Shown here in pieces: positions 1 to 64,000 of a stretch of 64,000 bases of DNA. The notes under the pieces are model-generated. The model saw nothing but the letters and a program-made list of their open reading frames with translations. It was not told where the DNA came from and did no database searches. The translations under genes were made by a program, and so were the position numbers. Position 1 is the stretch's first letter; every line of letters begins with the position of its first letter. This stretch comes from Batrachochytrium dendrobatidis JAM81 (Eukaryota; Chytridiomycota; Chytridiomycetes; Rhizophydiales): positions 1,228,690-1,292,689 of the forward strand of contig NW_006281099.1 in the NCBI RefSeq assembly GCF_000203795.2, written 5' to 3'.

Positions 1-382
1 GCGTAAGCTCTTTGGCCATTTCATATATAGTGGTTGCATTGCTCATCCTTAAAGTGTGTAGCTGATTATCTGGTTGTAAAAGGATGATTATGCTTTTTGG
101 GATAACAATTGAAAAGTAAAACCAAACGCGCTAGTAAATCCAGCTAATATGCTCGAGTATTCTATCTACAAGACAATGGTATATCTATTTGATTCATTAG
201 CCCTTAAAAAGTATCTCCAACCATACACAAATCAACTTCACTTTGAAAAATAACAAAGGCATTAGTATATGTACATGATGACAGGAATTAGTAGCAAAAA
301 AGTGCATCTAGAAAAAAAAGAGTTGATTACTTTTCAAATCCCAGTCCATATATTTAAAAATAAGTGCACAAAGTTGTATGTA
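1..382. other. AT-rich flank, no gene seen
   Basis: This stretch lies downstream of the RIT1 stop codon. It is AT-rich and holds no reading frame, repeat element or RNA gene that I can support. It should include the 3' UTR of RIT1. Confidence 0.5.
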
Positions 383-2391
383 TTATGTATCTCTATTTGA
401 ATGATCATTGGTTTCAAGAAAATACAAATTAATTTTTTTGAGAGTTGCTCTAGAAGGCGATGCCACCATTCGAAAACGTTGAATGTAGAGCAACCGATTA
501 CGAATAGTATCCTTGTCAAGCTGACCTTTTTAGTCAACACAAAAGATTAGGAAAAGTGTATTGAAAATGGCCTGCACAATGTAAATCAAAACATTTCGGA
601 ATAAACCATGAAAATGTATATACCTCTACAGGACTTGCCAGTGGGTGACATGATCCAGTTTGCGTCCATGTATTCTACTAAAAGTGCAAGGCAAATTCCA
701 ACTGACCGATCCCTTCCTAATAATAGCAAGACAGTAAGAAATCCTAATTTATAATTCACATGAATAAATACATCAAAATAAGCAGTCACATACCTTGCAT
801 ACAGTGTACTAGAATACGACGACCCTGTGACATGAATTTTCCTTGCACACATTGAATGGCTGCAGGGATACAATCGAATAGTTTATTTTGACCTTTTTTT
901 CCTTCTGGGATATCTAAATAGACATACAATTTTCCTTGCTCTGCATTTTTGTAAATTGTGTTTTCTGGAAACTCTCTGGCACCACAATTGATAATCACAT
1001 CAAATTCGTTCCAGCATGATGATGGATCAGCAGCATGAAATGATCCAATGGCAATTCCTGTATCACCAATCCAATCAAATGCCGATCCTTTTTTTAAACT
1101 ATAATGCATTGAAGATTGTATTTGATCGGATTGTGACTGAGAAATAAGCTGATGGATGTCATGATGACATTGCTGTGGAGTTGACTGTAGTAACTCATGC
1201 GAGTTTATATATTCCCAAAACAGCGAACTGGTGAGTCCAGGTGCCCACATCTCACTATCATCCGCCGCACCTTGTATGTAGACAAAATCTGTTTTAAGCG
1301 GGAAGATAGGAACATCACTCGTCTTCATATGGAGTGGATCCATTGATGCAGACACGCAAATTACTGGGTAAAAGTCGAGATCTGTTTTGATTTCGTTCCA
1401 TAGCTGTTCACCTTGATGGCATCCCAAAAACATTCGAGTGACGGGTGTTATCCATAGTGGCCGAAGTGGTTTTAAAAGTTGTTTGTATATCAAAGTTAGA
1501 TCTGCGCAGGAAGTCTAAGTGTACACAACAATTTTGACAAATCAGTATATAGATATTGCTATATATCAAGTCAAAGTGATGTTTGCATCAAAACTAGATA
1601 ATTTACCAAGAGCTTTTCAGCAAAGATATCGATCAATTCGCTCATCTGAGCATGTTCAGATTGTGATACATTGGATGGACAATGTAGTTTGGTATCCCAC
1701 ACAAGGTTTGATGAATTGGTTTGATTACCATCTGTATCTACAGATAATCTATAAAGTTGAGTTGCCCTGTTGATAACAGCGCACCACAATGGCACTGTTT
1801 TTGCCAGCGAATCTGGAAAACGCTTTCCTTTTCGAGTTATATCTACCAAGATGCAGCTATAGTACTAAACAGGATTAGCTTCAATTTTCTATGTTTACAA
1901 TCAGTAGGTTACCAAATATTTTACAGCAAAAGCTGTACATATTCCTACCCAGTGGAAGCTGTAATCAACTCAAGCAATGGCCGATTGAGTCTTCTAAGAT
2001 TAAAATCCCACTGTCCATGATGCCCATCTGTTGATTTAAAGTATGCACTCGTTTCATGATTCTATGCAGATAAACCATACTGCAAATAGTTAGTGTGCGG
2101 ATTTCAAAGCAAGCTAAACGTATATTTCTCGGTTTAAGTTGGATAATCGGCAATACTAGAGTCTTACCCTAAGTTTGGGATCAGTGTACCAAGTTCCTGC
2201 TCTTTCATTGGCAACAACTGGTAATGCCTTGATTCGTTCAGCGACATAACGAACAAAGTTGGCATCATGTTGAATTGATCGAAACCGATTGTATCTGCAA
2301 GAGTAATAAACAAGATAAGTGACATATCATCTCAACTTTATGGCATGACGATTGATATGATTTGATTCTACCCACATGGACTTGTTGTCAT
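383..2391 (-). CDS. RIT1: Initiator-tRNA A64 2'-O-ribosylphosphate transferase (Rit1 family)
   Basis: In fungi and plants this family adds a phosphoribosyl group to A64 of initiator tRNA-Met, which keeps that tRNA out of elongation. I rebuilt seven exons on the minus strand: 2391-2372, 2294-2168, 2061-1949, 1856-1607, 1514-794, 716-624 and 525-383. All introns are GT-AG, phases agree, and the product is 488 aa (yeast Rit1 is about 513). Visible motifs are VANERAGTWY (exon 2), STDGHHGQW (exon 3), VDITRKGKRFPDSLAKTVP (exon 4) and YIQGAADDSEMWAPGLT (exon 5). A phosphatase-like loop HCMQGRDRSVG spans the exon 5/6 junction, and SPSRATLK lies near the C-terminus. The ATG at 2391 was chosen because the upstream ATG at 2416 is not in a usable frame with the exon 2 splice phase. 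The family call is secure; the first 7 residues rest on splice phase only. Confidence 0.9.
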
Positions 2392-2529
2392 TGCGAACTT
2401 GCTCTATGGCATTCATTGCTCACGCAATAGGAAATTGGTCTGAATGAAGAATTGAGGATTAACACCAAGATTGCCAACAATTTCTCATTTTATTTCTCAT
2501 TGTTGTGCCTTTGTCACCAGAATTAAAGA

Positions 2530-2641
2530 GTTTGGTAAAGACAATTTCTCCCAGTAAACTGTCCAATCATTTAATGAAACTGACTGTTTATTATGTATTT
2601 TAGTTTATTTAATGTTTCATTTTACGTGAATACAGCGGTGA
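2530..2641. repeat. Terminal fragment of the dispersed TIR element
   Basis: The segment ends in TTTTACGTGAATACAGCG at about 2641, the right terminal inverted repeat of the dispersed short element. It continues inward with the subterminal sequence (AAACTGACTGTTTATTATG) seen reversed near 10790 and 19490. No matching second end is seen nearby, so this is a solo end. It lies between RIT1 and the 3' end of the first ABC transporter. Confidence 0.6.
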
Positions 2642-2836
2642 TGGCAGAAACAACGCAGAAAGGTTCAAATTAGTCTTTTCGAGCGATAAAATACTATAAA
2701 GTATTCAGGACTGCAGTGACTAGATTGATACGGAATGGCTGCAAAACATGATGAAACTGTTTCAAATAAATATTGCATTTTCATCTGTCATGTCATCGGC
2801 TGTATAAATTTCAAGTATAAAAATGAAAGGCAGTTA

Positions 2837-5800
2837 TCAACTAGAATCTACATCGTTATCAGAGATCAGTCGGAAAAACACCTCCTCCAAAGTAGTTTGT
2901 CCTACGCCCCAATCAAGAATACCAACGTGAGCCTTTTGACCTTCAATAGTTTTGAACAACTTGGTCAAGTTCCCGCCAGAAGATGGAAATTCGTAGGATG
3001 CATTTGTTGCAAACGTGCCAATTAGTATCCATTTTTCAGGTAATACCGACTCGATAAATGTTGATGCCCTTTCCATATCGTGCTCGTGACAATTAAAATA
3101 CAAACGATAGCCTGATCCATACAGCTGCTTTAATCTAATTGGGTTTGCAATGCATCGTAGTGATCCTCTCGCCATGATACTGATTCGTTGACACAAAGCC
3201 TCTGCTTCCTCCATCGAATGGGTAGTCAAAACAATGGTTTTTCCAACTCTGGCCTTGTTGATAATGCTCCAGATTAGCCGTCGAACTTCAGGATCCAAAC
3301 CTGTCGTGGGCTCGTCCAAAAATACAACCTTGGGATCCCCAAGAAGAGCAATAGCAATACTCAATCGACGTTTCTCACCACCAGATAAACCTTTAATCTG
3401 CCGATGAGCAAGCTTTTCAAGCGACACGTCATTTAAAGCTTTTTGAACTGCCTGATTCTCTTGTTGGCTGGAAACACCCTTGAGTCGAGAATAAAAATAA
3501 AGGTGATCATTGATGGTCAAATCACCCCAGAGAATATCAAACTGCGGACAAATACCAATCCGCTTGTGCATTTGATCCATATCTGTGCTGATGTCAAATC
3601 CAGCAAGTTGAGCACTTCCAGAAGATGCTTCATATAGCCCAGTCAAAATACTAAACAAGGTAGTTTTTCCTGCACCATTTGGCCCCAACAATCCAAACAC
3701 AACTCCTTCTTCAACTGCAAAAGTGACATCTCTCACTGCAATTTTTGGTGGTATATTATAGTGCTTGCGATAAACCTTTCGCATATGCCGTATAACTATG
3801 GGAGATTTGGAACTATGCTCATTACGATCAATGCGTAGCCGCTCAGCCTTGACATCGTCATCCTCTGTCTCGGTTTCATTGGTATCTATAGAAAGCGCTA
3901 AACTAGATTCATTGACATGATCTTGTTCAAAAAAACTCCGAGATCTAGTTAGTTGCCTCATTGCTCGAATCAAATCGGTGATTGGAAAGTGCCACGATTT
4001 AGAAACTCCGAAATCAGAAGGCAAAACTGCAGACAGATATCCTGCAAATCCAAGAAAAATCGGAATCTCGCATATCATAAACATCAAAGCGGAAAAAACC
4101 TCATCTCCGGGCACCAAGTTCCATATTTTATAAGGCTGTTGGTGATGCACATACGATGCAGTATTGATTTGACTAAGAGCTCTATAAAATGCAAATGGTG
4201 GCCATATAAAAAAGGGCAGTGGCATTTTACTTCCATCCTTGAATATGCGACCAAGAGCCAACGAAATCATTATACTTCCCAAGACAATTAAAAACACCAC
4301 TACAAGCGCATTTCGACTTTTTTGAAAAAAGGCGGCAAAGAAAAACGTGAGCGAGATTTGATTGTGACCTAGAATAGTAATCAGGTAAGAATAAAATAAT
4401 CGAATGCATATTGATCTTTGTTCATACGCATGCAAAAATCAATTTTATATCTTACCCCAAATAAAGAACAAGATTACCAAGACTCCGAGATGTGTCAATG
4501 TAAAAAAAGTTTGCTTGGAAATATATCCAGACACAATAAAAATAAACACCGATATGGCATAAAGCACATAAAAGGTAAGATAGTGGGTAGCATAGTACGA
4601 CCAGGGTGTAACACCGTTCATCTTCATGACCACAAAAATTCTATTTTCTTTTTCTTGAATCAAAATGATCACAAAAATGGGTAATAGAAACGAGACGCCA
4701 AACGGAAACAGAATGCTGCCAATCAAACCAGCATACGAAAAAACTATTTTTGAGCTCTGTATTTCCGGAAAGATTCGAAGCCCTTGGGTAATTCTTGCAC
4801 GACCAAGTTTCGGGATATCACTATTGCGCATAATGCCATTCGTAAGTTGTGTGAGCTGAAGAAGCATTCGATCTCCTGTTGAAGCAAATCGCGCAGAGCT
4901 AGATAGTCGAATGTCGGTTCCAAAATGCATGTCAAATGCATACTGACGCTTTTTATGATCAATTAGCCTAAAGTATATTCCACCATGTGGAATTGCAAAG
5001 AGAATTTTGGAAATCTCAAGCTGGAGTCTCTGGCCTGTTCTTGAACGACCCCGAGCTTCTAGAATAGCTGATCTGTTTAGATTTGCAATTTCATCAATAA
5101 TCTGATGAATTGAGCTGGATATATAGTTGTCAATGGATAAGCCGTCTCCAGGAACAGAAAGAAACCAAGGAACAGCAATCGCGCTTAAACTGGTATTTAC
5201 AAAAATGGTCTCCTGTTCAATATAATGTCGTGTAGGTATAGTCCCCAAAATGCCAGTATCACCATCCTGTGGCGATTCAAAGACTGGCTTGGTTGGAGAT
5301 GTCAAAAACTGAATTGCAGGAACCTTTGGCTGACTATTTTTTACTCCAATAAGGTTTAAATCTACACTTGGATCAGCTCCATATACAGCCCATGAGTGTT
5401 TTTGAGATCTGAAAAATAGGCCAATGGATGTTTGGGATTGCTGCACATCTCTTTGATTACTTCGCACTAAAGTCTCAGAGTTCCGAATGACATTGGTCCA
5501 TCCACCTAGTGGAGTCGAAAGATATGCACTATTTTTCAACAAGCATAGATACACGTTAGCAAAGCAGTCTAAAACGCTGTTGAAAACCAATTCAAAGTCG
5601 ACTTACGAATCTCGAACAAAATTTCCTGATACACCGGGAGGAGCTTCATAGATGCTGCTAGCGTTGAATGGATAGCTTTCTCCATACCAATATACACCTT
5701 TGATATGGCAATGATGGTTTAAAAATTAGCAAATGTAATCATTTTCGCAGGCTGAGCGAGCATATAAAATCTTACACGAACGCTTGGAGTTCATCGATCT

Positions 5801-6457
5801 GATGTCAACTGAGTGAGAAGCGGCAGCCAAACCCCAGTTTGTATTGATGACGGTGGGTTCGGTAGCCTTGGGATATTCTGCACCATTGGATAGTGGAAGA
5901 CGCGGGTCATTATTTGCCCAGATTGGAACATTGAGCATATCAGAACTATTAGAATTAGAGCAGAGCAAATATTCTAAATGAATCTCATGAGTTCCAGTTA
6001 GCGAATTTAGCCATGAATGATTATTTGAAACTTAAAGACAGTTTGATCAAGGCATTTAAAACTTACCTTCAGATGGTAGAGAAGAGATAAGACCAACAAT
6101 GAGATTTCCCAAGAGTGTCGAGACCAAGACCATTAGTAGAGGACACGCACTGAATATAATGGTAAATTGTAATAGTATTGAATCCATGAGTATCTCGATT
6201 ATTCATCAAGTATTGAAAATCTACTAATTAGCATCAATCTACCTAATACAGCATAAATTGGTAAACCACTGTCTTTGTTGGTATGAAATTGCCTTTTTAA
6301 CCAAGGCAGTTAGGCGACGAGGCTTTCCAAGTGAAATTGTATAGTGGTTGATATCAGCTGCTGTATTATCATCTCGAGTAATAGTATGTCGATTAGTTTT
6401 CGAGTCTGGCAATACGCCAGTATTTTCGGTGGGCGAACACTCATGGTCTGGCATCAT
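2837..6457 (-). CDS. ABCA-type half ABC transporter (TMD-NBD), copy 1
   Basis: This is a membrane ABC transporter of subfamily A, a group usually linked to lipid movement; the substrate here is unknown. Six exons: 6457-6243, 6149-6067, 5973-5776, 5697-5607, 5528-4456 and 4368-2837, all GT-AG with agreeing phases, giving 1063 aa. An N-terminal basic segment and first membrane helix (QRQWFTNLCC then PLLMVLVSTLLG) precede a large extracytosolic loop. A block of hydrophobic helices (about 4430-4760 and 4030-4370) follows. The single C-terminal nucleotide-binding domain has Walker A GPNGAGKTT, signature LSGGEKRR and Walker B VVFLDEPTTGLDPE, and ends in the ABCA-typical TTLEEVFFRLI. An in-frame stop lies just before the ATG at 6457. 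It is half-size compared with animal ABCA proteins, which carry two TMD-NBD halves. It is divergent from the second ABCA gene at 7323. Confidence 0.9.
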
Positions 6458-6778
6458 ATGTTAAGAGCCAGATAGATTAAACGATATACAAGGGTAAACC
6501 TGGAATAAAGTCTAGCCAAGAAATGGCATGTAGTTTGAGGGGCTGCTGGTGCGGATTGTTTTGGTCGCTTGGTTAGTAGAGTATAGCATTTACATGTTGT
6601 TTGGCTATCGGATAATTTGCTTGTCGGATGGTCGGCAGCGAATAGCGCAGCCATGGGTAATATGACAAAATTTATCCAAGCATAATAGGGATGCACAACT
6701 CATAGCCACTACTCGGTATATCTAGGGATAGAATACTGGAAACAGTTGGAAAGAACTAGTTACTGCTGCTCTATATTC

Positions 6779-7275
6779 AGAACTGTATTCACAGGATGGA
6801 ACAATGAGTAAAGATGCTAAAATACATAAGCACCAAATTTACTGAATAACATTGTGTCCTCTAAACTCGAGTTGAATGGCTTTTAGCGCGATGGTTGGTA
6901 GGAAAACAGTTGCATTGCTGATACGTGCAATCTTTGTTATCTTGAACTAGAACACAAACGTATCTGTAGTATTAAGACACGGCAAGATAAGTCTGTACAG
7001 ACTTGACAACAGTCGAGTCCAATATCTGGATTGCAACGGATGAATCTGAGCGATCGTATAATGTATGAGTATACCAAAAATCAAGAGAGCCAAATTATGG
7101 TTTAATTGTATGCATCATACAATGGATGTTGTGTTTGGAAGAGTTGAAGATGTCTATTGAAGAAACAGTCAACTTTTAGCAAGTATAGCAAATATTCATT
7201 GTTTATTTTAAAGCAAAAGAGGCAGTGACCAGATAAATACAGAAAAGTGTTCCACTTTACGTGAATACGGCTGTA
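6779..7275. mobile_element. Short non-autonomous TIR element (MITE-like), near-full copy
   Basis: The left end reads ACTGTATTCACAGG near 6782 and the right end TTTACGTGAATACGGCTG ends at about 7273 next to TA. Together they form diverged terminal inverted repeats of the family that also occurs at 19451, 26075 and 53791. The inside holds the family-wide stretch around GGATGAATCTGAGCGATCGT (about 7039). It has no coding capacity. The right end lies only about 48 bp upstream of the ATG of the second ABCA gene, so its promoter or 5' UTR probably overlaps the element. Confidence 0.7.
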
Positions 7276-7322
7276 AATACAAAAATTACTATTCGACACT
7301 CGCACGCTGACTACTGAGGTGT

Positions 7323-10300
7323 ATGCAACCAATTATTGCTGTTACTCGGGAGCCAGCCAAGGACATGGCAGATGCTAATGTTTCTACATCAAGGCCTTCT
7401 ATTGGAAAGTCTTCCATCGAACACAAGGGTTTCTTTCGATCTTTTGTTAACCAGATGCAAATCATGATGCGACGTAATACTATCTTGCAGGTATATATTC
7501 ATCAAGCAAAAACTGCATGACAGTGCATGTGCTACTTTGTCTTTGTATATGTTTGAATTCATCTGGACTGTTGATGGTTGCTATTGTTGTGATGAGAAGG
7601 GTGCTAGCAAAATCATCACTGGTAAACACCATTTCTCGGCCGTAAATGGCATACATTAAATCTGTATTGACACTATCAAATCCGATGATATGGGATGTCT
7701 TTAAATTTGATGGGTGCTTCAATAGATAAACTCTAGCAATGGTAGACTACAGCATTCAATGAATTACTAATACTTGCGTACTGAACTTGATTGGAATTTA
7801 GATTCGATATCTCAACTCAACCATTGCTCAAGCTTTACTAGCACCCTTTATTTTCCAGCTTCTCTTGTTTGTCCTGCAGCAGGCGGATTATGCTAATCAG
7901 CTAGTGTCCAACCCCCACCCCCCTCTTGGTGCTTTGCAGGGTGTTCCTCGGTGTCAGGTATGCTTGCTAACAACTCTGCTTCATTCCCATTGTATGTGGT
8001 TACACAGGCTACGTGTATTGTGCCTACTGTTCAGCCATCATTTTCAATTTAAGCGTGACAGCCATTGATTTATACTTTGTTATTTGATTGTCTTTTAATT
8101 GTACAATGAATGTGATTTATCATAGGGGCGTGACCCTGGATCACCGTGTGTGAGCATCATGTATACACCTGATACAACTGTAAATGGAGTCAATTACACA
8201 AAAATTATGGAAACTTTTGCCAAACTTAACCAGCCACGATCTGGATATCAGTTTCGATTTGAAGCTCCTATGACTGACTATACTATTGTGCCCACTCAAG
8301 TTTACGATATGGTTCCAGTACCAAATGCCGATTTTATCTACAACTACGCCTTGAAGCATCCCAACGCAACTTCATGGGGTCTCACTTTTAATCAGCCTGC
8401 TGCAACTACTCCCATAAATATCCAGTATCAGCTATGGTTTAATGCCACCAATTCAGCAAATGGCAGTGACATTTTTGGTCGCAACGTGCTTGCATTTGTT
8501 CGTGGTTTAGACGAAGCCATCATTACGGTTTTGAATGATCCCACCGCGACGATCACCACAAACATTGATGTGAACATCAAAGACTGGCCACTGATTCCTG
8601 CTGGCCAGCTTTCCGACTCCATTGTTCAATCATTAGGCCCTGTGTTTTTCTTTTGCGCAGAAATGATCATCTTTATCAATGTTTTGAATCAAATTGTTTC
8701 TGAAAAGGAACTCAAGCTTCGTCACAGCATGGAGGTTATGGGACTTCGACCTTCTGTATATTGGCTCAGCCATCTGATATCCAACTCTGTGCTGGTATTT
8801 ATCAATGCTCTGTTTACCGGACTGTTTGGCTTAGCATTTGGCTTCCAGGCGTTTAGGAATACCAATTTTGGTGTAGGTTCATCTGTACTTGAAAATATTG
8901 ATGCCAAGTTTGAAAGATGACTTTATGTGCACTTGTGGTATACTAACCAAGTTTTTCTGGCAATTCAAGGTTATTCTCATTACGTTTTTTCTTTTTGGAG
9001 AGGCTATGGTTATGATGGCATTCTTTATCACAACTCTTGTTCGAAAAACACGCGTTGCCATTTTGATTGGCATCTTTATTTTTGTGATTGGACTGCTATT
9101 CGAGTCGTTTGTCTTTTCGTCAGGATACCTTGGATACATTTGGTGGTCGTCAAGCACTGTTGATCCTGCTGGGTGGAAATGTCTTATGTTCATTCCCTTT
9201 TTCAACTTTGGCCATATGTTTCTTGATATTGCCACACTTACCACGGGCATGCTTGATACGCTTACCAACACCTACATTCCTGGCCCTGGATTTCCATGGG
9301 CTACACTATACACTAGTGTGCCTAGAGACTCATTGCCTACATACGGAGATGGCCTCCCTCCTGTCGTTCCGCAAACGATTCAGGCTTGGTATTTGATGAT
9401 TATGGATTGCTTTTTTTACGGTATTTTGCTTTGGTACTTTGATAACGTGATTCCCAACGAGTTTGGTGCCTGTCAAGTTCCATGGTTCTTTTTGACGCTA
9501 GACTATTGGGGGATCGAGACCGCTTCAAAAAAAAGCATCAACAGAGCCGATTGGCAAGCCAAAAATACATCAGTGTACAGTCTTATTCCTCCAGAAGGAG
9601 ATGAGGATTCAGATGTTCTTGCTGCTCGAGATCGTGTTTTGGATCCTAGTCACTTTCCCGAATTGAAAATTGTCAATTTGCGCAAGGTTTATCGAAACAA
9701 TATTCTGTTTTCTTCAGAAAAAGACAAGGTTGCCGTTCGCAATTCATGTTTTGGTGTTGAAGAAGGGAAGTTATTGGCCTTGCTTGGTCAAAACGGGGCT
9801 GGAAAATCAACAACCATCTCCATGCTTTCGGGCTTGACTCCTGCCACATCGGGTGATGCCTTAATCTATAATTTTTCTGTCCGAAACCAAATCCATCGTA
9901 TTCGCTCTATTATGGGCATCTGTCCACAACACGACGTTCTCTTTGATGACTTGACAGCCCGTGAGCACATTCATTTGTATGCCGGTCTCAAGGGCGTTCC
10001 ATATAATGAGATTGCGTTGCTCATTGAGGAACGTTTACAGGCTGTGCGCCTTCTTACTGTTGCCGATGTGCGTGCTGGGACTTATTCTGGCGGCATGAAA
10101 CGACGCCTTTCACTTGTGATTTCAACGATTGGCGACCCCAAGGTGATTTTCATGGACGAACCAACTACTGGTATGGATCCAGTAAATCGTCGTCATGTGT
10201 GGACATTTATTGAAAAATTCAAAAAAGGACGTGTGATTATTCTCACAACGCACTCGATGGAGGAAGCTGATGTTCTCGGTGACAAAATTGCCATCATGTC

Positions 10301-10631
10301 CAAAGGCCGTTTGCGTGCCATCAATAACTCGATTGCTCTCAAAACCAAATTTGGCACTGGATATCGTATTTCTGTTGTAGCAAATCCGGTTGAATTGGAG
10401 CATGTCAAAGGAATCATTCAGCGTATGGTTCCTGGTGCTGTCCTTGAAGATGATTCCGCCGGTGCTCTCATTTACCAATTCCCTGGATCGTCTACTGGTT
10501 CGATTCCTGATTTTGTACAGTGGCTTGAGGAAAACAAAGATGGTCTTGTCAAATCTTGGGGAATCAGCCAATCTACACTTGAAGAAGTGTTTTTGAAGCT
10601 GATTCGTGAAACCAACGAAAAGTTTCGCTGA
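7323..10631 (+). CDS. ABCA-type half ABC transporter (TMD-NBD), copy 2
   Basis: This is the second subfamily-A half transporter. Exons 7323-7490, 7802-7957, 8126-8872 and 8970-10631 give 910 aa with phase 0 at every junction. A 21-nt extra exon at 8008-8028 (phase-compatible, weak donor) is possible and would add seven residues. The order is a cytosolic N-terminus with QMQIMMRRN, a first helix (exon 2), a large loop, about six membrane helices (about 8630-9460), then one nucleotide-binding domain. That domain has Walker A GQNGAGKST, signature YSGGMKRR and Walker B VIFMDEPTTGMDP, and the C-terminus has STLEEVFLKLI. It is clearly related to the 2837-6457 gene but not a recent copy. The substrate is unknown; lipid handling is inferred from the subfamily only. 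Confidence 0.88.
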
Positions 10632-10738
10632 TAAATATTAAATTTGCTTCTCAAGTTTATAGCTACGTAATCAACATATATTCATTACATAAAGGATAAA
10701 CAGCCTATTTTATTTTTATCTCTTATCATTCCAATTTA

Positions 10739-10850
10739 CAGTCGTATTTACGTAAAATGTGACGCTAAACAAGGATACCAAAATACATAATAAACCGTCA
10801 GTCTCATGAAATGGTTGGCGTTGATTTGTTGCACAGCATTGCGTCCACTC
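10739..10850. mobile_element. Left end of TIR element, crossing the palindrome edge
   Basis: CAGTCGTATTTACGTAAAATG at 10739 is the terminal inverted repeat. It is followed by the family's subterminal sequence (CGCTAAACAAGG, then ACATAATAAACCGTCAG) and an internal GCACAGCATTG. The first 24 bases are outside the large inverted repeat and the rest is inside it. The right end of the copy is not recognisable. Confidence 0.65.
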
Positions 10851-11114
10851 GACCACTTACAGCTAGCGACAAATGATATGAAAATGGATATGCAAAATAA
10901 ATATAAAACTGTCAGTATTCATCACCATCAGTGTGTATCATATATTTCGAGTTTGCTTGGTGTCGGCTTGCTCATACAGTCGCATCGGTACAACGTGAGC
11001 AAGCTGATAGTGATCCGAACTCTATTTCAACAAAAAGCCGACAGTCGTGTATTTGCTGCATCCAATCAATTACACACCGTTGCTGACTGTTGAGTGTGTA
11101 TGCAAGCCAAGTTG

Positions 11115-12237
11115 TCACCAACCACATCCAGTGCGTACACGACCATTCCTAGAATGACTGTCCAAAATACTCGCGTTCAAAAGTTGACCGTGAGTTGATG
11201 GTTTGCAAGAACCGGACACAACCAACATGCTATTCGAGACAGCAACCTGATTATAGTTCAAACATATGGTGTGATACAGTGGTTCGTGCATCACAACACC
11301 CAGGTATTTGTAGTGTTGAACACGACGAACCTGTTGTCCGTGTAGCATCACATCAACTGGTAATTTGGAATCAAAGTGTTGTAACCACGGAAACCGAGTA
11401 TGTCGCATTTGACTACACCAAAGTTTGACATTGTTCCATTCATTGTGCAAGTACACCAGATACAAACTGGAGTGACCGATCAGAATCGACAAATATTGCG
11501 ACATTGTTGGCATACATGAATCCTCATACTGGTGGTGATTTGCGCGACACTCATGCAATGACAATCGGTTGATACCATCGGATATGTCGTTGATGAACAT
11601 GCTGAACACGTTGAACAACAACCTGGCAGTGGACATCATTTTCGAACTTCACATTCAATTGGAAATGGACCGGAAACCTGTGATCCAGTCTGAGCATGAG
11701 CTGATGAGCATGTGTACAACACTTTTAGCAAACCACATGCTCTGCAGTTACCATGACAATGCACCAACCATGACAGTGTCGAATGCATTCCGAATGTCAA
11801 TCAACACAATAGTATTGAGCTACACGCACAGCCGTCGTTAATAATATCGACTAGTGGAGCAATCTGCGCAACATACTCTTATTTGGTTTGAAATCGACCT
11901 TGTTCAGTGGTGACGAGTTTGTTGAGATCCACGACAATCAATGTGTGTTTGCAAGACCTTGCAAGCCAACGAGATCCGCATCAACCAGCGTAATACCGTA
12001 CTTGCCATTAATACCAATGTGATCAATGTGATCACCGTCATTTTTGTTGATACATGCAATCAGTACAATCGATACAATGTATGCAGACTGCCAGCAGGTG
12101 GGATAGTGACTATCAGATATTGCTTGAACTGCGTAGCAGAACATGAGCAAATTTTGACATTGTTTTAATTCTTGTGTACTGCATTCTGGTTTGGGTCTAA
12201 ATGCCGACAACTCAAACATTCGATAACCACACTTCAA
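11115..12237 (-). pseudogene. Degraded non-LTR retrotransposon reverse transcriptase (left arm)
   Basis: Broken reading frames on the minus strand carry fragments typical of LINE-type reverse transcriptases: PTCWQSAYIVSI at the start of the domain, then EQGRFQT, and a late YKYLGV block. Several in-frame stops and frame changes interrupt it. Compared with the mirrored copy in the right arm it also has a net 5-nt loss near 11425-11450, which destroys the frame around the active-site region. No intact element, endonuclease or poly(A) tail is visible. I infer a long-dead insertion that was duplicated with the palindrome. Confidence 0.65.
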
Positions 12238-13586
12238 ATCTGGACAATAGCATGGATGTCTTCATGACACTGCAAGCCAACCCCAACACATCAGTCATGA
12301 CGTTGAGTACTCCAGCCATATCACAATAGTGTAGTCGAATATGAACCAACTACTATGCATTTACCGCACGTTTTGGCTGGCTTGATTTTGCATTTACAAA
12401 CTCTACTGATCCAGTCACTCATATTTACCAACCAAATCCTGTGTAGTCGATAGTCGGGATTCTGTTGATTAAAGCTGGTTTCAGTGGCGTCTTGTATGAC
12501 TGATACAATACCAATGCAGTGTTGTCTGCTTGATATAATATGATAGATAACGGTATATTTATTACTAATGTTTTGAGTTGATGTGGCAAATATTGCTTTA
12601 TGATGGCCGCATTATTATCAGTAATCCTCGTATATGGTTTGTACTGGCCATCACTACCAAAAAGCATCAATCACGTACTAGTTGTGACAATGCAGCTCGA
12701 TACGGTCCATTATTGTAAATATGTTTAGACTACTAAACACATCTATTGTTGTAGTCATCCGAGTAAACCCAGAGTATTCTTTCAAAAACAGCGCATCACC
12801 AACCAGTTACTCGACATGTTTGAGTAGATATTGGTGTTGTAGTTTGGACCGCATTCAAACTCATGTATTTCGTTTAGACCAAAATTTAATCACACAAAGA
12901 TCTAATCTGCCAATGGTTCATGTGTGGTAGATACTGATATAGTTGATTGAGCTGATATTTTATATCTGATTGAGTAGTTTGAAATATAACACCAGACGCA
13001 AGTTTAGTAATATCACCGAGATGGCATCACAAGTGATCTAGCAGTATTATCCTACACTCCAGCAATTATATTATACTTGCATTGCTGACATTCGAACTTG
13101 CAATACAATTTGTCTAGAGCAATACTCCAATCGCTATTGAGTTGTGTTGACCAAACTAAGCAAGAGTCCACAACTAACCTGATTCCAGCATGCTTTTACA
13201 ACATATTACCACGTTTATACGGATCAGGGTTATGATTGTAGTCAAGCTTTGTTGGTCAAGCAAAATGGAGATTTGAGTAATGAACATTTGGCATTCTAAT
13301 ACCCTGACTACTAGAATTAAAAGCAATCTTTAAAACCTGCATTGCTTTGTTTTACAGTGTATACTATGACGATTGAGTTGTTCTGTAATTGTGCTTGAAT
13401 ACACCTACCGAACAATGTTCAAAAGCATGTGTGCTTTATATAATCTTGAAACGGTGGCTAAATATGATTTACTCGGTCCCATACTGGTTTAGTGGGGCTA
13501 CCATTTACTGAGTACCCTTGACCACATACAAAGCTTTATGGCTATCCAAATATGATTTTTCAGATTGTTTCAGGTCAAATCTGCAA

Positions 13587-13593
13587 TATAAAA
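13587..13593 (+). promoter_or_regulatory. TATA box of secreted peptide gene A
   Basis: TATAAAA lies about 90 bp before the ATG at 13683. A short repetitive leader of CCAATC/CAATCTA units (about 13637-13672) separates them. The same box and leader are conserved in the other arm. Confidence 0.6.
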
Positions 13594-13682
13594 GCCAGGT
13601 TTTATCCAACTCTTGGACTCATCAAACATTGTCTATTCCAATCCAATCTAGTTCAATCCAATCCAATCTATATCAACCAACT

Positions 13683-13841
13683 ATGAAATTCACTGTCATC
13701 GCACTCATCACAGCATTAGTGGTATCTGTCACTGCCACTCCTCTTGGTTCGGGCAACCTGATAAATTTTTGCGATACTGACGAGGAGTGTTCCAAAGGCC
13801 GGAAATGCCAATCTTACGGTAACTTTGGAGTCTGCGATTAA
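13683..13841 (+). CDS. Small secreted four-cysteine peptide A
   Basis: A 52-aa protein. The first 18 or so residues form a signal peptide (MKFTVIALIT, then a hydrophobic core ending SVTA), so the mature chain is about 34 aa. Cysteines are at positions 30, 36, 42 and 51 (C-x5-C-x5-C-x8-C), which would allow two disulfides. The segment QSYGNFG before the last cysteine is shared with peptide B. The reading frame is open upstream to 13518, but a TATA box at 13587 and the signal peptide argue for the ATG at 13683. AATAAA follows at about 13934. I do not recognise the family. A secreted effector, an antimicrobial or a signalling peptide are all possible and none is shown. It differs from the mirror gene at 10 of 52 residues although the flanking DNA is nearly identical. 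Confidence 0.75.
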   Translation: MKFTVIALITALVVSVTATPLGSGNLINFCDTDEECSKGRKCQSYGNFGVCD

Positions 13842-14162
13842 TGCCTAAAAGTCTTGGCTATATGCGTGTCAGCATCTGCTCTGGAGCCTGTTCAAGTCGC
13901 ACCGACTAGTTTAAACTTGTAAATTTTGAAATGAATAAATCTCACTTTACAATGATATTTGGTTGATACTGTATATCGTGACTTTGTATACGTTTGATCA
14001 CAAACTGTTGTGTTCCGAGTCGAGTATGACCTCGTTGTATAACAACGGTTCAACCTGTCGAGTCTGATTATTAGCGTATAAAGTATGGATATACTAATAT
14101 GCTAATATATGCAAGTTTAAAAACAACCACATACTGCAATGTCTATCTGTACTGATGTCCCA

Positions 14163-14466
14163 GATTACAATCAACACACTCTGTTTGTAAATAGTCAAAC
14201 CAAGTAATTACTAAAATGATTTCATTTTGAAACAGATACAGGTTTAATAATAGATTTTGATCATACAACTGTTCTATAATTGTTTGTCATTTTTAAGACG
14301 CAATAGTCCAAAATAAGCTTTACATTTTGATATTCACAGTTTCCGAATATTTGCAAACAAAACTTATTGCAAGATCAGCAAGTGTCAATACAATACAACC
14401 TTGACTAATCATTTGTATTCATGAGTGACAGACTGGTAAAAAACCAATCAGTTATTGGCTGCAATT
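14163..14466. other. Spacer at the centre of the inverted repeat
   Basis: About 304 bp, AT-rich, lie between the two arms. Sequence identity between the arms stops abruptly after GATGTCCCA on the left and its complement on the right. No gene or terminal repeat was seen in it. The unique spacer would form the loop of a hairpin. Confidence 0.7.
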
Positions 14467-14780
14467 TGGGACATCAGTACAGATAGACATTGCAGTATGT
14501 GGTTGTTTTTAAACTTGCATATATTAGCATATTAGTATATCCATACTTTATACGCTAATAATCAGACTCGACAGGTTGAACCGTTGTTATACAACGAGGT
14601 CATACTCGACTCGGAACACAACAGTTTGTGATCAAACGTATACAAAGTCACGATATACAGTATCAACCAAATATCATTGTAAAGTGAGATTTATTCATTT
14701 CAAAATTTACAAGTTTAAACTAGTCGGTGCGACTTGAACAGGCTCCAGAGCAGATGCTGACACGCATATAGTCAAGACTT

Positions 14781-14945
14781 TTAGGCATAATCGCATAATC
14801 CAAAGTTACCGTAAGATTGGCATTTCTGGCCTTTGGGACACTCCTCGTCACTTCTGCAAAAATCTATCATGTTGCCCGAATCAAAAGGAGTGGCAGTGAC
14901 AGATACGACGAATGCTGTGATGAGTGCGATGACAGTGAATTTCAT
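14781..14945 (-). CDS. Small secreted four-cysteine peptide B
   Basis: A 54-aa mirror partner of peptide A with the same signal peptide start (MKFTVIALIT) and the same cysteine positions (30, 36, 42, 51). The differences are L12F, L21F, G22D, L26M, N28D, D31R, T32S, S37P, R40Q and V50L. A 1-nt change at the end removes the first stop and adds two residues (YA). By my count about 14 nucleotide changes are amino-acid changing and one is silent. Only about one change is seen on each side, within 20 bp of the coding region. Expression signals match copy A, with TATAAAA at 15041-15035. Function unknown. Confidence 0.75.
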   Translation of the reverse strand: MKFTVIALITAFVVSVTATPFDSGNMIDFCRSDEECPKGQKCQSYGNFGLCDYA

Positions 14946-15034
14946 AATTGGTTGATATAGATTGGATTGGATTGAACTAGATTGGATTGGAATAGACAAT
15001 GTTTGATGAGTCCAAGAGTTGGATAAAACCTGGC

Positions 15035-15041
15035 TTTTATA
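15035..15041 (-). promoter_or_regulatory. TATA box of secreted peptide gene B
   Basis: This is the mirror of the TATAAAA at 13587-13593, about 90 bp before the ATG at 14945, with the same CCAATC-rich leader between them. Confidence 0.6.
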
Positions 15042-16390
15042 TTGCAGATTTGACCTGAAACAATCTGAAAAATCATATTTGGATAGCCATAAAGCTTTGT
15101 ATGTGGTCAAGGGTACTCAGTAAATGGTAGCCCCACTAAACCAGTATGGGACCGAGTAAATCATATTTAGCCACCGTTTCAAGATTATATAAAGCACACA
15201 TGCTTTTGAACATTGTTCGGTAGGTGTATTCAAGCACAATTACAGAACAACTCAATCGTCATAGTATACACTGTAAAACAAAGCAATGCAGGTTTTAAAG
15301 ATTGCTTTTAATTCTAGTAGTCAGGGTATTAGAATGCCAAATGTTCATTACTCAAATCTCCATTTTGCTTGACCAACAAAGCTTGACTACAATCATAACC
15401 CTGATCCGTATAAACGTGGTAATATGTTGTAAAAGCATGCTGGAATCAGGTTAGTTGTGGACTCTTGCTTAGTTTGGTCAACACAACTCAATAGCGATTG
15501 GAGTATTGCTCTAGACAAATTGTATTGCAAGTTCGAATGTCAGCAATGCAAGTATAATATAATTGCTGGAGTGTAGGATAATACTGCTAGATCACTTGTG
15601 ATGCCATCTCGGTGATATTACTAAACTTGCGTCTGGTGTTATATTTCAAACTACTCAATCAGATATAAAATATCAGCTCAATCAACTATATCAGTATCTA
15701 CCACACATGAACCATTGGCAGATTAGATCTTTGTGTGATTAAATTTTGGTCTAAACGAAATACATGAGTTTGAATGCGGTCCAAACTACAACACCAATAT
15801 CTACTCAAACATGTCGAGTAACTGGTTGGTGATGCGCTGTTTTTGAAAGAATACTCTGGGTTTACTCGGATGACTACAACAATAGATGTGTTTAGTAGTC
15901 TAAACATATTTACAATAATGGACCGTATCGAGCTGCATTGTCACAACTAGTACGTGATTGATGCTTTTTGGTAGTGATGGCCAGTACAAACCATATACGA
16001 GGATTACTGATAATAATGCGGCCATCATAAAGCAATATTTGCCACATCAACTCAAAACATTAGTAATAAATATACCGTTATCTATCATATTATATCAAGC
16101 AGACAACACTGCATTGGTATTGTATCAGTCATACAAGACGCCACTGAAACCAGCTTTAATCAACAGAATCCCGACTATCGACTACACAGGATTTGGTTGG
16201 TAAATATGAGTGACTGGATCAGTAGAGTTTGTAAATGCAAAATCAAGCCAGCCAAAACGTGCGGTAAATGCATAGTAGTTGGTTCATATTCGACTACACT
16301 ATTGTGATATGGCTGGAGTACTCAACGTCATGACTGATGTGTTGGGGTTGGCTTGCAGTGTCATGAAGACATCCATGCTATTGTCCAGAT

Positions 16391-17518
16391 TTGAAGTGTG
16401 GTTATCGAATGTTTGAGTTGTCGGCATTTAGACCCAAACCAGAATGCAGTACACAAGAATTAAAACAATGTCAAAATTTGCTCATGTTCTGCTACGCAGT
16501 TCAAGCAATATCTGATAGTCACTATCCCACCTGCTGGCAGTCTGCATACATTGTATCGATTGTACTGATTGCATGTATCAACAAAAATGACGGTGATCAC
16601 ATTGATCACATTGGTATTAATGGCAAGTACGGTATTACGCTGGTTGATGCGGATCTCGTTGGCTTGCAAGGTCTTGCAAACACACATTGATTGTCGTGGA
16701 TCTCAACAAACTCGTCACCACTGAACAAGGTCGATTTCAAACCAAATAAGAGTATGTTGCGCAGATTGCTCCACTAGTCGATATTATTAACGACGGCTGT
16801 GCGTGTAGCTCAATACTATTGTGTTGATTGACATTCGGAATGCATTCGACACTGTCATGGTTGGTGCATTGTCATGGTAACTGCAGAGCATGTGGTTTGC
16901 TAAAAGTGTTGTACACATGCTCATCAGCTCATGCTCAGACTGGATCACAGGTTTCCGGTCCATTTCCAATTGAATGTGAAGTTCGAAAATGATGTCCACT
17001 GCCAGGTTGTTGTTCAACGTGTTCAGCATGTTCATCAACGACATATCCGATGGTATCAACCGATTGTCATTGCATGAGTGTCGCGCAAATCACCACCAGT
17101 ATGAGGATTCATGTATGCCAACAATGTCGCAATATTTGTCGATTCTGATCAGTCACTCCAGTTTGTATCTGATGTACTTCGCACAATGAATGGAACAATG
17201 TCAAACAAGTTTTGTTGTAGTCAAATGCGACATACTCGGTTTCCGTGGTTACAACACTTTGATTCCAAATTACCAGTTGATGTGATGCTACACGGACAAC
17301 AGGTTCGTCGTGTTCAACACTACAAATACCTGGGTGTTGTGATGCACGAACCACTGTATCACACCATATGTTTGAACTATAATCAGGTTGCTGTCTCGAA
17401 TAGCATGTTGGTTGTGTCCGGTTCTTGCAAACCATCAACTCACGGTCAACTTTTGAACGCGAGTATTTTGGACAGTCATTCTAGGAATGGTCGTGTACGC
17501 ACTGGATGTGGTTGGTGA
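16391..17518 (+). pseudogene. Degraded non-LTR retrotransposon reverse transcriptase (right arm)
   Basis: This is the mirror of the 11115-12237 remnant and the better-kept copy. In order it shows YPTCWQSAYIVSI, TTEQGRFQTK followed by a stop, DIRNAF-like residues in another frame, YANNVAIFVDSDQSLQFVSD, and YKYLGVVMHEPL. The catalytic YxDD box reads YANN, so the domain would be inactive even if the frame were open. Stops and frameshifts are present. Family assignment is by motif order only. Confidence 0.68.
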
Positions 17519-17870
17519 CAACTTGGCTTGCATACACACTCAACAGTCAGCAACGGTGTGTAATTGATTGGATGCAGCAAATACACGACTGTCGGCTTCT
17601 TGTTGAAATAGAGTTCGAATCACTATCAGCTTGCTCACGTTGTACCGATGCGACTGTATGAGCAAGCCGACACCAAGCAAACTCGAAATATATGATACAC
17701 ACTGATGGTGATGAATACTGACAGTTTTATATTTATTTTGCATATCCATTTTCATATCATTTGTCGCTAGCTGTAAGTGGTCGAGTGGACGCAATGCTGT
17801 GCAACAAATCAACGCCAACCATTTCATGAGACTGACGGTTTATTATGTATTTTGGTATCCTTGTTTAGCG

Positions 17871-19299
17871 CTAATAGTAAACAGCAGAGGCATGGTAAAG
17901 CAAATTGATATGGCGACGCATAGGATCAATACTGACATAGCAAAAGTTTTGAGGATGCTCCAGAGGAAACAGCTGAGATACTGAGGATTTGACCTGAGTG
18001 ATTTTGTAAATAAACGAAGCAACTTTAAGTTTGTTTGTCAATGGATCCTTGACCACCCTAAGCAAAGAAAGTAATAATATCAGTCAAGACATAATCAAGC
18101 CTGATATACAATATCTGAAATTCAATTTACGTGATTAGATCCTTGTAAAGTTTTTTTGTAACTTGCAAATATGGCTCAAGATCATTTTCGTACTGACACA
18201 GGCGACCACCAAGACACATTGCTTGAAATACATGGAAAATAAACTCGCGCCTGTCATCAGGCGAAAACAGGTCATATAGGTCAAACTCGGGCATCAACAG
18301 ACATTTACGGAGATTATCGGCAACCAAAAACGAGTCGTGGTATTCATCCATACACTTTGTAATTTGTCCATTCGATCTGACAATTCCTAATCATAAATTC
18401 AATTCAAATTCGGCTGTTAGACATCAACAGCCTACTTTTATATCTGATGATAACAAACTGATTGAAATACAAATTCAGTTAATTTGAAAACTACGTACCA
18501 TTGGTCAGAAGACGATCAAAGAAATCAAGAGATGTGATGGTATGGTTTGTTTCCTCCTTGGACACGTTGGTTACATTTCCAAGCGTTCCCCAACGGTCCA
18601 TTGTTCCTTGAACCTTGATTTGTGGATTAGCATTGAAGAAATCGAGAAGAAACATATCAATGTCGTATGGTTTGAGATACTGGTCGTATGTAAAGCGTTT
18701 GATGTAGCAATGGTCCTGCATGCCCCTATATCAATGGCATTTAATGGAATATTGACATACGTTGGTGACAAGTGTCATGCATACAGTATAGCATTGGGTT
18801 CCAAGAACACATCAGTGGATAGTCAGATTTACAATGGGCACATTCGGCAAATAAAATACCCTTGGATATTCTGCATATACACAGCATATAGCAAATTCTT
18901 CATTTAGCATCTAGATACGTACCATTTGAAAAGACAAGCTTGAGTTTCCTTGTCATCAAACCCAGGGAACTTGGCATCCTTCAAATAGGTAAAGCTAAAC
19001 TTTTTGCGGTCAGAAGCAGCAGTAGGCACACCAACATCTGTTTTGATAGATACATGGCTAGGAATCTCTGTAATAAGCGGCGGTGAATGCAATTCATCTT
19101 TTTTTAGTTCAGCATTCTCTGCGGCTATAGCTGCGACTACCATGGTGCTATCTGGTTGGACTTGATTGGATGAGATAATGGCAACGTTTGGAATAGAGCT
19201 GCTATTGGAGTTTGGCCCAGTTTTTTGTGAATGGTTGCTCTTTACAATATCTTTATCATTAGATATATCATAATCGTCTGGTAGTTCAATAATCATCAA
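17871..19299 (-). CDS. CFAP300: CFAP300 (C11orf70) homologue, axonemal dynein assembly/transport factor
   Basis: In animals and algae CFAP300 is a cytoplasmic and ciliary factor needed for outer and inner dynein arms. Four exons, 19299-18923, 18725-18499, 18386-18131 and 18057-17871, have GT-AG introns and agreeing phases and give 348 aa (human about 267). The extra length is a low-complexity N-terminus of about 95 residues. Conserved blocks are DMFLLDFFNANPQ, DEYHDSFLVADNLRK, DDRREFIFHVFQAMCLGG, LCQYENDLEPYL and, at the end, DPMRRHINLLYH. The stop codon abuts the palindrome edge, so the whole 3' UTR is palindrome and element sequence; an AATAAA lies there about 30 nt on. The C-terminus looks complete. 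The gene implies a flagellated cell stage. Confidence 0.9.
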
Positions 19300-19450
19300 G
19301 TTTTGCTCAGATCTTGTCGAAACTTGAGTAACTTGTAATTAAAAACTCCGATACAAAATCAAAACATCAGCTGTTTTGGTCCAACCATTGCATTAAAAAC
19401 CACTGCCGAGTCCATCATCCAACTATTATCCAGAACTGAATGCCATATAT

Positions 19451-19845
19451 TACAGTTGTATTCACGTAGCATGCATCACTAAACAAGAAAGTATAATAAA
19501 CAGTCAGTTTTATGAATGATGGTGTCAGTTTACTGCACAACACTTTATTTTGAGCTCTTTGACAAAGTCTACTAATTCAACACGATTTGCCAATCGTTCA
19601 ACAGCAATACCGTAAGGTGTAGAGCTCTATATTGTTGATTCTTGAGCCCTGCCAATAATTATTCAGTATAAAGAGTGGAGTTGTTTGTCAAGCAATTCCA
19701 AACAAGAACTTGTAATACCAACTGAAACAGTCAATTCCTAGTAGCAAGCAAAAAGAATATGTAATCAGTGTATTTTAAAGCAAAATAGAGGCTCTGAACA
19801 CAAGATGAGTACAAAAGTATTACATTTTACATGGATACAGTTGTG
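19451..19845. mobile_element. Short non-autonomous TIR element (MITE-like), full copy
   Basis: The left end CAGTTGTATTCACGTAGCATG follows TA, and the right end TACATTTTACATGGATACAGTTG closes the element, giving recognisable terminal inverted repeats. Length is about 395 bp. Subterminal AATAAACAGTCAGTTTTATGA and an internal CTGCACAACA match the copy at the palindrome edge. It lies between the 5' ends of CFAP300 and the inversin-like gene. No coding capacity was seen. Confidence 0.75.
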
Positions 19846-19911
19846 ATACTCCAAGAGCGCGAACTCGAAGCTTATATTCTCGAAATTACACTGATACCAA
19901 TTTACACGACA

Positions 19912-22900
19912 ATGAACAGTCCACTATGGGTTAATAACAGTCAACGGGTAATAATCTAGATGCATACTGTCTCCAAACTTTTTAATATGCATAGCCTTAT
20001 TTATACAGTGCTACTAAGCAGCTATAAATGTCTGGTGCTGACTAAAGATTAAATGTATAATTTTTAAAACCTTGGCAATATGCTTTAGAGCAATACTTTA
20101 AAATACTAATTGATTGCTGCATTCATTCATCTTTCAAATTAAATTAATATATCAAGGTAACCCTCGATGCGACTGTCAAGGATTACAGAAAGCGATTTGA
20201 TCCGGAAAATGTATTCAATGTGCCAACAACAGTAGATACTTTGGTTGATATTCCTCTCTATGAAGCAATGCAAAAAATGCAATCAGCCAAAAAAGAGCTT
20301 GCTATGATTCAATCAGAGTGGGCTTTGCAAGAAGTAGCACATCGAGCACGAACTCCACACCATATGGGAATAGGAATAGTTTCTGATAATGCAATAGTAG
20401 GTCAAGAGGATGGCATGACATCAATTAAAAGCTCCATCATGCAAGAGTATAACAACATTCACCACGAAAATGATGCAGATAGTGGCTTGAGCCCGCTTCA
20501 TATTGCTGCACGAAACAACAATGTAGCAGACATCAAACTGTGGATCCAATCGTTTTCAAAAAACACATTAAACATACATGATTTTACCCCCTTGATGGTT
20601 GCAGCATCGCATAATTCGCTCCGAGCATTAAAGGTATTGCTGCGAATGGGCGTAAGAAAAAATGACGTGGATTCGGTTATGCAAAGAACGGCTCTGCATT
20701 GGGCAGTGATTCATGAGCATCATCAAGTTGCCAAAGCATTGCTGAGGTTTGGTGCTGATGCTCGCTTTCGCGATCGCGATGGACGTACTCCAGTCCATCT
20801 TGCCGCCATGCAGCCAAGTCCAAAATGTCTTCAAGTCATGCTTAAATTAGTTAAACCAGCAGCATTTCTTGAGGGTGATAATGAGCAAATGACGCCAATC
20901 CATCTGGCTGTAATGAATGATAATGTCAGGCAACTTGGTATGATTCTGGCTGCGCATTCGCCAATTGACTTGACTGCAAGTGATGTAGAGGGGAAAACGG
21001 CATTGCATTGGTGTGCTCAAAACGACGTTCCACAAATTTACTCCCCAACAATCTTTCACAAGCCCACCACATGTATAAAACTTTTGATTGACAACAATCC
21101 ACAGTTGGTTAAAATCAGTGATCTGGAAGGAAGAACGCCATTGCACCTAGCATGCACTGTTTCCAACATGTCACTGATTTTTGCCATATTTAATCAGTTA
21201 CTGGGAACATACGCACTAAAAGATCTTGTAAATGCACAGGATGTATTGGGTCGGACAGCAATACACTATTCTGCAATTGGTGGACATGCGTATATTCTCC
21301 GTGTATTGCAGCACTACGGCGGAAATGATGGTATAGCAGACAAGGACGGAGCAACACCCTTACATTATGCCTGTGTTAAAAATCATGGACAGTGTGTATC
21401 CGTATTGATAAGCGATAATCGACTTTATGAAAACTACATTCGTGACTCTCAAGGTAGAACGCCAATCATGTGGGCGGTTCTTAAAGGCTATGCAGAAGCC
21501 CTTCGAATTTTGCTAGAAGCAGGTGTTGATCCAAACGAAGAAGACGACAAAAAAACAACGGGTGAGATTGTTCACGATATACTTGTGTCTTAGTATCGCC
21601 ATATTGCAGATTTGCTGAAAATCGTCTACTAAATCAATTTTAATATCGACACCAAATTTATGATAATATCCAGCACTACATATCTGTGCGTTGGGAGGTC
21701 ATTCACATTGTGCATCACTTCTTCTTGAGCACGGCGCATCGGTTGATATGCAGAATAGTGAAAATCGATCGCCTCTTTTTCTAGCCACCCAACACAATCA
21801 TGGTCAAACTGCCAACATTTTAATTCAAAACGGAGCCAATGTGAATCTGCTTGATATGGATCGTCAAAGTCCATTACATTGGGCTGCACTCTATGGACAT
21901 CTGAGTATTGTCAGTCTATTGCTATCCTGTCAAGCTGAAATAGACATAGTGGATAAAGAGGGGAAAACACCATTTCATTGTGCAGCGTAGGTCTTGAAAT
22001 AATGTCGATTGTCGGAAAAACTTGGATACTAAAACAATTCCAATGTAACCTAAATTGTATGAATAGATATAATGGCCACACCAAGGTTCTTGGATTCCTA
22101 GCAAAAAATGGCGCGGCTTTGGAACACAAGGATAACGAAGGTGTTTCAGCACTTCATTGGGCAACATGTGGAAACTATTTTGATTGCGTAAGAATGCTAC
22201 TTCAACTAAACGTCAACCCTAATATTATGGACAGCGATTTGCTCACCCCACTCGACTACGCCATTTCTGTGCGAAGTATAGAATGCACTGAAATTCTAAA
22301 TGAATATGGTGGTCTGACAGGCGATATTATTAGCGACGTGTATGCCATACGAATCCAGCGTGCTTGGAAAAAATACATGAAAAATAAGCATAAAAAAAGT
22401 GATGCTACCTACAATGAGCCTTCAGTGTTAGGAAACACGGATGGAAGGTATGGGTCGTATTCAAAGCTGGCGCTTGGAAATCGATACATGTCCATGGAGT
22501 CAATACGAAAAGGATCGTGCGACCAAGTACCATTTGAACGACGACGGCAATCACTAGTGACTGGAAGGCGAATATCAAGAGACTTGGGCATGGTAAATCG
22601 TGAGTACGCTGGCGCAAGTATTGATCCTTTAGGCGGGGAACCAGAATCTGCAGCAGCATACAAAAGCTCAAAGTGGTTCAAGTCCAAAATAGGGTTTCCA
22701 TCTCGGCCCACACCCATCAAAGCAGTCGTAAGTCGATCACGCGGAGCACTCAACACTCAAACCTCTTGTCAAAAAGATATCATTTCCGAGTCTGGTGAAA
22801 AACTAGGCAAGGAAAGCATAGATATTGAAACAATGACAGAGGTAAAAGGCTCTGAAAAAACAATGATTCCAGCCACATCAATGAGTTCTTTTGAAATGGA

Positions 22901-22943
22901 ATATTTCCAAATGGAAGCAGCTCAGCGAAAATTGGAGAGTTAG
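19912..22943 (+). CDS. Inversin-like ankyrin-repeat/IQ protein
   Basis: Exons: a possible first exon 19912-19947, then 20157-21561, 21674-21986 and 22067-22943. The last three junctions are secure. The first exon is the only phase-0 ATG exon I could find and its 209-nt intron is long for this locus; translation could instead begin at an ATG near 20268. The product is about 876 aa. Roughly a dozen ankyrin repeats run from about residue 125 to 690 (repeated PLHIAAR, ALHWAV and PLHYAC cores). The last reads LTPLDYAIS as in inversin, followed at once by an IQ motif AIRIQRAWKKY and a disordered tail. Repeat number and the ankyrin-to-IQ order match INVS/nephrocystin-2, a ciliary scaffold. Intron 2 splices into CACTACATATCTGTGCG, restoring the repeat TALHICALGGH. 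Assignment to the inversin group is good; strict orthology is not shown. Confidence 0.82.
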
Positions 22944-23039
22944 AAAACAGTTTAATATTTTTAAATTATAAATGAAAAATACATATATTGAGCCAAGTCC
23001 ATAATATTGTATTCTAGGTATGTGTAGTAAAATCATGAG

Positions 23040-24251
23040 TTACAGTAACAGATCAGCAAAATATTCATCAGATTCGTCTTTTTTGGACTTGCTTGCTTCA
23101 TCTACTTTTGCATGAGTTGGTGCATTGTAGACTCGAGTGGCCTCTTGCTTAATAAGCTCTTTTTGAGCAATTGGCTTTCCTTTCACGAAATCGGTACTTT
23201 TATCATCAATCTTTTCGTCCGCTATGCATCTATTATTTTCATCAATCTGAGATGTATCACTTTGAGAAAGGCCGTTTGTTTCATCGTTTGTCCTGGAGCA
23301 ACTGTACTTGTGATCCTGCGAAGATTTACAAACACGCTTGCTATGTTCTTTGGCAGCTTGTTTTTCTTCTTCTCTTTGCCGCTTAATCTTGCGATAGTGC
23401 AGTTTATAAGTGCAATCAGCACATAAACGAAGCTTTACCAGTGCATTTTTTTGTTCCCTGTTCTCCATGTATGCGAAATTGACTTCCCATGACTTCAAGT
23501 CTTCTTTAGATGCACATTTCAAATTCCCGCACTCAAATTGCCCTAGATATATGCATAGTTGATAAGATCAAACAGTAAGTATTTAAAAGTGTTTTTAAAC
23601 CTAAACTAAGTAGGAGAATTAAGCACCTTTTCCACAAGTCACCTCCTTTTGAGATCGCCATCGCATAGCAATCTTTCCCTCTTTGTATAAACTCATTTCA
23701 GCCAGACAGTATTCTTTAAACAGCTTATCATAGTATTTTTTGGCGATTCTTGTTTCCCAAGTTGATTCAGCATCGTCTTGATTAGATCTAAGAAACCTAT
23801 TATATGTATGTAATAAACAACAATAGATGGATATACAGGATGATGACACTGATCAGTATTAAAGTCAAGATTGCCAAGAAGCAGTGCAAATACACAACAC
23901 TGGTGTGGTGTCCACTCACTTGTGATGTTGTTTAAGAATGTCTGCTTCGGTCAGTCCCTGAATCTCTTTACCAGTGTATTCCGTTCTATTCGTGCCCAGA
24001 CTATTTTTTGGAGTTGCATAGTTTGTCATATAGTCATAAACAAGCTTTTGGTGTCGTTGGAAGGCATCGAGACCAGAATCATGCTGCTGACGAAAAACAC
24101 TGCTGATTTTAGTAGCACTAGTGACTGAATCTGATTTTCCAGAAGTGGTATCAGTGTGCAGAGGCAATGCAAAGTACGTAGACAGGTCAGATACATGTAT
24201 GCTTTCCTTCTGGTCCTGTTGGCGAGAGGCTTGCATTTTATTAAACTCCAT
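23040..24251 (-). CDS. FRA10AC1: FRA10AC1 homologue (spliceosome-associated protein)
   Basis: Exons 24251-23920, 23796-23627 and 23542-23040 give 334 aa (human protein about 315). Conserved segments are DAFQRHQKLVYDYM in exon 1, AKKYYDKLFKEYCLAE in exon 2, and LKCASKEDLKSWEVNFAY with LVKLRLCADCTYKL in exon 3. The last two hold a probable zinc-binding set of cysteines. The C-terminal tail is acidic and basic low complexity. The human protein is nuclear and found with late spliceosomes; the fungal role is inferred from that. The gene starts 102 bp from the divergent CCDC174 gene. Confidence 0.88.
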
Positions 24252-24353
24252 CAAGTCGAGCTGGATAATGAATTGAATTCAACATCAATTCTGCACGTGA
24301 TGTAATGTCAAACTTGCATTCTGCTGGCATTGGAAACTTGACCATTTGTAGCA
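24252..24353. promoter_or_regulatory. Compact bidirectional promoter, FRA10AC1/CCDC174
   Basis: Only 102 bp separate the two divergent ATG codons (24251 minus, 24354 plus). The stretch has no clear TATA box. It must hold the start sites and control elements of both genes unless one begins inside the other. Confidence 0.6.
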
Positions 24354-25770
24354 ATGGATTCGCTGAGGAATTCAGTATTGGGCCAGGCCCATAAAAAGGA
24401 GATTCGTGTCAGTGCGTCTAGTGTGATTGATCTAAAAGCAGAGCTTATTTTCAAGCAAGAACAGTATGATAGAGACAAAAAACGACTTGGAGTCCACAGC
24501 TCAACCAATTCCATCTCCACCGCTAATCTCACTCGACTAAAGGTTTAGCCATCAACTCATGTTTTGTTGAATTTGGTAATGGTCAAATTACTTTGCTGAA
24601 AGTATGGCTTTTACTGATACTTTACTGGATTGTAGAATATCCCGAAAATCGTCAAGAATAAAGGAGTGGCAGATAGAGCTCAAAAGGATGACGCACAGAT
24701 ATCTGAAGAGCATCCGACTCTAGAAGCAAGCTGGGTTGCGCTTCAGCGGAAAACTAAACTATACGAGCAGAAACAGCAGGATTTGGAACCCAACGGTATA
24801 GTTGACTTGAGACTAATCTTGATTGCGGTTGATCATACTAACACTAAACTGCAATCCTGTATACTCGAACATGTAGATGAAGAAGGCTTGGTCGACTTTT
24901 TAGTCAAGAATATCCCAGAGGTACAAACTAATTACACCAAGATTGATCATTTCAAGCTGCTTTTGTGAAACTCATTCTTTATAAAGAATGATGATATTCG
25001 TGTAGATAATCAAGATGTATCCGACCCCAAGTGGGTACAGGTTACGGATGAGTTTGGCCGTACAAGAATTGTAAGAAAAAAGGAAGCAGACCTGATGGGA
25101 TTAGGACGGTGTGTTTAAATTGCCTGTCTTGTCGAGTTGATTGCAATTATGTAGTCAAGGAAAATTCATGTGTCTTACTTGAATGATTGCTATAGATTTG
25201 TCAAGGCAAGCAGCAGCCAGAATGAATCGAGTAAATCAAATCATGCTTCTGGCGATAATCTGGATGAGCACGAGCGACAGGAATGGGAGAATGCATCCAA
25301 CACAAACATAGGTATCAAATGCATTCTTTGCTATCATACTGTTAGATTTGTGCATTTTGTGTGATCCAACCTGATTGTATGTTTTAAAATATGTAGTAAA
25401 TAAGCATTACGACACCACGCTAGAGCGACGCACAATGGGTGTTGGATTCTATCACTTGTCCCAAGACGAAACTGCACGACAAAAACAGCTTTTGGATCTT
25501 AAGAATATACGCAGTCAAACAGAAACAACTCGGCACACATCACAAGCATTGAAAGAGAAGCGCAAGAGTAGAACAGATGATCGGCGTGCATTGCTGTTGG
25601 CACGAGCTGAAAAGAGGAAACGTGGCACTGGGAATCTAGAAGCTTTTCAAGAGAGTAAAGATGGCTCTAATACAACAGATGTGCAAAGCGGTCGTGCTGA
25701 TTTGAGTAATACAGATGAATATGGAGCTGAAGATGTTGACAGCTTTCTTTGCTCTGTAATATCCAGTTAG
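24354..25770 (+). CDS. CCDC174: CCDC174 homologue
   Basis: Six exons, 24354-24542, 24636-24795, 24877-24920, 24987-25108, 25196-25311 and 25397-25770, are all GT-AG and phase consistent and give 334 aa. Family marks are SASSVIDLKAEL near the N-terminus, VADRAQKDD, DPKWVQVTDEFGRTR, ERRTMGVGFYHLS and a lysine/arginine-rich C-terminus with KEKRKSRTDDRRALLLARA. The human protein is nuclear and contacts the exon-junction complex factor EIF4A3. Exon 3 is 44 nt. It shares a promoter with FRA10AC1. Confidence 0.88.
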
Positions 25771-26074
25771 GCATATTAAGTATAATCCTCATAACAACCC
25801 AACTCTCACTATGCATATATTTATAATAAACTGAATGACCCACAATGAGGTTTGAGACCACTAGTTCCATCAATTCAATTATAACTGTTTTTCAGCACTG
25901 ATGCAATCATGAATGGTTGTACTGCTTGGTCTGATGCAACAGACCAATTAGACTTTGCCACCATCACACCATTGAAATTTGGCCAAATATCGAGACTAGT
26001 AAGCCTAAAAGATTATGGGCAAAATCAATTGTTTGATGTCATGCTAATTGGTTGCAGATTCATCATGGGATTAC
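25771..26074. other. Intergenic, no gene seen
   Basis: About 300 bp between the CCDC174 stop and the next TIR element. Short open frames exist but lack conserved residues or splice-consistent neighbours. Confidence 0.45.
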
Positions 26075-26491
26075 TACAGTCATATTCACGTAGAGTCTAA
26101 TCAAGCATTGATTCACACCAAATTTACTAAACAGAATTGTCCTTTGAACTCATTGGTTGACTGGTCTTTTGATACTTGACAATCTTTGTTCTCTTAAACT
26201 AGAGCATGAATGTAGTTTAGAATACAACAAAAATGAGTTTAAAACAGCCAAATTCGACATCTGAATTGCAGTGGATGAATCTGGTGGTTGTACAATGTAT
26301 GGCTATGTCAAGTAGAGAATGGACAGTTTTGAATTATAGTTTGTATAGAATGGTCGTTGTGTTGAATTGAAATGCCAATTTTTAGTAGAAAAAAACAAGG
26401 AATATTTAACCATTTTTTACTTGGAGGCAAAATTGAGGCCATTGTAAGATAAATACATAAAAGTGTTCCATTTTACGTGAATACGGCTGTA
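26075..26491. mobile_element. Short non-autonomous TIR element (MITE-like), full copy
   Basis: This is the best-preserved copy. The left end TACAGTCATATTCACGTAG and the right end TTTTACGTGAATACGGCTGTA form terminal inverted repeats flanked by TA, a Tc1/mariner-like target site. It is 417 bp with no coding capacity. The internal GTGGATGAATCTGGTGG-type segment is shared with the copies at 6779, 36844 and 42110. Confidence 0.8.
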
Positions 26492-26783
26492 ATAGTGTTT
26501 GGATATCGACTTGCTTTCTATAATTATATATATATTCATAGGACTGAATTTTGCCTATACTCCAGGGCTTTTTCGAGTTTTATTTATTCGATATTCCTCT
26601 CAACAGTAGCCATCCATTGTCAATTGCATTCATTTATATAAACTATCCTCAAGAAACACTACTTGCCAGCAGCAATCAGCAACTGCTCCCAGTGGACCAT
26701 TTTGAATATATTTACTTGTAGTATATCCGTCTTCTCTTCGTTTAACCCTCAGACCTATCCGGTACCTTTTCATTGACACAACA

Positions 26784-29700
26784 ATGCAACATCAACCTAC
26801 TCTGGATACTGCCATCACTGCTACATCTACGAATGCTGCATCATCAACAGACTCTTCCTCATCAATGAGAATAGGCGACTTTAGCTTTGGATCGGAGGTT
26901 GGAAGAGGCTCATTTGCTACAGTCTACAAAGCAGTGCATTTGCCTACTTCTACCACTGTAGCCATCAAGTCAGTGTCCAGAGCAAAGCTTAACCGCAAAC
27001 TCGCTGAAAACCTTGAAACTGAAATACGGATCCTACAGGGTATCCATCACCCAAATATTGTACAGCTACTAGATATTCTTGTAAGTTTCATCACTTGCCA
27101 CTCCTTGTAATTCGATGCCAGGCCATGCTGTATGCTGCTTGGAAAATAGCTTTTTTGACAGCATTTACATGGGAGCTACATCTTGTGGTAGACTGTGACC
27201 CAATATTCCATCAATTTATTTTGGCTTTATCCTTCAAAACTCTTAAAATGGGCCGGATTGGCCATTCCCTTGTAAATAAGCTAACCATAATTTATGCTTT
27301 CAAACCTATACCAGAAAACCGACACAGACATACATCTTGTTATGGAGTATTGCTCATTAGGCGACTTGTCCATCTTTATCAAGAAAAAGGGAATGGTGGG
27401 CTCGCTATCTGGCTCTTCACGTGTATCAACTGCCCACTTTAATGGCCCCTGGGGTGGACTACATGAAACCGTGATTCGACATTTTTTAGCACAGCTTGGT
27501 ATGTTTTTGATTTTGGATATATTACGTATTTTACTGCATTATTTTGTCCAAATATTATCTCGAGTAGCTCTATTGCTTTGATGATACATACTCTGAGTTG
27601 CCCCTGCCAATCGTTCAACAATTCTTTTCAGTTACACACCAACTAATACTTTTTTATGCTTGACTTGATATCCCAATTCCAGTTGCCTCGTTGGAATTTA
27701 TGCGTTCCAAAAGTTTAATTCATCGAGACCTGAAACCACAGGTATGTAGTATAGCCTTGCATGTAGTGTAAATTCGATCCTATAATACGTTTATTCTAAT
27801 CAAAAGCATATGCCTTTGCATAAATTAAAATGCCACATTCAATTTATTGAATCAATAGAATCTACTTTTATGTCCAGCAAGCCTCGGACAGCCAGATGTT
27901 AGATTAAAGCCCATACGTCCAAACATTCCTGCGGTAACTGTTCCTGCTCTTCCTACATTGAAGCTTGCAGATTTTGGATTTGCAAGAGCACTTCCTGCAC
28001 AGTCAATGGCGTCTACTTTATGTGGATCGCCTCTCTATATGGCTCCAGAAATTTTGCGTGGTGACAAATACGATGCCAAGGCTGATTTGTGGTCGCTGGG
28101 AGGAATTCTTTATGAAATGATTACAGGGCGACCTCCTTTTAATGCTCAAAACCATATTGAGCTGCTAAGAAAAATTGAGAGCCGTGGTGGATGGATCAAA
28201 TTCCCTGGCGAGGCACCAGATGAGCGCAATGTGATGAGACCTCGAGAAGTTCCTGGACAACTGCGATTGCAACCACTTAATCTTCAGCAAACACAGCGAC
28301 GACAACCATCTGCACATCAATCACAGTTTACCCAACAGCAGCCTGGGCATAGAGTTAGTCTGACTCAATTGGCTGCATCACCAATTAATCCCTCCACTCC
28401 ACTTCATGTGGGATCATTAGGCTCTAGTCCAAAGTATGCAAATTTCACAAAAGCTCGTGATTTTCCTCCTGTTCCAGACGATTTGAAAGATCTTGTTCGA
28501 CGGCTACTCAAGCGAGATCCGGTAGAACGTATGACTTTTGAAGAGCTATTTATGCATCCGTGTGTTGCTGTACTGCGCGTGGCGGAGCCTCGTATATCTA
28601 CTATTCCACTGCGTAATACAACAACAGGGTTTAATCCTGCTGCTTTTCCTAGTGGATCATCAGATAATTTATCACAAATTAGCTCATTAGCAATAGGCAT
28701 AAAACGGCTTCCCTCGAGATCTTCACAGTTGCATTTGCAATCGCACCCATCACAATCTCAAATGCAACACTACTCCCCTCCCACTGCTCTTCAGCAACTT
28801 CCATGCTCTCTACCGTCGCATATGGAAAACGCTTCAGCCGATATCAGATTTGTACAAAAACAAGGGTTACGAAAGTCTCCATCATTTCAAGCCTATAACA
28901 CTCATTCACCGGTATCACCTTCTCCATTAAATCCCATGTCTAATCCTTCGCGCGAAGATATTTCTTATAATTATGTTGCTCATCGCACTTCAGCAGATAA
29001 TATAACGACCCATTTTGGCGCTGGTGGTGGAGATATTCGCCATGGAGCAGGTATTGAAGCGAGTGCCAAGTCTGAAGTAAAAACTACTGCTAGTGCTCCA
29101 TCAGATATATCCTATATTTCTAAAGCCACCACCAGTGTACGAAAGTTGGAGCCGCCATTTGCAGAGTATGGATTGCAAATGCTTCCGCATGATACTACTC
29201 GTACCGAGTCTCGAACGCGTTTCCCTCCTGCTTTAGAGCGACAGATTTCTGCAGTCGTTGGCAAACCTACAACCCCACATACCTTGTTACATATCACTAC
29301 AGCATTACAGAATCGTCCCGAATACCAACTTGTACCTTTACTTCCTCCCACTCATCCCTCAATTGTACCCGTAGGCACATTTCCTCCTCCTCAACCGTCT
29401 TCAAAATCTTCTATAGTTCACAGTCAATCATCATTTGGCTCATCAGTGGGATCCTTTATTTTTAGCGATGACGATAGTGACGAGAAGCAAACTATACCAG
29501 CTTTAAGTCGGCACAACACAACTCCAGGCCGTATCATGACGCAGTTTCAAACAAAAGCGCAAGAAAAGTCTATTGCGACAGCCAAGGATATGCCAAAGAC
29601 GACTGGACAAGCGTCTTCGATATTAAATATTCGAAGTGGATCCATGTCTTTAGCTGCTTCCACTCATATCACATCAGAATTAGATGACCATAAAACGCCA

Positions 29701-31197
29701 ACTAGTGAATCTATGCAAGAGTCGGAAGAGTACGTTGTGGTTGAAAAGGGAGTAGTTGAAGTCAATTGGCTAGCAGATCAAGTTGCGTCTCAAGCTCAGC
29801 TCAACAAGGATGCAGCTATGTCCGATAGATTACGAAAAAGTTCTAGTTTAACTGACCTTAGTGGCAGGAATAATGGACCACAAGCGAGATTGCCGTTTGG
29901 TACTGCCAAGTCGTTCACGCCTCCGCGTAGAACAGACTCTATTGTTCCTACTGCGTCAGATTTTGTTCATAACAGACCCTACAGCGCACTGTCTCTTCGA
30001 TCTGCCTCTGTATCTGGTATTATTTCACCGATAGCCACAAATACTGCTCCTGTGAGTATGTGTGATGTCCGTATGAAACGTACCAGTAGTGATGCATCTA
30101 AACCACGTGTTCTTGGATCATTGAGATCTCTCAATCCATCACAAGAATTACCAGCACAGACAAGTTTTTCAGATGCTCATCATTCACAAAATGATGCCAA
30201 GTATAGTTCGTTGCCATATATGACTGATTTAGACACCTCCGCGCTGGATGAGCCCCAAGCATCGTTTTTTTCTACTCTAAATCTCTGTGCTTTGCGAGCA
30301 CATGCTGTAAATACACTTGCCGATGGCTATTTTGTTGAGCTGGAGAAATTTACTACTGCAAAAAGTTTGACACAGACAGGTTCCACGCCTACTTTGCCCT
30401 CTCACCAGGTCCAGGTCCAGGAAAGTATAGTACCCAGCACATTGGTAGACATGAGACCATTTGGTAGAGCTGCTGGACAATTTAATGTAGCGACACTTGC
30501 AGATGAGACGCTGACACTGTATCTGCATTGCCTTGCACAATACCAATACGCGATGGAGTTGGCAAGAAAGATGTGGGATCAAGAGCGTGAACGGCTGACA
30601 CCCACTCAATCGATGTTGATTTCTCGTTTTGGGTTTGGAATACCAAAGCCAACTGCTACACCAGGAGAAAACAATATGCTTGCTAATCTGAGTGTTGTAG
30701 TTCAGTGGATTCGTGATCGATTCAATGATTGTCTTTCCAAGGCGGATATTTCTCGGTCGCGAGTTGGTAAACATGATAATGTGGGTAAACAGCAGGGCTT
30801 TGTTGCATCCATCACGGGTGATGGGATTACAAATACAGCATTGCCTACTCGATCTTCTTTTACAACCACTACTTTAGCACCAAATATTGCAGAGAAGCTC
30901 ATTTATGACTATGCAATGCATACATCTCATCAGGCTGCAGTACAGGAGCTTCATCAAACTGGTATGGGGAGATGTGAAATGCTGTACCAGCAAGCAATTT
31001 TGTTACTCGAGTCACTCTTGCATGTGCCACCACGACCTTTGTCACCTTTACCTGGCGTGCTTGCTCACACAGATACGGACGGACATGATGGACATGGGAG
31101 TCAAAATGGAGAGGAAGAGTTGACGGACAATGATCGAATCATGATTGAAAAGTTTCTGCTTGGATTATACTCGAGACTTGATTCGTTACGGACTTGA
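26784..31197 (+). CDS. ATG1: ATG1/ULK-type serine/threonine kinase (autophagy initiation)
   Basis: ATG1 is the kinase that starts autophagosome formation together with ATG13 and ATG17-type partners. Exons 26784-27080, 27315-27498, 27683-27741 and 27859-31197 give 1292 aa with consistent phases. Kinase marks are the glycine loop [15 protein letters not shown] lysine, [12 protein letters not shown] in the hinge, catalytic HRDLKPQNLLL, DFGFA and APEIL. The typical Atg1 insertion lies between HRDLKPQN and DFGFA (about residues 185-215). A long serine/proline-rich middle region follows, then a helical C-terminal region (about residues 950-1290) where the ATG13-binding domain is expected. The ATG at 26784 directly follows a leader with no upstream ATG in frame. 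Length is greater than yeast Atg1 (897 aa), mostly from the disordered middle. Confidence 0.9.
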
Positions 31198-31388
31198 TGG
31201 TTTGGTACTGAGTTTATGACAGACTTTTAGGAATATAAATTTTTATTATTTCATATGTTTATACGAGTTTTATGAATCCAAATGGTGTAGATTTAGTCAA
31301 ACCAGATTGAATTGCAGCGAATATGTTGTAAAATGAACGATTTTGAGCAAAACTCGAGTTTTATCAAACTTGACCAGACAATTTCAGT

Positions 31389-34300
31389 ATGGATTTAGAG
31401 CGGGACCAGAAGCTCAAGATGGCTCGTCAAAAGGTAGTTTCTACTGCATTACATTTACCACACACTTGCATTAACTCTTGAATGTATTGCTCATGAATCA
31501 GCTATCCAAGTTTCAAAAGAAAAAGGCCGAGTCTGAAACTCCTGCCAGCAACGATGTGCCAGTGGTGCGTGATCTAACTTGCTATTCGTATACGTTGTAT
31601 TAAGCCTGTATACTGATTGCTTTTGATTTATATGTACGTTGATACTTGGTATCAACCCATTCAAACTCTTGCGATTTCTCTGCTTTGAGCAGCCAGCAGA
31701 AGTGCAGCATGCATTCAACTACTTTGCTTCAGATCAACCACATCCTCCTGTCGAGTCTTCTGCTGATGAATCTACTACAGCTTCAATTGCAGCTACTATT
31801 GCAGCTACATTCTCGTCGTTTACTAACCCACTTCGTTTACTGGCCGACCAGTCACAAATGCAGACCAGCACGAATCATAGCATGACTGCAGATCCTCATT
31901 CTGAATTCAATGATAGAATGCAGCCTATTGATAGTCTTGAGATGGAAACTGTAAGTCTGTCCAACGAGTCTGGGAATCATATTCCGCTGTCATCAACTGG
32001 GTTCACTCAGCCTTCTTTCCAATTCGATTACTCGAAATCCAAGAAACGCAGCAAGTATGCTGCTGTTGGGATTGCTGGATTTGGAATGTCGGATACGAAA
32101 CTGCCACCAACTGCTGATCACAGTGGACATTCGAATGCACATATTATGCCTCCTATTGTTCCACCAGTGCCAAATACCGCCACGCATCCATCAATTCCGT
32201 CACATCATCAGCCATATCCACAACCATATCAAGAACATGAACAATACGCAACCATCCAACCTGCTGCTTACCCTGTTCATGAAGATGTTACAAGCCATTT
32301 TCAAACAGATCCTTCTTGGACACATTATGATTCAACCTCGAAATCATCCATATCTACTGCTGCTGTACATACATTTCCCACTGAATATGCACCAGTTTCT
32401 TCATCAAATTCTGTAGCACCTGCAGCTCAGCCATCACCCACGGTTGGTATAGAAACGTATTTTAAAACAAACATAGCAGTAGGCAATATAAATGAAATCA
32501 GCAGTAATAGCTTTCATTTTCAATCAATTCCTGGAGTGGACGCGACTGTAATTCGTAACTCTTCTCCATCACATCGATCCGACAGTCCTATTCCATTTTT
32601 GTTTCCTACTGAGCCTGGTGTAGATCCCTTTGCATCTATTCCAGGAAATATTCATGATACACATATCGACGAAGCCTTTGCAGTGCATACTAATGCATCC
32701 CCTGTCCAAGGGTTTTACCCACACAATCCGCCATTAGCTGAGAATGATCGTTTTGATACTAATCGAGGATTTTCAGTCTCTCCATCAATGAAACCAGTCA
32801 ACAGTAGACATTCACCAGCCGATTCAACTTTCAAATCTGCATACCCTCCTGTTGCAACCCTTCCTGTTCAGTCTTTTCCAGAGACTCATACAGGTTTCAA
32901 TGAAATCTCTGAACATCAGTTTGACGCAATTAATGCACCAAGCATTCAATATTCAGAATCTCACTCCATAGCTAGTGAGAGATATCATCCAGGTACCGTT
33001 GAAAACCTGCAGGTCACGCTGGATGCCGTTACAAAAGAAAACATTGGTCTTCATGAATCTCAACAAGAGCTAATTGATAAGCACATAGAGGCAGAGGATA
33101 GAATTGTTCATTTGAAACAAACAAATCTAGAGCTTGAAGAGCGTATGAAACTTTCAAATCGTATATCTCCAAAACACGAAAACCTAAGCGCGCTTACTCC
33201 TATGCATCTCCAAAGTGATGTCAGTAATTTAAACAATGATCAAGAAAATGCATCAACTGACGCATATCAAAAACAATTTAGCCAAATGGAGTCCGATTTG
33301 GCACTTGAGCGACAAGACCTTGAACAGAAATGGGCTCAACTTGAACATGATCGACACGAGTTTGATTCATGGTCGTCACAACATTGTCAATTGATCAAAG
33401 ATGATCAAGCCAAAGCAGAACTTCGTTTTCAACAGGTGCTTGATCGTGAGAACGAGGTATCTGGCATGGCTGATGAGTACCAGCGTAAAATGAACGAGAT
33501 GGAAGAGGTGGTACGTATGCGTACGGCTCAAGCTATAGAGCAGGCTCGAGAGTTACAAATGCAATCAGAAACAATGCTAACTGGAACGGAAAAGGGTTGC
33601 GACACTATTGGAGCTGATCATATTGCATTAGCCAATGCTAAAACGCCAGATATGTCACTTTTACCAACATCGGAGTCGGATCAAACAATTGCACAGCATT
33701 ATAAACATGTCGAGGCTGAGCGCGAAAAAGTAGAAATTCTTGTAGAGCAACTTGCACAAGATCGTAAAGCACTTGAAGCTGAAAGAGAGTTGCTTCATCA
33801 ACGGGAAGAAGCATTAGGAAACTCGACAGAGCTGCAACAAATTCTTGAGCAAGAGTCGGCGTATTTGCAAGATTTGCGTAGTAGCATCGAAGCAGATCGA
33901 TCTAATATGCGTGATTTAGAACGACGAACTCAAGAGCAGATTGCGGAATACAAAAACAAATATTCCGTTTTGGAAAGAGAAGAGGCCATTGTAAAAGAGT
34001 TGAAAGATCGTGCCAATGCTGATCTGGCTGGTGTTGAACATGAAAGGCAGACTCTGCAAGCTGTAATAAAGAAAAATGCAGAAACCGAAGCTGATTTGCG
34101 TAAGAGAGAAGAGCGCCTTGCTGATCAGTGGAAACAGCTGGAAGCTCGTGAGCGTGAAGCACAGTATAATTTGCAGGTGCACCAGCAGACTATTCAAGAG
34201 CAGTCACTTGCTATTGAGCAAGAAAAAAAACGTTTAGCCACTTTGGAAGCATCACTTCATGCCACTATTGAAAGCAAACATGGATCTCAAATTACAGAAA

Positions 34301-36422
34301 TGCGTAACCATATTGATCAGGAACGCAAGCAGCTTCAAGCTGAGCAACATGCGTTTAGCATGGATCGTCATGCTGCTCAAGAACGCGATCATGCTGAAAA
34401 GTCTCGATTAGAGGCTGATCGATCTTTTCTTGCTGAACAGCTGTCCAAAATGGAATCAGAGAGATCTGAACTGCAGGCAAAGCTAATTGCAGCGGCTGAA
34501 AAGGAAGAGTCTATGGCACAACTCGAGGCTAAGATCAAGCAAGAAAAGACTGAAAAAGCTGCACAATTTGCACAGAAATTGGCTGATCATGCCAAGTCGG
34601 TTGAAGAATTTAAAGCTATGCAAGCCAAAACTGTTTCCACTCAACTTGCTGAACACACCACTAGCAAAGAATCACTTTCTGCAATTGAAAAACAAAAACG
34701 CGAGCTTGATCAGGACCGTATTGATTTGGATGACAAAAAAAAAGACTTGGATGAATTGATGACTAGTATCCAAACTCAGTCCAACCAACTTGCGCAAGAA
34801 AAGGCAGATTTTGAAAAAGAGAAATCCGATTTCGATATTGCACGCAAGCAGGCGACGAGTGATTTTCATTATGACGAACATGCTAATAATAGCAATCGTG
34901 AAACCTATGAATCTATTGCTGCGCAATTGAAGGCTGCTCTAGACAAAAATCAGCACTTGGAGCGACTTTTGATGGAGCAGAATGAATCCCTTATTGGAAA
35001 CAGAATGAGCTCCAATCCTCGCGAGCCTAATACTCGTCGTCCATCCCTTTCAGTTTCAATTTCCTCTCAAGTTGATGAGCGAGTCAATTTCCTTGAAAAC
35101 AAAGTTAATTGTGTGATGGAGGCTGAGGAGGATATGCGCATGCTGCTTCAACAGAATATGGAAATCATGGATAAACTTCGTCGTCAAATGAACCCTAATG
35201 ATGCTGGCAGTATGAATCTATCTACTTCGATTCCCTCAATGGCTGAACGATTGAGTCGCACTGATTTGCGCTCTGCTTATAGCGGTGTGATGGAGCCTGT
35301 ATACGATGCAAACGTTTTGGAACCACACAATTCTCAAGGAATTCTTCAAGCTGTTGCGGACTATACCAGGCAAGTTGATTATACGAATGATACTAGATTC
35401 TTAAACCTTGCTAACTTTTTTTATTTCTGTGGTTCGTCCAATAACTGATCATTAGAACAAATTTGGATGGAAATCGCACACAGGCGACATCTCAGCAACG
35501 CGACGAAGCATCATTTGGCTCTAATAATAGCACAGCTTCACAGCGACACCTTGCACCATCAGATGCATCCAGATACATGCAACTGGGTGAAACCAGTAGG
35601 TCCTCCATGACTAAATCGGCTCAACGCGAACCAGGAATGATTAGTCGTCAAACATCATATGATAGTATTTCACAGCGATATCAGAGTCAAAACTATCGCC
35701 GATTAGAACCACAGCGACCTTCTTCGTATGCTAGCAACTATGCTGGTCGTTCGCAAGCCAGAACTGGTCTGGATGATATGGGTGTGCGGAATGCTACGCA
35801 AAAATACAGGGCTGGTAGTGGCTATCGCGGCGGAGTTGACAGGTATGATGAGTACCGATCTGGACCTGGATCTGTTGCCGGAGGATCTGTTTCTGGATCA
35901 GTATCTGGCAGTGGCCAATACACCAATGGGTTAGCATCACTTCGACTGGCAACAGGAACTCCAAGTGAAATCGGAAGTCAGACAGACTCTGTGGTATACA
36001 AGGGCGATAATCAGTTGGACAGTGATCGCATTAGCAAAACACCATCTTATCATAAACCTTTCACCACTACACCACACCAATCGCAGGTGTCCATGTCAAA
36101 ATCTCACAATGGCAATGCCATTACTAACCAGCAGCAGCCTTCTACTGGACAAGTCAAAGGACTAGGCACTTACTTTTCTTCCACCGATCTGGAAGGATTC
36201 AGTGATGCTACTCGCCGTATTCTGTTACAGGGAGCAATAGGCACCAATTCCACTGCTACCAACCAGACACATACTTCTTCCACAGCTGCTGGTGGTATTC
36301 CTAGCAGTTCAGAACGCAAGACCTCAAGCGAGGATATCAGACAACAGGTTCGCCGCAGACTACAAGAACGAGATGCAGCCAAAGCCGCATCTGCAGGCTC
36401 TGCAGCCATGCGTCCTTGGTAG
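31389..36422 (+). CDS. Large coiled-coil protein, family not recognised
   Basis: Exons 31389-31433, 31502-31564, 31693-35369 and 35456-36422 give 1583 aa. The third intron (35370-35455) begins with GCAAGT, a GC-AG intron supported by phase and by the open frame on both sides. The N-terminus (MARQK-LSKFQKKK across exons 1-2) is basic and resembles the start of golgin-type proteins, but that is too short to assign. A disordered Pro/Ser/His-rich region runs to about residue 450. Long heptad-rich coiled coils (Glu/Gln/Arg/Leu-rich, about 460-1140) follow, then a basic, Ser/Gly-rich tail ending RRRLQERDAAKAAS. A scaffold or tether at Golgi, centrosome or basal body would fit; none is demonstrated. 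Confidence 0.75.
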
Positions 36423-36843
36423 AATGGACCCAGTAATAATACCTGCGTATTCCCAACTCTATTAAACCATCTTGTTTGAAATAAAATTTTATTTTTAAAA
36501 CTTATTCAACCCAAGAAATGCAGACAGAATACAATACCATTGAAAAAACCAATCAAATCGAACTCAAAAGAAAAAGCCTCAGATTGGATATGTACTACTT
36601 ATTGTACAAGGTGGTGGGGGCAAGTACAAATCTCGCTCAAGTCACACAGTTCAACCGTAAAGGCGAACGGGACTTTGATTAAGGTCACTCCACTCATCAT
36701 CAGCTTTTAAAATTGGTTGGATAAGGAAAACAAATACTGAAAATACACCAAATTTATATTAATTTCAAACAAAATTCCTGAGGGTTATTTTGAAATCTAT
36801 TGGAAAATAAGCATCTGTAGAATTCTAAATATCGAGATATTCA
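36423..36843. other. Intergenic, no gene seen
   Basis: About 420 bp downstream of the coiled-coil gene, with AATAAAATTTT-type 3' signals near 36480. No conserved frame or repeat was recognised before the next element. Confidence 0.45.
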
Positions 36844-37225
36844 CCGCCATATTCATAAAATGATTAGTTTACTGAACAGCATTGCCTTTTGGACTCTTTA
36901 GTTGACTGGACTTTTTCTGATGATTAACGTGTACAGTTGCATTCCCAAGAATGTGATCATTGCTGGACTAGAATGCCAACGTGTCTGTGATTGGAATACA
37001 ACAGGAGTCTGATTGAGAACAGTCAAATCCAATATTTGAATCACAATGGATGAATCTGGTGATTGTACAATGTATACCAAAAAGGAACAATCTTAATTCA
37101 AACTATAGCTTGATCATGTAAACATCATAGGATGGACATTGTGCCTAAAAAGTTGTCAGTTTGTAGTAGAAAGCAACGAACATTCAACCATTTTTATTAT
37201 CAACCAAAACAAGACTGCAAGGTTT
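36844..37225. mobile_element. Decayed copy of the TIR element
   Basis: GCCATATTCATAAAATGATTAG and TTTACTGAACAGCATTG at the left match the subterminal part of the family. Further in, a GGATGAATCTGGTGATTGTA-like stretch (about 37047) also matches. The right terminal repeat is missing, so this copy is truncated. It lies within about 200 bp of the ULS1-like gene start. Confidence 0.6.
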
Positions 37226-37415
37226 GTTTTAAATCTGTGCACCATTCCTGCATGTCACTTGAGAGTATTGGTTTTGATGAGACAGTCAGATCTAGCATGA
37301 GAGATTGGAAACACTCAAATTGCAACCACTGAATTTGTTCAAATCGGACTCCATACACCACGTGATCAAACCTTGAGTTTTGGACATTTGCAAATCGATA
37401 CTTTATCACAACAGA

Positions 37416-40400
37416 ATGACACGCAAGGGCATGTCTGCCAAGGCTACTGCTGCGAATGTTACAGATGAAGCCAACCCTCCTACACAACTACGGCGTGGAA
37501 GAAGTGCTACTACTGAATCTACCTCTACAGATCCCATCAAGTTCAATCCACTTTCAACATTGGACACACAAAAACCTACAAGAAAGCTTCGCTCCACTAC
37601 TCGTCGCCAGCAGAATTCAGTCCAAGATGAACCAAAACTGGCTGATGTGCCTGTATCTCTAGGATTCATTGCCAAAAAACCTGCTTTGGCTCCAAAAAAG
37701 ATCCGGAAAAATAATGCAGTGTCTGTCTTGATGGATGCTGGATCTTCAAACAAAAAGGTGGTAAAGCCAGTCCCTTTTGTTGAAAATAATGACCCAGCTT
37801 TGATGGCTGGGCACAATGCTGATGATGTAAACATGAGCGAAACATCTGAATCAAACGACCCACTAATAGAGGTGGCTATAGATAGCGCAGCCTCAGAATG
37901 CGGTTTAGATAGAACTGAAGTGTTTAAAATAGGACATATGCTTGATAAGCCGAACACGATCGCTACCTCTGCCAATACTAATCTGTCGGGAATAGACAAA
38001 ATACTATCCAAGCATTCGCTTATAGAACAACTATCTCAGGACATTGATCAGATATTTCTTACCACTGCAGGCTCATCATTGCCATCAAATGTTGAAACAG
38101 ACAAACCCTTTAAAACTTCACAATCTCTCAATCCACTGTCAGATATTCTCCTATCCATCAAAAGATCATATTCTACAGTACCTATACATTTGAACCCAGC
38201 ACCATCTAACCTTTCAGATCTACGTGCATCAACTCTCATTGATCCTGCTACTCCACCTGTCTGGACGAGCAAGCACACAAACACTATCAAAATAGATGAC
38301 GATTGCAAGATCATTGATCTGGATATGTTTGAAGAATCGACAAGGAAAACAAACTCGCTTACAAATTCACGTATACCGGCAGTATCCGACACCGCACTTT
38401 ATAATGCCAACAAGTCACGCTCGCTTGAATTAAACCATGACAAGCCAGCTTTAACTGTAGTGGAAAATGAAACTATTGCATGTGATAGTGAAGACCCAAT
38501 GGAATATTCTCCGGTATTCCATCGAGCATCGGCAGCCAAAGCCATAATCTACGACGATAGCGAAAGTGAAAATAACCAAAGTGAAAGCGACGATGGCGAT
38601 AAAAACTTAAAACGGAATGCATCCATAAATATTGCCTCGGAAAACGAAGCTGATTGGTTGAAAAATACAATTGAATCGATTTCATTAGAAGAGGTATTGA
38701 TCAAGTCTATTGGAGATAAGATTAAAACATTGCAGGATATGTACCAAAATGAGGGTACGCCAAAAGGTATGAATGTGAAGCTATTACCACACCAAGTTTA
38801 TGGATTAGCGTGGCTGATTCATATGGAGGAAAGCAGTCTCAAAGGTGGAATTCTCGCTGATGATGTATGTACTCATGTCTGTAATATATTGTCTACTGAT
38901 TTGTAGCCTTTGCTCACGTATTCATTTTTCTGACTGCTACTTTTGTCTTATTTGACTTGTTAGATGGGAATGGGAAAGGTATCACATTTTTGAGGCACTT
39001 TATACTTTAATTCTGCTTAGCTGGCTTGCAAATGTTGACTTTGTATTCTTGATAGACAATTCAAATCTTGGCATTAATTGTGCACAACTATCGACCCCCA
39101 ACTCGTGAACGAGGTGGAACTTTAATTGTTGCCCCACTTTCGCTTATTCGTCAATGGGAACAAGAAATTACGAGCAAGTCTAATATGGGGTTAAAAGTGT
39201 ACGTGCATCACGGCCCACAGCGAACAAAGCTTAAAAATGAACTTCGGAAATACGATGTGGTGAGTCGAGATTTTTTAATTGTCGAGTAATGATACGTTTT
39301 ATGCAATTTGGTTTAAACTAATGTTACTACTATCTGTGTTGACTGGTGATCATCAAGGTAATTACTACATTTTCTGTTTTATCCAACGAGATTCGTAAAC
39401 CAGCGCAAATTTTGAATGGAGTATTTGTTTCAGCATCAAAAGGCGGGCCTCTATTTAAAATCAAGTGGAATCGTGTTGCGTTGGATGAGGAAAGATTCAA
39501 TCAAATGGACTTGTTTAAATACAACAACTCTTGTTTAACATATATTCTGGTTTAGGCACAAATGATTAAAAATAAGGATACTTGCGTAGCCTTGGCATGT
39601 TCGTCACTTGACAGTCTGACTCGTTTTTCCATTACAGGAACTCCAATTCAGAATGTAAATACTATTGTTTTTGAGTAGATACACGTTCATTTGTTAAACC
39701 TCTAGACAGACTTTGCATTTAGTTTTCTGTATATGTTTTAATATTCTGCTTACTATTTGGTATTGTGTTTAATAATACTTCATCAACAGAACGTCGATGA
39801 AGTATACAGTCAGTTTCGATTCCTCTGCATTCCACATTGGTCAAATTATGCCCATTTTTCAAACACAATCACAAAAAATATCAAACGAGACTGCCCTGAA
39901 TCCAGTCGTGTGGCTATCAATCGTTTACAGGTGATTCTTGGATCGTGCATGCTACGACGCAAGAAAACATCCAAAAACCACAATGGTGAACCAGTTTTAA
40001 AGCTGCCTCAACGCTTGATAGAGATTGAAAAGGTGACTTTGAATGAAAACGAAGCCGCGTTTTATCATGCTTTGGAAGCTTGTGCCACAAATCAGTTCAA
40101 CAAATTTGTAGCAAGTGGTGAGCATATATTTCTGTACTGTCAAACTGTTTTATTTGCAAGATGAGCGGACTCTAGTATTCAAAAGTCACTGATGCAATTT
40201 TGTCCGTGTGTAAATATTAGGTGACATTTCAAAAAATTACAGCAACATTCTATGTCTTATTTTACGACTTAGACAGGCAGTCACTCATCCTCATTTGGTA
40301 CAAGAAGCCTTTGAGGATGCTGATCGTGGTATATTCAATCTAAATTTCATGCAAAATGGAGTGAAAATGGACTTTCAAGGATTTAATTACAAGACAACCA

Positions 40401-42048
40401 ATGTGTTGACTGACATTTCAAACACTGTTCAAAAATCGCAAATGTTACTTACATCTGCAAAACCAGCACTGTCAATGGCTGCTCTTCGATCCAAAGATAA
40501 AGGGGAATATACATCAAAACTGCGACTTGATAACGAGCTTGGCGACTCGGATGATGAAGATGACCAAACCAGTGATTCAAAGTTACCCTTTAAGCCTGAT
40601 ATATTTGATCGTGTCATGACGCAAGCTAGAGCTGATTTGTCGCATTTTATTAGTGACGAGTGTCCTATATGTATGGATGTTATGAACAATGCTCTAGTTA
40701 CATCTTGTGGACATCGATTTTGCAAAGAGTGCATCTCTGAACTCATACTATCAAATGCATCTGATGTGGAAAATGACACTTTTAAAAAGCCGTGTCCGGT
40801 TTGTTGCGCTGATATCAAGAGCACTTTGCCAGCCTCAGTATTCGTTACCAAGATCATGAGTGAAAATAATGTGAATCGAAAGCATGTTTCTGTGTGTGAT
40901 CGAGCATCAGGAGCTACTGTACCGGATGAAAGCAAAACTGCAGGACAAACTGGTGTATTTTTCAGACCAAGCAATATCCACAATATTCTTCTTGGACTTC
41001 ATCCCGATGGGTGTGTAGTTTAGATTTATCAAGCATACCATATAGTTGTTTTTATTTATTACTAATTTGTATGGGTGTTTACTATGTTTAATTCAGTGAC
41101 TGGACTTCTTGGATCTCATCGACAAAATTGGATGCATTGATCCGCATTTTGGAAAGAACACATGATGAAAACCCAACCAACAAAACCATCATGTAAGTGT
41201 ATATTAAAGATTGAACCAAATTTTTGATTGAATGCCTATACGCTAGTTAATATTGTCTTCTACCTTGTCTACGTGCAGTTTTTCACAGGTTTGTCGAGCC
41301 TCTACTATTTGCTGATGTGTTTACATTTCATTACTTTGTGTCTTATTCCCATCACTTTGATAAACTAGTGGATCACGAATTTGGATTTAATTCAGACTGC
41401 TCTGACTAAAAAAGGAATTCGCTGGACAAGAGTAAGTTATTAGCGATCATTGTTGAAATTTAGATTTTTGTATTTTTGCTCATTGTGCAATTATCTAGTA
41501 TGATGGTGGTATGAGTTTGGCTCAACGAGATACGGCCATCAAGACATTTTTTCAAGACCCATACATATCGGTAATGCTTGTGAGTCTAAAATGTGGTGGT
41601 GTTGGACTCAATCTTAGCATTGCTTGCCGGGTGATTATTTGTGATTTATGGTGGAACCCAGCTGTGGAAGATCAAGCCATTGATCGTGTGCATCGTATTG
41701 GACAGCGTGTTGATGTACGTGTATCTTACCTGGTTGCCAAAGACACAATTGAAGAGCGGATTTTAATCATGCAAGAAAGCAAGGTGTGTTGATTGTTTTT
41801 TGAATTCAAATTTGACTTTTATGATTGGGATATTTGAATTGACAGTTTGTTTGTCTTATAACTGTAATAAGCGGCAAATTGCCGCAGGCGCATTAGGTGA
41901 AGGAGAGTTTAAACTGGGTCGACTGAGTGTAGAGGATTTGCTTTTTTTATTCAAGCAGACATCCAATCATAATCCCAGCAACACATCTGACAATATGGAT
42001 GTACAAGATGATAATAACGATGATTTTGACCAAAGTATTATTATCTAG
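37416..42048 (+). CDS. ULS1/RIS1-like SNF2-family ATPase with RING finger
   Basis: Twelve exons: 37416-38864, 38964-38978, 39056-39259, 39358-39489, 39556-39654, 39790-40117, 40221-41010, 41097-41192, 41279-41288, 41369-41431, 41499-41783 and 41872-42048, giving 1215 aa. A disordered N-terminus of about 450 residues holds a possible SUMO-interacting patch (KIIDLDMF). The SNF2 N-lobe starts at LLPHQVYGLAWL; its P-loop MGMGK is encoded alone by the 15-nt exon 2, and motif II is LDE-AQMIKNKD. A C3HC4 RING (CPICMD, CGHRFCKEC, CPVC) sits between the helicase lobes. The C-lobe has GGVGLNLS, DLWWNPAVEDQAIDR and HRIGQ. This layout matches Uls1/Rad5/HLTF proteins, SUMO- or ubiquitin-linked chromatin remodellers; absence of a HIRAN domain favours ULS1. 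The intron at 39490-39555 starts with GA instead of GT. Confidence 0.85.
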
Positions 42049-42109
42049 CTTTTTCAATCAAATAAAATGAATTGTTTGACATAGCAGTGATTTTTCCCTG
42101 GTGATTGGT

Positions 42110-42478
42110 ATGTATAATTGCATTTTTGAAATGCGAATCTTGTTTTTATGGACTGAAGCGCAAACACAATGTCATTTCAGGATACAACAAATATGTGTTG
42201 CATTGAGAACAATCAGCAAACGTGTGAATTGTAGACGAGTCTGGAGTCAAACTTGGTGATCATACAATATATGATTATCAAAAGTGGAAGAGATTCAAGA
42301 GAGGATTTCAGTCCGACCTATAGCCTAATTCTGCATACATCATATGACGAATGTTGTGTTTGAATCGAGAAAGTGTAGTAAATACCAATATTCAACAATT
42401 GTTTATTACAAAGCAGAATATAAGCAGCGACTGCAAGACAAATACAAAAGCGTTGCACTGAGTGAACATGGCTGTGAA
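42110..42478. mobile_element. Decayed copy of the TIR element
   Basis: Family-like internal sequence is seen from about 42180 (ACAACAAATATGTG, TGGTGATCATACAATATATG). The right end is worn (GCACTGAGTGAACATGGCTGTG, about 42456-42477) and the left terminal repeat is missing. It lies between the ULS1-like and acetyl-CoA synthetase genes. Confidence 0.55.
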
Positions 42479-42644
42479 CATTGGATTCAGATGATCAAAT
42501 CTGACTGTTGCTAACAGTTAGACGGGCTTCGCGATTCAAGCCAGTGTGTTCACATGACGTAGTGCTCAATTTTCGCCCATCAAATTGCTTTAAAAGCTGA
42601 TTATTCAGCCATTCGAGTTGACTATCGAGCTGCTACCATCGAAA

Positions 42645-45563
42645 ATGACTCAGCCTTGCTACACTGTGGAAATGGATTGTACTGGTGATCCAAGTAGTTT
42701 GATTGGACCTTCCCATCTGTCCAAGATCATTCCGCCTCCTGTTTATCCTACTCACAAACCTCATCTGGCCTCGTTTGAAGATTACAAGACAATGCATACT
42801 GAAAGCATCTCAAATCCAGAAGCGTTCTTTGGAAAGGTGTGTTGACAGAAACCCACTTGTTGCATCTGAGAGCTGTTGTGGCTTGAATTTGAGCATCATT
42901 TCCCATCTGTAATACCAAAGCGGTGTAGATCGTCCCTTTTAATACTCAAGGCTGTATTCAAATCTACATTTTAATTGGCCTTGCTCTGACTACTGGTGAT
43001 CAATATCTACTAATAATATTTACTATCAAAATGTATAATTTGACCAAATATTCGGGCATTAAACCACTTTAGCTTGCCAACGAACTGCTCACATTTTCAC
43101 ACCCATTCTCGAGTGTCAAGAGCGGGTGTGTGGGTGCAACTCTACTGTTTCGGAGTTATCATGTGTTGATTTATTTCTTGAGTCTAAGTCTTTATTTTCC
43201 ATCGATATCTACTAAATAGTGGTTTTAAACACGGAGATATCGCTTGGTTCCAAGACGGAGAGCTTAATGTTTCGTATAATTGTGTGGATCGCCATGCTCT
43301 TGCTAATCCAGACAAAATTGCTATTATTTGGGAAGCCGATGAGCCAGGTGAAGGTGAAAGCTGGACCTACCTCCGTTTACAGCAGGAAGTATGTCGCTTT
43401 GCAAACTTGCTGATCAAGTACGGTGCTCGAAAGGGTGATGTTGTCGCTATTTACATGCCCATGTTGCCTGAAACTGCAGTTGCTATGCTGGCATGTGCTC
43501 GACTTGGTGTGTTATCCAGTGTTATCTTTGCTGGCTTCAGTGCTGAAGCTCTCCGAGATCGTATCATAGATGCCAACTGCAAAATCCTCATCACAACCGA
43601 CCAGGGCAAGCGTTGCGGAAAGGTTATTCATCTTAAAAAGATTGCCGATCAGGCTGTCAGTGGATGTCCTTGCATCAACAATGTTATCGTGTTTCAACGC
43701 ACTGGCGATATCGAAGTTCCCTTTTCCTCGCCGCGCGATGTGTGGTGGCATGAAGAAATGGTACGGCGTATTTTAAGGCTATAATTAAATCATGCCATCT
43801 GCATATGTATTAAACAAGAATTTATAGAGTATCTGCTAACACGATTTTGGATTGACTAGCGCTATCAACGCCCATACTGTCCTGCTCCCCCAATGAGCAG
43901 CGAAGATCCTCTTTTTATACTATACACTTCAGGATCTACCGGAAAGCCAAAAGGAGTTGTTCATACTCAAGCTGGCTATTTGCTTGGTGCAGCTGCTACT
44001 TGTAAATATGTGTTTGACGTTCATCCCAATGATATAATTGGCTGCATGGCTGACGTTGGGTAGGAACAGTACTTGGTGCATGTATCAAGTAAATTATTTT
44101 TGTATTAATATATTTCATCGCGAAATAGTTGGATTACTGGACATACATATATTGTTTATGGTCCTCTCTGCCTTGGTGTGACCACAGTCATATTTGAAAG
44201 CACTCCTGTTTACCCTAACCCCGGGCGTTACTGGTAGGTATTTGAACATGTTCACAGATGAATATTCGCCAGTCATTAAAATGATTGCACATGGTTTGAT
44301 AATGCATATAGGGACCTGGTAGACAAACATCAAGTCACTCAGTTTTACACTGCACCCACTGCTATTCGTGCATTACGTAGTCTCGGTGACGAACCCGTCA
44401 AAGCATACAAACTTGACTCGCTTCGTGTGCTTGGATCTGTCGGTGAGCCAATTAATCCAGAAGCATGGTTGTGGTATTATGAGGTTGTTGGACGCAAAAA
44501 GTGCATGGTTGTTGATACATACTGGCAGACTGAGACCGGATCTCATCTAGTCACTCCTATTACGGGCGTGACCCCAACCAAGCCTGGAGCAGCTACTTTT
44601 CCCTTTTTTGGAATTGACACTGCTATTCTTGATCCGACTACTGGAAAAGAATTGGAAGGAAATGGTGTTACTGGCGTGCTTGCCATTCGCAACTCCTTTC
44701 CATCCATTGCACGCACTATATACAATGATCATCAGCGCTTTGTAGACACTTATTTCAAGCCATATCCTGGATTTTATTTTACTGGAGATGGTGCAACTCG
44801 CGATGAAGATGGATTTATTTGGATCAACGGTCGTCTCGAGTAAGTTGGTCAACTTTTGTTAAATCACCATGAAAAACGGTTTGTTGAAACGTGTTACTTT
44901 AGTAACTAACACTACATTTTGATTTTTAGTGGTATCTATTGCTTTTAAATTATTGAAATATGCTGAATTTGGGAACCTTGTACTCATCATTTTGGTTTTG
45001 TGAATACTACTACATGCATATTGGGATGAATTTCAATTATTTTCAGATGTGATCAATGTTTCCGGCCATCGTTTAAGCACTGCTGAAATTGAAGCTGCGT
45101 TGATTCTCCACCCTGCCTGCTCTGAAGCCGCTGTTATTGGTATTCCTCACGATATTTTCGGGTACGACCATCTGCCCTTTGATTCGAGTACAACTTTGAA
45201 TTTGTATACCAAACTAACCACTCTAATCAATACAATCAATACAATCTGATCACTACCAGTCAAGCCATTGTGTGCTTCTGTACTCTCAAATCTCATGGAG
45301 ACATTGCAGCACTTGAACAGGCGTTTATTACCCAGGTTCGAACACATATCGGCCCCTTTGCCACACCTCAGCGGGTTGTAATTGTTGCTGATCTACCAAA
45401 AACGCGATCTGGAAAAATCATGCGACGTATTTTGCGCAAAGTGGCAACAAAAGAAGTCAGTAGAGAGGATGCAGATAATGATGAAGTGATTCATGCCAAA
45501 CTGGGTGATTTGAGCACTCTAGCCGATCCTTCGATTGTCAAGCATTTGATAGCAAAGTTTTAA
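42645..45563 (+). CDS. ACS: Acetyl-CoA synthetase (AMP-forming)
   Basis: Makes acetyl-CoA from acetate, ATP and CoA through an acetyl-AMP intermediate. Exons: 42645-42836, 43073-43125, 43220-43760, 43860-44059, 44129-44233, 44312-44839, 44930-44931, 45047-45161 and 45260-45563. The product is 679 aa, the usual family length. Motifs in order are [20 protein letters not shown], the phosphate-binding loop [45 protein letters not shown], then [13 protein letters not shown] and [11 protein letters not shown] with the catalytic and acetylatable lysine. The GRLDDV segment can only be read in frame through a 2-nt exon (TG at 44930-44931). The first ATG in frame is used. No obvious organelle signal was seen. 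Confidence 0.93.
44930..44931 (+). other. Two-nucleotide micro-exon (TG) in acetyl-CoA synthetase
   Basis: The upstream exon ends CTC-GA at a GTAAGT donor (44840) and the downstream exon begins AT-GTG-ATC after TTTTCAG (45046). Direct joining shifts the frame and hits a stop. TG between GATTTTTAG and GTATCT gives GAT-GAT and restores the family-invariant double aspartate. A branch-point-like TAACTAAC lies about 25 nt before the acceptor. The flanking introns are 90 and 115 nt. Confidence 0.75.
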
Positions 45564-45972
45564 AAGTATCAACATTTTTTGATGCACCGAGTTTAAACTC
45601 CTCATTTGAAGTTACTTGCAATACGTTTTGTTTTTACAACATGGAATTGAGAATAAAGCAAACATATATTTTCAACTTATATCCATTGCATTTGAATGGC
45701 GGGTTCATACCGGTTTATTAAAATCGTGTATTTTTAATATTTAGCATAGCCTAAGGGAAAGGATAAAGTGGCATGAGCCCAAGTATTTCTCAGTGCATTG
45801 ACAGAGAAACGTAAACTCTAGCATCCAAACTGTATCTGCATGTGTATCAAAACTCAAAATATGTAACGGAAAAAGTGGAAACAATAGCAGCATGTCTATA
45901 TGGAGCAAGTATGCTGTATACCTACACCTCGAATCAATAAAAAGATAAAACGATAGTCAAAACAATCTACGT
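45564..45972. other. Convergent intergenic region, no gene seen
   Basis: About 409 bp between the 3' ends of acetyl-CoA synthetase and the minus-strand zinc-knuckle gene. It should hold both 3' UTRs (AATAAA-like signals on both strands). Nothing else was recognised. Confidence 0.5.
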
Positions 45973-48900
45973 TTATCCTGAGCGTTGGCCCATGAATGAA
46001 TCAATGGTTTGCGCAAATACATGTGATCCTTCATCAAATAATTCAGCAAATTCTGGGCGATAGAAGATCGCCGGATCTACTGAAGGATGTTCCATCAAGA
46101 ATTGTTCTTGCGAAACAAATCCAAGACGACCTGGCACAGAAAGCAAGCGAATATGATCATTACGTGTCCATCCCCATACAATGGATGGAGATGGCAGATT
46201 CATTGAACGCGCATCTTGCATGATTTGATTGATACCTCGATGCATGAGATCAACGTATTGATCGAGACTTTTAAGAAACACACTGCGAGGAGCCATTTGA
46301 GTGATAAATACTGTGTTGCGTGACATATCCCAGTCCATCATAGAGAAAGCAATATAACTGCGATTGGACTCGATTGGATCATCTTGTTGTTGAGGTGTTT
46401 CGTGAAATAAGGGATGTGTAAGTGATGATGCGCAAGGCAATGGCATGGCAGAGTTTTGTGGCATGTGTTGATTTTGACCCGCACCGAGTGTATTGCAAAG
46501 AAAGTCAAATCGCATAGCATCCATGCCAGCAGAAAACGATTTCTGACTTGTAGGCGAGACGGACGGATGACGAGCTCCTTTGGCTTCATCACCAAGATGC
46601 AACATATTCGATGCCGGAGCAGCTTGCTCGACATTGATATGACTTAACCAAGACACAGTATCCTTGATGGAAAATTTACCTTTTCCCTTGTTGCGATGAC
46701 GCTTATCCATCCATGCAACAGTCAAATAGCGATTCACACTAGGTGCGGGAGGTGAATTGAGCAGATTCATTACCGAGGTACGCCAAATCTTTTCAATGTC
46801 GTCCAGAACAGATTTGTATGTTCCAAACTTGGACAGCTTAATCATTGTGGGCACAGCATAGAGTGAAAGCATGCAGTCGTAAAACACATCTTGAATACCG
46901 TTCATAGTATCTGGTAAAAGCTCATTTCCAGTAACAAGTACCTGGTAGTGAATCTGTGCGTTACCAACACGGACATGTGGGAGTGAGCACGTACGTCTGG
47001 CAGCTTCAAACAATTCTTTGGGTCGCCATTTACCAGTACGCTGCTTGCCACCACCACCACATTCAGAGCAAAACATATACGTATCAAAACATGGTTTACA
47101 AACATACTCGGGCTTGGGAATGCCAACAAGGGGATTAGGTGTTTTGTGCACAACTCCGACAATATCCTTGCATACTTCGCAGCAAACGGTTGGAGCCATA
47201 GAACGACTACGTTTTCGACCCGATGTTGGAGAAATCTTTTGATCCGCAGAAGATAAAGAGGTCGCTACAAGAGGTGTATCGATCGTGTCGTTAACCATCA
47301 TATCAAATGGAAACATAGCGTTCATCTCGCACAAAGTACCGCCAGGCTGACTCTCACATGCCTTGCAAGTCAAGTAGCTCAACAAAAGAACTTGGTCTTC
47401 AGGAATGGAAGTACGAACACTGACTTGGCCCAGCTCGGAACGGCAGTTGATACAAAAGAAAGCACGCTCAACCATTTTACGACGGTTGGCTGGCATAGTA
47501 GAATTGAAAGGCGTACTGTTGGAAACAACTGGTAAATCACCCATGGCACTATCACTCATTGCCCATGGAGACTGGAGAGAAGGTGAGATCAATGACGAAT
47601 CAAATTGTGATAGCTCGAGAGATTTGCACATCACATTTAGATTGGGTCGAACACGTTCGCTCGAGCCGGATGTTAACCTTTCAGTTCTTTTATGTTTTGG
47701 AATGGGCACAGGAAGAGATTTTGGAGGAAAAGCATCCATTTGCTGTTGGCGACCAAGTCGATTAGATTTGGACTGCACGCTACGACGTCGTTGAGTGGTG
47801 CGTTTGGTATTGGAAGATTTGGAAGCCGAGTCTAAATTATCGAGTGTTCCGTTAGAAAAAGATCCAGTCACGTCATTCACAAACTTGACCGAGTACTCGG
47901 GCATAATAAACTGTGACATGTACGACTGTTGCATAGCCATTGATGGCATAGAGTTTACAGATGCCAAAGTGGTTGTTCCCAATGCAGGACTACATTGTAG
48001 TGCACTGTTAAAATGTTGCATCTGAGGCGAGCATAGCGGATGTTCGTAAAACGGATTATTGGGAAAGTTGACTGGACCTGAAGACGTGTTCAATGACAAT
48101 GGCATGTTATACCGAGGTAGCGAATCCTGTAAGCATTCTTGCTGGAGTCGAGCTTGCAGATTTTGTTGGTATTGATGGATGTTTCCCAGCGACTGCAGCG
48201 GAGAGCTCTGCTCAAAGAGATCGTCGTTGGGATTGTAAAACTGAAACATGTTTCCTTGGTGTGGAGTTGACGGAGATAGAAGCATGCCAACTTGAGGGGT
48301 AGTTTGGACAGTGGAGCAACTTCTCATGGGTGACAGAGGGCCACGATTAGAAAAATTTGGAGTTGTATTAGTTATGCAAAACATACGCTGACCAGGCGTG
48401 GTGGACCCCGTAGGCATTGATTGAGATTGACGAATCGGAGTAGCGGATAGTTGATTGGTCATCATATCCGAGGCATTGATCGACATGCCTATGCCAGTCT
48501 GAACCAGCTCACCAATTGTTGCCGATAGCGAGTTGTCGTGTATCGATTGGGCCACGGGTGAGCTGGATAGCATATCGTCGGAAAACTCGAGAGTTGTTCC
48601 TGCAAGACTGTTATCGCCTGCTTCACCAAGACGCTCCATAAAGGACTTGCTAAATCCAGTTGTACCAAGAAGTGGTGGAATATCTAGTATGGATGTAGGA
48701 GAAATAGAAGTAGCTGCATGCGAGTCGATTGGGTAGCCCAATGTGTATGGCCATTGACTACCAGAATGGGCTGTTGACAAGGATCCCAATGCTGAATTTT
48801 GAAAAGTTTCTTTAACTGGAGTAGGGATACTGCCAGTGTTGGTGTCCCGTTTTTCGATGGTCAATCCATCGAATCCAGCTCGACATACATCACTGTTTCG

Positions 48901-50171
48901 TCGAGTAGATGTATCCGAGGTAGAAACCGACATTTGCAGACCTTCTCCTGATCCCTGTACAAGCCCTAGACCATGAAATGGCTGCATCGATCCATCCTGC
49001 ATACAAGAGGACATGGGTGATGCAAGTGTAGCCTGTGACGACTGCTTGCTTTCAAAGTCAAACCGATCACTTGCAAACTTCTTTATAGGCCATCCTATAA
49101 ACATATATCAAGCTTTAGATAAAGTACACAACGATGATTACAGGGCATGCTTTCAAGTTGCCCAATGTTTAGGGGTGGATAAAAGGCAAACATTTGAGAG
49201 AAAGCGGTGGGGATTGTGTAAAGGTGTGATCTATGGTAAAGCAACTTTGGGTATAGAATCTTGACGGGTTATAGATTATCATTGGCTATGAGGTATGTTT
49301 GAAGATAGATATAAAGGGATGCTGATGTGCGACACTGAATACCACCAAAGGGACTATATGCTTCAATAGCTCATGCGAGAAAAACTCGTGTATCCGACAA
49401 CCGCTGGAGTGTTTTCCTAGTGTAAGGACGCAAATGAAATAATACTCGAGCAAGTTGAGCTTGGGCATAACGCTTTGGGACTATACACAGACAAGGCCAC
49501 GACTCTCCCGACACGACACGAAAAAGCATAAAGTAGATACAATAATGAAAAATATACAGCTTCACCAACCCTGTGCACATATAGGCAGTACATCTTATCA
49601 CACCCTCGAGTCCTGCTTAGCTACCTTTTGCAACAGGGGTTTGGGTGTTTTAGGTGTTTTGGGTGGTTTTAGGATACTTGGATAGGGTTGGGAGTAGGAT
49701 CGGGTGTGTATAGGAAAACACAAAGGGATATTCAAAATAGTAATGCCTGACCATACCTGATTGAGAAAAAAACTGCAAAAGGCTTCCAGAACTTGATTGC
49801 TTGTCAATTGAAGGCATTATAATATCATCTAGATTATTGGTTGATGCAATTGAGCTGTCCTTGATCGCTTGCATCATCGAGAGCAAATCATCTTGGGCAA
49901 TTGCATGTTGTATCGTGTTATCGTAACACGAAAGGGAAATGTCGTCCGCGTTTGCAAAATGGCTCATCATTGTGGACGGCATTCCAGATTGTGTTACATC
50001 ATTTTCTTTGCAGAAATCCTGTGGTGTATACTCGGGAGATGGATGCGTAAACTGCATCAAATCAGAAGAGAGAGGATTGAGCAAATCTACTGAAGACAGT
50101 CTAAGATCCTTTAAAAGCATAGAGGGCTTGGTAGGTGTAGCATGTGCTAAATCAGCGGTACGACTAGACAT
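45973..50171 (-). CDS. Fungal zinc-knuckle protein with conserved C-terminal domain, function unknown
   Basis: Exons 50171-49757 and 49094-45973 give 1178 aa; the junction is phase 1 on both sides. The N-terminal 540 residues or so are disordered (Ser/Thr/Pro/Gln/Asn-rich). Two cysteine clusters follow: CINC with CKAC, then CCEVC, CKPC and CSEC, each likely to bind zinc. Next is a conserved block TGKWRPKELFEAARRTCSLP and a folded C-terminal region with alternating strands and helices (KWR to DSFMGQ), loosely reminiscent of an acyltransferase fold. I have seen this Cys/TGKWRPKELF pattern as a fungal-wide conserved protein but cannot name it. A nuclear regulatory role is a guess from composition. 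The 662-nt intron is by far the longest in the window. Confidence 0.7.
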
Positions 50172-51650
50172 TTTCTACACGATCTGTAAGTTATTTTTAT
50201 GATTTGTATAAAAAGCAAAATCCTATATGCTGCAAAGTGATTTTGATGTAATTATCCGAGCTGATTGTTCTATGGCCTGAGGTTATGTTCGGCGACACTT
50301 GCACTAGGATAATAACGTATATAAATCTAAGTCTGGTGAAATTAAGATGGATTGAGACTAGCTAGATGGGCTAATCCAAATCTGTGCGACCTAAAGAATT
50401 ACAAACTATAAAGGACAGTGAATGCTGGCCAAACTGATGTTTGATATTCTTGCTATTATGAAATGATTAGGCTAAAAAATAGGCTAAATTCAGGGGTGGA
50501 GTCTCGATTGATATAACAATTCAGTCTAAATGGATATAAGATTTGAACAATAACAAATGGCTGCTGGTTTTGAAGTTCCTGTTGAAAAGCTTGACGCATT
50601 TTTGACCTTGTTTGTTTGGCTATCCCCTCAACCTTTTAAAAACACTATAGCACCTACATGGTGTCACCCCTCCATTTTACTCACTCCCCATTGATGCAGA
50701 AGTCGACTCTTTCAAACAATGGAAATGCTTCATACAAGCCTATAATTCCACACATGGGGCTACAACTCTGGAGGGTATATATACATCATTCGACATTGAA
50801 CCACTGCTATGTAGGATCTGTTTAAAATGGCCCTAGCACGATCTATGTATCATAAAGGAAACATGCTTTGGACGTTGCCGTTCTTGAAATTTCAGCAACC
50901 ACAGATGCTGAAATAAATTACGTTTGCAGTTGTATTTTGTCAAAGTACGCGAACTGCGCACATTGTCTTGATAAATGTGCAGGCTGAATATATCTTGGCC
51001 ATTCTCCAATATAGCCATATGATATGTTGATGCTTATTTAAACTAAACGGCGCCATGTGACGAACTTTCTAGTCATTATATTTATGAGCTGGTTTGTATT
51101 GCTTGTCTAGGGCTTTGTCACCCAAAATAAAGTAAAATGTCAATAAATTTCAACAAGGTAATTAGTCCATCGCTCAATGAAATGGCCATGTTTTCAATAT
51201 ATCCATGCCTGGCGCAACCCAAACTTTCCAACAAAATATAACTCGCACCTTTGCAGTAGAATTACCCTTCACGTATCAGCGCGCTTCCGATCGTCCCCTC
51301 GTGTATATAATAATATGCATTTCAAAAAACATTGAATCTTGGCCCTGGGCATCTTATTATAAACCTTGAGCTTCTTACCAGCCATTAAAAAACACTAGTT
51401 GAAAAACAGTATATTTCCGTATATACATGTAGCCTTGCTATTTTACATATTGAAACCCTACACATAGTGTCGACTTTGATATTTGGAGATGCTCAACACC
51501 ACACGCAAGGCAATGTATTTGAGCTGCATAATCTAATAAAGATTAAAAACAAACTTGTTTAAACATCATATTCTCTATCTGATCTACCTCGACCAAGTGA
51601 CAACAGTAACTAGATTCAAACACTTACCATGGTTTATAAAAACAAATGTA
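50172..51650. other. Intergenic 1.5 kb, no gene seen
   Basis: The upstream region of the zinc-knuckle gene and the downstream region of the next minus-strand gene. It contains only short frames, AT-rich DNA and a few homopolymer runs. No TIR element copy, tRNA or structured RNA was recognised. Confidence 0.5.
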
Positions 51651-53559
51651 TCAGAGTGTCAGGGCTGATTCACACATCATCATCATCATATCTGGCCATC
51701 GTAGCATATATTGGTCGATAGGATATACTCTGTCATCGTCAATTGTTGAGCAGGACTGTATAGATCGCTTGGCTGCTGCTGGTCCTATTGTGGCAGTCTG
51801 TATCATATCACTGTTTTTTGATCCAAAAGCAGAAGCATCCAAAGCATGTTTAGACTGCCCACCTCGCCTACTTTTAGCATTTGACAAATCTTCGCGAATC
51901 TCTTCTATAATCGATTCGATCGACGCTCGTGCAATATCCAACTGGCTTGCCTCCAATTCTATGCTTTCCATTAAACGGCTAAGCAGAATTGCATGCACCC
52001 ACATCGTACCTACTGTTACTCTTGCAGGTTTGGACTGCAAATGGACCTGAGATATCTTTTGCCAAGTCGGTTTGGCTTTTGCTAAATGTCGAACAGTCAC
52101 TGGATAAACGTTTGTTGATACAAGCGTGTGATCACAGAACTGCCAAAGAAACTGGCCTGGATCAAGTGTCTAATTGATAATACACAATATTAAATATGGG
52201 GTGTTCACCTCATTGTGATTGCAAACCTCGACAGGCGTATGCATGTAGACAATTGATGACTCAGATACCAAACTTACTCTAACAAAAGCAACAAGTGTTT
52301 GATGATAATGCCATTCAGTATTTAGTACGAGCGATGTGTCAATAGACTTATCCGCTGATCGACTAATTTTAGCATCGAGTGATTTGGACAGTGTTTCTGC
52401 TGCTGCACATGAGATGCTCATGTTTGAAAGTGATCGAATGATCTCGATGGCTTTTTCAGACAGTAGTTCGTGATAATCCATGCCTTCATTAGTACACTTG
52501 TATGCGCCAAACTAGATTTAATTAAAATCAAACGAGTCGAGAAATAAGCTATTTAAATATTGCATAGGATTCACAGGTCAATTCGAATTTAGCAACTTAC
52601 TACATTGAACCACAACGAGGTGAAGCGAACCAAGTGTGTGGTAAATAATTTAACTGGTGATTTTCCTGACAGTTTCTGAATGGTATCAATGGCTTCAACA
52701 ATTCCAGTGGGAAGACCCATTCGTCTACCAATAGATCCAATAACAACTTCCCTCATCTTGCATTGTTCTACAAATACCAGAATAGTATTTAGGAAAAAGT
52801 GTAATTGTATGACAGCACTCTAGAATGCAATACATTGGCAGTTTTACCATCATTCAAAGTGATAACTCGCATTGCTATATCAAGAAAAAGATCCATGATC
52901 AGCAGCATTCTACGAATCTAATTTCCGGTACTGGGATTAGTAATTGTTGGATTTCAAAATCAAAAACAAGCTCACCTCTTTTTCATCCTGCAATTTAATC
53001 GCTTTAAAAAGTTTATCCCATGCCTGTTCTACCGCTATCCAAAATGTACTAACACTGCCTTTTGGTCTAATCCATACATCATCAAACACCTCTGGGCCAT
53101 GTATCAGGATAAGATTGGTGTAAAGCGTAACAAACATGGCAACCTCGTGCAATTCGACCTTTGGATCATGAAAAATCAATGCAAACAGTTTACTGGTTGT
53201 AGAACTAAAGTATTCCATTTACGTAAATGATTGTAAATTAAAAAGTTGATGCCATTTGGCTAGACCGTAAGCCAACTGATACAATTAAAACACTAGTATT
53301 ACCTCTGAGGATAACTAGATTGATCAAGATACACTTGAATCAAACTGATGGCATCATCAACTATAGTAGTATGGATCAGGACTTGTGTACTTGCTTTAAA
53401 CAATGATTACAGATATTGATCAACAAAAGTCACACCTTTCCGTTCATCTATCAAAATAAGAATAGAGTCAGCCAAAGATCCGAGAAAGGGAGTAGACTTG
53501 ATTGTAGTTTCAGCACTGTTCAGCTGCGACTTTGTGTCTGAACTCGACTCTACTTTCAT
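51651..53559 (-). CDS. Unrecognised multi-exon helical protein
   Basis: Seven exons fit together by phase with GT-AG introns: 53559-53436, 53393-53303, 53204-52976, 52917-52848, 52767-52601, 52511-52209 and 52169-51651, for about 500 aa. The start is uncertain: the frame stays open upstream to about 53650, and the ATG at 53559 is simply the first one in frame. The sequence is mostly predicted helix, with KLFALIFHDPKVELHEVAMF, a tryptophan-containing stretch near DDVWIRPKG, MREVVIGSIGRRMGLP and a charged C-terminus with five consecutive methionines. No catalytic motif, signal peptide or membrane segment was seen. Splice consistency over seven exons argues for a real gene. I do not recognise the family. 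Confidence 0.65.
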
Positions 53560-53790
53560 GGTGATGGCCAAGTTGAGTTTAGATTCCAAGTAGTGGATTT
53601 GGCCAAAATGTTGAAAGTTGAATGACAAATTCAATAAATCTTCATCTAGCCAACATCAACAAAGTTTGTTACATATTGATTGACTGCCAGTATGCGTTAT
53701 TATTCCATTCGAACTGTCAGTTTATCAGTATTTGATTCCTTGTGGATTCAAGCCATTATGTCTGCCATAATATTAAGAAATGCCTATTTA

Positions 53791-54173
53791 CAACTATATT
53801 CACGTAAAATGAATCACTAAAATAAAATATATAATAGTCTCATATTTGGTACCAATCTTACTGAACAATATTGTTTTTAAACTCATTAGTTGACTGATCT
53901 TCATGCTCATTCTTGTACAAAAATACAAAGCAAATGTTTGCATTCTTGACATCTTTAACCTCAAACTTTCATTTCCTTTTTTCCAAATACTGGGTGACTG
54001 GCATGTAGAGTTGCATTCCCGAGATATGTTGAATTAGATTGCAAACGTATCTGATATTAGGGCACAACATAACTTGTTCAATTCCATGGTCGTTCCAGAT
54101 ATTCCTTGATTTCGTGTAAAGCCAACGTCTCCAATGACAAGAACAAATATTCCATTTTACGTGAATACTACTG
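53791..54173. mobile_element. Short non-autonomous TIR element (MITE-like), full copy
   Basis: The left end CAACTATATTCACGTAAAATG follows TA, and the right end CATTTTACGTGAATACTACTG closes it, so the terminal 20 bases are nearly perfect inverted repeats. It is about 383 bp. Subterminal AATATATAATAGTCTCAT and TTACTGAACAATATTG match the other copies. Open frames crossing it are chance. Confidence 0.8.
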
Positions 54174-54657
54174 CAAAACCTTTGTTGGTCTTGCTAAAAG
54201 ATATTTCAAGCTACAACTCCGTGTCATTGATGAAACTATGATCAACTTTGATATTGATATCACATGCAATCTCATATCACTCATGATTCCATGTCAAATG
54301 TAAGTTGATGATAAGTTTTTACTCAAATCCCAACAGAATATCTCAAAACAACTGATAAATTGGTATCAATCCAACGTAATCTCAGGATTGATTTGAAGTT
54401 GTTTAGTCATACGATTATTAATCAAGAAACGAAATCAGTCAAACACGATTTCATTTGACTGAAATATGAGTTTGACAACGCACGCCAGTGAAAACAAGAT
54501 TGAAATCCAAAGCAGAAACAAGACAGCAAATGCTTGAATGATTCATGAAAGCAAAATACCATCAAGTTGCAGCGTGAAATTGTGCAGTTGAATTCAAGGT
54601 TCTTTCCTCGACAATCAACACTTGTTGCGGTCATTCGTTTTGCCATTGGACACTTCA
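54174..54657. other. Intergenic, no gene seen
   Basis: About 480 bp upstream of the ARMC8 gene. It holds short frames without conserved residues. The proximal part should contain the ARMC8 promoter; no clear TATA box was found. Confidence 0.45.
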
Positions 54658-57600
54658 ATGACTGTTCTACTTCCTGCTTCGCAGAGCAAACATCAGTTGG
54701 CAGTTCTTGCTTTACTTCACAGAGAGTCTCCGGACCAGGTGTGTCGGGCTGTCCGTTTCATCAAGAATGCCATCATTGGCAACCCAACAAAGAAACAGTT
54801 ATATCTGCATTCACTGCATTTGTCCACTAGGTAGTTATGCACAGTAACTTGCAGTCTAGTGCATACACCAGACTGCTTCTGTACTTCTTCGAGTCATTGT
54901 GTCTTACTATCAGATCTTGTTCGCTTGTCATTACCGTGTGCTTTAACTGCCTTGGCTGATGACACCGTCTTGTATAAAAACTCTTAATGAGTTATATTCA
55001 TTCAATTTGGATGTTGTCTGGTCTCTAAACTACTGATTTACTCGTTTTTATCTTTTCAATAGCTTACTCGAGTGCTTGAAAATATACTCGAATCAATTTG
55101 ATTTGTGCACAGAAATCGCCATAGTGATTGCATGTCTTGCTAATGGTAAATTCATTTAATGTCTTGAAATTTGGTTGATTAATCCAGGTGTTTTTAGTAT
55201 TTAAATTCTACACTATGAATGCCTTTGCTTTTAGAACATTATTGTATCCACTTGTGCAAAAGCATGTGTTTTGGCATTAGGTTTGATCCATGGTTTATAT
55301 ATCATTGACTTGCTGACATCATTTCTATGTTGAATAGGCGGCAGCGAAAATGTAAATACTCTTGTTGAAGCAGGAGCGATTCCTCCACTTTTAAATACGC
55401 TTTTAGCATCAGATTTGAAATTAGTAAATGCTGGTGTACGTGCACTTCGCTCCATCGTTCAGTATCCATCATTAGTGATCTCCAAATCATTCGAGGTAAC
55501 AGTCACGTTGCTGATCATTTCAACTGTTCCCCTGAACAGCCTATTGATTGGGGAGTTTATATTTACACGCGACTTGACCTAACCCAATATGTTTAGACCT
55601 CTCATATTAAAATTTTGTCCAGACTCATCTCGGATACGGACTCAAACGCATCACCTCTTGTTGTCCATATCGCCGAAGTTGCAGCAGGTACTCTTGCTCG
55701 TATTTCAGAATACCACACTGACATGCGAGACAGCATTGCAACGAGTGGTGCTGTTGCATCGTTGATTAGATGGCTAGATCCGCAGTGGTCCTCAACGCCT
55801 CGTGTACAAGAGGCGGCTTTGGATACTCTCGCAACTCTTTGTCATAATAACTCGCATATTGCCAAACTCATTGCATCAGCAACATGTACGTAGTAGATAC
55901 ACTTGTCTGATGTAATTGTCATTTTTTTAGGATTAAAATACTAACATGACCATGGTTTAGTACCAAATGGGCATAAAATAATTGATGTGCTTTTTGCGCT
56001 AGTTCGGGATAAACGGCCAACTATGCGCATGGCTGCTTCTACATGGTATTCAAAAGCACATTTGAATAGTATTGCTTAATTTGCTAAATGTACTTATATT
56101 GATAATATTTGATTGAATTAGCCTTACATACATCCACTGTGCATCCTGCATACCACGCAGTCAGTACTCGAGTGTATTGGCAGTGTTGTTGCCTACGATA
56201 ATTAAACTTTTTGGTGACACGTCGCCTAATACCCGCAGTGCTGATACAACGACCACAGCGATTGGGGAGCGTTCTCTAGTCTTGTTTGCTGAGCTAGTAG
56301 CAGGAAGTGACGATCTTCAAGCTGCATCTATCGAGGCAGATGCAATTGCCAAACTTGCTCAGATTATCAACACATTAATGCCGGTTGATGGGCCTACAAC
56401 ACAGGGACTGAATGCTATAAAGCAAAGAAAATCTACCGCATCTTGGGAGACCACCTCGTCCACTGCTGCATCTCTTACATTTGGAAATTCAACAACTCGA
56501 CAACTAGAGGTAATTGACTATGTTAAGCTGACCAAATATACAATGTAGTTGACTTTTCTAATCATCAAGTAATATTTTTGTTGGTGGCATATCTACTGCC
56601 TGCCTTTCATTATCATGATTACATGTTCAATTTCAGTTTGCCCTGCTAGCGATTGCGAATGTATGCTCATTAAAGGAAGAATGCCGAAAACAAGTCATTG
56701 ATGTTAAATTGCTGCCACAAATTGTCACATATCTTGGCCATAAAAATGTCGGTATTAGAAAAAATGCATGCAAATGTGCACGCAGTCTATCCAGAAGTGT
56801 GAAAATGCTGCGAACGAGTTTGATGGATGCCGGTCTTGCACCACCACTTTTTGAGCTTCTGTTTGATTCCGACATTGAAGTGCAAATAGAGGCTTCAGCT
56901 ACGCTGTGTAATATTGTGCTTGATTTTTCTCCTATGAAAAAAATTGTGCTTGAAAAGGGTGGAGTCAAGCGGCTCGTAGAACTGATTGATCAGCCAGATG
57001 CTATGTTGCGGAGGAATGCACTTTGGGCTTTGAAGAATATGCTGTTTCAAACTGACTCGATCACCAAAAATACTGTCATGGAGCATCTTGGCTGGGATAA
57101 ACTGCTAAGGTAGCTTTCATTTATGATTGCACTCTAGTTTTTGTAAAATAACCTTTTTATTGCCGAGAATCTAGACTTTTGGACGATGAGGATATTGTTG
57201 TGCAAGAGCAAGCCCTTAACTTGGTGCGAAATGCTGCATGTGGAAATGAGCAGGTACGTGGTGTTTATTTATTTAACAGGTTGGCAATTATACTCACTAC
57301 AACCCTTCAACTATCGTGTTTTTGTAGGATGTTGAAGTAGTTTTTAATGGATTTCGTGGCACCGATCTCCTCGGACTTCTTGAGCGCAAACTCAGCACCA
57401 TGCCAAGTAATCATGACATTGTAACTCAGGTAATTGCATATTTGAGTGGTCGAGTAGCTAAAATGGTATTGTTATTGAGATATTGCTGTCTACACTTTTC
57501 ATACAAATAGATACTTTATATTGTGGTTAATTTGGCTATTGGAACTGCTGAACGCAAAGCCAGTATCATGTCAAAAACAGAGCTTTTAAAGCGTGTTTTT

Positions 57601-58016
57601 GAATATATGGTGAGTAATGGATATATATCCAAATGCGTTGATATTTGCTATTATTGGGTTTGGGGTTTAATGTAATGGTGGTGTTTATACAGGATCATGA
57701 ACATACTGAAATCCGTCTCGCGTCAGTGTGGTGTGCGATCAACCTTACATGGATTGACGATGAAAATGTGCAAAGTCGTGTTATGCAGCTTTGCCAACTT
57801 GGTCTAGAGGATCTTTTAACTCGTCGGTTGAATGATGAAAGCCTGGACGTGAAGGATCGGGCCAAAACTGCGTTGGCAAATATTCAAGGACTGACCCAGC
57901 CTGCTGTTTTTCCTGCAACAGCTCCTCATGGAGGGCCTTTATCAATGTCAAGCTCTATCATACCGGACACAAACGAAGCAATAAGCACAGATCGTCCATC
58001 TGGCACATTGCTTTAA
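54658..58016 (+). CDS. ARMC8: ARMC8/GID5 armadillo-repeat subunit of the CTLH/GID ubiquitin ligase
   Basis: Eleven exons: 54658-54830, 55063-55145, 55338-55495, 55597-55885, 55961-56045, 56122-56509, 56637-57109, 57175-57253, 57328-57429, 57511-57609 and 57693-58016. All are GT-AG with agreeing phases, giving 750 aa (human ARMC8 about 670). The whole chain is armadillo-type helical repeats. ARMC8-like blocks are FIKNAIIGNPTKKQ near the N-terminus, GGSENVNTLVEAGAIPPLL, ARSLSRSVKMLRTSLMDAG, LCNIVLDFSPMKKIVLEKGG, LRRNALWALKNMLFQ and the last repeat IRLASVWCAINLTWIDDEN. In yeast the counterpart (Gid5/Vid28) holds the substrate receptor of the GID E3 ligase that degrades gluconeogenic enzymes. An insertion of about 60 residues near 56380-56500 is low complexity. 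Confidence 0.92.
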
Positions 58017-58243
58017 ACGATTTTGGTCAAGATTGGGGACTAGTCTTTTAATTTCAATCACTTATCAAAAATAAAACAAACCGCTTTATTATAGATGGGT
58101 AGTCTTGCCTCACTTGTCCAATTCTATATTTTGCTATGGATAAATAAACTTTCCGTATCTGAAATACTGCTTCCATTCGAGTCGGCTCTGCTGTATTTCT
58201 AAAACGTGAGTTGATTGGATTTGCCAGCACAACCGAAGCCTGA

Positions 58244-61200
58244 CTAGACTGAAGAAGGCAAAACCAAAGGACCACCACTAGCTGCAATCCCAGCACTATT
58301 CTTTTCTGCCATGATTTTCAGCAATGTATTTGACTCCTGAGACTTCCAAGCCACCACTGTTTCGTCGTATGGGTTGAGTCCGGCACGCAAGTCCATGATG
58401 CCCGTGGTTGATGCAATCTCGTCACCAGTTCCTCCATTGCCATTCCTACATATCTTGTATACTGTAACGGTACCATAATCATCACCTGTAAGAATGGTAG
58501 GTGACTGCGATGCAAATACCACTGATGTAAGTTGCCGATCCAGCACGTAGTGGTTGATAATCGGATCCAGTCTACGCAAAATGGGTACCAACAATAAAAC
58601 AGTCAATTTAAATACAAATGAATGACACATTGAAAAGTTCCTATATTTGATATTTAATAAACTTACACTGAAAATTCAAGATCCCATATTTCCAACCTGC
58701 CATCCGACGATACGGAACCAAAACACGTCGATGAGTGAGGAGACCAAGCAATGTCGGTCACCGAGTCTTTTCCGCTTTGAAATTTAAACACTTCTTTGTC
58801 AGAGTCTTGGCTCCACAATCTCACTGTCCAATCAAATGAACAGGAAAGGAATGCCCCAGAAAGAAACGGAGACCATTTAACTTTTACCACCGGCCCGTTA
58901 TGACCTACATAAGAAGAAAGGTATTGCTCGTTATAGGAACATGAGCATTTATGGATATACCCATCCTCAGTTCCCACCAAGTATCTGATCAAGCAAAATG
59001 GTAAAATATTAGTCATAATGTTTGAAGTAACATTGAAATGCATTGAGCAATTATGCAAATAAATACTATTGCTTCAAGTAGTCAACAGACGTATACTTGC
59101 ATGTTACTGTCTTTGGGGTTAAAATCAAAGCATAATCCACCAGTCTGGCGAGCAATAAATGAGTTGGATTTTTCGTTTCCAGTCAATGTGGTTGCTCCAG
59201 TTGCAGCTGGAGCAGACTTTTCTTTTGAAAGGCGTTTTAATGTCATCAAGTCTATTGTACATCAAGTAATATGCATAAAAAGTTATCTGGAAAGCATGAA
59301 ACTATCTAGTGTATCAAACAGTTACAGGATATAAACTCATTCGTACCAGTGAATTCTAACCCTTTGCGAATGATCCACTGAGTAACTCGGCCATCGGTGG
59401 ATACTGACACAAGGGCTTCACCTCGCGAGTGTTCGTCTCCAATTACTCGTTCGCGTTCAACCCATTTGAGCTCCCACACAGGATCGTGATGTTTTCCATT
59501 CATATCGCTACATGTTTTTATATTCAATACAATAATGTCAATGCTACAATTATTTCCATGCTGTTGTTATGATGATTATTGGTGAGATGTAAATATTCAC
59601 CTGTCGTCCAAAACTGGGCAATTGTCTTTGCGCCGAACATCATATATAGCAACACGACCATCAAAAAACCCGGCAGCCAATAGACTTGGGTTCATGCGTG
59701 AAAAATCAATAGAAGTGACAGCAGATGAGGACGAGTAAATTCGTTCTGGCCACTACACAGAATATCAATAAGTATGGTGCACATTTCAATGACCCATGAC
59801 AAATCTTGCTATAGGCCCATACAATCCAATTAGATTCTTGCCTCGGGGTTTTTAACAGACCAGCACAGAATCAAACCAGGCATTGCATCCGATGAAATTT
59901 TGGCTTCTCCATACGCAACAGCAATTATATCCTATCGAGTTTCATATCAAAAAAATATATCAGCATTTATTCCAAGTATACCTGTCTATAAGCGTTGCAA
60001 ATTTACTTCGTTTTGTCGATTCCAAGCCATATACATGACGCTACGGCCTCGCGTTAGCTCACATCGATAGGACCAAAGAAGCTGCAGTGTTGGGATTTGA
60101 CTGTTTGTAGAATCAGCATCGGCCGTTTCATGCCCCTCTAAATATTTCAATTTGTACAAAGTGAATAAACGACACAATTATTTCATATTAATTAAAACAA
60201 ATACCAACCTTTTCCTAAACCCCGAAACAACCATAGTTATACAAATTCAATATGGCATAGATAAACAAAATTGCATCAGCCAAACATTATAAAATTAAAC
60301 AGTGAAAATCTGTTAAAAAAGCAATAGCAATCAAAAACCTTCGCGATCATAGTTGTCTAGATTGTGTTCTTCGTTGGTTTGCTCGAGTGATCTCATAATT
60401 TCTTGAACACGTTTTTGCTCAATCATTTCCGCATCAGGAACGTTACGGTATTGTAAAAGCTTCTTTTCATAATTGTTGCCAACTACGGCTTGCTCCATCA
60501 ATGCAAGATTATATGCAAGCCGATCTGATTTCAGCTATTTTTCAAAAATGGTTGATTGTCAGCAAGGTACATTACAGCAATCTGATGTATTGATGCATAG
60601 TCTACAATTATAAACACACTTACGTTGAGTGCAATCTCTTTTTCAGCAATCTGTTTTGCTTGAGCCAACTCAAGCTGGACTTGATTATTTGCGTTGGATG
60701 CATTCATGCCCACAGCAGAATGTGACAATGAAGCAAACGTAGATTCTGATTTTCTGATGCTTTGTGAACCAAAAGATGTAATGCTGGCGCCAATTAATGC
60801 ATGAGAATTTTTTAAAGGTACGGGCTGCTCCATGAAATAATCTACCACAAGTTTTTCAGTTTCCGTGTCCTTGTTTCTATTACACATATATTCGTGTTGC
60901 ATTAGCAAATTCAGTATAATCTATACAACTCGTTGCTTGACGCAATACTATACACCACTTGATTGAGTTGATATTCAGATCTGATCAAAAGCAGCAATAC
61001 TTTACATACCCATCTCCGCCAGTTGAGACCATATGATTGGATTCTTCGTTATATGCATCATAAATCTCCCATTGATTGACCATCACTTCGGCATTGATTT
61101 GCCTTTGTGCTGTGGCCTGAATATCTTTTGATTTATGGGCGTTGTTGAACGTTTGCATACCTCGCTCAACAAAATTGTCATTGTTGACTCTAGATACAAG

Positions 61201-62428
61201 CAACTATACACATAAATCGCAATTCGTACAAATAAGTATATTTCAAGCTCCTATATGGAAAATTGCACGCCAAAATCCACCACGATGCGAGTTTAAATGT
61301 TACCTCTTTGTATTTTGCATTTGAAGCCTTGATGGCAGTCACTTCATCAGTTGATTCGCTAAACACGCATATGGAAGGAACGTCTAATAGCATGATGGTA
61401 TCAGTCTCCGTAAGATTGACATGAACGAGTTTATTTGGGTTGATTTCGGCTTGTAGGCGAGGCTGCATTGACAGGCCCGTAAGCATGTTAGAGCTAGACT
61501 TGACTCCAAAACCAGCTCCTGATATCATTCAACATTTCGTGAAAATGCATGTAGCGTGCAAGTGTGATTGAATTAATCTGGCTTAATGTCCGAGTATTTT
61601 AATTTTAAACAAAGTTTAATTTTCCAACTCAGTGCTTACCTGTTTGTAAATGACTTTCCTCGCCAGAATCAGCACTTGTTGCTGATGATGATTCATCGTC
61701 TCGATCTTCTTGAATAGACTCTGATCCAGAAGCCATATGGCTTGTGTAGACGAAACTTGCACCGGATTTTCCAATAGCGGATGAATTCCACGATGAAGTA
61801 GTGAGTTGCTCTAAATGGTTCAGCACATCCGACACGGTTTCCTAATTCATTGTATACACCAGTCAAAATCAAAAACTAGATTAGATCATCTTGACCACGG
61901 TTTGGATAGACAACACTTTTATCTAGAAAAACAAGCCTTTTTAACCACTTCTAACCTTGATCATATTTGATATGGACATATCGTTAGTAGATACACCGCC
62001 CACATCTTTATGATGTGGTTTTTTCCCCATAAGACTTAAAGGCGTTACATCGTTTCCATCATCGTCCTTGATAGTTACGATGGGTCCGTCACGACTGGAG
62101 GCAGCACCTCTTTTATCCAGTACAGCGTGGGAGGCACGGATATTTTGGCGACTGCTGGTGCCGTATACAGCAGATGAGTTGAGTGCATTTTTTGACCTTT
62201 GGCCTTCTTGGATGCGTGAGCTGGAACGCTGATTGTGGCTGCTTGAATAGGTACTATGTATTACGTGTTTGGCAGTCGTTGGATAGAATGGTGGACAAAT
62301 GTCAAAATATAAATTGATGAGTGGCAAGCACTATTATTGCCATCTGTTCCTGCATTATGCAGTGGTATAAGAATAACATACTTGCTGGATTTTCCTAGCT
62401 TAGTGTGGGACTTGTTTCCAGCGTCCAT
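58244..62428 (-). CDS. DNAI4: Axonemal dynein intermediate chain, WDR78/DNAI4 (IC138) type
   Basis: Fourteen exons: 62428-62382, 62253-61956, 61841-61640, 61518-61304, 61203-61010, 60876-60624, 60534-60339, 60137-60007, 59931-59842, 59752-59601, 59507-59347, 59251-59097, 58984-58667 and 58571-58244; about 912 aa. The family mark ERGMQTFNNAHKSKDIQ is in exon 5. WD repeats from exon 8 on include SAVTSIDFSRMNPSLLAAGF, DPVWELKWV, YLVGTEDGYIHKCSC and VKWSPFLSGAFLSCSFDW. In flagella this chain belongs to inner-arm dynein f/I1. Two oddities: the intron after exon 9 starts with GCAAGA (GC-AG), and exons 12 and 13 join with a 1-nt frame mismatch when the only visible GT and AG are used (59096 and 58985). 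DNAI3 is the nearest alternative name. Confidence 0.82.
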
Positions 62429-62659
62429 AATATAGCGGAGATTTGTATTGAATTTGGACAAGTTTAACAATAACTCTAATCTGTTCAATTGATGGCTAAG
62501 CAAGCTTAAACAGTTTTCTCTTCATCAAAATCACTAACACAACTCCTTAAAACACTTTACAATAATTGTAACATAAACTATATATACTGTTGGTCACCAA
62601 AGACTGTTATACAAGGCTGCAGAAATTAAGCTTTGAATCAACTATAAAATATCATGGAT

Positions 62660-63924
62660 TTAATTGTGGTGTTCTTCCAGCCATCTTTCACAATCTAAAG
62701 CAGCCATACATCCAGATCCAGCAGCAGTTACAGCCTGTCTGTAGCGCTTATCCTGCACATCACCAGCAGCAAACACACCTGCGACATTTGTTTTAGACGT
62801 ACCAGGCTCAGTGATGATATACCCATCCTTGTCTAGATTAACCTGAGGAGCAGTGCCATCTAGCCCACCACCAGTAGCAAACACATTCGTATTGGGCAAG
62901 TGTCCAATGGCATAAAACAGACCCGATACAGGGAGATCGCGCTGTTGGGCCGACTTTGTGTCCTGAACAACGAGCGTCTGGAGCAGTTTTCCATCACCTT
63001 TGGCTTGAATGGGAACTGTGTTCCATACAACCTCAACTTTGGGATGTTTAAGCAGTCGATCTGCCATGACCTTGGAAGCACGTAGTTTATCTCTTCTCAC
63101 AAGAACAAAGACTTTGGAAGCGTATTTGGTGAGAAATATTGCTTCTTCAGCAGCAGAATCACCACCACCAACCACTGCCAAAGAACGATTGCGATAAATG
63201 GGTGCAGCACCATCGCATACAGCACAGGCAGAAATGCCGCGCTGCCAATAAGTTTCCTCGCCATCAATGTTCATTCGCTTGGCAGTTGCACCTGTTGCAA
63301 TGATGATGGACTTTGCCAAAATGGGAGGGTCTTTTTCACAAGATTCTGGCCAGATCTTAAATGGTTGTTGAGAAAGATCTACCTTTGAAATAGTTTGGGT
63401 GTGAATGGTGGTTTTGAAGGCAAGGGATTGCTGACGGAAACGATCCATCATCTCAGGACCCATAATACCACCTGGAAATCCAGGAAAGTTTTCAACATCA
63501 GTAGTAGTAGTCAATTGACCTCCAGGAGCAACACCTCCAGCCATGAATCCTTCGTACATGGTAGGAGCAAGATTGGCACGGGCACAATAGATGGCTAACA
63601 ATAGAATGGGATTCAAAACAGAAATCAGCATCAGATTTCGAGTCGCAAAAAACAGCACCTGCATTAGATCAATGTACCTGCAGTATGTCCAGCAGGACCA
63701 GAACCAATAATAACAACGTTATGAATATCTTGTTCTGGAGTATTAGAGACAATATTGGTAGTGAAATGGGCAGCCAATCCTTTCAAAAACGAGGAGGGCA
63801 GCCTTGCAGTTTCTGATGGGAGCGATAAAGTGCCAGCAGTGAAGGAAGCACGATTGACAGTATTAAAAGAAGCAGACATGACAGCTTTGGTGACAGTACG
63901 ACTGATCGCTCCTACAGCAAACAT
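62660..63924 (-). CDS. TRR1: Thioredoxin reductase (NADPH), probably mitochondrial
   Basis: A low-molecular-weight flavoenzyme that passes electrons from NADPH through FAD and a CxxC pair to thioredoxin. Exons 63924-63678 and 63594-62660 give 393 aa, about 70 more than the cytosolic fungal enzyme. The surplus is an N-terminal extension rich in Ala, Ser, Thr, Val and Arg with no acidic residue in its first 35 residues, as in a mitochondrial presequence. Motifs are the FAD site VVIIGSGPAGHTA (crossing the splice junction), PGGQLTTTTDVENFPGFP, active site CAVCDG, NADPH site VVGGGDSAAEEA, and the C-terminal FAAGDVQDKRYRQ. The intron is GT-AG, phase 1. Localisation is inferred only. Confidence 0.93.
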
Positions 63925-64000
63925 TATTCCAGAATCTATGTCAAGTTCTGTAGGGATAAAAAGGGCAACTTGATTTTATTCATGCTTTTTATTGCCAACC

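What the first reader, a model, noticed from the sequence alone, without database searches (positions are those of the whole stretch)
13683..14945. Secreted peptide pair diverged inside an otherwise near-identical palindrome
Peptide genes A and B sit at mirrored positions. For hundreds of bases on both sides the arms are identical by eye, including TATA box, leader and 3' flank. The 159-165 bp coding regions nevertheless differ at about 15 positions plus one indel. I count about 14 amino-acid-changing substitutions against one silent; the cysteines and the QSYGNFG motif are kept. Arms kept alike by gene conversion, with the coding region escaping under diversifying selection or receiving a tract from another paralogue, would explain it. 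This looks like a small device for making variants of a secreted peptide, possibly a host- or microbe-facing effector.
Basis: partly seen in the sequence, partly recalled or inferred. Interest (0 to 1): 0.87.

Follow-up and report, generated by a model that had tools for sequence, protein, structure and literature searches.

The report
Hypervariable secreted peptides inside homogenised palindromes
In the frog-killing chytrid fungus, a family of tiny, probably secreted peptides keeps nearly everything around each gene alike between copies while the part predicted to leave the cell usually differs.

Summary
Window 10763-17870 is a palindrome (3.4 kb arms, ~280 bp spacer); 15 of 28 arm differences fall in the 159 bp peptide gene, and the 2,203 bp just upstream has none. 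It is not a one-off: this Batrachochytrium dendrobatidis genome has 18 open members, and five convergent pairs on two contigs share the layout. Across the 17 aligned members the mature part keeps C-x5-C-x5-C-x8-10-C but has 14 distinct sequences, while leader, TATA box, poly(A) signal and flanks are largely shared. In 5 of 5 chosen pairs silent sites of the mature part are far more diverged than the flanks, and in the C1 group flank and mature trees reject each other. Selection on new point mutations alone cannot give this: flanks were homogenised around mature segments with separate histories. In recent pairs replacements exceed silent changes (pooled dN/dS 4.5, p=0.005; 3.3, p=0.012 with two more pairs), but A/B alone is not significant (p=0.33). 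Best reading: gene conversion plus selection for differing secreted peptides. Expression and target are unknown.

The parts
10763..14174 (+). Left arm of the palindrome
   Evidence: Inverted repeats I1-I3, 99% complementary; alignment of arms
14455..17870 (-). Right arm of the palindrome
14175..14454 (.). Spacer between the arms; 98-99% identical to the spacers of the two C1b pairs
   Evidence: spacer matches of 98.2% and 98.6%
13683..13841 (+). Peptide gene A, 52 aa: leader (about residues 1-19, by eye) and mature part with four cysteines
   Evidence: Open frame; family alignment
14781..14945 (-). Peptide gene B, 54 aa
13740..13838 (+). Mature-peptide segment of A, the divergence island (starts at codon 20)
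   Evidence: Divergence profile; pairwise counts
13587..13593 (+). TATAAAA box of A, 96 bp before the ATG
   Evidence: 17 of 17 aligned members have TATAAAA 83-129 bp before the ATG; position read
15035..15041 (-). TATAAAA box of B
13934..13939 (+). AATAAA poly(A)-like signal of A
   Evidence: 17 of 17 aligned members have it 81-92 bp after the stop
14690..14695 (-). AATAAA poly(A)-like signal of B
12463..13060 (+). Far-flank block, 95-100% identical in 7 of 8 matches in the genome (the eighth is 63 bp at 90%); all 8 at family loci
   Evidence: profile
15568..16165 (-). Mirror copy of the far-flank block in the right arm
10939..12152 (.). Dispersed repeat fragment at the outer end of the left arm (LINE-like by eye; no Pfam match)
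   Evidence: 33 matches at 75-82% identity outside window and family blocks, 40 of 75 candidates scored
16476..17694 (.). Mirror copy of the dispersed repeat fragment in the right arm

Best explanation
This is one locus of a multigene family of secreted (predicted by eye), four-cysteine mini-peptides of B. dendrobatidis. SHOWN: ten of the 17 aligned genes sit as five convergent, inverted pairs around a spacer; within each group of loci the leader, 3' flank and much of the 5' flank are nearly identical between copies, while the mature segment mostly is not; in the C1 group flanks and mature parts have different genealogies. INFERRED: recombination between inverted arms and between loci (gene conversion) keeps overwriting the surroundings; conversions that would also overwrite the mature segment are mostly lost because carrying different peptides is favoured, so copies keep old, separate mature segments and add mostly amino-acid-changing mutations. 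INFERRED further: the diverged mature DNA helps by stopping conversion tracts at its edges. INFERRED and untested: the peptides are exported, disulfide-bonded and face a varied partner, most likely amphibian skin or its microbes.
For: 15 of 28 arm differences in the 159 bp CDS, none in the adjoining 2,203 bp. Island with the same limits in three groups of loci. Mature silent sites far more diverged than noncoding flanks in 5 of 5 chosen pairs, p from 5e-12 to 1.3e-6 (the pairs share genes, counts rounded). AU tests in the C1 group: p=2.4e-4 and 1.5e-3. In the four C1b genes 28 of 28 informative flank and leader sites group 1+4 and 2+3, while 7 of 9 mature sites group 1+2 and 3+4. Pooled dN/dS 4.5 in recent pairs, p=0.005. 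5 of 5 convergent pairs carry two different peptides. 18 of 18 frames open; four cysteines at set spacing in 17 of 17.
Against: A/B alone shows no significant replacement excess (p=0.33). Across the C1 group pN and pS of the mature part are equal, 0.40 and 0.39. In the C21 group flanks and mature part agree on one tree (22 of 23 and 31 of 31 sites). Mature parts are sometimes shared: C1c1=C1c2, C21a1=C21b2, C3b=C3c, and C1c1/C1c2 show the reverse pattern (mature 0 of 111, upstream 82 of 394 different). Upstream divergence has bumps of its own. The toy simulation has the favoured rule built in. No expression, secretion or population data were seen.
Confidence: 0.65

Rival explanations
1. Recent duplication of the arms followed by strong positive selection on point mutations in the mature part, with no conversion.
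For: Replacement excess in pooled recent pairs; A/B differ almost only in the CDS.
Against: Silent sites of the mature part are also far more diverged than flanks in 5 of 5 chosen pairs; flank and mature trees conflict in the C1 group.
Confidence: 0.12
2. Cassette shuffling: mature segments are moved or swapped between loci, into flanks that were alike already.
For: Swap-like site pattern in C1b; the same mature part at different loci (C21a1=C21b2, C3b=C3c, C1c1=C1c2).
Against: For A/B no donor is held in this genome (nearest 63%). No conflict in C21. It predicts much the same data as flank conversion, so the two are hard to tell apart.
Confidence: 0.13
3. A local hypermutation process targets the mature segment.
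For: Silent and replacement sites are both raised, with sharp edges.
Against: A mutation process alone would leave one tree for flanks and mature part. The C21a1 mature part is identical at two loci and in public B. dendrobatidis record P0002, so it is not generally unstable.
Confidence: 0.07
4. Assembly artefact: collapsed haplotypes or consensus correction made the arms look identical.
For: One assembly was examined and no reads were available; near-identical arms are prone to such errors.
Against: The gene-spacer-gene layout recurs at two more C1 sites and two C21 sites with their own sequence, and the island has similar limits where flanks are only about 92-97% alike.
Confidence: 0.03

Closest known systems
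Conotoxin gene superfamilies of cone snails (PMC3862624, passages)
   Same: Conserved leader and noncoding (intron) sequence, highly diverse cysteine-rich mature peptide.
   Different: Different phylum and sequences; no introns seen inside these short frames; here the genes lie in inverted pairs with homogenised flanks. Works alike, not a member.
HYP effectors of potato cyst nematodes (PMC11228951, abstract and passages)
   Same: A hypervariable segment between near-constant coding ends in a parasite's secreted protein.
   Different: HYP variation is allelic at single loci and made by reordering motifs; here several loci, substitutions and small indels, no repeated motifs seen in the alignment.
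WAP domain, Pfam PF00095
   Same: B reaches the curated cut-off by 0.1 bit (20.9 against 20.8) over residues 23-42.
   Different: 1 of 15 members only; half the profile matched (10-29 of 41); four cysteines, where WAP domains have eight (recalled).
Palindromic gene pairs kept alike by conversion, as on the human Y chromosome (recalled, no call)
   Same: Inverted near-identical arms around a short spacer.
   Different: There the genes are homogenised too; here the mature coding segment escapes.

Membership tests
WAP domain (PF00095) | Profile score at or above Pfam's cut-off (20.8 bits) | tested here: inconclusive
   Met by 1 of 15 members (B, 20.9 bits); not met by the other 14.
WAP domain (PF00095) | Eight cysteines in a four-disulfide core (recalled) | tested here: not met
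   Four cysteines in 17 of 17 mature parts.
Conotoxin-like mode of evolution (analogy, not membership) | Conserved leader and noncoding DNA with hypervariable mature peptide | tested here: met
   exceptions with shared mature parts.
Conotoxin superfamilies | Sequence homology | tested here: not met
   Protein search found only four B. dendrobatidis records at E up to 1.
HYP-type locus | Variation made by reordering short repeated motifs | tested here: not met
   Substitutions and 1-3 residue indels, no repeated motifs by eye.
Secreted effector or toxin | Expression, export and action on another organism | not testable with these tools
   Leader judged by eye only; no signal-peptide predictor, RNA or protein data on hand.

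The most novel reading that the evidence does not exclude
The convergent palindromes are a diversification device: inverted arms keep copying promoter, leader and tail onto each other while mature-peptide segments are kept apart and traded between loci, so an animal-infecting fungus keeps and renews a repertoire of at least 14 different secreted peptides under shared control regions.
Probability: 0.25. Interest if true: 0.88.

Novelty: new variant of a known kind. Interest (0 to 1): 0.72.

Why it matters
Candidate virulence genes discussed for the amphibian chytrid in the passages read are large families such as M36, CRN, CBM18 and aspartyl proteases (PMC12204190). Peptides of about 55 residues are easily missed by annotation: two searches of a 5.8-billion-protein set gave only four related records, all B. 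dendrobatidis. If true, the pattern points to what the fungus needs to vary, and makes testable whether conversion in palindromes can preserve diversity in one segment while erasing it around.

Tried and rejected
Pfam on 15 distinct members: one marginal pass, B to WAP by 0.1 bit; every other match listed was below its cut-off. Rfam on the whole window: no match at gathering score.

Rejected: purifying selection on the flanks as the only cause of their likeness. In 8 of 8 between-group pairs the near flank (0-500 bp upstream) is 13-40% diverged, while the far flank (600-1100 bp) is 0-11%, the reverse of what promoter constraint alone would give.

P0001 looked at first like an A/B mosaic. It is more simply a B-like allele: it differs from B at residues 21, 22 and 26, where it has A's states, two of which (21, 22) are shared by three of four C1b genes.

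Literature: ten searches; nothing describing this family or arrangement was seen in the listings or passages. The isolate was not settled: 23.49 Mb in 33 contigs fits neither JEL423 version given in PMC11797018.

Rows dropped: the 18th member (contig C31) was left out of pairwise and flank work because its place did not appear in the DNA searches. One search used the 8 C1-group genes. The profiles used 7, 4 and 4 genes (C1c2 and C3c left out). A1 holds 15 distinct proteins of 18 genes; proteins identical to one already in, or differing only in the leader, were left out. A line that used 17 of 27 events was a miscount and is not used. The pairs for the silent-site and dN/dS tests were chosen by me, not at random, and some share a gene.

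Full report
WHAT IS THERE. The palindrome is real and longer than stated: arms 10763-14174 and 14455-17870 around a spacer of about 280 bp. Aligned base by base, the arms show 28 difference events, 15 of them inside the 159 bp of gene A (binomial p=2e-13). The 2,203 bp from 11478 to 13680 and the 305 bp from 13858 to 14162 show none. The CDS differences are 14 substitutions and one 1-bp indel that moves the stop codon and gives B two more residues.

WHOSE GENOME. The window lies in a 23.49 Mb, 33-contig assembly. Two family proteins are identical to public Batrachochytrium dendrobatidis records (C21a1 to P0002, the C31 member to P0004), and A is 87% identical to a third, P0001. The species is therefore taken as B. 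dendrobatidis; the isolate is not known.

THE FAMILY. A protein search finds 18 places in the genome, none with a stop inside; the frames are 52-58 residues. Seventeen were aligned with their flanks. All 17 have four cysteines spaced C-x5-C-x5-C-x8-10-C, TATAAAA 83-129 bp before the start and AATAAA 81-92 bp after the stop, and there are 14 distinct mature sequences among them. Ten genes form five convergent pairs (the window; two at C1 3.72 Mb; two on C21), two form a divergent pair (C1 3.56 Mb) and five were found singly (C3 three times, C12, C23). In 5 of 5 convergent pairs the two peptides differ; in the divergent pair the mature parts are identical.

THE ISLAND. In each of three groups of loci (7, 4 and 4 genes) divergence is low in most of the leader, jumps near its end, stays at 0.15-0.44 per site through the mature part and falls at the stop codon. 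The upstream side is not flat: it reaches 0.14 in the C1 group, 0.28 near -190 in the C21 group and 0.22 beyond -440 in the C3/C12/C23 group. Examples: C1b1/C1b4 have 1 substitution in 385 upstream bases (30 gap bases), 0 in the leader, 28 of 111 in the mature part, then 191 identical bases. C21a1/C21a2 have 29 of 368 upstream, 0 in the leader, 35 of 111 in the mature part, then 372 identical bases. C3a/C12 have 4 of 400 upstream, 1 of 57 in the leader, 38 of 108 in the mature part, 13 of 399 after it.

WHY POINT MUTATION AND SELECTION ALONE FAIL. In 5 of 5 pairs that I chose, silent sites of the mature part are far more diverged than noncoding DNA beside the gene, p from 5e-12 to 1.3e-6 (counts rounded, pairs share genes; for C21a1/C21a2 only the 3' flank was compared, as its upstream differs more). 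In the C1 group (8 genes) the flank tree and the mature tree reject each other (AU p=2.4e-4 and 1.5e-3). In the four C1b genes 28 of 28 informative flank and leader sites group 1 with 4 and 2 with 3, while 7 of 9 mature sites group 1 with 2 and 3 with 4. So flanks and mature parts have different histories there. In the C21 group they agree (22 of 23 and 31 of 31 sites), so no swap is shown there, though leader and 3' flank have no informative site left.

SELECTION. Over three recent pairs (A/B, C1b3/C1b4, C21a2/C21b1) there are 33.8 replacement and 2.2 silent changes in the mature part, dN/dS 4.5, p=0.005; with C3b/C23 and C3b/C3c added it is 3.3, p=0.012. I chose these by high mature identity. 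A/B alone gives p=0.33 over the whole CDS. Over all C1-group pairs pN and pS of the mature part are 0.40 and 0.39, against 0.07 and 0.10 in the leader. The case for selection is moderate; the case for different histories is strong.

A WIDER GRADIENT. A block at 12463-13060, more than 600 bp upstream, is 95-100% identical in 7 of 8 matches in the genome (the eighth is 63 bp at 90%), and all 8 lie at family loci on C1, C21 and C3, although the flank next to the gene is 13-40% diverged between these groups. Likeness thus falls towards the gene, as expected if exchange is free far away and hindered near it. Since the rule was built in, this shows consistency, not proof.

MECHANISM. Best reading: gene conversion, within inverted pairs and between loci, homogenises control regions, leader, tail and spacer; copies keep different mature peptides because difference is favoured; replacement mutations then add to it. 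The sharp edges in A/B suggest that diverged mature DNA also stops conversion tracts (inference). Export, disulfide bonds and any host- or microbe-facing role are inferred from sequence.

KNOWN RELATIVES. The pattern works like conotoxin families, where leader and introns are conserved and mature peptides vary (PMC3862624, passages), and resembles nematode HYP effectors in having a variable segment between constant parts, without their motif shuffling (PMC11228951, abstract and passages). Of 15 distinct members scanned against Pfam, one (B) reaches the WAP cut-off by 0.1 bit over half the profile; no other match reached its cut-off. With four cysteines instead of eight (recalled) it is not filed as WAP. 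Passages of four B. dendrobatidis genome papers (PMC9926174, PMC11797018, PMC12204190, PMC3744429) did not show this family; PMC3744429 reports raised omega in uncharacterised secreted genes. Ten literature searches showed no description of it.

VERDICT. New variant of a known kind.

Noticed in passing
P0003 (public record O5D80_005494): A B. dendrobatidis protein that reads by eye as a patchwork of three C21-type peptides of this genome, a hint of exchange inside the mature part between isolates.
   Followed up: no
10939-12152 and 16476-17694: A dispersed repeat, LINE-like by eye, lies in both arms but is not part of the homology to the C1b pairs, which begins at 12163; so this palindrome reached outward over a repeat.
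   Followed up: partly
12425-12667 (-) and mirror 15961-16203 (+): An 80-residue open frame in the far-flank block, 96-98% identical in the two C1b copies but broken up in the C21 and C3a copies; no Pfam match.
   Followed up: partly
8159-10631 (+): ABCA-type transporter gene in two overlapping frames directly left of the palindrome.
   Followed up: no
18127-18721 (-) and 20268-21593 (+): CFAP300-like flagellar gene pieces and an ankyrin-repeat gene to the right of the palindrome.
   Followed up: no
G000:C1:3715796-3726124: Two convergent pairs lie as inverted copies of each other (3.9 kb at 96%), a palindrome of palindromes.
   Followed up: partly
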